Origin: Glomus cerebriforme
Lineage: Eukaryota; Glomeromycota; Glomeromycetes; Glomerales; Glomeraceae
NCBI GenBank assembly: GCA_003550305.1
Contig: QKYT01000130.1
Coordinates: forward strand, 85,960-149,959
DNA: 64,000 nt
Reading direction: 5' to 3'
Shown: piece by piece, positions 1 through 64,000 of the stretch
Layout of the letters: every line of letters starts with the position of its first letter
Numbering within the stretch: position 1 is the stretch's first letter
Made by a program: the position numbers and the translations under genes
The notes under the pieces: model-generated
What the model was told of the DNA's origin: nothing
Seen by the model: the letters and a program-made list of their open reading frames with translations, nothing else
The model's database searches: none

Positions 1-599
1 AAAATAATAAGTAATTATATGTTAAAAAAGATTAATTAATTAGTGAAAAAAATTAAATACATGCATAATAAAGATTTTTACATATATATTAATATTAAAT
101 ATTAAAAAGAATTTTAATAGTTTTAGTTTTAATTTTGGAATTAATATCACTAATTATTGTAATTATAGCATAGATAATTTTGATAGTTTTTTTTTTAAAC
201 CTCTCACACGTAAAAACTTTATTAATGATAATTTATAAATACACTATTAGTTATTAAAATTAATATATTATTGCAAGTTACTCTTATTTAATTAGAGTTA
301 TCATAACTGTTAAAAAATACATTCTTTCTCTATTGCAGGTAAAAAATGTTACCATTTCCCCTTAGATATCTATATATGTCCACAGTTTTAAAGAGGAGCA
401 GATGGCCTGACAAAGTTACTTTATACTTACCAGTGAAGCAAGGTGTGAAAAAGACTATTATTATCAAACTGTATGGTACAATCCCATATGTACTTAGTTT
501 GAGAAGTCTTACCTTATCCTTAAAGAACAAAGTAATTAAAAGGTTATCTTTATTTTGCAGTAAAAATTATCACTCTTGTTAATGGAAAATTATAAATTT

Positions 600-1950
600 A
601 TTTTTAATACTATTTTTTCTAACCTACTAATACCTTTCCTATTCAACTCTATACAAGCTTTTTTAGTCTAAAAAATTTCCACCTGGACCTCCAAAATCAT
701 TTTTTATCTTCCATCATTCTGAAACAAAATCTTCTATGTCCTATTAATTAAACCAGGTTATCCTTCAGATTACCTAAATTTCCTCTTAAAACAGATTGAG
801 TCTTCAAATTAGTAAGAAATATTGATAATTTTATAGAGACTGAATGCTGGTACCAGCCTTCAGAAGAAAAATCTGAAATAACAAATAGGCTTTCCAATAG
901 CTTTCAGGACTTGATTACAGACATACTTTGAATAATTCCAAAATTGCTCACAATGGTCAGATTTTTGCTTTTATACTTTGTAGGCAATTCCTTTACATTT
1001 TGATCTAACGATTCTACAAAATTGATTACATGAATTTAGTATAAAACCACTTCTAATAACACAAGTAATAATTTTGATAAATGAGATAAAAAGAAAGTTA
1101 AATAAAAATTTACAATTAATTGATGAGATTTAAATCAAGAAAAAGTTTTCAGTATACAAAAATAAGAAAAATGCAAGCAGATAAATTTCCATCAACTATA
1201 CAATTTTTAACTACACCTTAAGGGTACACAAAAAAGATTATCATCTGTAAAATTAAACTAAAGAAAGTGAAACAACAATGGGAGCTAATCATATAATAGT
1301 GATCAGCTGCAGATCAATTTTCAGATATCTCTACTCCCTCTACTTAAAATAGCGAGTATGAAGAAAAAAACAGCAAACTATACCTTTTCAGAAACTACTC
1401 AGAGAGAGGCATCTAGAAATGACCAGAAAATAAAAACTAAATTAAAATAAAAAACAACCAAATATTAAACCAGCTGAATTACTTTTTTCTATATTCAAAA
1501 TACTAGAAAGAGCTTTCTTTTTATCCAAGCTCATGCTTTAACTCTGCAAAAAGATTTTTATTTCTAAAGAAAGTTCACGCTAAACTAACTTCTAGGTTTA
1601 CAAAGCAGTCACAAGTTTTCTTCTTCATTTTGTACAAAAAAGAGTGCTTAAGAAAACCAAATGGCCTCTTTGGTATTAACTTTGAAAAAGACATCAGTGA
1701 CTGAAAATTATTATAAGCTTGACTTATGAAAAAACTTAATGAGTTAAAGACTATTATCCATATTTTCTAAAACTTTTTAATTAACTTCAGTGATGTAGTA
1801 ACACTTTTTTTATGACTAAAAGACCACTTTCATAGAGTAAAATGGTCAAAAAGAGTAATTTTTCTTTTCCAAACTTTTTGGGAAAAATGGGCATAAGGAT
1901 TATCAGGGAGAGTGCCCCCATTTTTACTGAGTTTTGATAGTTTTAATGAT
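600..1950 (+). pseudogene. Decayed coding sequence, possibly transposon-derived
   Basis: The composition is richer in G and C than the flanks, and translation on the plus strand gives protein-like but broken stretches. One run of about 42 codons near 810-935 contains Trp, Cys, Gln and Glu residues in a pattern unlike random A/T sequence, then breaks at a stop, with further protein-like text in shifted frames. This suggests a dead gene or transposon ORF with several lesions. I do not recognise the family, and some of the signal may be chance. No terminal repeats were found around it. Confidence 0.3.
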
Positions 1951-2506
1951 AAAGTTAATCTTATTAATATAGATAATCATATGGAAAGAATATTTGATAA
2001 AACATAAAAGTTAGTTTGCATTAAAAAAATATTTTGTTATCATATTTTATCTTTACAAATCATTATTCTCATATAATAAGTTATATTTTTCTAATTTAGA
2101 AAGTATATTTGTAATGCATTTATCTATTAAACATTAATATAATAAATATGATTAACTTATTCTAAAAAAAAAATAATAATTTATTGTTATTATCATATGG
2201 TACTTATATGATAAAATGATTTTATCTGAAATGAATATTATAATATTTAACTATAAGAATAAAAATTATAATAATAATTTTAAATAAGCATAAAAAACTA
2301 TTTATTGTATTGTTTATTAAATAGTATTAATAATATTTAATTAGTGATTTTGTTTTTAATTTATTTTATATATTTATTAATAAAAAAACTATTATTATTA
2401 TTATATAACTCATATTTTTATTTTAATACTTTGCATATTGTTTATTAATAAATTAATAAAATATGTATAATTTAAAATTTAAAGCAATTATAGTTAATAT
2501 TTAATA

Positions 2507-2658
2507 AATAATTTTTTTTTTTTTTTTATTTAAGACAAGTTAAACATATTTATTGTATTAATGTCAATTATATGATAAATACATCTTATAAATCACATAT
2601 ACACCCTCTATAATAAGAAAAATGTAACTTGTCATGCAAGAAAATAAATTTGTAAAGG
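2507..2658 (-). mobile_element. Short poly(A)-tailed retroposon-like (SINE-like) copy 1
   Basis: On the minus strand the element ends in TAACTTGTCTT followed by a long A run (seen as the T run at about 2511-2527 on the plus strand). It is flanked by a 12-base perfect direct repeat, TAATATTTAATA, at 2495-2506 and 2659-2670, consistent with a target-site duplication. Two related copies lie at about 60440-60590 and 61191-61384. All share a GACAAGTTA-like start, an internal TATAT/ATTTAT-rich body and the same 3' end before the A run. No clear polymerase III A/B box was found, so SINE-like is descriptive. The A/T-rich flanks weaken the duplication evidence for this copy. Confidence 0.5.
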
Positions 2659-3747
2659 TAATATTTAATAATTATTTATATATGAAAATTGCCAAATATC
2701 ACTGCAGGTAATTGTCACACTAGCATTAGACGGAATTTTGAGCAGAATTAAAAATGGAATAAAACTTTGCCCAAAATTCCATTTTAAGTTTGGAATAAAT
2801 AAATAGTATATAATTGGCAAGCAATAATATATTTAAAAGAATTAGTACTTATTTCAATAAATTAACTTTAATTTACCAAAGATTTCAGTTACATACAAAT
2901 TAGCATTGCTAATTAATATAATATAAATTTTTTTTTATATAAATATGTGAATATACATATAACAAATAAGACATTATAAGAAAAGTTTAATCCGGCTGAA
3001 ATTAAATTTTGTGATCATGTATTAAAAGTTTGTGTGTATCTTGAGGTTTAACATTTCTAATACAAAGAATTTATTAATTTTTTTTTAAAAAAAAAGGGGA
3101 AAAAAAAAATCACCTATTAAAAAAAAATAGTAATCAAACATGGTTAATAGATTCTCGAAGGATTTAAACTTGTATCATGAAAATAAAAAAAATGTATAAA
3201 AAATAAAAGATCAAAAAATAATTTCCTATGAATATAAGATACCACGTTATCGACTATTATTCAAAATTGTCTCTTATAAAAAGATCTTCAAAACCTGTTC
3301 ACCAGGTTGAACCCGTATATTATCCCACTTGAATTACAATTCGGTACTCATGTGCATAATACTGGTAAGTAAGTAGAAAATAGAAAAGAAAAAATAAATG
3401 TAAAAAATATTTATATTACAGGTGATATTTTATATATGTATATATATTTAAAAAAGAACACATCTCTTTAGTTAATACTATAAGTTAGATAATAAAATAT
3501 ATTGTGCACAATAATTCTTCAAACGGAATTAATATTTTGTTATAAAGTAATCATTTTTTCCAATATAAAACAACAAAGTAACAGAATCTTTACAAAGTTT
3601 TCAACGTCAAATTTTTTACTTCACCTCTGTACATTTGTTTCCCCGTGGAATGCAGGCGCTCTTCTTGCAAGTTCAAATTCATTTCTATTTAACGAGTATA
3701 AAAAAGAGTTAAAATATAGCCGATTTATACTATCGCTAAACAAAGAC

Positions 3748-4557
3748 TTACGGATCATCGTCATCGGGTGCAGGTCTTCGTACAGCTTGTCTTTCTATTT
3801 CTCCTGGCGTATATTGATGTCCACTAATTGAATCCCTGGCAGAATATATGGGTTCGTATTCCTTAAAATAAACGAATAAGATTAATAAAACTAATTCCAT
3901 TAAAATTATTAAATAGATCAAATAATATTATACCTTTAATTGGACTTTGAAACCTTCATTTGGATTCATACAAAATCTTCTATTTTGAACATAACTATAA
4001 GCCTGCTGATAATCCATTTTTACAGTTTCCATAACATATGCGACCACGAAAGCAGGACTTCTAGAGATTCCACCATTACAGTGAACAAAGACTCTACCTC
4101 CGTTATAAAGTGCATTATCAATGAATGATTTTGCTTGTGGAAAATGAGGAATCAATCTTTCGTTTGGAGAATCTGACACTTCAATTTCAAAATATTGAAA
4201 ATGTTCAGGAAACCTTGGACGTAATATTTTTTTTTCTGATGAATCACGAATTGATACAATATGTGTTATAGCATTTTGTTGCAACAATTCAAGGTCTTTT
4301 GAACAAGAATAGGGACCAAGAAACAGCCCTGGAAGAATCTCCTGCATTTGTCGTCTCATCTCATATCTTTGTAAGAAGACCGTGTTAATAGAAAATAAAC
4401 AAAAATAAACAATTGCTCGAATAATCTCGACTTAAAATCTAAAGGTTACTCACTTCCAGTCCAATACTACTTGAGTATTGCTCACAATAGCTTGAAAGTT
4501 TTGTGTGAGTGTATTTTGTGCTGGATCTGTCGAGTCAATAAGCATGCTGTCTTCCAT
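3748..4557 (-). CDS. STYX: STYX-family dual-specificity phosphatase with intact catalytic site
   Basis: Three exons (4454-4557, 3934-4366, 3748-3861) give 216 residues. The start ATG at 4557 begins an acidic leader, as in animal STYX. The second exon carries the family hallmarks YEMRRQMQEILPGLFLGPYS, ITHIVSIR, the P-loop HCNGGISRSP (Cys131, Arg137), a candidate general-acid Asp near residue 100 (SDSPNE), and NRRFCMNPNEGF after the catalytic core. The last exon starts KEYEPIYSA, matching the family's EYEAIY. Animal STYX is a pseudophosphatase with Gly in place of the catalytic Cys. Here Cys, Arg and Asp are all present, so an active protein phosphatase is expected. STYX in animals binds ERK and F-box proteins; the fungal role is unknown. 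The tail ends in an Asp run. The neighbouring SET gene lies upstream on the same strand. Confidence 0.9.
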
Positions 4558-4818
4558 TTTAACGAAAGTCTTTATAAGCAAACACGAAAAGTAAACGAGT
4601 TTATTTTAACAGTGTCGCTAGACGATTGGAATTAAATAACCAAAAAACTATTTAAAATTAAAATCGAAAAAAAACAAACTCGTGAAAAGAAGTAAATAGT
4701 AAATTTGTTAATGGGCTATGAACCTTTAGAATAAACTTCGATTTTTAGTAATTTTAAGACTTAATGTGTCATGAGATCTGCGCTACACCGCTACACGTTA
4801 CACAACTCACAAGAAATA

Positions 4819-5535
4819 CTAACACGTACGTAACAATCCTCTACTACTCCAAAAACCTTTCCCATAACTAACCATGATTTCTTGCCCTTTTTTAATTTTT
4901 CCTACACCCGAACAGACCCAAATACCCATTTTTATTTCACCTGTTTGGGCATCAATAAATTCATTAAATGTACAATTTGGTTTTGGAAGAATTCCACGAT
5001 AATCGTTTATAAAGCGTCCTTCGCTACCTTATATAAAATGAAGTATAATAAAAATTTTGATTAAATATATTAAATTAATTCTAGTAGGTGTAAGTCGGTG
5101 TGCTCATTCAAAGACAATTAACAAAGAAATATTACCTTGTTTCCATCCATCGATACAAAATTCATCACCAAATCCCAATACATAATCACTTCCTCCATCA
5201 CCAATTTCTTTTTTTGTAACTTTACCAGTATAACAAACGACTATTTCACGTTTTTTTAAATCATTATTAGCAAATAATCCATATCCGGGGTAAGCAGGAT
5301 GATCATCTTGTAATTTCTTTATTCTAACATTAGGATTTGGCATCGGAGGAGATGAAGATATTGGAAGTAAATGTGATGAAGTGAATGGATTATTTGGGTG
5401 GGTTGATGTTGGAAGGGTGAATGAAAAAGGAGAAGGTTTTATCGAAGGAGGAAAGAATTCATTGGAGGTTAGATAAATTATGTCAGAAGGCCAATTTTGA
5501 GGAATCGAAGCTGACTTTGCGATTTTCTTTCCCAT
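4819..5535 (-). CDS. SET-domain protein (putative lysine methyltransferase)
   Basis: Two exons (5136-5535 and 4819-5027) join in frame to 202 residues, ending at a TAG stop (4819-4821). The N-terminal 75 residues are rich in Pro, Ser and Thr and look disordered. The SET core follows: a GYGLFA turn near residue 85, IVVCYTGKV, then the S-adenosylmethionine-binding segment RFINDYRGI, formed across the splice junction, and a C-terminal VSYGKGFW with the expected catalytic-type Tyr. The usual RFxNHxC is replaced by RFINDYR, as in divergent fungal SET proteins of unknown substrate. No pre- or post-SET cysteine cluster is present. The gene is divergent from YJU2, sharing a 365-base spacer. Confidence 0.8.
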
Positions 5536-5900
5536 ACTTGAGTTAAAATGAGTTGAGGCAGCTGGAATTTAGCCTTTTTCTTAATAAAGCACGTGATATT
5601 ATAGTTTTTCGAGTCCTAATTGGAAGAACTTAGATTTTCATCAAAATATTGATTACATGAATTCAAACTTTCATTTGTAATTATTTTATTTCTAAAGAAA
5701 TTTAAAAGCATGAAAACAATATTCTTTATATTTAAAAAATAAATTTTTTAATTTTATGACAATATTTTATTACAACTAATCAGAATTTGTGTTATAATTT
5801 GATTAATTGCAAGACATTATTTATATCACCTCTGTGAAATCATCCCCTCCAGATAACTGTATTTCTTTTTTTACAACGTTTAGCTTACGAGTATATAAAA
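5536..5900. promoter_or_regulatory. Divergent intergenic region, SET gene / YJU2
   Basis: This 365-base A/T-rich spacer lies between two genes transcribed away from each other, so it must hold both promoters. I see no motif that can be assigned with confidence. Confidence 0.4.
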
Positions 5901-7127
5901 ATGAGTGAACGGTAGGTATTAATCTAAATATATAGTTTTTTTTGGACTCAACTGATACCTTTTTTTTTTAAAAAAAAATATATAGTAAAGTTTTAAATAA
6001 ATACTTCCCTCCGGATTTTGATCCAGGTATGTCGAAAGTTATTTCGTTTTAAAAAAAATAGATATACTTACTAACAACATTTTTCTTCTTAACTCACAGC
6101 TGGTATGTATTTTTTTTCTTCCGTCTAGGTATCATAATTTGATTGATTATTTAATTATCAATCATATCATTCTTAAATAATAGCTATTCCAAGGAGGAAA
6201 CAGGCTAAAGATGCCCAACATAAGGTTCGCCTTATGACACCGTATGCTATGAGATGTGATACATGTGGAGAATATATATATAAAGGAAAGAAATTTAATG
6301 CACGTAAAGAAACCGTGGAAGGAGAGACATATTATTCCATTAAAATATTTAGATTTTATATAAAATGTCCAAGATGTTCAGCGGAAATCACATTTAAAAC
6401 TGATCCAAAGAATACGGATTATGTAGCCGAACATGGTGCACAACGTAATTTTGAACCCTGGAGAGAAGAGAGACTAGCAGGAGAAGAAAGTAAATTATTA
6501 AAAGAAATGGAAGAAGAAAACAATCCAATGAAAGCTTTGGAGAATCGTACTATTGATTCAAAAATAGAAATGGATGTTTTGGATGCATTAGATGAAATTA
6601 GAACAAGAAATGCAAGAAACGAAAGAGTTGACGCCGATGCTTTATTAGATAAATTAGTAGAACAAGATATAATTAAAGAAATATCCCAAGAAGAATTACT
6701 AGATGAAGAAGATGATAAATTAGCTAAGTCTATATTTCATAATATTGATGGCGATACTGTTAAAAGAGTTGCTGATGAAGATGAACTAGATTTAAAACAA
6801 CTACTTTCCGATTCTGCAAAGTCTTTACTTTTACCAAAGTTTTCTTCCCCTAACGTTAAAAAAGAGGCAGGAAGCCCATCGTTAATTAAACGGAAACAAA
6901 AACATCCTGGAACTGAACTTGGAATAGTTGTAAAGAAGAGGAAAGAAACTTCATCATCATCGTCATCCATTAAAGTCGAACCTAATTCATCTTCAAATTT
7001 GTCTAGTACCACTATAAACACTAACTCTAATTCATCTACAAATACCAACAAAAATTCTAATAATTCTAATTCACTTGGCGATTTATTAGGTGCATATGGA
7101 TCGGATTCTGATGATGATGATGTCTAA
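5901..7127 (+). CDS. YJU2: Pre-mRNA splicing factor YJU2 / CCDC94 / Cwc16
   Basis: The gene starts [17 protein letters not shown], the universal N-terminus of this family, which inserts near the branch helix of the catalytic spliceosome and promotes the first splicing step. Proposed exons are 5901-5911, 5986-6026, 6100-6102 and 6184-7127, giving 333 residues. The large exon contains [19 protein letters not shown] with a four-Cys zinc site (CDTC and CPRC), [20 protein letters not shown] and [10 protein letters not shown], then a coiled acidic region and a Ser/Asn/Asp-rich tail. The third exon is only 3 bases (CTG). It is flanked by AG and GTATGT, follows a TACTAAC at 6069-6075, and supplies the residue that removes a gap in the DPxxIPRRK alignment. 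Skipping it would keep the frame. The family assignment is secure; the microexon is an inference. Confidence 0.95.
6100..6102 (+). other. YJU2: Candidate 3-nucleotide microexon in YJU2
   Basis: The bases CTG are preceded by TACTAAC (6069-6075), a pyrimidine-rich tract and CACAG, and followed by the donor GTATGTA. The intron on each side would be 73 and 81 bases, normal for this window, instead of one of 157. With it the protein reads DPAAIPRRK, the same spacing as the human DPSKIPKLK. Confidence 0.65.
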
Positions 7128-7765
7128 ATACTTAAGTTTCCAAATAATCATTAAAATTTTTCAGTTTTATTTTTATAATTCGTATTAAAATGAGTATAAT
7201 TAGGTTTAATATTATAGATTAATCATACATTTTTTCATTTCTTTACTTCTAGCATTGCTTTATTGATATTTATAACACTATTGTGGGAAATTTTCTTAGA
7301 TGGTGTTATAAAAAATTATAGAACCTCTTATTAGATTGACCTTGGTTGATTGACTATAAAAAAACATAAAACGACCAAAGTTGATTTTTACTTTTTTTTT
7401 TTTTTTTAAAGCTTTATTGCTTTTATTATGATATTAATTGATTAAAAAATTTAAAGACCTAATTCTATTTAATTTTAATAAAATCAAATTGATATAATTT
7501 TGATTTTTTTTTTTTTCATTTATTATTTGTAAATTATTAAAAAAAAACTAAATACCAAATATAGAAAATGTATGGATTATAATTAAAAAAAAAATTTTTT
7601 TTTTTTTCGTTTTTTTTTTATAACAAATAAAATTACATTTCCTAAAATAATGAATAATAATAATAATAAAAAATATCTTTCCAAATTTTTACCATTCCAT
7701 CAATTATTACCAAATTTATAATTAAAATGTTTTTTCTTCCATTCTAAATTAAATATCTGTTTTCT
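7128..7765. other. Convergent 3' spacer, YJU2 / chitin synthase
   Basis: This spacer between two converging genes is A/T-rich, with several long T and A runs (for example about 7391-7407 and 7590-7619). It presumably holds both 3' untranslated regions. No gene is visible. Confidence 0.4.
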
Positions 7766-10700
7766 CTAAAGTTTACCTTGTAAAACTAATTCTATACTAT
7801 TATTAATAAATTCTTTTCTTGATGTCATGTCCATATTAAATACTGATGTTAATTGTTCCCGAACTATAGGAAAAAAGAAAAGAAAATAAACACATTAGGA
7901 AAGAAAAATTATTATAAATAACAAAAGAAAAAAAGAAAAAAAACTTTTTCAATATATACCTTGTTTCTTTGTAATGCTCATTAAATTAGCAGTTTGTAAT
8001 ATTTGTCTAATTTCAGCTAACAATTCTTCATCAGTTGGACCATCAATTGTATATGAACTAATAGGTCTAGAAGGCGGAGGTAAGTATTCTAGATCAGAAT
8101 TGTTTCTTGCTAATAAAGGAGAATTTCTTATGTCATCACCAGAATTGCTAAAAGCTTTACTCAATCTATTAGATTCAGATGGAGGATAACGTGGTACGGG
8201 ACTTCTTGATCTTGGTCTTCTATCATTTGGAGCACTTAAATTTGTATCCCTATAATAATCAGCACCACCACCTCCATATTGGCTACCACCATATACACTA
8301 CCACCACCTCCGTATTGACTTCCACCATATTGTGAAGCATTATCATTATAACCACCACGTCCACTTCCTCTACTTCTATAACTATGACCACTAGCTCCAC
8401 TACGTTTTGATAATCCTGATTCATGACTTTCAACCGTATTAACTTCCCACATTTCTTGTTCATAATCTGCCCATTTTTTCCTTGGTATCATTTTTTCATC
8501 GAATTTTTCTTCATCTGTTGTAATAATCTGTTTTTTACCTTTTTCACCTACAACAACACGTGTATTACCCCAACTAAAATCATCAAAATGCCAAAATGAG
8601 TAAACTGGAATGAAAAATGAAAATAATGGGAATGCCAATAAATAAATTATCATCCATCCAACATGTTGCCATTGTCTTTTTAATATAAATATAATTGCTT
8701 GTAATCCGTATACAGCCGCTAACATTAGAAGTGCAATTTTTGGTAAATCTTGTTTTTTTGTTGCAACTGCCCAAATCAAATATATGATATAAACTACTGT
8801 AGAAGGTAAAATAAGAGTACCAAATAAATCAATGAAAACAACAAATCTCATAGAGAAACAACAAAATCCACACATTTCAGGTAAAAACATAAGTTCCATA
8901 AGATTATGAATAGTAGAATTAATCCATCGACGACGTTGTGAAAGAAGAACCGACCATCGATCTGGTGCTGCTGTTTTACACATAGCATCAGGTGTGAAAG
9001 TCATCTTGTATTGAGGGAAATGTTTCATCATTAAAGTTGTAAGATATCGATCTTCTCCCAAAGATAATAAATTCTTTTTATGTAAAGTATCAACATGATT
9101 TTCTGAATATTCCTCAATAACTGCACTTGATATAATTAAAGGATTATTTTTAATTGGAGTTTTTATACGATACATACAGAAACATCCTGGAAGACATGTA
9201 ACTGATCCAAATAAACTCTCAAATGCTTTAGCCAAATGATGAGAAATATAATATTCATAAACTTGAATCATAGTTGTCCAAGATCCTTCTTCATTGACCA
9301 AAGTTGTTTCTCCACAAATTCCAATAATTCGACCATCGTGTAACATACAAGAAATCATACGATTAAGAGAATCTGGCATAACTTCTGTATCAGCGTCAAC
9401 CATAAGTATGTATTCATAAAAACTTGGATTTACTCCTATAACATTTTTCATTTGATGATAAATTTCTAATTCTAGTGGTGTCATTTCCAAATCAAAATGA
9501 ACTTTGTTTAAAAATCCCATTAAAATAATTTGTGAATCACGTTTTCCTCTATTTCCTGGACGGGATCTTTCTGTTTCTTGTTTTCCTACTTTAACTACAA
9601 CAATGTAAGGAACAACATGCCCTTCATATTCATATAATCCAGAATATACTTTGCCATAATTAAGTTGTTGCATTCCTTCTCCGACGGATTTAAATACTAA
9701 AGCTTCTGGATCTAATTTAGGATCGACTCCTAAAATGTCCAAAACAATTTTTGGTGTAGGTCTATCATTACCAGAACCGACAATCATACCATCAGCGATT
9801 AAGAATAAAAGTTTACGTTTATCATCATAAGTAAGTGCTGCTAAAGAATCCATTGTTCTCTTTAAAGAATCTTCACCTTCTGTATAACAAGGAACTTGAC
9901 AAATAACAAATTTATCATGATCTTCAGGTTTTCTTTGCGCTCCTAATTGTAATGCAGCCAAGAATTTGACAATAATAACTGCGCACATAACACAAGCAGC
10001 TACTAACAATAGATAATTATTGAATTGACATCTAAAAGTCTCTGTAAAATCAACCATTCCAACGTAAAAGACATTTTCTAAACATTGAAAATTAAGTTGT
10101 TTATTTTCAGGAGTAAGGTATTGATCCAAGACATTGCCATTAAATGTATCAGTATAATCGCCTCCAGGATTTTTATCGAAGGAAATTTCTATAGAATCAT
10201 CAAGATAACGATAATTTGGAACACCTGGATTCGTAGCTCTGTTAGGATATTGATTGTTGCGTTGAGCTGTATCGAAATATACTGTTAAATCATAAATATG
10301 GTTATTTACAATTCCCCATTTACGACCTTGATCAGCTTGATCTGCAACATCTTTTCTAGAGTAGACAACATCAGCTTTAAGTCCATGATTAGCTTTCATT
10401 GAAACTAGGAAATTATCCCAATACCATCTAGGGTTTACAAGATCGGCTGAATTTTTTAAAAGTGCTTGAGGACCGGATGCATGAACCATCAAGATTGATC
10501 CGGGAACTTGACCAGTATTATTTATGGAATAATCGAGATTTATAAGTGCTTTATTATTAATTAAATCTCCACAAACATCTGGTTCTCCCAAAGGAATTGG
10601 GATCATATAAGTTACATCTTGACCACCATAAGGTTGCATATCTGTTAATCCTGCAGTATATCCTGATCCTAATGCATGATCAATCTTGTGAAATTTGGAT

Positions 10701-13700
10701 ATATCATAGACTTTACCTCTAACGCTAACCCAAAAATCATCATCACCTTGATGTTGTGCGACTTCTAACGGTTTATAAACTTTATCTCTACCAGGACAAA
10801 TCAAATTTCCAAAGAAAATAATGTAAAAGATTATAAAAGCTGAAAGTAGGAAAATGATAAAACAAAGAGTAAATTTTTCACGCCAAGCCATTCGTACATC
10901 AGGACGTTTCATTTTACCAATCCAAGAAAGAAGAAATGAAGGAATCCACCATGTACACAACCAAACGAAACGAACCCACCAAATTCGAGTTCTGGTGGTT
11001 GGTAATTCTTCAATATCTTCCTTTTCTTTATTTGCTTCAATATCATTATTATTTCCTTTTTTAGGTGAATAACCATCACTATTTTTACCTCCCCATTCAC
11101 TTCCCCACATGCTTCCTTCATCATCCTCAGTAAATTGAGCACCTCCAGTTTTTGAATATTCATCATCACTTTCAACATAACTTTGACTATCTTCATAATA
11201 ACCTGTTTCACTACTGGTATAATTAACACCACCACCACTTTTTGATATTAGACGATCTGCAGAACTTGTAGCTGAAGCTGTATTAATACCTCTATGAGCC
11301 GCTCCACCAACTGAACTATCATCATCTCTTTGTTTATTTTTAGCACGTTCTTCTTTCTCGGCAGCTCTTAATGAATCTTCTAATTCTTTCCAAATAGAAT
11401 AAGAAAGTAAAACATATCTATAACCCATTGCAATTTGATTTTCACCCCAACCACTTATAGTAGCAAAAGCTTCAACTTTTTGTCGAGGATTTCTGGAAGG
11501 TTCCAAATTGAGAGAAGCAAGTATCATTTCGTAACGGGTTAAAAAATCTTCAAAAGTATATTGAGCAGTATAATCGATACGTTTTCTTACGATAATATCA
11601 CGAATTAAGAAACTTCTGATTTGTGATTTTACACGTTTTGCATCGAATGAATCAGGTTCATTCGCATCATTTGGACGTATTTGAAATACGTTCCACATTC
11701 TAGTTTCTTTCAAAGTATCAATTAATTGATTAAGAGTAGAATAAAGTTGAGTCATTACGGTAGTAACTTGAATTTGATTTCTTTTTGAATTATTTTGATC
11801 TTTTTCATCTGATATTTTATCCCCTGATATTTTATCCCCCTCTTTAATTGAACTTAAACCACCAGCATTACTTTTCTTTCGTTTCATAGAAGGAGCTCTC
11901 ATTGGTTTTGTAGGTAATTGAGCTTTAACAACAGTATTTTCATTTTTTGGATGACTTTCAATTGCTAAAGCTGGACCATTAAATAATTTTTTAATAAAAG
12001 AATTATTCGTATCATGAAATAAATTTATAAAATCAGGACTTAAATTGTCAAGATTTTTATCAATAAATTGATCAACTTTATATGTTACTGAACCAGCAAA
12101 ATGATTTATACCAAATGCGCCAGATTTTGATGTAATTTTTGAAGTAGAAGGATTACTAACAAAAGAATTATGACTTGAAAAAGAATTTTTTAAAATGGAA
12201 ATTAATTTAGAATCATCAGAAGATCCTTCACCATTTTGAACTTTAATACATTCAGAGTCTAATACAGAAATCAATCCACCACGTTTAATTTTAGCAGACT
12301 CTGAAAGACCTGAATTATCTCTTGGATCATCAGATTTAAAACCACGTAATAATTCGACACACCCAGTATTATCCATCGTAGTAACATTAGGTAAAGTAAT
12401 ACCATCTTGAATTATTTCATTATTAATACCAAAAGAATCATCAAAAATTTGTTGAAGAACAAAATTTTGTATTTCCTCAGTAGCAAAATTTAAACAAAAT
12501 TGTTCAAAAGAATTTTCTGTAAAATTTTGATAACCAGGTTGATCCAATAAACCAATAAAATTTGGAGGTTCATCAGATTGAATTAATTTTGAATTAATAT
12601 GTTCAACGATCCAAGTAAATAATATAGAGTAAAGTGCACGAGCCAAAGCATCACGTTGTTCCATAGCAGCTTCAGCATTTAAAAATACAGTACACAATTC
12701 TTTCCCAATACATTTTGTTTTATATGTTAATGTTTGTTCTAATTTAAATGCTGGTACACCAAGGTATTGAGCTACTAAATCTAAAATATTATGATTTTTT
12801 ATAGTTGCAGCTTCATCTTTTGCTTTTCCATAACTAACAAATTCAATATTACCGAGTAATAAAATAGCAGAAAGAATTTGGAATATTTGTCCAACAGTTC
12901 TTGATTTGAATCCAAGAATCTTGAGCGAAGCTCTCAAATCATCCATTTGAATCGAATCATCAACATCTGGAATTTTATAACATTTTGATTGAGCTAAATA
13001 ATTATATTGATGAGGTTCTAATAAATGTAACTGAGATTTTTCTTCGGGTGTTGCACCGGCCAATAAATAATAAAAAATGTGATAAGTTCTTTCATCCAAA
13101 GGTACTTCAGTAACTCTTGCTTTATCGAAACAATAAGTAAGAGCTTTTGCGCCAACAATTCTACCACGTTCATTAAATTGTAATTCAAGATATTTTCCAA
13201 AACGGGAAGCATTAATATTTTGTTTAGTTTTTGAATTACCAAAAGCTTCAAGAATTATTTGAGCGTTTTGAATTTGATTTGCAATTTTTGATTCTTTTTT
13301 TGTATGAGTTGATAATAATAATAATTGTTGTAATAAATGTCCTTGAGTTGCTGTCTTTCCAGATCCGGTTATACCACTATAATTGGGTGATTATTTTATA
13401 ATAGGAAAGTGATAAAAAAGAATTAGTATAAATAGAATTATCACAAAAATACGTGATATCAAATCATTAAAATCTTTTGATCAATAACCCGTTAATTTAC
13501 CTAAATATTACGGATTGGTCTTCAGCCGATCTTCTCATATGCATATAAACTTTAGCAGCTAATTCATAAATATGAGGTTGTAAAGTAGACTTATTACCAG
13601 ATGTATCCTTATACCATTGGTCAGCATATTCTTTAGTTGAAGCATCGTTCATGCAACTCAAATGTTTATTAGGATTAACTACAACTAAAGAAGAAGAAGA

Positions 13701-13871
13701 AAGTCTAGTATAAGGTAAATCATTTTTAAAACGAGCTTGTAAAAGGGAAACAATTTCGTCTTCTGTTGGAGCTGTTGTATTAGATAAAAGTTGTATTAAG
13801 TCAACTCTGTCATCTACCGATGATGAGGCTCCTAATTGTTGTGAACCACGGTTCTTTTTTGGTTTCCCCAT
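7766..13871 (-). CDS. Chitin synthase with N-terminal myosin motor domain (class V/VII type)
   Basis: Exons 13501-13871, 7960-13376 and 7766-7863 give 1961 residues. Residues about 40-760 form a divergent myosin head: P-loop GITGSGKT (formed across intron 1), switch I-like NASRFGK, switch II-like DQPGYQ, and a converter-like Arg-rich segment. A linker and transmembrane helix follow (about 965-985). Next come a cytochrome-b5-like domain (about 1000-1110) and the GT2 synthase core with DADTEV, EDRYLTTLM and QRRRW (about 1603-1607). Three membrane segments, a Gly/Ser/Tyr-rich region and a C-terminal DEK-C domain (last 55 residues, split by intron 2) complete the protein. It makes chitin from UDP-GlcNAc at the plasma membrane; the motor helps tether secretory vesicles. 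Because the P-loop and switch II depart from the myosin consensus (GESGAGKT, DIxGFE), ATP-driven motility is doubtful. The start ATG is the first in the open exon. Confidence 0.95.
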
Positions 13872-16861
13872 ATTATTATTATAATTATTTTTTGGGGGAA
13901 ATAATTAATTAATAAATATTAATAATTTTTTTTTCTTTTTAGGTTTTTTTTTTGTTTTTATATTGTACAAACAATGTCCGACAAAGATACCCTTTTTTTT
14001 GAACAAAACTCTTTCTCGTAACTCTATTTTTTATTACTCTAATTCCAAATTGTAATTTACATATATTAATACAAATAAGGAAAAAATAAGGGCAGGAAAA
14101 GAAGGTTGGAAAAGAGTAAGTAAGAAGAGAAAAGAGTAAGAGAAAAAATTTGTAAAACGAAGGTTTTTGTTTGGAGTAAAAAAAAGCAAAGGCGTGCAAG
14201 TAATATATCTTAATACATATATAATTAAAATAAAAAAAAAAAAAAATAGAGTATGATATATTTAGATATGTTGTAACTAGTAGTGGAAACACCTTCGTTC
14301 GTAAAAATAGTGTTACAGGTTAGACATTCAATCAGTAACAAATTTACATTGTAAATATTATAAGTAATTACTAAATATATTTTTTTATTATTAAACAGTA
14401 ATTAATCAATAGGTTTAAAAAGACGCGAATTAATTACCAATGATTACACGAAACAACTTTGTGACCCAACATGAACAACAAAAAAATAAGTCTTTTTTTT
14501 TTTTTTTTTTTTTAATTAGATTGAGTGTACGATTCTTAGAATACAAATTTTTTAGTTTTTTTTTTAAAAGGGGCGGTCATAAAAAAAGTAATTAATAGGC
14601 AGGGATGAACAAAGAGAATTTATCATACAGAATAGTACAAGTCAAAAATAAACGATTCTAATTAAAGATCATAATTATAATTTAACTATAAATTCTGAAA
14701 TTAGAAATCGGCTGATGCATGATCGGGACTTTATTTATTCGGGTTATACAAAATAAAAATTTCCCTTTTTTTTAATATAAATTTAGCTTAGTCAAATTAT
14801 AAATAGATATTACATCATCCAAATTAAAATTTAAAATTGCCCTAAAAAAAAATTAACTTAAATTGAAACGTTCAGTGTAATAACGAAATATATTTTTTTA
14901 ATTAAAATATTTTAATTATCCTTGTTAGAATAATTCATTTAAGTTTATATATAATAAAAAAAGTTTTATGCGAACTAAAAATATCTTTGTTTTTAATTGT
15001 CATTTTAAGATAATCTTGTTTTTTTTGAGATTATGCTATATATAAAAAAAAAGTTCGAAACACAGATAATAAATAGGTGACGCGTCTTAGTAGCTAAAAA
15101 AGCTAAAAAGATCCTCACAGTATATTGTGCATTCATCATATGAAAAATCATAAAGTAAAGTCCACAATATATGCCAATATTATTACACAACATAAGAATC
15201 TTAATTCTATTCCTCGAAATTAGAAAAAAAAAACATAAATACTATGAGGCTGTGACTATTGATCTTTCTGCAAGCAGTATTTTGAGTTATCTCTTCTAAT
15301 AATTTATTTCTTAATTTGTTATAGTTTTAAATAGAATTTTGTATGATGAAACGGTTTCATGATTAACGGCATATGCACAAATGAATCAATAAATATTTGA
15401 TCCGTATAAAATCAAAAACGGATGATCCTTTTTACATCCAGATCTCTCCCGGTTTATCCGGCTTATATCCGGTTTGACGGATCTAAATGAATTGAAAGGC
15501 TTGGCTAAAACTTATCAGAAATTCAGCGGTAACAGATTTATTTATCATTCCACTTTGTGTTTCATAACCGAAATTTTAACAGATTACTCTTTGATTATTC
15601 AATGAAGTTTCTGGTTATATAAGTGTAACTGACTTAAAACTGGGACTCTTTATGTAGATTTTACTATATTTATTATTATTATTATATAGAATTTAAATGT
15701 TAAGTGTATTATTAACGTTAATTAATTTGAATTATGAACTGATAAACAAAAATTTTCATGATTCTCGATACATTTAGGTGGTTACACAAATTTTATTTAA
15801 GAAGGTCGTTCTTGTGCAACTAAATCTCTTTGTTTCTCGTAACTCTAACACGAAACAAACTTCATTAGGATAATATTGTAATTTATCTAATTCATCTGGT
15901 TCACAAGCTTGGAATTATAACTATAACCACATTACCTATTTTATGATAAATGGTTTGTGTTAAAATAATTCATTAAAATTCGTACGGATTTTTTTTTTTA
16001 ATGAATTTATTATATTTGACGCGACAGTGATAACTTATTATGTGATCGGTCAGACAATCGGAAAAATTACGTTACGTAATGTAGTACAAAATATGTAAGT
16101 TGAACATTTTTGGGAACTGCTTATAATCAAATTACTAAATTTGTATTAGATAATTATCAAAAACTGGTCTAATGACTTTTTTGTTCCAGAAGTTGTGACA
16201 TGAAGGCCTTGAAGGGTCATATCCGAGTAGATCAGGGTTTAGGAACGATTTATGGGTATTTTCCCCACTTTTCTTCCTCAGCCGAAAGGGGTATTGTCTA
16301 AGCCTTTTTTGTGATTCAGTTTTGTCAAGAATTAAATTTAAAGAAAAGAATATTGTAAATTTGAAAATATCTTTCTTGGACAACACATTATGATTTATTG
16401 TTATTTGGGAGACTTTGTGCAATAGTTCCTAATATTCGAGTAAATCTAATATTATGGATATAGTGATCGGGAGTATATACACTTATACAGTATATGCTAG
16501 TTATAATCTTCATTTTGAATAGGTTATAAACAAATATTTTTGTGATTTTACTTAATGCTTATTATGGTTATTTCAATAAATTGCATAGTGAGTATCATCA
16601 TCAAAATCAAAAAAAAACAAACCAAAATCAAAAATTTTTAGTTTTAATATTTTTATTTTCAAAAAAAACTATAGTATCTCAGATACAATAATAATTAATA
16701 ATAAATAAATGAATTTTAAGAATGTAATTCTATCTTTTACAAAAAAAAAAAAAAACTTGATAAAAATAATCTAAAAAAAAAAAATGTTCTTGTATTGATT
16801 TAAAATTGAAAATCATTCCTTCTTTTTTCCTTTTCATATATTTTTCCTTCTTAAAGACACT
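13872..16861. other. Long intergenic spacer
   Basis: Nearly 3 kb separates chitin synthase and ceramidase, both on the minus strand. The part nearest 13872 must include the chitin synthase promoter. Open stretches exist (a 117-codon one at 13939-14292 and a 95-codon one at 16135-16422, minus strand), but their composition and lack of recognisable motifs do not support genes. Around 15430-15490 there is a cluster of CCGGTTTATCCGG-like sequence. No RNA gene or mobile element is evident. Confidence 0.4.
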
Positions 16862-18246
16862 TTAATTTTCATCTTTCAACAAAGGAACTTTTTCATCAGG
16901 TTGTTCATTCTCATCCTCATATATTAATTCTTTTTTACTCTTAAATAATCTTTTTCCACCATTTTCATTTGTATTATGTAATGGTAATTGAACAAAAGGT
17001 ATTATATTAAAGATCCATTTAAGAGTAGGTTTTTTATTTAATATTTTTGTTCTATCATAAGTAACCAGTACGCATAATAGATAAGAACCATAAGATGCAG
17101 TCAAGTGCCTATAAATTTTTACAAAAGTAAAAAGGAGGAAAAATGTTAATATTTATCCAAAAATATTTCATCATTAACTCTATCCGATTGAATACTTACC
17201 ACCAAGCGTGTAATTGAGGATTTGGTAAAGCGAAAGGTAATTGATTTACAACAGAACAAAAATGTAAATCAATATGCCAACCAATATAACCAAATAAAAA
17301 AATAGCACTTCCTAATAACCAAAGTCTAGTGACAGCAGGTTCACCATCAGGATTTAATACGATCAAGATTGTATGTACGTAAACAATTATTGAAGTAATA
17401 ACAAAGGTTCCTTTATGTACGATTTTTTTTTAAAAAAAAAAATTAATTCATGATATAATACATTACAAGTTTTCTATCTCTTGAAAAAAAAAGTTAAGAA
17501 AGTTTTACCTTGAAATACGTAAAATTCCATATCCTGCATAAATTCATTATCATATTCTTTACCGGAACCAATCATAATAGAAGATATACCAACACACCAA
17601 CAAATTAGTAATATTGGAAACCAAATACCAAATTTTTTTTGTGGTTTATTTTCAACCACACTATATAATAATATTAATACACAAAACATCATTGGTATTT
17701 CATCAAACAATTGTAACGAAAATAATAATGTTCCATGAAATAATATTGATCCTATACCGACCACAATTATACTGTAAGAGAAATCGACAAAAATATTTAA
17801 CAAAGAGGAATAATCGAAAAGGAAGGAGGATTTTATCGATACTTACGAAGCAAACGCTACAGGATAACGTAATTCAAATCCTTTAGAATGCATAATTACA
17901 CCAAAGATACCAGCACATATCATACAAAATGATGATAATGTATTAAAAAATTCTGCAATATAATGCGTAACATGATAATTTTTTTCACACCAATCTATGG
18001 ATCAATAAAAGGATAAGAAAAAAAAAAAAAAAAGATTATTAATGAATTCAAAAAAGAAGAGGAAAGAAAAAGATTATTGAACTTACCAACTATTGTGAAT
18101 AATATAAACAATTATATTTTACGGTTAGTACTTGTAGTACAAAAAAATAGGATGTGAAAAAAAAAATAAGGATAATATCTGATATTACCTGTTGAAGTTG
18201 GTTGACCCCAAAATCCTTCTACTGAATTATTATTGTAAGAATCCAT
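16862..18246 (-). CDS. YPC1: Alkaline ceramidase (YPC1/YDC1/ACER family)
   Basis: Six main exons plus a 3-base exon (18189-18246, 18087-18089, 17847-17994, 17509-17771, 17200-17410, 16862-17108) encode 309 residues. The N-terminus has GFWGQPTST then DWCEKNYHVTHYIAEFFNT, the family signature. The catalytic/zinc motifs are present: the Ser and His of GSILFHGTLL, the Asp of LFDEIPM, and HAWWH, whose last Trp codon is split by the final intron. Seven hydrophobic segments fit an ER/Golgi membrane enzyme that hydrolyses (phyto)ceramide to a sphingoid base and fatty acid. The hydrophilic Glu/Lys-rich tail of about 45 residues is cytosolic by analogy. The small exon (TTG) adds Val to give TSTVDWCE, matching TSTLDWCE in human ACER3. 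Without it the frame is kept but one conserved position is missing. Confidence 0.93.
18087..18089 (-). other. YPC1: Candidate 3-nucleotide microexon in ceramidase
   Basis: On the minus strand the bases TTG follow CACAATAG and precede GTAAGT. A canonical TACTAAC lies about 40 bases upstream of the AG. Inclusion yields introns of about 99 and 92 bases and a Val at a position that is hydrophobic in all family members I recall. Exclusion yields one intron of about 194 bases and a one-residue gap. Confidence 0.7.
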
Positions 18247-20024
18247 AATAAATGATGTAAAAATTTGATAATTTTTTTTAAAGAGAAATTTTGAATTCCG
18301 GGAAAGTATTTATAATGAAATTGCAAAAAAATGATTCGTCTATAAAACGTTATCTGTTGTATCTCCTTTTTCTTTTTTAGAATCAATGATTCATAAAATG
18401 ATACGTAATTAAGGATAGTAAATCAACTATGATCGGATATTACATGTGAATATTACTTTTAATTTTTCTTAGAGAGACCTTCATCATTAAAGAACAAAAA
18501 TAGAAATTTTTCAATTAAATTACTTATTATTTACATGCGTGACATAGCATGACAAAAAACAAACAATCAAATTGGCATTTTATGAGAATTCTCTACACTT
18601 CTTTTAGGTTTCCCCTGGTTTATCATTTCTAATCTAACTTGACAAAAGTTCGTTCGAAATAATCATCCAAAGGAATAATTTATGCAGGTAAAAATAATTA
18701 ATAAATATTTTTATGCAAGCAATATCCCACAAAAAAATGATGTAAATTAAATTATATGGACATTATTTAGAGAAACTATTATGATTTGTCCCGATATAAA
18801 CAAAGATGAGTTTGACAATCTACCTTTTTATTATGAGAGATGTCAGGTTTCCTGGTCCAGTAAAAAAAAAGATTATAAGCAAATTTATATGCATACAATA
18901 ATATATCAAATAAATTTGATTTGACCTTCATAAAAAAAAACATTCCGGAAAATATATAAACGGGACAAATGACTCTTGCATTTTCATATATTGTATATTT
19001 AATTTATTATGATTTGTCAAAACTACGATGATAACACATTTTGTTTTCAGAAAAGGATAAAATATAATGAATTACTTTAATACAATCGGTCTTTAACCCT
19101 TTACCCCACAATCATTTGATATTAATTAATTAAACTGTTCATATGTTTATCAGCATCAAATGTTACACTGTCGATTATGTTGCATGACATGCATGATGCA
19201 TCTCACTATAAATTAACTGCGCACTGAAGTGTAATTAATTTTGTATAATTTTGTAGGTTTATACAGTATATGTGACCGTCGTAAGGTTTGAATTTATTTA
19301 AATTACTATTCAAAATTAAAATGATATTGTTTTTTTTCTAGCGTTACAAGGAAAATTATATATATTATAACATAAACCCTAATTGATATAATTTTTTTTT
19401 CTGGGAAATGAAGAATATGCAAGTTTTCGAGTTTGTTCGTCGAGATTCCAGATGGAGGAGACGATTTCGATTTATTTAATTAATTGGATATCATAATTTT
19501 CCTTTAACCCTTTGACATTTACAACTTGGGGAGATAAATACGGTGGTATTTGTTCCATTTCTCCCATCCTTATTATATCAGGAGTAGATGGTCCCATGGG
19601 TTTGTTCTAGGGGAAATAATCAGGTAATTTTTTAGAGTATTTTTAAATTTAGAATTTATCGGAGTTTTGTACGTGATACTTATTTGTAGTACTCACGAAT
19701 CTGTTAACAAAGCATCATTTTTATTTTATCCAAACTTGTTTTATTCTTATATCTGTATATTTCATAATAAATCCTTCCTTATTACATATCAAAAATCTGA
19801 AATGTTTTGAGAAACAAAAATAATAATTGGTTGAAAATCATGTATTTGCTCTTTAAATCGTTTAAATCGGATCGATCAAAAAAAAAAAAAAAATTGTTTC
19901 TTAATCTTATTTTTAATTGGAAGAATAAATTTTCGAATCACGTGAGATCATCATTTTTGGCCGATCAAATGGTGATAAATATGATCTCTGTTCCGTCCAT
20001 CTCTCCTACTTTCCTATTCTTGCT
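18247..20024. other. Divergent intergenic spacer
   Basis: About 1.8 kb lies between the ceramidase (-) and the Myb-like gene (+), so it contains both promoters. It includes many short A/T runs. No protein with recognisable motifs, no tRNA and no inverted repeats stand out. Confidence 0.4.
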
Positions 20025-22983
20025 ATGGAAACATCAACAAAAGATTCAATAAGTAATATTAATCCAAAATTTTCTTTTCCAATTTGTATTGATCACGAAA
20101 GACAAATATTAATTCCTCAATATGTACATCCAATCATAACTTCTAATATCGATTATTTATATGCACCTCGTAATGTATTAATTGATCCAAAGACTGGACA
20201 AAAGGAAAGATTTAGAGAAAAATGGAGTGAAAAAGAAAATCTTTTATTTTTTGATTATTTATCAGTAAATTTTTATCAATGGCAATTTCATAAAGGAGAA
20301 TTTTATAAATGGTTGAGTAATAATGTATTTAAAAAATATACTCATAGACAAATTGAAAATAGATGGAGTCAAATATGTTCCAAGTATAATAAGATTTTAA
20401 AAGAAAGACAAAAAGGAATAAATAAAGAGTGGGTTCATTTTGATAAAGTACATGAAATAATGGTTAGACAAAATTTGTTTAATAAATTTGAAGAAGAAGA
20501 AGAAGATGATGATGATAATGATAATGATAATGGTGAAAGTGAAAGTAATAGTCAGGGGGAGGACACGGACAAAGTATCACATGAAAGAATAAGGACTTCT
20601 GATGAAGATGAAAATGAAGAAATGGATAGTGATAGTGATACAAATGACGAATATAATAAACAACTTACTAAAGTTGGAGAGTTGTCTGATATAGGAGATA
20701 AAATATATGTTAGAGAATCTTGGACATTTGAAGAAAAGATTTTATTAATGGATATAATTAAAGAACATATTAATGAATATTTACAAGATCGGATAAATCT
20801 TTTAAAATGGATTTCTAAAAATCATTTACCAAAATTTCATTGGAAAACGATAAAAAATAAATTGTCAATGTTATCACCAACTTATGCAAATAAAAAGGCT
20901 CGGTTAAAAAAAATATATATAACTGAACAGGATCTTGAATTATGGGCAAAAATAGATGATTTTTTTCAATTCTTGAATAATAAAAGAAATGAAATGAAAA
21001 CTAAAGAGACTAAAAATGTAAAAAAGTATAATTATTATAAAAAACGGCAGAAAAAGGCAAAAAATGAAAGGAAGAGAAATCCGAAAACTGATTTGATGCC
21101 TTCTACATTGAAATATCATCATGGAATTTCTTATGATGACCAAAAATTATTGAAATATGGGCATTCATTATTAAAATATACCGAGGAAAACGACACGGAT
21201 GAAATAAGGTAAGGTACTGTTTATATAAATACTTTAAATATATATATATATTTTTTTTATTATTAACATAATCTTTCTGTACAGGGAACTTTTAAGAACA
21301 ACAAGATGGCCTGAAAAATTAGAATCGTTGAAAATGTAAGTAATTATGTATTTTCAATTAATAATTTTTCTTCAATTTTTTTTCTATTTGTTTATTTAAC
21401 TTCCTAAATAATATTTTTTATAAGTATTCCACCAAAATATGTTAATACGGATACCTTTGAAATTGAAAGGAAACATTCATCATTAACATATTCTAAAATG
21501 CTTGATGAAGCAGAACAGTTAATTTTTAAGCCGAATTATTCCAATGATACTTTTAATCTAATGATTGAATATTTATCCACGCCATTTAAAGGTGGTTTAA
21601 CAAGAAATATTGATACTTTTATAGATCAAGAGGTTGGTGAGATGATAGATTCTATCGAAAAAGCTCGTAGAGAATATGAAACTAATGATGTTGAAATCGA
21701 TGAAAATGATCCCGAAGAAAATGTTCAAGAAGATAATCATGGAAATAGTAATGATAAAAGTAATCCCAAAAGGAAACTTGAAGATAAAGGAAACCCCCGT
21801 AAAAGAGTTGCTGATGGCGTAAAAGAAAGTGACATTATGGACAATGATGAAAGTATACGTGAAAGTTATCTTGGAAGCGAACAAGAAAGTGATTATGAAG
21901 AAAAACACAATGACAAATACAAAAAGAAACATAAAAATCAAACGAAAAAACGTAGAGTTGTTGATGATATAAACGAAAATGATCTTATGGATTATGGATG
22001 CAAACGTAAAGAAAAATGTGAAGATAATGGAAATAATGAGAGTGGAGACGAAACTAAACGAAGTAATGAAGAAAGTGGACATGATCGGTTATTTTGTTAT
22101 AAATGTGGAACTGCAGGACATGTACCGAAATATTGTTCACTTTATTCTTCTGAATATTTCATAAATATGCGAAAAAAATATTCATCTGTCATTGTCGAAT
22201 TTGCTTTGAGACAACTTTTGGATTCAATTGGATTTATTTTTCAAAATAATATTCAGCGGTAAGTTTTTTTTTTTGGGTTTAACTAAATTGGTTATCTAAA
22301 AGAATAAGAATTAATAGATATATCACTTTTCTGTCTTTCACTTCAGTCAAACGCATCAGTAAGTTTATTATAAAAAACATTATAACGAAGTGTCTTTACA
22401 AATTGTATTTTAATGTGACGTCTTTTTTATTAGCTTAAACACTTCAGAACTGAGTTTGAATAAAGATCATACAATCGAAAATGATCATGAGGAACACTCG
22501 TTTAATGAAATTAATGATCTTTTACATACAGAAACGCAAGGAGAATCTAGTAACTCTATCAATTATTCTGGAATACATATAGAAAATAATTATTCTTGTA
22601 CAACTGATTCAGCAAAACCAACAAAAGAACCTACAATCAAATGGGATACTGTGTTACGCGCTGCAGAAATGGCTGGGTTTGATGCAACGTACGGGAATTT
22701 TTTTTTTTATTCGATTTTTTTGGTTAAATAACGAATAATTTAATCTATTTTTTTCTTATAGTGTAATAAAAAATACACATGCACGAATTTCAAAGTATTT
22801 TGATAAAGAAAATCAGTTCAAAGGTATAATATAACACATACTTAAATATTTACTAATTATTTTGTATATTAATGTTATGCTAATATTATAGATTTTACTT
22901 CAATATTGGAATCATCTCGCAACAACGTTGATTCTACGGATTATTTGGATGGACCTGATCAACTAAAAATTTGGCGCGAATGA
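20025..22983 (+). CDS. Myb/SANT-like protein with CCHC zinc knuckle, function unknown
   Basis: Seven exons (20025-21208, 21285-21335, 21425-22258, 22347-22358, 22434-22688, 22762-22823, 22892-22983) give 829 residues. Two trihelix/SANT-like repeats are visible: about residues 66-135 (REKWSEKENLLFFDYLS to RWSQICSKYNKI) and about 233-300 (RESWTFEEKILLMD to KNKLSMLSP), separated by a Glu/Asp-rich linker. A CCHC zinc knuckle, CYKCGTAGHVPKYC, is at about 636-649 after a highly charged region. Exon 4 is only 12 bases. The C-terminus has a short conserved-looking helix (WDTVLRAAEMAGFDA) that loosely recalls fungal RNA polymerase I initiation factors of the Rrn5/Rrn9 type, which I cannot confirm. Likely nuclear and nucleic-acid binding; a domesticated-transposon origin is possible. 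I do not recognise a named gene. Confidence 0.75.
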
Positions 22984-23399
22984 AAAGTGAATGAATCAAT
23001 ACTGTACGTTTTTGGAAGTAGAAAAAGTATCAAAGCCTGAAAAAATATTAGAAAAGCAAACTTAAATTAATATATGTTTACAGCATTCACCCATTGCTTA
23101 ATTGTGCTAAATGTGGTTAATTTTAGGAATTCAATTCAATACGCATTATATTGTGATTCTTGCAGGAGCTGCTAATAATTCTAATCCACTTTCACAATAA
23201 AAAATTTTTTTTTCCTTCACACTTACTAATTAAATTAAAAATAATTATTACTGTAAAGGAAAAGAGATTGAATATCTCAGATTATTGTATGTCATATGCA
23301 CAAAGTTTACATCAAAATATTTTTTTTCGATAATCAAATCAGTAAATCATTTTGCATATAAAGCGGTTTACCTTAATTTAATTTCTTAAACATGCAATA
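22984..23399. other. Intergenic spacer upstream of ADE4
   Basis: This 416-base A/T-rich spacer lies between two plus-strand genes. It contains the 3' end of the Myb-like gene and the ADE4 promoter. No recognisable element was seen. Confidence 0.4.
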
Positions 23400-25861
23400 A
23401 TGTGCGGAATTTTAGCATTATTGTTAGCCGATTCAAGCGCTTCGGCTAGTTTAGAAGTATTTGAAGGACTCCAACTTCTACAACATAGAGGACAGGTAAT
23501 GAACATATTCAATTAATTGTTCATTCCTTCAATATTTAATAAGGGGTTTTTTTTTATTATTAAAAGGACGCTGCTGGTATTGTCACGTGTGGACATAAAG
23601 GAAGATTTTATCAGCGTAAGGGAAATGGCATGGTAAGAGAGGTTTTTGATCAAGAACATCTACAAAATTTAGTTGGAAGTCTCGGAATTGGGCATGGTAT
23701 GCGTATTAACTTTAATTAAGTGTGGTAAAGTGTGAGCGTAATGAGCGTGGCTAGAGTGGTGTGTAATATTGATAATTCAAAATTGGTACACGTTATACAA
23801 AGAAAATTTAAATTCATAACAAATTATTTATTTTTTTTAGTACGATATCCTACAGCTGGAACTTCTTCACATTCTGAAGCACAACCATTCTATGTTAATA
23901 GTCCATACGGAATAGTATTTGGTCATGTACGTTATATTTCACAAACTTTTATATCGCATTTTCACATATACCAACTACTATGTTATTCTCATTAGAATGG
24001 AAATTTAATCAATACGCACGAGTTAAAAAATTTTCTGGATGTTCACACCCATCGTCATATAAATACTGATTCTGATTCAGAATTATTATTAAATATATTT
24101 GCTTATAATTTACAAGCAACAAATAAAGTTAGGTATGTTAAAATTATAAACACAATAGTTAACAACATCTAATTTTAATCTAAGCGGTTATTAAAATTTT
24201 ATATTATTAAGGATTAATGAAGAAGATATTTTTACAGCTATAAAAGGAATATATGAAAGATGTATAGGTGGATATGCATGTGTAGCTATAATTGCAGGTT
24301 TGTTAGCACTTTATAATTTTGCACCATGTTTGCTAATTTATAATTAGATTGGTGTGCAACCATTTTAAATTTAAGTTTTGTTAACTCATAATTTAATAAT
24401 TGAATATTTTTTTTTTTTTAAAAAAAAAATAGGATTTGGAATTATTGGATTTAGAGATTCAAATGGAATTAGACCGATATGTTATGGAAAAAGAGAAAAT
24501 ATAAATGGAACTGATTATATGTTTGCATCAGAGAGTGTAACATTAGATGCATTAGGTTTTACCGAAGTTATAAATATAAATCCAGGTACCTTAACATTTT
24601 ATGATAAATTATTATTTTTTTTTTTTATCATCAATAACAATTTAATACGAAATTCCTTCTATAAATAAATTAGGCGAAGCAATAATAATAACGAAAACAG
24701 AAATAACAAAAAATCAAATCGTTGAACCAAAAAATTTTACACCATGTATATTCGAATATGTTTATTTTGCAAGGCCTGATTCAGTCATTGATGGTATATC
24801 AGTTTATAGATCAAGATTAGAAATGGGTGAATATTTGGCCGATCAGGTTATGAAAAAATGCGGCAATAATATGGATATTGATGTTGTAATACCAGTAAGT
24901 GTCTAGCAAAAGGGAAAGCAACATTAAAAGGGTTTTATTTTGAAGAGAAAAAGCGTTTGAAATAAATTTATATTTAGGTTCCTGATACCAGTCGTGTAGC
25001 AGCATTACAAGCAGCTTCTAAATTGAAACTTCCTTATAGAGAAGGTTTTGTTAAGAATCATTATATTGGTCGTACATTTATAATGCCAGGACAACAAATG
25101 AGAAAAAAAAATGTTCGACGTAAATTAAATGCTATGGCGTTAGAATTTGCCGGAAAGAACGTTTTAATAGTTGATGGTAATCATATTTATTTTAAATTTT
25201 GTTGGATGTTTCATTTGAAATAATTAATCTTCATTGTTATATTTAGATTCAATTGTTAGAGGAACTACATCGAAAGAAATTGTTCAGATGGCACGTGACG
25301 CTGGTGCCATAAAGATTTATTTCGCGTCATGTGCTCCTCCTATTAAGTATGACATTACGATACACTTTCTCGTACATAATAAATTTACATTATATTAATT
25401 GAACTTTTTATATAGATATCCTAATGTTTATGGCATTGATATGCCATCACGTCAAGAACTTGTAGCATATGATCGTGATGATGAATTAATTGCCAAAGAA
25501 ATTGGTGCAGATGTTGTAATATATCAGGTAAATTAATTATGAATTTGTGTGTTCCTTTTTACAATTCTATTTGACTTTTCTCTTCTAATTTCTCATATAA
25601 ATAAAGGAATTAGATGATTTATTAGCATCATGTAAAAAATTAAATCCGAATATTAAAACATTTGATTGTTCAGTATTTAACGGAGAATATATTACAGGAA
25701 GTGTTACAACAGAATATTTAGAACATTTAGAAAATGTTAGAAATGATTTAGTAAAAAGTTCTAAAGATACTTTAAATTCTCCCGATACTATTGGTTTACA
25801 TAATAATTTTAGTTATAATGGTAAACCACAAGTGAAGTGTGGTTCTTTTTGGGTGTATTAA
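23400..25861 (+). CDS. ADE4: Amidophosphoribosyltransferase (first step of de novo purine synthesis)
   Basis: Eleven exons (23400-23495, 23567-23696, 23841-23926, 23996-24132, 24212-24297, 24433-24585, 24674-24894, 24978-25176, 25247-25346, 25416-25527, 25607-25861) give 524 residues, the usual length. MCGILALL places the nucleophilic Cys at position 2, to be exposed after Met removal, as in class II glutamine amidotransferases. [11 protein letters not shown], the NG of the GHNGNL segment and SDSE of the glutaminase domain follow. The phosphoribosyltransferase half has [25 protein letters not shown] and the PRPP loop [13 protein letters not shown]. It converts PRPP and glutamine to 5-phosphoribosylamine in the cytosol. 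In the bacterial family the propeptide and Fe-S site vary; here there is no propeptide. Confidence 0.97.
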
Positions 25862-27199
25862 ATGAACTAGAATTGTATATATCGTTAAGAAATTGAATTG
25901 TATTATTAGGATGATTATGATGAAATTTGTGTTAGATGGATTTTTTTGTATCTATATAATTATTATTTATACTTTAAAACATTACAATAACTTATGAGAA
26001 GGAATAATATTTGAAATCAATTTTTTGGATATGTCAAAGAAAACAACCATGTCTCTTTTATAAATATATTTAATAATTGATGTAGATTTGTGAATGAATA
26101 TTCAACTTCTCTATGGTAACAAATAGTATCCATATATCGTTACTTGGGAAAAGTCTGTTTAAATGTTATCAAATTATTATGGATCATTTTTGTTATTTAG
26201 GTACTTGTATAAATTACTTGGTGTGTAATAAAATAATAAAAAACTTTTATTAATTTTATTATGAAAGTTACGATAGTTTGTGCAATTACAAATGGGAAAA
26301 ATCAATACTCAATTAGTATCTACGTGTTCGTACTATTTTTTTTTACATATAAAATCGATAAATTCAATAATTGAGCAAATAAGTAAAGTTTGTACAGTAC
26401 ATTAACTTAATCAGAACAAATATTGTTAATTGATTAAATTAAATAAAGCATATTTTATATTTTATGTTTGTATCCGTTAAACATCATAACAATGAGTTTA
26501 TTCAAAACAGAAATTTTAAAGTTGGATCGAATATGATATATAGTTAGTAAAAAATATCTAAAATCTAAACGCACCTTTTCTTTTTTAAAGTTATTACGAT
26601 TGCTATTGGATTGATAATATGAATGGTAAAATTATCAAGTTTGCCAAATATGGGGATCGTCTAAAGCGGGGGCAAATCACGTGATTTACAAAAATACAAA
26701 TTTATAAATTATTTTGAAACTAATCATAATTAAACTTAAATATTTTGGAGTAAGTGTATTTTAGCCTGCTCTGTAAGTTTACTTAAGGAAATAAAGTAGG
26801 TTAAAAATACTGGTTTTGACTTTACATATGGANGAANGAACTTTGCCAATCATATCCAAAAATGGATAAATTAATTTTGACGAAAATGAAAAAAAGTCAA
26901 ATAAATCAAAAGTGGTATTCATAACCTCATTTTGCGCTCTAAGTAAACTTGCAGACAGGCTAAAATACACCTACATTATGTATTTTGGGAAGTTATATAA
27001 GTAGGGGAAACTTTTATTTGGACAAGCAAATTTTTTTCCGAAGTCACGTGATTTGCCCCGCTTTAGATGTCGTCCAAATTTTATATATGGAAATCTCGGA
27101 GAAATATCTATAATCATCCAGTTTAAGTTGTTCTACAACTGATCTACATGAGCTAATAATTGCTGTAGTGATTTCTTTCTAAAAACTATTTATTTTATA
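25862..27199. other. Intergenic spacer carrying a foldback element
   Basis: The spacer between ADE4 and PHAF1 holds the palindromic element at 26661-27066, described separately. The flanks are A/T-rich and show no gene. Confidence 0.5.
26661..27066. mobile_element. Full-length palindromic foldback element (MITE-like)
   Basis: The two ends are inverted copies: CTAAAGCGGGGGCAAATCAC at 26661 onwards and its complement ending at 27066, differing by one G. Inner blocks also pair: GTGTATTTTAGCCTG near 26755 with CAGGCTAAAATACAC near 26957, and TAAGTTTACTTA near 26774 with TAAGTAAACTT near 26940. The centre, near 26850-26866, reads TATCCAAAAATGGATA. The whole 406 bases can therefore fold into one hairpin. 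Two ambiguous bases (26833, 26837) lie close to the centre, where hairpins commonly disturb sequencing. No convincing target-site duplication is visible, and there is no coding capacity. Confidence 0.8.
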
Positions 27200-29532
<2,333 letters not shown>

Positions 29533-30007
29533 TTTTAATATATTTTGAACTATAGATATTCTTTAAATTTTAATATTTTAGGTTAGACTAATATGTAATT
29601 TATTAATAATAGAATATCAGTCACATGCAGATCACTGTCATATTAAAATACTTGTAACATTAAAAACAATATTAATTTTAACCAGAATCACGAAAATCCT
29701 GCAATGATCATCAAAATATCGGGATCAACAGCTGCCATAAAAAAAAATAAGCCGAAGGAAATAAATTAGTGGACGATCATTTCATACTGATCATTTACAT
29801 ATTGAAATAAATTAAATGTCAAAATTGACTATATACTAAATTGGATTCAAAAATATGTATATAAGATTGGCTTTGGACGTGGTTATTATTTAATTTAGAT
29901 TTCAATAAAGGAAACATTCCATTTTAAAAAATCGTTGTTTTTTTTACACCAAATTCAAAAAAATCCAATAAAAACTGAATTTTTTTAATTAGTTTCTTTT
30001 AAATAAA
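29533..30007. other. Intergenic spacer
   Basis: This 475-base A/T-rich spacer between PHAF1 and the ABC transporter lies on the same strand as both. It holds the transporter promoter. No feature was recognised. Confidence 0.4.
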
Positions 30008-33000
30008 ATGTCCTATAAAGAAGAAATTGAAATTGATATTGATATTAATAATAGTAATGCAGTAGTAGATCCATTTCTTCACGATATTGTATTAAATGGG
30101 TTTGAAACAAAAGGGTTAATACTTAATGTTGGAGAAAGAGCATTAAGTAATACAATTAGTGCAGATGATGATGATATTGTAGTCAATACAAGTGAAATAT
30201 CTAGAAATAATAGAAATAATAATATTCTAATTAAAAACAAAAGAAAATCTTATCAGATACGTGCTTTGGTATGTATAAAATAGTGACTTATTTCTTTTCT
30301 TTAAAGAAATTATTATTAATCGATTTGTTTATAGGCTAGAAAAACTATTTCATATCAAAAGAGACAAATGTTTGTGAATATTTGTTGTATTTCACTTTGT
30401 CCCATACTCATGGTAGCTATTGTTGGTATTATAATAATAATAATTCAACAACAAATAAAATCCAGTCCACCGGATGGTAATTGACCTAATTCGATGCATA
30501 ATTACTTTAATAAATGTACTACTAACCGAATATTATTTCTCCTTCTTCATTTAGGGATCCTCTTTTGCTCTCGATTGAATGCAACAGATCAACCTCTTAT
30601 AACAAATAATAGTGGAAAAACCGATAAAATTAAAAATGTAAATTTTGATAAAATTGCACAAGCATGTGTATTTACATTCGGTCATGATTATAAATTTCGA
30701 GATAATCCATACGAAATAAAGCCAAATGTTAATAATTCCATAAGAAAAGATACTACTTATTTACCAGATCCATCTAATGGATGGTTTGGAACACCTCCAT
30801 CATCTTTGGCTCATTATCAAACATTTCCTTGGGCTTTTGTTAGAGATGCCGATGGAATTGACTCTGGTGCTAAACCTAAATTTAATCCCGTATCAAATGT
30901 TAGCGAATTTTATCCTGATAATGTCATCCTATCATATTCTAAAGGTATATATAGATAGTGTTTAAACTTGAAATTGATTATACCATTTTTTTTTAATTCT
31001 ACCCTTTTTTATATTACAGGGCTGCTTGGTATGATTGATACAGATTATTATCAAAATATTACTGCTGGTATTGTTACATATCAACCCGTACCATTTTTCA
31101 GTAAAAGACAAGGATCGATTAAAGATTTTGATGATTTAATATCAAATATTATAAGAGATATTCTAAGTGATTTAGCTTTAATTAATAAGTCTTTAAATAA
31201 TAATAATAATGTTACAATAGAGCAATCATCAAGTTTTCAAGTTCAAAGATCAAATATTATAAGTAAAATGCCATATGGTAATATTCTTTTTGATAAAATT
31301 GATCCTATATTAAAACAATGGGATTATACTTTACAAATTGGTGAAGATGATAGAATCAAAGAGAATTTTAATTTTCCTAGTCAAGGTTTACGTAGAATTG
31401 CTCAACAATCTCAATTATCTAATGCATTTATTAAAACTGTTAATGGATCTGATATAAAAATTACTCCAACTTATAGAATTATGCCAACTTTATCTAATAA
31501 TACCATTTCCATACCTCTTGATAAAATTGGGAATGTTTTTTATCCATTTGGTATTTCATTCTTATTGCCTATATTCGTTATTACCCTGATGAAAGAGAAA
31601 GAAGAACGTATTTTAATTATGATGAGAATGAATGGATTGAAAATTTCCACTTATTATTTAGTACATTATATTCATTTTTATATATTATATACTATAGCTT
31701 CCCTATTTTTTATTATAACTGGATTATTATTTCATATGGAAATTTTCACTAAAACTGAACCATTAGTATATATTATTCTTTTCTTCATTTGGGGTCACGT
31801 ACAAATCGCATTAGCATTCTTATTTAATTGCTTCTTTAATAAGAGTAGAACCGCTTTAATAGTTACGTTTTTTATAATAATATGTAGTGTTCTTGTAAGT
31901 TTATTTGTTGATTCTGTAACTTCTTTCTATTGGCCTCCATTAGCTTTCTATAATGCATTATCATTAGTCAATACTGCTAGCATACAACCTACCAGTCATC
32001 CCTACAAATTGAGTGATTTAGTATTAGGTAACAAAGTATTAACTGCCATTATTTATATGATAGTAGAATATTTTATTATTTTATTATTAATAGCTTACTT
32101 AACTAAAGTATTACCTTCAGAATATGGTGTACATAAACCATGGCATTACATATTTACTGATTGGTACACTAAAAAGAAAACTAAAAAAATGATGTTAGAA
32201 CAACAAAAAGACACTACGTTATTTAAAGTTGAAGAAGGGTTAATTGATAAAGAAATTATTAATTTTGAAGATGGTGATGTTAGAGAAGAAAGAAAACGTG
32301 TACTTGAAAATAGATATGATAAAGATTCTCCTCTTGTTATGAAGCACATGAGAAAAATTTATCCAACTGGCAAATTGGCAGTTAAAAATGTTACTTTAAG
32401 TATTGATAAAAATCTAATCTTTGGTTTACTTGGTCCTAATGGTGCTGGTAAGTTTTAAGAAAATTAAACAATATTCTAAAATCAGATAACATGGCATAAA
32501 TGATTGATTAATTTGCTATCATTCTTATACAGGTAAATCAACCTTGATTTCAATTCTTACCGGTCTATACAATCCAAGTTCAGGAAATGCAATAATAAAT
32601 AATTATAATATTGACACGCAAATGGATAAAGTATATAGAAGTATTGGAGTATGTCCGCAACAAGATATTTTATGGAGTGATTTAACAGTTCTCGAACATT
32701 GTCTTTTTTACGCTCGTATTAAAGGGATACCAGCAAAAAAAGAATTTGAAGTGGCTATAAAAGCATTAAAACAAGTTAGATTAGAATCATTCAAAGGCAG
32801 ACTTACTAAAGGGCTTAGTGGTGGTGAAAAACGTCGACTTTCTATTGCTATTTCGTTAATAGGTGATCCTGCTGTAGTATTTTTGGATGAACCTACTACT
32901 GGTTTGGATCCTGAAGTAAGAAGATTAATTTGGAATATTGTTAGTGAAGCAAAGAAAGATAGAACTATTGTACTTACGACACATAGCATGGAGGAAGCTG

Positions 33001-33526
33001 AAGTTTTATGTAATAAAATTGGTATTATGGCACAAGGAACTCTTAGATGCATTGGATCTCTGTTGAGATTAAAAGAAGTTTATGGTAAAGGATTTAAATT
33101 AAATTTTATTTGTAAACCGAACAATGTTGAAAAAGCTACTAAGTATGTTCCATTTATTATTTATTACAAAACTGTAATTTTTATTGACGAAATATTAACA
33201 AATTTATAACTCTTGATAATTAGGTATATTGAATCATTATTACCATTAAACGCTAAAAAATTAGATTCTTTTACTACTAGTGTCAGTTATGAATTTGAAT
33301 CTCAACCTGGTCTTATTGCTAGATTGTTTAAAGAAATTGAACAACATAAAAAAGTTAATGGTATTGATGATTGGAGTTTAAATCAAACTAGGTGATTTAT
33401 ATTTTATAAATGATTCTTTTGAAATTAAGTGCGTGATATTAAAATACTTTTTTTTTTTTTTTTAGTTTGGAAGAAGTTTTCTTGAGAATCATCGGTGAAG
33501 CTGATGCTGAACCCGAAACTGAATAA
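30008..33526 (+). CDS. ABCA-type half-size ABC transporter
   Basis: Seven exons (30008-30268, 30335-30476, 30555-30944, 31020-32447, 32533-33142, 33224-33391, 33466-33526) give 1019 residues. Layout: an acidic cytosolic leader of about 95 residues, one membrane helix (about 102-125), a large lumenal/extracellular loop with several potential N-glycosylation sites, then about six helices ending near residue 620. One nucleotide-binding domain follows with Walker A GPNGAGKST (split by intron 4), Q-loop VCPQQD, signature LSGGEKRR, Walker B VVFLDEPTTGLDP and H-loop LTTHSMEEAE. TSLEEVFLRI-like text at the end (NQTSLEEVFLRI) is typical of subfamily A. ABCA proteins usually move lipids. Having one half only, it should dimerise, as plant and protist ABCA half transporters are thought to. 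The substrate is unknown. Confidence 0.93.
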
Positions 33527-34199
33527 ATAAATAAATAATATTTATATTTATAATTTTAGAATTTAGAATTTTTTCAAAAATCCAATAGAATGCTGTTTAT
33601 AATTTAATATTTTAAGCATAATAATTTCGTTAGCCAGTTACGTGATGAGGTGATTTGTCATTGTACTTTGCCAAACTGTATCCTAAGACAGCACTTTTGA
33701 CACGATTATGACTCAGTAAGAATACGTTTGGCAATAGCGAGAATGATACGCAAAATATTAATGAAATAAAATTCAGAAATATCTTTCTCGCCTTGCTCTG
33801 TTATGGAGTAAATTATTTTTTTTTTTTTTTATTGAAACGAAAAATTTTAAAATTATGACTGCCGGAAAGCAGAAAACCGAAATGCTTTATACTGTTTGGA
33901 TATGCGAAAAAGGTTTTAAATTTAAAATGTAATTTTCACAGTAGGTCAGTAATTTTTCTGTCATATTTTTAATTCTAAACGAGATCGAATATTACCACAT
34001 ACTTTTTATATCCCATTTTAAACCAATCTTACTATTAGATGTTCGATAAAAGTTGTTAAATTAAATCTTCTTAAGATCCTTAGTTTGCATCTGCGGTTGC
34101 GATGACGTAAATGTAATATAAAAATGTCACGTGGATGGATAAAAATTTTGGGAAGGGTAATATTTGGATGATCACCAGATTAAACGATATCAGTAAAGA
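33527..34199. other. Intergenic spacer
   Basis: This 673-base spacer lies between two plus-strand genes. It contains A and T runs and is otherwise featureless to the eye. It presumably includes the CCDC12 promoter. Confidence 0.4.
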
Positions 34200-35035
34200 A
34201 TGGAAGAAGCATCAAAACAACGTAAAGAACGTCTTGAAGCTCTAAGAAAACGTAAATTAGGCACTGAAATAAATAATGATGCAGGAGAAGACGATAATAA
34301 TATCAAAAAGTAAATTATATATATTTCTTAGTCAAACAAGTAATTACTTTGGGCTAATTTATTTGTATTGAAATTCTTAATCGAATCATTTGTTATCTCG
34401 TCTAAAAACAATTCTTTTTTTTTCCATGACAGACCAACATTAAAATTTCGTAATTATACACCAATAAATGAAGATATAAAATCAATTTCAAAAATTAATA
34501 TAGCTACACCAAAAGATATAACAGATACTTTAGAAAATACTGTTGAAAAAATAACTAAACAAGTTAAAGAAGAGGAAGAAAAGAAACGTGAAGAAGAAGT
34601 GGTAAGTAAATTCTAATGTGAATGGAGAAATTAATTGAGTTATTTAAAGGGAAGGTTATAGGGAAATAAAAAAGAAAGTAAAAAAAAAAAGATGTAAAAT
34701 ATCCATTGATAAGTTGCATTTTTTAGGATTTATTTAATTTAGCACCAAAAAAACCAAATTGGGATCTTAAAAGAGATGTAGAAAAGAAATTAGCTAAATT
34801 GGAAAAAAAAACACAATCTAGTATTGCTGAACTAATAAGTAAGTATTGAAACTCTAAAGCATTTTTATACGTATTGTCTTATTTAAGAAATTTGATTTAA
34901 TTTTTTTTAAAAAAAAATGATTTTTTACTAGGGATGAGATTACAAAGAGAATCGAATGAGGATGCAAGTGTCGATTTGGTTGATGCTGTTAATGCACAAC
35001 AAAAAGCTGATACTGATGGTGAAGAGTCTGATTAA
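34200..35035 (+). CDS. CCDC12: Spliceosomal protein CCDC12 / cwf18
   Basis: Four exons (34200-34309, 34433-34601, 34727-34838, 34932-35035) give 164 residues, the usual length. The N-terminus RKERLEALRKRK matches human RRKERLKALREK. LKFRNYTP corresponds to LRLRNYVP. The diagnostic DLFNLAPKKPNWDLKRDVEK and IAELIRMRLQ match DLANLAPRKPDWDLKRDVAK and IAELIRERL. The C-terminus has VDAVNAQQKADTD, like the human SAVDAATEQK. It is a small, mostly helical component of the active spliceosome, part of the NineTeen-complex-associated proteins in fission yeast. It is not physically near the other splicing gene in this window (YJU2), so no linkage is implied. Confidence 0.95.
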
Positions 35036-35553
35036 TTAATAACGAGAAATAATAGAATTCAGTAATGTTAAAAAGAATAAATAAATAAATGAATGTATAT
35101 ATAATTATTTTAATAAGAATATTTTATATAATTTAATAAAAAAAAAGTAATATGATCCCTTAGATTAATTTTGAAAATTTACGGTCTTTTTACTTTTTTG
35201 ATATTTAGATGATCATTTTTTGTTGATCTGTCCAAGAAAAAAAAATTGAAAAGATCGAATTTGTGATATCGATCTGAAGTTATGAAATACAGATTGTTCA
35301 TTTTCATCACATATATTAGCTATACGTTTTTTATGATGTTTTTCTGTAATTACGAATGAATTAACATTTTAGTCAAAATTATTTTTAGTTAAATTTATTT
35401 AATTGATCTAAAGATTTACAAAATAAAAAAAAATAAATACAAAACGAAAAAATTTAAATGTTCAAAAAATTAATTCCAAAAAATGATTTAACGTTAAAAA
35501 AGAATTTCTACATTGAAATAAACTTGAAAATAATAATTATATATATATGTATT
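35036..35553. other. Convergent 3' spacer, CCDC12 / VPS10
   Basis: This 518-base A/T-rich region lies between converging genes and presumably holds the two 3' untranslated ends. No gene was seen. Confidence 0.4.
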
Positions 35554-38500
35554 TTATAATGTCTCGTTATCTTGTTCATAATCATCCATTAAAACTTCAT
35601 GTCCATCATCTGTGGCAACAGGTGAGTAATGATATCTGCGACGACCAGGCAATGGAATCTTTGACCATAATCTTGAAACAAATCTTGGCATTCTGATTTG
35701 ATACAACAAGTCAACGATTGCATTAGGTTCAATAGAACTTCCAAGTCGAATATGTCTAATTTGATGATAAATAAAGAGTGGTCAGTAAAATAATATATAT
35801 CATAAAGCAAGATCGATACAAGGTAACAAACTAACCCTCCAGAATATCTTCTTTTAATGAAACAAATTGTCAAAATTCCAACTATGACGAAAGGTAACAA
35901 CACAATAATTATCCAAAATAAAACTGAATGACCCGGGCACTTATGCCTTTCACCAGTATATATAAGAGGTCCATCCTTACAAGTGGATGCTTTAAGTTTA
36001 CGATAACTAGTTAAAGAAAAAAAATACATACATTAAATTATTTAAGATTATCATAATAAATTAAGTGAATAAATGCCTTGTTCCTATCCCAATATATGAT
36101 AAAAATTTATTACTTACCCAGATAGTTCATACCAATATGGATCACCGTTAGCGCATTGTTCAGCGATAGAACGATGTAATGGTTCAGCACCAGGAAATAA
36201 AATACATTGATCTGTCGCATTACGCATATAATTGTAATCGCTGATATGAAAAGATTTAATTAGTACCAAGAAATTAATATTCAGATGTTTATTAAATTTG
36301 CTTACCATTCAAAATCGTGTTTTGTACACTCACAATCTACACCTCTTTCTTTCTTATCTCTAAGATCATCTTCAATGAAACATTCAGATTCACGTTTCTT
36401 TCTGAGATATGTAATCTGCGTATATGAGAAAGAAATAATTATAGATATTGAAATTCGCCAAATAAAATGACAATTCAAATTTTACCTCGTGACCGAATAA
36501 GCACTTCCCTTCACCAAATGTTGGTGACCATTTTTCAAAATCTTCCTCCAATTTACCTAACAATTGTAAGAAATAAAGTTATAAATATTTAACAATAGAT
36601 AGTCGTAATGTTAGGTCTACTACTTACATTTTCCTGTAAATATGTTTGAAAAATCGAGATACACGACAACTTCCTCATTAAAACGGGATGGATTAAAACC
36701 ACGTAATATGAATTTACTACTTAGGCCACCTGGCATGGTATCAATGTCGATAACTCTGATAGATTGTTCGCCGACTTTAGTAAACTTGTATTCTTGCCAA
36801 GAGGTTCCCTCATTAAGTGAGTATCTTGTGACAAAAATAGAGAACTCTTCAATTTAAAAACATTAAATAAATAAATAAAAGGAAGGAATACTACAACTCA
36901 CAATACATGATCTGTCGGTTGTTCATCGTCAACTAATACTATAATGCTGCCTTGATTTCCAAATTCATACATATAAGCACCTTTCTTAACTTCAGTCCAT
37001 GTAACACCAGCGTCTCTTGTTAAGAAAGTATCTCCTTCTAAGTATGGAGTTAGATAATCACCAACATTTCCTACACCCATCATCAAACCAATAGCGGAAG
37101 AGGAACTAAAAGAATCACGTGGATTTCTTCGTTCAGTATAACCATGAAGGTGTAAAGAACAATCCTACAAAAGATAATAAAATTTACGACATATACAAAA
37201 AAAAATGAAAGTAAATAAAGTAAATAATAAAGTTAATTAATTACGTCGCATTTATATTTGCGTCCGTCGGAATCATGTTCTGGTCGGTTTAAAAATTTCC
37301 ATGTAGCTCCTAAAAAAAAATTAAAATTTTGCAATTAATTGAAAGGTTAATTAAAAATAAAAAAAAATTTCCACTTACCATCATTAAAAGTAATCATAGT
37401 TTTCAATTTTTTATTATTTCCCATATTAACTTCATTAACATTACTAACAATATTTGCTAAAGCAATTCCTCGAATGCCTTGCATTTTTTCAAAATCAACA
37501 AACCCTTTAAAATCCCGATTAACATTTCCTAATGAAAATGAATAATAAGTTCCATTTCCATTGGATTTCAAGATATTGCCATATTTGTCATTTTGGTTGT
37601 CATTTCCATTTGTTGTTGTTGTAACATGAAGAGTAATAGAATGAGTGGCTGATTCCAAAACAGTGTAAGCCTATTAAAAAAAAATAGAGATTTTAAAAAA
37701 ACTGGAACAAATCACAAAAGAGAAATTAAAAACAAAAACTCCCATACATTTTGTTGTGTCAGTTGCATATTCGGTGGAAATTGAGCTTCCGCAAACGTTT
37801 CAGCATCAAGTGAAACCCAAAGACGAAGGCTTTGTCCATTTGGCAATAGCTTTATTAAAGATAACATAACCGTAGACAAAATCGATTAATATGATTAAAA
37901 AAACAAAATAAGTAAAATTCTAAATAAGTTACAACAAACCAACCTCGGCAACAACCATAAATTCTTCAAAAATAGCGGTTCCGACAATGTTATCAAAATA
38001 GGTTTTTTCACGTTTAAAAAAGTCCTTAGAAGACACAAGTTGAAGTGGGTTGTTTAAAAATATTCTTTGTGATCCTTTCTTGTCACGGTACGACTCGCAA
38101 ATGATAAGATCTGAAGGTTTGTGGAATTTCTTATTACTGCGAGCCCATTGACATATTCTGACATACGTATTAATTTCATTCCATTTAGCACCATTATTCG
38201 AAGTATAATATGCCTATAAAAAATTTTAATTAAAACCCAGATTACAATGATTAATTTATAAATCAAAATTTTATACAAGTACCTTAGTATGACATTTTTG
38301 AGACCATTCATCATTGCATTCTTCGCTGCCTGTGTAAATTAAATAGTCGGGCTTATCAGAGTGAAAACTAAGAATTGGAATTCGAAGTAGATTAGGCTCT
38401 ATTGGAACTATAAATGGGTTGAAAGTAGTTCCAGAATCAGACGTATAATAATGTGTCTTTCCAAGTGTAATAAGATAAGCCTAAAAAATTTTATAATATT

Positions 38501-41500
38501 AATTACGTCAATTAGATAGGAAATAATATAGAGAGAATAATATGAATAATATATTATCTGTTTACATAATTGTTAAAATGGGGATTTTGGAAAATGCCAT
38601 ATATTCCTTCGGAAGAAACATTCAATGATGTCCATGTATGACCTTCATCAATACTTCGCCATACAACGTTGTCCATTGTCCGTGCCAAGATAGTGTTTGT
38701 TTTATTAAAGTAAAAGTAATCAGCAATAAGTTGCTCAAATATTTTCTGTTAAATTTTGTAAAAAATTATTTAGAATATTTTCTTAAAGTTAATATCGAAA
38801 TTTATATACATACCGTTTTGGAAATAATAGTTTTTCCTGTTTTTTAAGAATAAAAAAAAATCGATTAATTAAACATTATTATTTGAAGTATGTTTAGAAG
38901 ATTATGCTAATTATTAATACCTGAATCACAATCCTTTTTAATCTTTTTATCAAGGTCTTCCCCGTCTTTACATTTTGATTTTTTCATTTTAACATAACCT
39001 GAATGTCCTTCATATGTATCCTTACAATTAGATGGACGATCTGGATCAGGACCCATCAATTCACATTGTCCTGCTGCATTGCGCCAATAACCATAAGAAC
39101 TGGAAAAAAATAGAAAATTCAAGAAATGTATTAAAAATAAATTAAACAAATATACTAATTATATTACTAAACTTACCACTCGAAATCATGCTTGGTACAT
39201 GGACATATTTTTCTTTCCGGGGGTTTTATTTCAAGTTCTCCAATATGACATTCTACGTCGGCTTTACGTCGCCAATGTTTTATCTAATATAAAGTTTAAT
39301 AAAGAATAAATTCATACCTTATATGGAAGGAGTCTATATTAAATACCAACCTCTTCACCCAATAGACACTTATGATCTTCACTGTTTTCGTCCATTGGAT
39401 TCCATAATTCAAAATCATCTTTATTACCTAAAAAATTAAAATTGGATATAAAAAAAAATTTTTTAAATTAAAAGAACTAAGCATTATTTATATTATTATT
39501 ATTATTAATTCTATTTACATTTTCTCTTTTCTAATTGTGAAAAATCAATTGTAATAACGACTGGACTAGCTTCGCTTGTTGAAGTCGGAACGGTGTGTCC
39601 TATTAACAAGAACTTCATACTGGTGGATTCTGGATTTGTAGTAAGAATTGAAGCTCTAATAGGAGTTGAAGTAGTAAATATATATTTATTCCAATCTCTT
39701 CCGTAATTCCAGCTATACCTATAATCGCAAAAAAAAAAAAATTTTTTTAAATAAATATTTATATTTTAAGAAATTGATTTTAAGGTATTAAATCAACCTA
39801 CAAAACATGATCTGTAGGAGCTTTATTATCTATAACAACAATTATTGTTCCTTGGTCACCAAATTCATATAAACTTGCTCCACGTCGAATTTCATTCCAA
39901 TTTCTACCACCATCACGGCTCATAAATGTGTTACATTCGGAGTATGGTAAAAGGTATTGTCCAAAATTACCAACCCCGATTAAAAGACCAGTAGAAGATG
40001 GAGCACTAAATATACCGCCTGGACCACGAATATCAGTGCGGCCATGTAAATTAAGATAGCAATCCTGAAAAAATTTATTTTAAAATAATTTAATAAATTA
40101 TAATTATATATATAATTATTCTTCGAAATTTACAGACCTGACAATTACTGCCATCGCTATCTAAAGTCTTTACATTTTTCAAACGTTTCCAATGAGAGCC
40201 TAAGATTAAAATTGATAAATTTTTAAAAAACAATTTTAATTTAATATCATAAAAGAAATAATTTTACTCACCATCATCATAACTTATTTTAGTAGTAACT
40301 TTTTTCTTGATATATTCATTAAGTTCTTCAACATTTTCAACCTGATTAGCTAATATAACTCCATCTAATCCCTGAACTTTTTCAAAATCCACATTTCCAT
40401 AAATATTACGATTCGTGTTATCAAGGATTTTATTAAAGGCTGTACCATTCGAGTTAGATTTAAACAAGGAACCATACTCAAATCCAACTTTTAAAGATTT
40501 GTATACGTCAAGGAATATAGAGCCGGTAGTGGATGGGAGGATAGTATATGCCTGTATATTAAAACAATTAACATATGATTTCTTACTAATTAGTAGTTTC
40601 ATATCAAACTTACTTCTTGGTTTACATTAATATCAGGAGGGAAAGTTGCGTCAAAAAATTTTTTTCCATCTTCTGAAATGTGAAGCAACAATTGTCCGCG
40701 TTCTTCCTATTAAATATACGTATCGTCTTAAAAAAAAGGTATTTAAATTAAAAATATAATTACGAAATTTAAACACTAAACAAACCGTAGCAACAGCCAT
40801 AAATTCATTGAAGACGAAAAAATTAACAACGTTATTTAATAAAACTTCTTTTGACCCTCCATCAGTTCTCATTTTATAAAGTTGTAAAGGATTTGCTTCT
40901 GATGTTCTACCGCCTAATACATCTTGAGATATTCTTGAATTTTTATACTTGTATGATGAACAAAAGACTGCATCTTCATCTGTTTCAAATTCTGTATCCT
41001 TGCCAAAAATACATTTTTCTGCCCAAGTTTCAATTTCCTTCCAGCTTTTCCCGTTGTCTGAAGAGAAGTAAGTTACTGAATGACATCCAGGGCATGGAGT
41101 ACCGGCCATAAATAATAACCAATCATTGTTCTTTGGATGGAAATCAAGTAGTTGAAGATTAAGCATATTGGGCTCTTTTTCAAGTTTAGTTTTATCAAAA
41201 GTTTTTCCACTATCTGTAGTATACCACATATAATAAGTATCACCATCAGCTTTATCCGGAAAGAAATAAGCCTTAAAAAAGAAAAATTAAATAATTAAAT
41301 AAATACTATTACATTGAATAATTGGTTTGAAGATTTTTAAAGTAATTAAATTTACCCTAGTTTTGTCATGATCATGCAAGAACATATAAGCAATAGATCC
41401 GGCTTCAGAAAGGACATCTTCCCAAGTACTGCCTTCGTCTTCACTTCTTTTAACTTTGCCATCAGCTGTCTTGAACATTAAAGTCTTTAAAAAAAAGAAG

Positions 41501-44364
41501 CATACAGTTAGAATTATTCAAACTTTTTAATAAAATTTATTAGGGATAAAACTCACCGTAGATTTAGAGAAATAAAAGTAAAAACCCATAGCAAAATTAG
41601 CTATTCTATGTGTAACTTCTCCGTATCGTGGAAGACCAGAATGATCTAGAAAATTATTGAATCAAAATTTTTGATGAATTCATTTATGTAAGCTAATAAA
41701 AGTAGATGATTTATTTTACCTCCCGAGCAATCTTTGGTTACTGGTTCATCAAGTTTTACTGACTCTGGATATGATCTATCACACTTGCTTCCTGGGTTTT
41801 TACGAAAACCTGAACTTCCCAAATATGTTTTATGGCCATCTTTACATTCTCCTTCGGGAATACGTTCAGGTAGTAAAGGAATACACTTCTCCTCGGCTTT
41901 ATCAAAAATGTAATTGAAATCACTAAAATAAAATAAAGGTATGAAATAAATATTATAAACTAACATTTATTGTAAATAATTTTGAATTTACCATTCGAAA
42001 TCCCTTTTTGTACAAGCGCAGATAACTTCATTTATTTCAGGAGGTGATTGAACGAAACAACGAGCATCAGCTTTACGACGGTGATAAGTAATCTATAAAG
42101 GTTTCAATCATTTTAGATATTTTAAATTAAATCATTCTAAACATCTTCACAATTTACCTTTCGACCCATAAAACAATCAGGACCAGACTCAGATCGTTTC
42201 GGAACCCAATCATCGAATTCATCAGGATTACAATCTCTATCGAATAATTTCGAGAAGTCTAATTTGAATGTAAAGTATCGATTATCACTGCCGCCATCAT
42301 CGGGTCTATTATGATTCGGAACAGCAGCACCAAAGAGGATGAAATTCTTTGATATTGAATCTGTTGTAAGCAATTTTGCATAGATTTTTTGTCCTAAGGA
42401 ATGGTTAATCCTAAAAAAATTTTATTTAAAAAATTAGTAAATTTAAATATAAAAAAAAAAATTTTTTTTTTTTTTATCTTAAGCGTACCAAGTTTCACCA
42501 CGATCATAACTATATAAAATTTCATCAGTTGGTTGTTCATCATCGACTATAACTAAGATTGTTCCATAATGACCAATTCCATATATATGTGCACCAAGTT
42601 TAACAACTTTCCACGTTAATCCTCCATCATAAGAAAGAAAAGTATCACATTGATCATAAGGTAAAAGATTTTGTCCTACATTTCCAACACCCATTAAAAC
42701 ACCCGGAGCTTCGCCAGCTGAAAATGTATGACCCTTATTGCGTGTGACTGAATGTAAGTGTAATGAACATTCTCCTTGTTCCCAGTTTCCAATATTACAT
42801 CTAAAACCGGAACCTCCCAAATTTTTTTCTGGAGGTTTAATAAATTTCCATGTAATTCCATCATCAATAGAAATTTTAGATTGTAATTTTTTTTTAAAGG
42901 CCTTTCCTTTATCAACATCATCATAGTTGCTCACAATATTTGCGAGTAAAATCCCACCAACACTTTGCGAAAGTTTAAAATCCACCAGACCATCCTTATT
43001 TCGATTTGTATGATTCAAACGATCAATAAAATAAGTTCCGTTGGAATTTGAGAAAAACAAAGTTCCTGTATTAGAAGATTCGGATGAAAATAAATCAACA
43101 ATCAAATGGCTTGTTGGAGATTCGAGTATAGTATATGCATGTTCTTTTTGCCCTTCATGTAATGGAAAAAATGCTCTTGCCCATTTTAGTCCATCTGTGG
43201 AAACATACATTTTCATATCAAAAGAATTAACATCTTTTACAGCTGCAGCCAAATATTCTTGAGTTTCTCCAAGTCCTACAACACCCCTGACATCACCACC
43301 AGAATCAAAATCTATGGTTTTGATGGTATTTTTAAAATAATCATCAGACTCGACCAAACGATAATCACTTAATTTTCTCATCGAGCCATTTCCAGAAACA
43401 TCATGTTGAATACAAAAAATCGATTGTACGGGAGCCTCATCAAATTTTTTACTACTAAGAGCCCATATACATTTGTCAGTATTTTCAAGAAGTAATTCTG
43501 GTGATGTCCTAAATCCATCTCTTGTGAAATAAGTCTTAAAAAAAAATTTTAAATATGAATTTCCGTATAAGTAATGATAAATCAATCAAAAAGAAATCAT
43601 TTAATTTCAATTTAAAATACCAACCACATCAGTGCATTCAAAATCAGTGCATTTAGTTCCTCTAAATAACACATAATCCTCTCTAGCATAATTAAATGAT
43701 AACACTTGATCATTCTTGGCTGGGGTTATGGGTGTAGTAAATTCCTGCCAAGTTTTTCCTTTATCAGATGTTTTATAATGTTTTATATCGTTTGTAATAA
43801 TATAAGCCTAGATTTAATTGTAAAAAGGTGCGTTAGTTATTCTGAACAAATATTATAATTTATAATCAGATTAATTTCTTTTCAGGAAAAAAAAAAAATC
43901 TTACATGACTTTCTGAAAACTTGTGTTCAATTAAAGCGGCAGCAATATTCTTAGGAACGCCGGAAACCGGCTCCCAACTAGCTCCTGCATTATTTGATAT
44001 CCAAACATCACCACCATAATCGTGATATAAAATATTCTTTTTCACACGTATAATACGTATATAAATTGATAAAAAAAATGCAAGAAAAAATTTATTAATT
44101 TTTTTTCAATTTTTATTTGCCATATAACATTTATATAATTTGACCCATTTCATAACAATGTAAATTGATAATGCTTACGTCGCTTCTTTTAAAATGAAGG
44201 AAAGCTCGAGCTGGAAGGTGTTCGAAGCCCCAACGGTCAACTTTAACGCTTTGAGCTCCGACCAAAGTTAAGCAAATAATACTCAATAAAAATAAAAGTA
44301 ATATATTTATTAACGTTATTTTAGGAGTATAAACTCCAAAACCATACACCGACTTGTTTGCCAT
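35554..44364 (-). CDS. VPS10: Vps10/sortilin-type sorting receptor with three Vps10 units
   Basis: 32 exons splice in frame to 2111 residues. Exons 1-7: 44179-44364, 43905-44036, 43625-43807, 42489-43534, 42158-42410, 41992-42092, 41720-41922. Exons 8-18 run 41645 down to 38921 and exons 19-32 run 38836 down to 35554. A signal anchor/peptide (about residues 16-38) precedes three successive beta-propeller units with Asp-box repeats such as TSDSGTTF and SDNGKSW. Each ends in the same Cys-rich module: a KRKADxxC-like segment, CxCTKxDFEC, a Cys-containing block and a final CSG or CDSG. Approximate limits are 1-700, 701-1357 and 1358-1990. One membrane helix (about 2014-2038) and a 73-residue tail with an acidic C-terminus follow. 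Yeast Vps10 carries vacuolar hydrolases from Golgi to endosome and has two such units. Three donors are GTTGGT instead of the common GTAAGT type. Confidence 0.92.
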
Positions 44365-44854
44365 TATGGAAAACAAGCAAGTAACAAATGTCTTTCGTTA
44401 AAAGCAATAAAAATCGATACTTTTAGATGAAAAAAAGATTTTGGCTTTTATCGTTACACTAACTTTAAATGATTGCGCGGAATATTCTTAGTAGAAAAAA
44501 AAAAATTTTTCCATTTACACTAACAGTTAGGCAAACAGACCGCAGTATTTTCCTTAAATATTTCGCTCACAATTCTTATCTTTTATCTTTTCAAAAGCTT
44601 CCGATAAAAACATTTTTTTGGAAATTTCATAGTGATAACAATTTATAACCTCAAATATTATTAAAAGGTTCAGCCACATAAAAAATTATTTTAATATATA
44701 TATAGAGCGCAGGAATACCGTGGCTTTAACACACACGGTAGCGATTAATTTAGCAAAGCAATTATTATTATATAACTATACAATTATATCTATCATTCAA
44801 CGATATCTACTAAATTAAATTATTATAGATAATCTAAAATCAAAAGATACGCAT
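44365..44854. other. Intergenic spacer, VPS10 promoter / ABZ1 3' end
   Basis: This 490-base spacer separates two minus-strand genes. It contains the VPS10 promoter and the ABZ1 3' untranslated region. No element was recognised. Confidence 0.4.
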
Positions 44855-47800
44855 TCAATCAACAATCTTGTTCATATATTCTAAAACACTAATAATTTAT
44901 AAACAAATATTTTAGTTTAATAAATGATATAACATAACATAAATTAACTAAATATTACCTTGGAATAATAGATTGTGATTTTAATTCAACTTCATCCCAT
45001 TCTGACTCGGCATTAGAAAGATAAACAATAGCTCCACCTGCTCCAACTGTTATTTCACCTGTTTCAACACAAATAATAGCTGTTCTAATAACAACACTGA
45101 ACTGAGAAGTTCCTTTCTTTTGACCATTTCCATCCTGCAAAGAAATATAACCTAAACATCCAGAATAAACACCTCTTGGTTTATTCTGTTCTAATTCATC
45201 TAATAATTGAACAGATCTTAATTTTGGTGCTCCTGTCATTGATCCTGGAGGAAAACATTTCCTTATAGCTTTAACGCAATCTAAACCTTCTCTCAATTGT
45301 CCTCTAACTGTAGTCACGAGTTGATGTACAGTCTCATATGACTCAACTTTCATTAAATAAGGAACTTGTACCGTACTTGGTTGACAAATTTGTGTTAAAT
45401 CATTACGAATCAAATCCACAATCTTTTTTGTTAAAAAAAAAGGAAAAATAAATAAATATTCAAAAAAAAAATGGATTAAGTAAATTTCCATAACTTGAAC
45501 GATAAGTTTACCATCAAATTCTCTGAACGTTCTTTAATATCTCCTTCAAGAAGGCTCATCCTTTTCATATCTTCTTTCTTTCGTCTCGCTTCACATAAAG
45601 TTCCTTTATCACATTCTTCCAAATTTAAACAAAAACATCCTTTTGCTCTCGCAACAGTTCCTTTAATGGGCTTCATTTCCATAACTCCTTCATTATTAAT
45701 TTGTAAAAACTTCTCAGGTGATGAACTCATTACACATACACCTTCGGTTGGAAAATACAATAACGCTGAAAAAGGAGCTGGATTGAATGATCTAATACAT
45801 TGATAAAGTTCGACCCAATTATCATCTAGCTTTTGCGGTAAATTTGTTCTGAATTGTGTTGTTAAACACAATTCATAACTTTGTCCTTCATATATATACG
45901 AACGCGCTTTTTCTATTGCCCTTATATAAGCATCTGATTTTATATCTGGTGTAAAGGGAGCTTGAACTGAAGAAGAGACCTTCTCATTCTGATTATTTTT
46001 TTTAAGTGAAGTTTGTTTAGAACTGGATATGAAATTATCAAAACTACGTAATTTTTTCTCTATAGACATGGTCCACAATAAATAATCAGCATATGATAGT
46101 CCGGGATGCATTCCTAACTCATTGTCCACATAGTCAACTTTCATATGATTTTTATCTTCGGGTCGAACTAATCCTGCTAACCACATTTGTCTCTCTAAAT
46201 GATCAAATATGATTGCCTGAGTTGTAAAAATAAATGCCGAATCTGGATTATTAGAAGATTGAGAACATTGTTGATCTGTTGGAATTGTATAATTTGGTAA
46301 CGATTCCCTTTTCATCTCATAACCAAAATAACCAACCATTCCCAATCTAAAATCGAAGGGAATCTTTTCTTTAACATCTTGCAAAGTCCCATCATCGTGT
46401 AATATCCTTAAACTTTCCATACGCTGATTAAAATGTTTCATAGTCTCTGACATCCAATCCCAAAATGTTTGATTATCTGCTATCTTTTTATTAATTACTG
46501 ATCCATTTGAACATTTAATTAAAAGTTTCTTACTAAGTGTTGAATAAAATGTTGAAAATGAATTTGAAAGTGCTGGCGTTGATCCCATAAATGAAAATCT
46601 ATTAACTCTATCAGGTTGCTAAGTAATGAAGCGAGAAGAAATTTTAATGTTATATAAATAATATTTATTTATCTGTTTTTTTTTTAAAAAAAAAACATTA
46701 TAATACCCTTGCACTATCCAACCACCAAGTTCCAACTGTAGATTTGTCAGCTGCTACAATATGTTGAAATACCAAAGAAGGATCAAACCATAATTCTTTT
46801 TCCAATTTCTTTAATACCAAACAATATTTAGTAGAATTCTTTGATGTCAAAGGCTTAAAAATATGCAAATTTTTTGATAAAACCGAATGTGACAAAATAT
46901 GCAAAGGAAGTTTTGCACGAGGAAATGTTACCCCACGCTAAAAATTCAATAAATATATAAATAAATAATAAATACAAATAATTTCTTTTAAAGAGAATAT
47001 TTCAACCTTTTCTGAAAAGATTCTAGAAATCATCAGAAAATTCTTGAGCAATTGATATCCATTTTCAGTGCAAATAGACTATATAAGTGATGACAAATTT
47101 AAATTAATTAGATGATGAAATAATAAGATAAAAAAAGCAAAGAATTGACAAACCATGCCTCGGGATGAAATTGAACACCATAAATAGGTTTACTAATATG
47201 ATTCAGTCCCATAATTGTACTTGACTCTTTTAAAGGAGATGTTGCTGTACTATCATCTTCAGAACACCAAGCTGAGACCATTAATTCTGATGGTAAATTT
47301 TTATTTTCAACAATTAAACTATGATATCTAACAACCCAGAATGGGCTTGGAATTCCATAATATAAAGACATAGAATCAAAAGTTCCTTCATGATAAACAG
47401 GGCTTAATCTTCCATGCATAATTTTTTTTGCATTTGTTATCTAAAAAATTTTTTTTTATATATAAATATATATATAAATTAACAATAAAATGTCTTATCA
47501 AAAATATATATATACCTGACCACCGAAAGCAACACCTATTCCTTGATGCCCTAAACAGACACCAAGTATAGGAATATCGTTTAATTCTTCTAATATTTTG
47601 GTACATAATCCAAAATCCTATAAATATAAATAAAGATAATTAAGATTTATATGGGTTTAAAAATTTAATTAAATTATCTACTTTATCTCAAGAAATTCAT
47701 ACAGAAGGAGTTTCTGGACTACCTGGCCCAGGTGATATTATAATGTTATCAAAATGCGGAAATATATTTTCTTTGAAGTCGTTCCTGTTAAAAAGAGAAC

Positions 47801-48065
47801 CTTTACATCAACATATGTTATATAACGGATCAAATTTTGAAATTTGATATTACCAAGAAAATTGATTATTGCGAATAACAACTACATTTTCAATACTTTT
47901 TTCACTATCCCAAAGTTGTAACAAATTAAAAGTATAAGAATCATAATTATCAATGATTAAAGTCCTTAAGGATGAAATATCTCTATTTTCAAACTCTAAT
48001 AATGTATTAAGAGATAATTGTACCCCTTGATCATTCAAGTTTGTTAGTCCTTCTTTAAAAGACAT
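44855..48065 (-). CDS. ABZ1: 4-amino-4-deoxychorismate synthase, PabA-PabB fusion
   Basis: Nine exons (47854-48065, 47703-47784, 47516-47617, 47159-47440, 47007-47078, 46707-46937, 45512-46618, 44959-45422, 44855-44888) give 861 residues. The N-terminal glutamine amidotransferase has [25 protein letters not shown], the nucleophile loop [10 protein letters not shown] and FHPE followed by SICTENG. The C-terminal half is chorismate-binding: SPEKFL, PIKGT at about 644-648, [24 protein letters not shown] and GAGGAIV. PIKGT, with its Lys, marks PabB, whereas anthranilate synthase has PIAGT. The enzyme makes aminodeoxychorismate for p-aminobenzoate and folate in the cytosol. The intron at 47079-47158 fits only as GC-AG (GAG then GCATGG), because the nearest GT donor breaks the frame. 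The last exon, 11 codons including the stop, supplies a short C-terminal helix and is less certain. Confidence 0.93.
47079..47158 (-). other. ABZ1: Probable GC-AG intron in ABZ1
   Basis: Joining after GAG (47159) to TCT (47078) gives [12 protein letters not shown], the canonical end of a class I glutamine amidotransferase. The intron then begins GCATGG and ends AG. Using the nearby GT (GTTTGT, five bases further) leaves phase 2 and brings a stop in the next exon. Confidence 0.7.
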
Positions 48066-48354
48066 ATCGTGTTTTTTTTTGTAAAATAAAATGATATATA
48101 TATATATATATATTTTTGATTTAGATAATCTTTAGAGGCCGAGACTGCGGTCTGCGGAGTAGATTTATGTGAGAAGAATCATGTGATTTTGTTAAATTTG
48201 ATCATTACATAATTACACTCTCGCTTTATAGAAAACAATTTAAATTCCTTAATATCAAAATAAATTAATCACATGACTAAACATTTTAATGAAAATAATT
48301 TTTTGTTCTAAAATGCCAGTTTGCTTTTATTAATATCGTACATGAAGGCGAAGA

Positions 48355-49216
48355 TTAGTTATTATCAGAAGAATGTAATAACTGTTCTTTAACACCATCG
48401 ACTCTATCAATTAAACCTTGAATATATTTAACTGCTTCTCGTCTTTTCTTCCTAGCAGTTTCAAATTCAGGGGGACAAACAACATCATCTAAAGAAAGAA
48501 GAGTTTGCATTAAATTTTCTATAATATAATGATGAGTATCAACTAATTTTGATTTAGTCGTATCATCATTATTTGTATTTTGATTAGAAAGAAAAGAAGA
48601 AGCAGAAAATTCAAATGATTCAATTTGTGGAATTAATTTTGTCTTTGTTTTTTCAATAGACTGTGAAATCCTTTCTATCAGAGCATGTTCTTCCGGTGAT
48701 CCTGTTGTTGTTTGAATTAAATCTTTGGCCTAAATATTAGAATACGAATTAATAATTTATTTTTTTTTTTTTTTTTTTATTTTTTTGAGAAAACAATGAT
48801 AATTAATCTTACGCACGTCTGGTTTAGTACCCATTAAAAGTACTTTTGAAGATGGACCGATTCCTAAAGAAGCCAATGTAGCCATATCATCTTTCATTAT
48901 GGCTATTAAAAGGAATTAATATTTGATCCAACAAAAAAAGAAGGCTTACAAAATAATATTAAATACCTCCAGAAAATACCAATTTTTGTCCATTAACGGG
49001 TACACCAGTAATTTTTTTCAGACGTTCTTTTAATTGTTTCAAATTAGTTTCCTCTAGCGAGCCGGCCCCTTGTCTTTCAAAATCCAAGTGAATCTTCTCT
49101 CTGCCCCAGTTAACAATGATCTCGTGAGTCCGCCTTGTCTCTAAAGATTTTCTTATATTAATTTATTAAATAAATAATAAAATACTTTAAAAAATTGTAC
49201 CTTCCAACGGCTTCAT
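48355..49216 (-). CDS. UBL-BAG domain co-chaperone (BAG1-like)
   Basis: Four exons (49201-49216, 48967-49140, 48817-48902, 48355-48729) give 216 residues. Residues about 10-90 form a ubiquitin-like fold: IIVNWGREKIHLDF, LKQLKERLKKITGVPVNGQ, KLVFSGAIMKDD and LASLGIGPSSKVLLMG, parallel to BAG1. The C-terminal half is helical, with a BAG-domain-like run (VDTHHYIIENLMQTLLSLDD, then RKKRREAVKYIQGLIDRVD). BAG proteins bind the Hsp70 ATPase domain and speed nucleotide release; the UBL can link to the proteasome. The first exon is short (16 bases). The start ATG is the only one in frame after an upstream stop, but an additional upstream exon cannot be excluded. The third-exon donor is GTGCGT. Confidence 0.82.
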
Positions 49217-49599
49217 TGAGACTGGTAGTATAGGAAAAAATAAAGGCCTGGCGAATCGCCAAAGGAATATAATCGGAAGTGCTATGTCGACGGAAATGGT
49301 GAATAAATTATTTTATCTAGAACAAAATTAAATTTAACAAATTTAACCCAACTTACAAAGTTACCGCTGACTTGTTTTATTTGAAAGTCACGAGTCACGA
49401 TTTCCTGCGTCATAAATTGGACTGCTTTTTACTCACTGGACTTTAAATCATCGATATAATTCAGTTAAGAAATTGATTTCGAAAAGAAATTTATAAAAAT
49501 AGGTTTTTTATAATAATAATAAATTTTCTTATAGATTTATTTTTAAAAAAAAAAAATTTTGAAACTTATACAGGTATTTTTTTCACTAGAAGTTGTGAA
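49217..49599. other. Intergenic spacer
   Basis: This 383-base spacer lies between the BAG gene and GAL7 (both minus strand). It contains the BAG promoter and the GAL7 3' end. No feature was seen. Confidence 0.4.
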
Positions 49600-50824
49600 T
49601 CACGTGCGTTTGTAGTGTATTTCTGAACAATGTTTTAATTTATCAGCAGCTTGTTCAGGTGTAAGATCACGCTGCGGCTCGGCGAGTAATTCGTAGCTAA
49701 AATATGATAAATATGATCAATATCAGAAATAAATTTAAAATAATTTTAATTAATGACAAGTTATTTTAACTTACCCAACGAAAAATTTCTTGATTGTTGG
49801 ACTTCTCAACAAAGCAGGATAAAAGTGTAAGTGTAAATGTGAATCATTCGCATGATCTTTATCATCAACGGGAGCTTGATGAATTCCCATTGAGTAAGGG
49901 AAAGAACATTCAAAAACATTATCATATCTACAAGTAATTCTACGAATAATGTTAACAAGATCCTGTAAAATATTTCCATTATCCCCATTCTCCAAATCCA
50001 ATAAACTAATAATATGTGATTTTGAAATTATCATGGTTTCATAAGGCCAAATTGCCCAAAATGGAGTTAAGCAAATGAAGGAATTATTTTCACAAACTAC
50101 TCTCGGTTTATGTTTTAATTTAATAGTTTCAAGATGAATATAATCACATAATAAGCATGAATGGTTTTTTTCATAATAATTTTTCATTGAAATTAACTCT
50201 TTAGTTGGTTCTTCTGGTATTGATTCTGTACACCAAATTTGACAATGTGGATGTGGATTTGAACATCCCATTAATGATCCTTTATTCTCAAATATTTGAA
50301 TATAATTAATAAAAGATTTCGTTGACATTTCTCGATATATTTTTATCCATGATTGAATTATATGTAATATTGCATCTTCTGACATTTCTGCTATAGTAAC
50401 GTTATGCTTTGGAGAAAAGCACATTACTTTACATTCACCTCTAACACCTTCAACTCGTAACAATGACGAAAATTTATCTAAAAAAATAAAAATTCATTAA
50501 ATTTTTGAATCAATTAATCCCTCAATTATTATTATACATACCTTCAGATTGCTCTAAATATTCGGGCTGATCAGTTTTAATAGCAGCAAAATCATTATTA
50601 AATACAAATGTATTTTCATATTGAGGATTTTTATCTCCTTGGACTCTACTATTACCAGGACACAGATAACATTCTGGATCATAATCTGGTAATAATTCAT
50701 TATCATTAACTTCTTTTTGTCCTTTCCATGGTCTTTTTGTCCGATGTGGTGAACATAACACCCACGAATTTGTTAACGGATTAAATCTACGGTGAGAGTT
50801 TTCTTCAAAATTAAATTTTGTCAT
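49600..50824 (-). CDS. GAL7: Galactose-1-phosphate uridylyltransferase
   Basis: Three exons (50542-50824, 49775-50477, 49600-49696) give 360 residues, close to yeast Gal7. [22 protein letters not shown] opens the family signature. CYLC at 52-55 and a later His fit the zinc site. The active-site [11 protein letters not shown] places the covalent His at about 172 of HPH (170-172). GIHQAP and [14 protein letters not shown] follow, and the C-terminal [19 protein letters not shown] is the conserved end helix. The enzyme of the Leloir pathway exchanges UMP between UDP-glucose and galactose-1-phosphate. The GAL1 and GAL10 genes are not in this window, so there is no visible GAL cluster. Confidence 0.97.
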
Positions 50825-51179
50825 CGGGATACTTCATAACCTGTATCACCTTACATTTGTAAATAAATATTACGTATGCTGATCAAGACGATCGTTTAAA
50901 TGTTCTTGTGTTGTATCGATCTATTTTTATTACCATTGGCTAATGATTTATTTTAATAAAAAATTCGGTTTTTTTATTGCCAAACATTTAATTTTAATAT
51001 AAATACAAATTGTAGCTAATGTATAATATGATAATAATGCTGAAATATGTATAAAGTCACAATAAATTATCTAAATCTTGATTCTTGCGAAGAATTGATC
51101 CCATATTTATTATATAATGAAAGGGCTTGAGTTAAATATATTTTAATAATGTTTTTCAGATCATAAAAAGAAAATAATA
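50825..51179. other. Intergenic spacer
   Basis: This 355-base A/T-rich spacer between VAC14 and GAL7 holds the GAL7 promoter and the VAC14 3' end. No upstream activating motif of the Gal4 type (CGG-N11-CCG) was noticed. Confidence 0.4.
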
Positions 51180-54100
51180 TTATTTTCTATACATAACTCC
51201 ACGTCTACTTCCATTAATAGGAGGACTTTGTGGCCGAGAACTAGAATTTCCCCCGTGATCACTAGTGGCACTAGCATTACTTGCAGCACTCAACCGTCTT
51301 TTAGGCTGATTCGTTGGTACCCCACTAGTACCGGATCCTCCTTTATGGTCACTGCTATGAGCATTATTTCCAATATACTTGCTTGTTGATAAATGAGTTG
51401 ATGGTGACAAATTTGAGGTTTGTTGCGAGGGAAAAGTTGATTTGTCGCGATGATCACGATCACGATCTCGACCACGTCGATTTCGCGCCAACTGACTATT
51501 TGAATGTCCAGATTGAAGGGCTAACATTAAGCAGAAATTAAGTAAGAAATAATATCAAAATTACTAAAAAGGAAGTAATCAAATTTTTCAGATGAGATTA
51601 ATCACCTTGTTTACGTGTCTTTTCATGTTTTGTCTGTACGGCTCTGAAATGAGCCAAAAGATCTTGGAATTTTATGCCATCTTCTTTTGTAGGTATTGCT
51701 TTTGTTGTTGAACGCTTAGTATCTGCCGTGGGCGTGCTTGTCGAATAAAAATATTATATAAATTTTTTAAAATATATTTAATAAACAGCTGAATTAAATA
51801 CTTAATATATTTGTAATATGATACCTTTTTGGTATCAAATGTAAAAATCCCATTGATGAAACACTAGTCAACCGATTTTTTAAACTGGCAAAAGCACTAC
51901 TCTGTGGTAAAAGCATTAATAAACCATAAAGACATTTAAAAAGATATGGATATTTTTCTGGTTCAAGAAGTTGCAAACGAAGATCTATAAATTTGCAAAA
52001 TTATGTTAAGGTCCCATGATAAATAAATTTGAAATACAAAAATTTAAAATCAATAAATAGTTACATGTAAATACTGGTGATTCTATTAATTGAACAAGCT
52101 TATCAATCTGAATAAGAAGATTTACAGTTATATCCAAATCGGCACTAATATAACAAAAAAGAACGCCAGACAAAAATTTAACCATATAATACATTCAATA
52201 AAAAAAAAAATAAAAAATACTAAATTATTAATACATTACAAGCTTTGTAACAAATTTGCTGCATGTTCGTACGCCTGTGCTAGTAAACACAATGAAAATG
52301 TAGAAACAGGATTATGACACCAAGATTTGTATAAAGCAGTAAACAACATTTGTCCGTCTTTTGTTTCAAGATTTTTAAGTCGTTTTCGCAGATCAGAAAG
52401 TTCAGGAGTAGTAATAAGAATGCTATTAAGATTTTGTACCATATTGGAAGCAAACTCTATATCCTATTTGTTATAATAATATATTAAATAAGCGACAAGA
52501 AAAAATAATAAGGAAGATAATATATACTGATAAAGACCTCCTCCCTTTCCAATATTTCCGCAAAGGTACGATAAATTCTTTCTGAATTAAGACTTGAACA
52601 TAAGTGCCGAATAATCAAGCTACCTCTTGACTCTAATAACCGTCGATCAGTACTAAACAACTTTAACAAATCGACCATAAAACGCGTAAAGAATTCATCT
52701 TCCGAACTAGAAGATAATTGTGCAAGAAGTTGAAGATCTCGTCTTACGACCTAATTATATCAAAAATACACAATCAATTACAAAGCACTAAAAAAAATAT
52801 CAAATAAATAATAATTCAAACCTCCTCTGATAAATCTGAGAGAGTTTTTAACAATACTGGAAAAGTACCATCGTCAATTGCAAGAATCTACGAAGTTGAA
52901 CATTTGTTTAAGTTGAATAGTATAAATGGTTTAATGTTAATGTTAATCAGACCAAACCTTTTTTGGTGCTTTTTTATGCAACATTAAAAGCCAATCCAAA
53001 CTCGCAACCCTTGTTTCTTCATGCTCATTTTTAAACTGATGTACCAAAGCCTTAACAGTTTCCTGGTAATCAAATGGATCTGCTTGTTCATAAATTAAAG
53101 GTAGTGTATTAATACTATTGTGTTCTTTATTAATTCCCATATGCATTAAAAGAACAGAAGAATCCACAGGTGAAATAGATGATAAATGTGCAGATGAATA
53201 TGGAGGCGATTGAAGAGATGGGACTGTATTAGTTGGAGTTTCAAGAATCAATTTATATAGGTTCCGATTCACTTCCACTGCAACCGTTCTGATAGGTAAA
53301 CAACCTGTCAAGGACATTAATAAGAAATATTAAATGAATGCCTTATAATCTAATAAATAATAAATAAAGGATATGTGCAACTGAATGAGCTAATGAAGGC
53401 AAGACGGCGCTTATAAGCTGTGGTGTAAAGACAATTATGACATCTTTGGCGAGTGATATAAATTCGTTTATCCATTTTAATGCAGTTGCCTGTATTTCTT
53501 CCTCTGATAGAGGAATAATATAAACATAAGTAAAAATTAAAAAAAAAGGAAAGATTAATAAATTAAATATAAGAGAAACATACCATGTGAAGACAAATGA
53601 GGCATTAAAATTTCAACAATTCGAGTATAATTAATGACAACCCCTTGACCAGGTACCCAAGAACCTTTGCCCCTTCCTTCCGTTTCGCTTATCGAAACTG
53701 TATCCCAGTTAATATCCCCATCAGATGAATTAATAGACGATTTCACTAGTGTAGCGTCATCACCATCACCTTCCTTTATACTTTCACCTGCATCACTAGC
53801 AGTTTCAGATAGTTTTTGTTGTTGTTCAACAAAATAAGTTTTCATTGATTGCTGCTTTTGATGCTCCTTAACTTCAACTGCCTCGCGTATCTCGGCTAAA
53901 AAATTCGCAAGAACTGTTGAGGTTGCATATTTAACATCATTTGGATCACTTAAAAATTGCAAAAGGCCGTCCAAGAAGTCCGGCAAAAATGATACAAGCT
54001 CAAGATCTGGTATTGAATCAAGTACAGTAATCCATGATACTAGAAAATTACGTGTAAATGGATTTTTCGCTCGGATACGTTCTGATAATAAAGGAATAAA

Positions 54101-55003
54101 TCTAGGTAATGAAAAGGCTGTTGTACGTGGCATTGAAACTGGTCCCATTGAATCATCATGTGATAGAGAAGGATGAGCTAAGATAGATACATATGTGGTA
54201 GATTGTTCTGCTACAATATCTTTAATTAGTCTATCCAGAAGCTCAGCACCATTTTTAACAGAAAGTTCAGAATCTGCAGCCAGCTATTATTAATGTTTGC
54301 GCATAAAGTGAGTAAGTATAATGTAAATTACACTTTGTACCTGATTAAATCATAAAATTTTGGAAGAAAGTAGGATTTACTTTGCTCATCGCATCAAATA
54401 CTTCATTGAAATATCGTAATATTTCTCCCTTTGAAACTTTCGCAATATTATACATGCTTTCACAAGCATAATATCTAACACGAGAATCTTGATCTGCGAA
54501 GCAAGCAAGAACTGGAGGGACAATTTCTTCCAAATATGCTGCTACATCCTAATTAATTTAATATAAACATCAATTAATGAAATTCAGACCATATATTATA
54601 ATACCATTCTAGTAAGTCTTACAGGGCCTAAAGCTATAGATGCGGCTGCCAATCCAATTAATCCTCCATTTCGCGCATTAGGATTTACTGAATACGCAAA
54701 ATCTTGAACAAGTTTATCTAGAATTGCTCGAACTCTTTCGGATTCCTTATTCGCAGAGTATTCACGAATAAGCCTAAGTATATTTAGAAAAACTTTAAAT
54801 ACTTATTCTCACAAGTTTTCCAAATAAATGCTAGGCTAATGTAATATGTCTTAACTCTTAAGAACACATTTATAACCGCAAAGTATTCGTAACACACTCA
54901 ATGCTTACTTTTCAACTTCTAATGCAGCAGCTTTACGTTTTTCATATGCTTTGTCATTAAGTCCTCGAACAATTTGAGCGCTCAGCACTAGGACGTCCGA
55001 CAT
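51180..55003 (-). CDS. VAC14: VAC14, scaffold of the Fab1/PIKfyve PI(3,5)P2 complex
   Basis: Thirteen exons (54909-55003, 54623-54773, 54381-54548, 53584-54283, 53375-53503, 52958-53295, 52822-52887, 52538-52750, 52240-52463, 52065-52144, 51825-51984, 51606-51736, 51180-51520) give 931 residues. HEAT-repeat text aligns along the human protein: [111 protein letters not shown] and [15 protein letters not shown]. The C-terminal 115 residues are low-complexity, rich in Ser, Arg, Asn and His. Vac14 holds Fab1 and the Fig4 phosphatase together on the vacuole. The intron at 53296-53374 is U12-type (AT-AC). The gene is divergent from UVRAG. Confidence 0.95.
53296..53374 (-). other. VAC14: U12-type AT-AC intron in VAC14
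   Basis: On the minus strand the 79-base intron starts ATATCCTTT (from 53374), matching the minor-spliceosome donor. It carries TCCTTGAC (53314-53307), matching the U12 branch site with the branch A at 53308, and ends AC at 53296, 12 bases further. No GT-AG alternative joins the two exons in frame. Splicing yields [17 protein letters not shown], aligning with the human LPCLAYDDRKKSIKEV region. Confidence 0.9.
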
Positions 55004-55608
55004 TAAGTAAATTTTAAAGACAAATTTCAGTCACTATACTAGTAATTTCAAAAAAAACCTCCAACGGCTACGAGTTCAATCAATTTTATCAACTACATAG
55101 ATGTTTATGTAATTAAAATCATCTGATGTTGTATTACGTTGCATTTGACATTTCCAATTTACGCGTATTTTGTTATTTTCGGAACAATAAATTATGCCAA
55201 GTAATAATTTTTCTGATTGATATATTCTTTCTATTTACTTACTAACCGGCTCTTAAAAAAACAAAAAACAATATATAATAAAGACAGAGATCCGATTGCA
55301 ATTATTTATCTAAAAGAATCGGTAGTCTTGATGCCTAATTGTTAGGAATAGTTATATAGTAATTTGTAGAACGATGAGGTCACGAATTGCACAACTCTGT
55401 TTTTAGTTGATGATCAACATGTATGCGCCACATAATATCGGCCCGCTGTCGTTAATAGATTCTTCTAAGTCTAAAACATTTGAATTGTAATTGTAACAAA
55501 GTATTTTGGATATTTAGGAAGGGGATTTTTGGACCCTTCTGTGGACAATTTTCCAAATACTCTTAAAAATCAACATAATAGTTTGTTAGTAGGTTTTCGC
55601 GATGCCAA
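55004..55608. promoter_or_regulatory. Divergent promoter region, VAC14 / UVRAG
   Basis: This 605-base spacer lies between two head-to-head genes that act in successive steps of phosphoinositide signalling on endolysosomes. It must carry both promoters. Co-regulation is plausible but not shown by any motif I can identify. Confidence 0.45.
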
Positions 55609-57699
55609 ATGGTTGTCGGTCAACAGTCAAAACAAAATCGTGCTCCGTCGCCTCAAATGGTGTGTTTTCTAAAAAAAAAAAAAAAAATTTATGCATTATA
55701 TCCACATCCACTTGACAATTTTTTAATATCTATAATAATATAGGCGAAGCGATCTTATACGTATGATGCCCTTATGCGGTCAGTTAAAATAAATTTTCCC
55801 ACTTACTTAACTTCAATAAATAGTTTGTTAATAGTATGGTTTTTATAAAGAACAGATTAAACAATATAGAAAATTGTTTAATTGATATGCAAAGATCGCG
55901 GGATGATGTAATTTCTAATATCGGACAGATTTTGGAAAGGGAAAAAAACAAGCTTGTTTTGGTATTCATTTGTAAATTTATGATTAAATACTAATATAAT
56001 TTTTATAAGAAATATTATTAGTTTACCTAATCTGTTCTATTATCTTTTTAATAAATAAATAATCAGCAAAGAGAGAAAAGCTCAAGTTTGTTGCACCTCT
56101 CTCGATACCATACCGAAATTGCAGACCAAAGTAAAAAACTCGAAGAAGGTGTGTTGTTTATTTTAGATTTATTTGATCTCTAATGAATTAATACGAAAAA
56201 TCATTCATATCCAAAGTTCAAACACAAAGATCGTCGACATATAGCGTCTTTGCGAGAAAATATTCGTTCTCGGCGGGCCGCTTTAGAGGAAGCGAAAGAG
56301 CGCTATCAAACTGGGAATGAATATTTGGAGGAAAGCCAAAAGATATTGGAACGAGATCGGTTTGTTTTGTTAATTTTTGAAATTGGTTTTTGAAATTTTG
56401 TTCTTTTTTCTTTCAGATGGTCGTATTGAATCGGATTGCTGTTCTTAGCAAATCCCTGTTCTTGACAACTTCCAAACTTTGTGCTTGCCAGAAGGAACTT
56501 GTCGCAGACTTGCTTACCATATTCCCTATAGAACCTGTAAGTTTTGTAATAATTGACTTTTTGTATTTAGTTAATCTATATTAATTTTGTTAATACAGAC
56601 ACATACAGAAACGTTCTCTTTTAAAATTCTTGGTGTATCATTGCCGAATTCAGTATTCACTGGTATTTATTTTGAAGAATTCTTTTTAAAATTACTTTCA
56701 TAATATAAATTAATTAATATATTACATGTAAGGCTGCGATGACGAGCAAGTTGCTACCGCACTGGGGTTTGCTAGTCATCTCATTAACATGCTCGCGTAT
56801 TATCTCGGAGTTCCGTTAAGATTTCCAATGATACCAATGTCCTCAAGATCAACAATACGTGATCCAATAACAGCTTCTTTAGAAGATTCAAGACAGTAAG
56901 TCATAATTGCTCCAAGTTGATTGTTTGATTTCCTTTACTTCAGAAAAGAGGAATTTAAAGTTTTGAACTGTGAGAAATTAAATGTATATGTGTATAATAT
57001 CATATACCCTCAGGGGTTACAACACAGAATATGTGACATGCAGAGTTCCTTTCAAAAGGTTGTTGAACTGGATTATACTGAGCATTGTCCAATTGGAAGG
57101 GTTATGCACTAACAATCAACTTGGAGCGCTGTAATTATCAGAATTTTTGTTAATAATTTATGTTTGTTTTAATTATATTTCAATCATAACAATATATTAT
57201 TTTAATTTCTTTTATTATTTTAGATTTCCTTTATATGCCAAAGGAGTCGATCGTTATCGGTTTGAGTATGCAGTCTTTTTACTTAATAAAAATATCGAAC
57301 AGGTATTAATTATATATTTAACTTTAAGAAATTAGTCTGTTAATCCGATTTTAGAAACTCAACTTTCTATATATATTGTAGTTAATGAATTCACAAGGTA
57401 TAAACGTAATTGACTTGAGGCACACACTTCCAAATTTAAAATATCTTATCCTCAGTTTGGTATCAGGCCAATCATCGTTATCACATCCACGTAAATTTAC
57501 TCCACATAGTTGCACTATACCTCATAGTACAAATAATGCAATTGCAAGCACAAGTAATCATTTTTCTGAGGAGGAGGAAGGAAATTCGCACTCATTTTCA
57601 AAATCATCCAATACTTCAAATACATTACAAAAAAATAATACATTACAAAAAAATACTACCACAAAAAGAGTCACATCGAAATACTTCTCAAAGGTTTAA
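55609..57699 (+). CDS. UVRAG: UVRAG / Vps38-like subunit of the Vps34 PI3-kinase complex
   Basis: Ten exons (55609-55659, 55744-55778, 55856-55961, 56067-56148, 56230-56363, 56417-56536, 56599-56662, 56733-56895, 57224-57302, 57382-57699) give 383 residues. The N-terminal half is coiled coil. The C-terminal half matches human UVRAG/ATG14: LTIFPIEP, ALGFASHLINMLAYYLGVPL, SSRSTIRDPITAS, FPLYAKGVDRYRFEYAVFLL, and IDLRHTLPNLKYLILSL. A Ser/Thr-rich tail ends the protein. UVRAG/Vps38 and Atg14 direct Vps34 to endosomes or autophagosomes. Two splice choices are uncertain: the donor after exon 5 (TTT then GTTTTG; a nearer GT breaks the frame unless a downstream AG at about 56440 is used) and the acceptor of exon 5. 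No N-terminal C2 domain precedes the coiled coil, so the protein is shorter than human UVRAG (about 700). Confidence 0.88.
56896..57223 (+). other. Long UVRAG intron containing an open reading frame
   Basis: At 328 bases this is the longest intron of the gene. It includes an open stretch (56921-57112) whose 63 codons are open but not obviously coding, with no recognised motif. Splicing it out gives a perfect UVRAG alignment (ASLEDSRQFPLYAKG), so it is non-coding as read here. It could be a relic of a mobile insertion or hold an undetected small RNA. Confidence 0.5.
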
Positions 57700-60600
57700 A
57701 GTAGGAGTAACATAATTAATACTTTAATGAAGTGCACTCTTTTATTACTTCTTTATTTAATTGACTCAATTAGGGAAGGCATAGTATAGATTATGAATAC
57801 TTTAATTTTCTTTTTTTATTATTTGACGTGCATATAACTTTCTATTACTAAATAAATGCTGGAAAACTAGCACTTACTTGCACGTCAATTGGAAATAAAT
57901 AATTTAAATCGATCAAATAAATTGTTATTGTAATTACAATGGCCACATATGATCACGCTATACATATGGATTAACATCCAATGGATGAGATCTGGGGGAA
58001 ATATCCGAGAGTACCATAAGGGGAGCAACAAAGTTGCTACCCCTATCACTCCTACTATAGCCAAACACCTGATCTGTCTCATCTGTCTATATACTGAACT
58101 AACTAAAATCGGGATATAAAGGCAAAAAAAGAGAGAACAAGACAGTAAGACAGATAAGACAGATGATTTTTACAAAAAACTAATTCAAAGATCATTTCAA
58201 AAATAGTTTTTATTTTGGGGGTGTCTTTGCATAAAATTTGTACGAGTAGATTTGTCTTATCCCAGAAAGCATTAATAGTCTCCCAGAAGCATGAGGTAAG
58301 GGTTTGCGAAAAAAAGTAATACAATCCAAGGGTATGTAAATACGAATTTCTCCGCGAGTTTCTAGCCAAATCATTCGATCTTAGTATCATTAGATAGCCT
58401 GAGTTAAGGGCTTTCAAACAAGTCTAAGACCGCATAAATTCAATCACTACTACAGTACTACTCCCAAAGTTCTGTTAAATTTTTTCGGCCAAAGTTAATT
58501 CGTAATTCCGGCCGAAGTCAACTCATAACTCCGGTCAGAAATTATGTGAAACCAGTAATTGAATTAAAGTCCATTATACCCAACCCTCTTTCTATATATT
58601 TACATAGTATAATAATTAAATAAAGTAATGCTGTTAAAAAAAACCAAAAGTAATTAACTTAGGCCAAAAAATTCTAACCAAAAATTTCATAAAATAAAAA
58701 TATATTATGGTAATGATTTTATTTATTATAATAATAGCCTTTAGGATCTTAAGCAAAAATGCTTCCCTTGTTATTTAATATTTAATAAAGTAGTTTAGGT
58801 TATTTGTACTTTATTATTTTAAATATACCTATAATTTTCATTTTACAATTCTTAAATAATAACTTAAAATAATATATTTAAAAACATTTAGCTATTTAAT
58901 TTTGCACAAATTTATCTTCTTTATAAATTAGAAAAGAAAAGTAATAAAAAATTTTGTAGAAAAAAAAAAAGATTTACTTAACTTTAAGTTCTTGCAAATA
59001 AAAGGTTTACAAAGAATTTGAAAAGCAAAATTTTTTTTTAATATTTTATTTGATATTTTTTTTTAGATTTACTTTAGATTTTTTGTAACTAGATATAATT
59101 ATTTTTTCTAATTTTAATACTTTTTATTTGTTTTATTTTTTTGTTTTTATTTTATTTTTTTTCTAAAATAACTTTTAGTCATTTTTTGCTTGTATTTTTT
59201 ATTTTCTTTTAAAAAATAGAAAAGTACTAAAAAAAATAATCAGCATAATACTAGTTTAATATAACTTATTATTAATTAGTTCTTAAAGTATTATTTATTT
59301 GTTTTAAGAATAATAATATAGTAATCATTAAATTTTTCTTTGATTCATCACATATTAGTCATATAGTATTAATTAATAATTATTTAAATAAATTGTTAAT
59401 ATTTAATATTCCATAGGATGGTAGAAATTAAATTTAAGTATTATATATAATAATCTTCTCTATAAATTATATAAGTAAAATGAATTCAAATATATTATAT
59501 AATAACTTTCTCTATAAGCCACTTAATTTCTTAATTTAAAAACTTCTTTTGATAAATGCAATATTAGTAAAATTAGTAAAATTTTAATTTTATAAATTTT
59601 CATGATCTGATTAAAGATAAGAATCTGTTGAAAAAAGTATTTTGAAGAAATAATTAGATATTTAGGTTAAATAGGAGTAGATAATTAGAATAAATTAGTT
59701 TGGAACTATCTCTTTGTGTAAAAATAATGTACAGTATAAGCATATAGTATAAAGTATTTAAATATATAGTATTAATTTTATATTTTACTAATTTATATTA
59801 ATATATTCAGATTATAAAATACTATAAAACTTAATAAATCTTTATTATTACCTTAAATTTAATAAAGTTTAAATTTTTTTAAAAAAAACAAAAGTAATTA
59901 ATTAAAGATTTATTAAATATAAAATCATATATATATATATTTTTTTTAACTATTACTAAATAAAATTTTATTAAAACTATTATTCACGAATACACAATTT
60001 AAGTAAAAATATTACATAATTGCAAGTTACAATTATTATTTACTCATACTAAATGACTTATTCATGGATTAATAAGAACAGTTAGACTTATTTTTATTAG
60101 ACTTATTAAAAATATGCTATTTAATGAGCTAATTTGCATAAAATCAATTCCTGATATATTAATTTTTGTTAGAATAGACAGTATTAGTCAGGTTATTAGG
60201 AAGGAAAATAAATTAGATAATATAATTGTTAAAAAGGTTTTGAAATTATCAAAATTAATAGAAAGAATGTATAATAGTATTTTTTATGAAAATTTAGACT
60301 TAGATTTAGATTTAAATAATAGAGGATCACAATTATTGCATAGACTAATTAATTACTTTAATTCATCACAGATACAGGATTAGGAAAAGTTAAATTAAAC
60401 GTAAGAATCTAATGCTAAGGGCTCTTGATAACAAATGTCATCTTTACAAATCTTTTTCTTATGTGACAAATTATGCTTTTTTTTTAAGAAAATATATTCG
60501 TAATTTATCATACTATAATTATGTATTCTTTAAAAAGAATTTTTATAATTATAAATAAACTCAATTAACTTGTTTTTTAAAAAAAAAAATATTATTTATG
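57700..60600. repeat. Gene-poor region with transposon-derived and A/T-rich repeats
   Basis: From about 57880 to 58560 the sequence is richer in G/C than its surroundings. It has a hairpin at 58019-58044 (arms AGGGGAGCAAC and GTTGCTACCCCT) and, at 58486-58553, three diverged 22-23-base tandem units starting CGGCC or CGGTC. A 104-codon minus-strand open frame (58103-58417) lies within it. These look like the remains of a mobile element, but I cannot name the family. From about 58560 to 60400 the sequence is almost pure A/T. A 89-codon plus-strand open frame (60114-60383) has a DLDLDL tract and no recognised domain. I treat it as unsupported. Confidence 0.5.
60440..60592 (+). mobile_element. 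Short poly(A)-tailed retroposon-like (SINE-like) copy 2
   Basis: This plus-strand copy shares, with the minus-strand copy at 61191-61384, the segments AATTATGCTTTTTTT, ATATTCGTAATTTATC, ATAATTATGTATTCTTT and AACTTGT followed by a run of A (60579-60589). No clear target-site duplication was seen. It lies just outside the left arm of the long inverted-repeat element. Confidence 0.5.
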
Positions 60601-60678
60601 ATTTCATTATTTGATCATGATTATTATTTTTTTATTTTTATATTTTTTTATCTTATTTTTATTATTTTTATTATTTAA

Positions 60679-60890
60679 CATTTTTTTTCTTATTTTATCA
60701 CTTCTTATTTTATCACTTAACATTTTTTTTCTTATTTTATTATTTCTTATTTTATCACTTAACATTTTTTTCTTATTTTATCACTTAACATTTTTTTCTT
60801 ATTTTATCACTTAACATTTTTTTTCTTATTTTATTACTTTTTATTTTATCGCTATATTTTTTTTTTATTTTATCACTACATTTTTTTCAT
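60679..60890. repeat. Minisatellite in left inverted-repeat arm
   Basis: About five tandem units of the form CTTATTTTATCACTTAACAT plus a T run, with period varying from about 26 to 42 bases. The right arm (about 63700-63780) has shorter, inverted equivalents, so the array probably expanded after the arms diverged. Confidence 0.7.
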
Positions 60891-61190
60891 CTAGTTTAGT
60901 TTTACATTATTTTATATAATATTTTATATAATAAAATAAATGCAAAGGATTATTTATTCTTTATAAAACACTGTTTATTATATTGGTTAAATTTTGATTT
61001 TTATCATTTGTATTTCTTATCATTCAGATTATTTATCATTAGCATATTTATTGGTATTTATAAAATTCAATATTTATCATTTAAATATTTACTGATATTT
61101 ATTATTTAGGTTAAAATCTGATGTTTTATTATTATTTTTCACATCGATATTACTCAATGACTGCAATTATAATCAATATATATCACATAT

Positions 61191-61384
61191 TTTTTTTTTT
61201 AACAAGACAAGTTAATCGTATTTATTATAATTATTGAGATTCTAAAAGAATACATAATTATGAAGGATAAATTACGAATATATCCTCTGAAACAAAAAAG
61301 CATAACTTGCCGCATGAAGATTAAATTCAGGAAAAAAGTTTTGTTACCAAGAACTTAATTCAATTATAATCTAACCTTTCTGAC
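61191..61384 (-). mobile_element. Short poly(A)-tailed retroposon-like (SINE-like) copy 3
   Basis: This 194-base insertion in the left arm of the long inverted-repeat element is absent from the right arm. It is flanked by direct repeats CAATATATATCACATAT (61174-61190) and CAATATATATTACATAT (61385-61401), 16 of 17 bases identical, as a target-site duplication. On the minus strand its 3' end is AACTTGTCTTGTT followed by an A run. The empty site in the right arm makes the insertion boundaries unusually clear. Confidence 0.75.
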
Positions 61385-63800
61385 CAATATATATTACATA
61401 TTATAATTAATGTGATAAATAATGATGAAGAGATATATATTGCTATATATTTCCCAAAAAAATTTCCTGATAATTTCTAGAAATTTAAATATAAACCATG
61501 ATAATTTAAATAATGATTTAATACTTTTAAATGTATATTGGATTGAAAAAACAAAATTAAAAAAAAACAAATAATACTTGAATTTCAAAAGATAATAACA
61601 ATATTTATTTTTTTAGATTACTAAAAACCTGATATTTTTACATAATTAACTAACTTATGTTATTATTTTTAGAAATTTAAGAGTTCAACAAATTTATAAT
61701 AATTAGATGTAATTTATTTTAGGCAAAAACATATAGATTATGATATTCTTTTATTAATAAATAATAATTGCTTATATATATAATTTGATTTTGTTATTGG
61801 ATTATCATTAGAATACCTGAATTATTATGTAATATTTAGACTTATTATTCTTTGTTTTTTAAAACAAGATATGAAAATAATTACTTGAAAAAGAATAAAT
61901 TTATTCTTCTTCTACTTGTGAAAAAATATCAAGAGTACATCTGATATGAGTAATGTCTTTTCTTACAGATCTATATAATTTCAATTAACAGATAACAATA
62001 ATCTAATAGATTAAAAATATTGTATAATTCTTTATTTATAGAAATTATCTTACAACTAAATAAGATTATGCTTTTTTTACTATACTGATATATTTTTTTA
62101 AGAGCGTAACATTTATTAGATAATATTTTAGGGAGTAGAGGGTAAAACAAATCTTACATGATATAAAATTATGCATTTTTATTGGTCAAAACTAATACTA
62201 TATATATATTTAAATATTATTAGTTGAAAAAATCTTATCTAGAGAAGAGGGGTAAGAACTCTTATGAAACTAATATTAGGTAATATATATCATGGTCCTT
62301 ATTAAGTTATAAATAAACTATAATTGCATAAATATTATTGATATTTTTGATATTATTTTTAAAAATATTGTAAATAAATATTATAATAAAGAAAAAAAAT
62401 CATGATTATCAACAAATTTTTAGAGTTTTTAATAAGACAAAAATAGTAACATTCAATACAATTTTATATTCTTATGATAAGAGAATATACAAATATTTAA
62501 ACTAGTTACTATTTATTATTTTACAACAGATTTTAGTTTAATTTTGATTAGAATTATATATATATACATTAATTTTCTTTTTTAAAAATTTGTATAATTT
62601 TATATTACCTTTTAATCTAATTTTTGTAAGAAATAAAATTGTTTTTTTGGACTTTGTATAATATAATGTGATTAGGTTATATAACTTTAAAGTATTTATT
62701 TATACAATTAATTTAAAAGTAATAGTTATATAATTTTAAAGTATTTATTTATACAGTTAATCTAAAGATAACAATTATATAACAATTATTTTTAATTATA
62801 TAGATAGATTATATCTTCTTTGTTTGTAATATTTTATTTGAATATAAATCATAATAATAGTATTTAAGAATCAAGAATCTCCAAAATTGCAATATTATTT
62901 TTTTTGGATTTTTTGAGAAAAATACTTTATTAAAATAATTATTATAGATTAGAGAGTCTAATTTATAATAAGCAGATCACAATATAGTGTAACAGACAAA
63001 TAGTTCATCATGCATACAGATTATATAGCTATTTATTTTGCAAAAAAAATAAAGACTAAATATAGTTGAGATAAATAATGTTAATATTCAGTTAAAAGAT
63101 ATTAAGTCTATCTCCTTCCTTGTATTTTTTTACATAAAAGTCCAGTATTCATCAATATCAATAAAGCTAGGACTAATAGATACACTTGTACTATACTAAA
63201 TTAATGCAAAAGACTTTGATAGTAAAGAAAGAAAAATCAATGAATATAGTTCATTTATCTAATTCTTCTTAAAAAAATACAGTATCTTTAATAATGAATA
63301 AACTTTTTTGAAATTAAGGAACATCAGAAAATTTTTTCAGAGGATATATAGTGATATATATCTCTTCATCATTATTTATCACATTAATTATAATATGTGA
63401 TATATATTAATAATAATTGAGTGAATTTAATGTGAATAAATAATTATAAAATATTAGATTTTAATCTAAATGATAAATATCGATAAATATTTAAACAATA
63501 AATATCGAATTTGATAAACACTAATAAATATGCTAACGATAAATAACTTGAACGATAAGAAATACAAACGATAAAAATCAAAATTTAATCAATATGATAA
63601 ATATAATATTTTATAAAGAAAAATAATCTTTTGCATTTATTTATTATATAAAATATCATATAAAACAATATAAACTAAACTAAACAAACTAAATAAAAAA
63701 AATGTAGTGATAAAAATAAGAAAAAAATGTAATGATAAAATAAGAAAAAAAATGTTAAGCGATAAGCGATAAAAATAAAAAAAAAATAAAAATAAAAAAA

Positions 63801-64000
63801 ATGAAGTTTCGTAATGAAACGAACGTTACGAAACTTATATTTTCAATTCCAATTTACAGAAGCAAACTACAAAAAAAAGAAACGGTTGATTAGAATATTT
63901 CTAATAAAGAAAGAAAAAATGAAAAAATGAAGTTCATAATGAAATAATTCATTACGAAACTTATGTTTCTTTTCTGATTCCAAATTTCCAGAGCTGAATC
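63801..64000. repeat. Palindrome-containing tandem pair at the window end
   Basis: A perfect 11-base hairpin (arms AAGTTTCGTAA at 63804-63814 and TTACGAAACTT at 63826-63836, loop 11) is followed by similar sequence from about 63926: AAGTTCATAATGAAA and ATTACGAAACTTATG. Both are followed by TTT-rich text and a CCAATTT or CCAAATTT motif, suggesting two copies of a unit about 120 bases long. The repeat probably continues past the window. Confidence 0.55.

Follow-up and report, generated by a model that had tools for sequence, protein, structure and literature searches.

VAC14 of Glomus cerebriforme, an arbuscular mycorrhizal fungus (AMF), lies on the minus strand of the window, the whole 64-kb stretch of DNA that was analysed. 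The gene and the parts of the intron considered here are listed below.

51180..55003, minus: 13-exon VAC14 coding region (931 aa) with 11 GT-AG introns and a single AT-AC intron
53375..53503, minus: VAC14 exon 5, ending ...LAHSVA + C (from the spliced-product alignment)
53296..53374, minus: putative U12-type AT-AC intron, VAC14 intron 5, phase 1, 79 nt, whose spliced product equals P0001
53366..53374, minus: predicted 5' splice site ATATCCTTT, read from the sequence, able to pair over 9 nt with one U11 gene and over 6 nt with U6atac
53307..53314, minus: predicted branch site TCCTTGAC, read from the sequence, with the branch A at 53308, able to pair with U12
53296..53297, minus: 3' terminal AC, 12 nt from the branch A
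52958..53295, minus: VAC14 exon 6, starting CT ATC AGA = P-I-R (from the spliced-product alignment)

The first-pass annotation had called this gene a fungal VAC14, and Pfam comparison of the spliced product agreed: both the Fab1-binding HEAT region (Vac14_Fab1_bd, PF12755, E 5.4e-48) and the C-terminal Fig4-binding domain (Vac14_Fig4_bd, PF11916, E 4.1e-83, residues 586-763) were present. The Fab1/PIKfyve-Fig4 complex, which produces PI(3,5)P2, has VAC14 as its scaffold. The deposited Glomus cerebriforme protein P0001 is the spliced 931-aa product, residue for residue over its whole length; P0001 is itself a gene model.

Structure of the AT-AC intron

The predicted junction of exons 5 and 6 (53375/53295) reads ...GTTGCAC/CTATCAGAACG, so that codon 415 (C/CT, Pro) is split by the intron. 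The donor at 53374-53366 agrees with the U12-type consensus [AG]TATCCTTT, and the branch site at 53314-53307 agrees with TCCTTRAC, the U12-type consensus near the 3' end. U12-type introns are expected to end in AT-AC or GT-AG and to leave a correct product, and joining at the AT-AC termini gave the 931 aa of P0001. The match to the minor spliceosome that had been claimed for donor, branch site and AC acceptor was confirmed at each of these positions. A 251-base search of the genome with the intron site found no second copy. When the window was scanned for [AG]TATCCTT followed within 200 nt by CCTT[AG]A[CT], the VAC14 site was the sole match, and 4 other donor-like matches in the window were without such a branch.

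If the intron were retained, the reading frame would continue for 10 intron-read residues and then stop, and VAC14 would end after residue 424. As this stop precedes the Fig4-binding domain, we infer that minor splicing should be needed to make VAC14 at full length.

Intron 10 of the same gene (window 52064-51985) is a GT-AG intron with an ordinary donor. At 21-27 nt from its end stands a branch-like CCTTAAC, which may be fortuitous or may have been left over from a minor intron since converted.

Alternative junctions

Splice pairs around the intron were enumerated for GT-AG and GC-AG, and for AC ends with ATATCCT donors, using donors at 53500-53301, acceptors to about 53100, a length of at least 40 nt, a kept frame and no stop. 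No GT-AG pair in this range joined VAC14 exons 5 and 6 in an open frame, as had been claimed earlier. Nine GC-AG pairs kept an open frame, each with the loss of at least 9 aa. There were 5 AT-AC pairs, and full length was kept only by 53374/53296, the other four losing at least 36 aa.

We considered whether a major-spliceosome GT-AG or GC-AG intron joins these exons, with the AT-AC motifs a coincidence. Some deposited models of relatives (e.g. P0004 and P0005) appear to join at other points, and the nine GC-AG pairs do leave the frame open; however, all of them remove residues, GT-AG pairs are lacking in the range enumerated, and splicing at AT-AC yields exactly P0001. The 16 residues at the junction, moreover, align without a gap in nearly all listed homologs from outside the Glomeromycotina, and a motif pair of this kind is expected by chance far less than once per window (both below). 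On the enumeration this join was rejected, and we regard it as extremely improbable.

A minor-type intron might also have a different 3' end. An AT-AG variant, 53374/53305, lies outside that enumeration; at 70 nt it stays in frame and adds Arg-Cys-Leu to the protein. AT-AG minor introns exist, and the distance from branch A to 3' end in minor introns is normally about 10-14 nt, whereas this AG stands only 3 nt from the branch A. RCL is absent from P0001 and from all 120 homolog rows listed, although P0004 has a CLP reading. Spacing and the missing RCL led us to reject the AG at 53305, which is very unlikely to be the true end, and to keep the AC at 53296.

Minor-spliceosome components in the genome

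The first-pass annotation took the intron to imply that the organism retains a minor spliceosome, and named the U11, U12, U4atac and U6atac RNAs and the 65K protein as what a genome search should look for. All four RNAs were found above the Rfam gathering cut-offs: U6atac at 77.2 bits (cut-off 33), U12 at 70.8 (53), U4atac at 55.9 (53, only just above) and U11 as two genes at 77.0 and 69.2 (39). None of 14 control genomes matched any of the four. The gathering-level Rfam scan of the 64-kb window itself returned 0 families. The two U11 genes are located as follows.

L004 1501-1646, minus: U11 gene
L005 1501-1644: U11 gene

One U11 gene, with the 5' end AAAGGGUGU, can base-pair along the full nine-base donor (two pairs being G-U), and the other pairs with eight of the nine. 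U6atac AAAGGA can pair with donor UCCUUU over 6 nt, and U12 GUAAGGA can pair with the 7 other branch-site bases while the A is bulged, with one G-U. These pairings bear on a further possibility, that the intron is a U2-type AT-AC intron removed by the major spliceosome. Such introns exist in animals, and they carry U2-like donors. The VAC14 intron has instead the U12 donor and branch consensus, with pairing possible to U11, U12 and U6atac of the same genome; the U2-type reading was rejected on its donor and branch, and we give it hardly any weight against a U12-type intron.

At the 5' end, where U11 would pair with the donor, one U11 gene reads UAAAAGGG and the other UACAAGGG; the latter loses one pair with ATATCCTTT. 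Upstream of the snRNA genes we noticed, by eye and without statistics, an element about 35-66 bases 5' of the predicted snRNA starts (L001, L002, L003, L005 and the reverse strand of L004): AATCCCATAA precedes U6atac, U12 and U4atac, and CAGTCCCACAAT precedes both U11 genes. An AT-rich, partly TATA-like stretch follows it. The shared sequence looks like a common snRNA promoter element.

Proteins specific to the minor spliceosome were represented by a 25K-type and a 65K-like match. The SNRNP25-type ubiquitin-like domain (PF18036, E 1.2e-11) was found at C229 in two pieces, one of which contains a stop, as expected for exons read unspliced. At C162, two RRM pieces in two reading frames were RNPC3-like (65K-like). 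The first-direction match was 28.3 bits, little above two other RRM matches (27.4 and 26.7). When the pieces were joined approximately, the two best solved structures were 'RNA-binding protein 40' (50 bits), which we take to be RNPC3, the 65K protein; the next natural proteins were RBM41-type entries at about 42 bits (structure 2cpx being, we assume, RBM41) and U1A at about 40 bits. A U11-48K-type zinc finger (zf-U11-48K) at C335 was ambiguous: an archaeal control also matched, and the finger is thus not specific to the minor spliceosome. PDCD7 searches gave 0 matches in this genome and likewise 0 in the 14 control genomes, which leaves the negative without weight. By sequence, the organism does encode minor-spliceosome RNAs, which supports the reading that it retains a minor spliceosome.

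Other candidate minor introns

The pattern ATATCCTTT-N(40-70)-TCCTTRAC occurred 25 times in the 112.5-Mb genome, the VAC14 site included, vs 3 times for the reversed control pattern; this control puts the chance rate at 3 per genome, or about 0.002 per 64 kb. The GT version of the pattern occurred 14 times vs 0 in the control. At 15 of the 25 AT loci, AC was the first of the two dinucleotides AC and AG to appear 8-18 nt past the branch A; AG came first at 1 locus, and 9 loci had neither. AC thus came first more often than the background of 0.34 (15/25, p 0.007). Counting any AC whose end falls 9-14 nt past the branch A gave 14/25 loci vs a background of 0.25 (p 0.0008). Among the GT matches, two pairs were identical in sequence, and in the four of the 14 that were examined AG was first at 8-18 nt in none (0/4). 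These statistics argue that the AT pattern set carries a real signal, yet the 25 may include sites that are not introns.

Thirteen AT candidates, VAC14 among them, were joined at the predicted AC, and nine were run against Pfam, with two trimmed further at the upstream end. In two cases a domain above the cut-off spans the join, in a ChAPs gene (candidate intron L019, 1.1e-17) and in an MT-A70 methyltransferase gene (candidate intron L023, 5e-17). A Neurobeachin-type WD40 match (8.6e-12) also spans its join, under the curated cut-off. Beside the join, ion-channel and SHNi-TPR matches were above the cut-off and a DNA polymerase delta match was below it; 2 of the 9 gave no Pfam match. Candidate intron L011, near position 1501 of its locus, lies in an ion-channel-like gene with Ion_trans above the cut-off and EF-hand below, and the L019 and L023 candidates also lie near position 1501 of their loci. 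Animal voltage-gated channels are known minor-intron genes.

The junction in VAC14 models of relatives

Homologs were drawn from 7993 scored proteins, of which 3103 passed the threshold; the 120 listed were all aligned. Besides P0001, 20 rows are, judging from their names, presumably other Glomeromycotina, and the other 99 include some metagenomic rows. Each exon junction was scored as intact when a 16-residue stretch across it was gapless in the pairwise alignment.

Among the Glomeromycotina rows listed, the AT-AC junction was intact in 4, broken in 12 and not assessable in 4 (12/16 broken), whereas among the rows listed from outside the group it was intact in 98/99 and broken in 1/99. That single broken row is probably the Mortierella row P0076. 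For these 20 rows, GT-AG junctions 2-4 and 6-10 gave 148 assessable cells, of which 14 were broken. Fisher tests gave p 2e-8 for the AT-AC junction against those GT-AG junctions and p 4e-12 against rows outside the group, values that overstate independence, as rows are related and annotation pipelines are shared.

Junctions 1, 11 and 12 were kept out of the GT-AG pool. Of the Glomeromycotina rows, 12/16 were broken at junction 12, which equals the AT-AC figure, and 8/18 at junction 11. Both junctions lie in a C-terminal region where the majority of rows from outside the group are broken as well (75/87 and 77/95), and breakage there therefore reflects divergence. Junction 1 was broken in 1/20 rows inside and 25/97 outside the Glomeromycotina, and junction 4, which was pooled, in 2/19 and 22/99. 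The four intact Glomeromycotina models (R. clarus, Gigaspora margarita, Paraglomus occultum and Acaulospora colombiana) may reflect correct annotation, intron loss or conversion.

Several broken models carry residues that fit read-through of the intron. Left unspliced, CATATCCTT with TA or TT after it would be translated as HIL[YF]. The Rhizophagus irregularis model P0002 reads LAHLVV-HILYTHIHVE and the Ambispora gerdemannii model LAHSIL-HILFALNIK, each with the insertion exactly at the AT-AC junction. HIL[FY] occurs 3 times in the 112,906 positions of the 120 listed proteins, twice at this junction and once elsewhere (P0017). P0002, the representative of its cluster, seems to read into the intron. 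PNILHM in Dentiscutata and PNILSY in Entrophospora would agree with AATATCCTT, although the I could also be a normal exon residue, and YCLPIK in the Funneliformis mosseae model agrees with the final TGTTTAC of the intron having been kept. Scans of genomic and viral contigs for VAC14 DNA of relatives gave 16 and 2 pattern matches, with 0 confirmed from relatives.

It is quite likely, from these protein footprints, that the AT-AC intron predates the split of Glomerales and Archaeosporales and was kept in most lineages, and that it is often mis-annotated: many AMF annotations would miss it, leaving VAC14, and probably the proteins of other minor-intron genes, truncated or garbled there. If this is true, counts of minor introns in the clade that rely on such annotations are underestimates.

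Interpretation

We conclude, with a probability of about 0.96, that Glomus cerebriforme VAC14 does carry a U12-type AT-AC intron at 53374-53296. This reading draws on the consensus motifs and their spacing, the identity to P0001, the lack of a GT-AG alternative in the range enumerated, the snRNAs and their pairing, and the motif count of 25 vs 3; the PF18036 and RNPC3-like matches, the ChAPs and MT-A70 joins and the R. irregularis precedent add to it. Following the established minor-spliceosome pathway, the donor would be recognised by U11 and the branch site by U12, after which U4atac/U6atac would take the place of U11 at the donor and the intron would be removed with AC as its 3' end. The motifs, the machinery genes and the protein match were observed, and the splicing steps are taken from that pathway.

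The analysis adds another glomeromycotan genome with, by sequence, a full minor snRNA set. It also points to a concrete cost, in that gene models of the Glomeromycotina, an ecologically important group, tend to break at the AT-AC intron. The junction test, in which the models of one clade are broken at one boundary and read-through residues spell out the AT donor, needs protein databases alone and could reveal unannotated minor introns.

Comparison with known systems

The minor introns of Rhizophagus irregularis were treated in a 2023 Nucleic Acids Res. paper, reportedly by Larue and Roy. That paper (PMC10639083) credits R. irregularis with 205 minor introns, with each of the four minor snRNAs and with orthologs of ZMAT5, RNPC3, SNRNP35 and SNRNP25; its minor introns have the phase order 1 > 2 > 0, and the genes that hold them are enriched for vesicle-mediated transport. 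The same paper describes certain pipelines as leaving minor introns unannotated, and minor introns as absent from Ascomycota and Basidiomycota (PMC10639083), in line with the loss in most Dikarya that the first-pass annotation had asserted. R. irregularis belongs to the same phylum as G. cerebriforme (Glomeromycota) and is described there with introns and machinery of this class; as its minor introns were already published, the surprise is smaller than first implied. The words 'VAC14' and 'cerebriforme' do not occur in the main text of PMC10639083. Because P0002 apparently reads into the intron, the VAC14 intron may be missing from model-based counts. In the literature searched, which covers the field in part and has introns.info outside its scope, VAC14 was not found named as a minor-intron gene.

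Mucoromycota likewise retain the minor spliceosome but have few minor introns, about 4 in Rhizopus oryzae and about 20 in Phycomyces according to figures cited in PMC10639083. In nearly all rows listed from Mucor, Phycomyces and Mortierella relatives, the VAC14 model is gapless through the site. For the Glomeromycota, retention of the minor spliceosome was already known, and the VAC14 AT-AC intron is a further example of known glomeromycotan minor introns.
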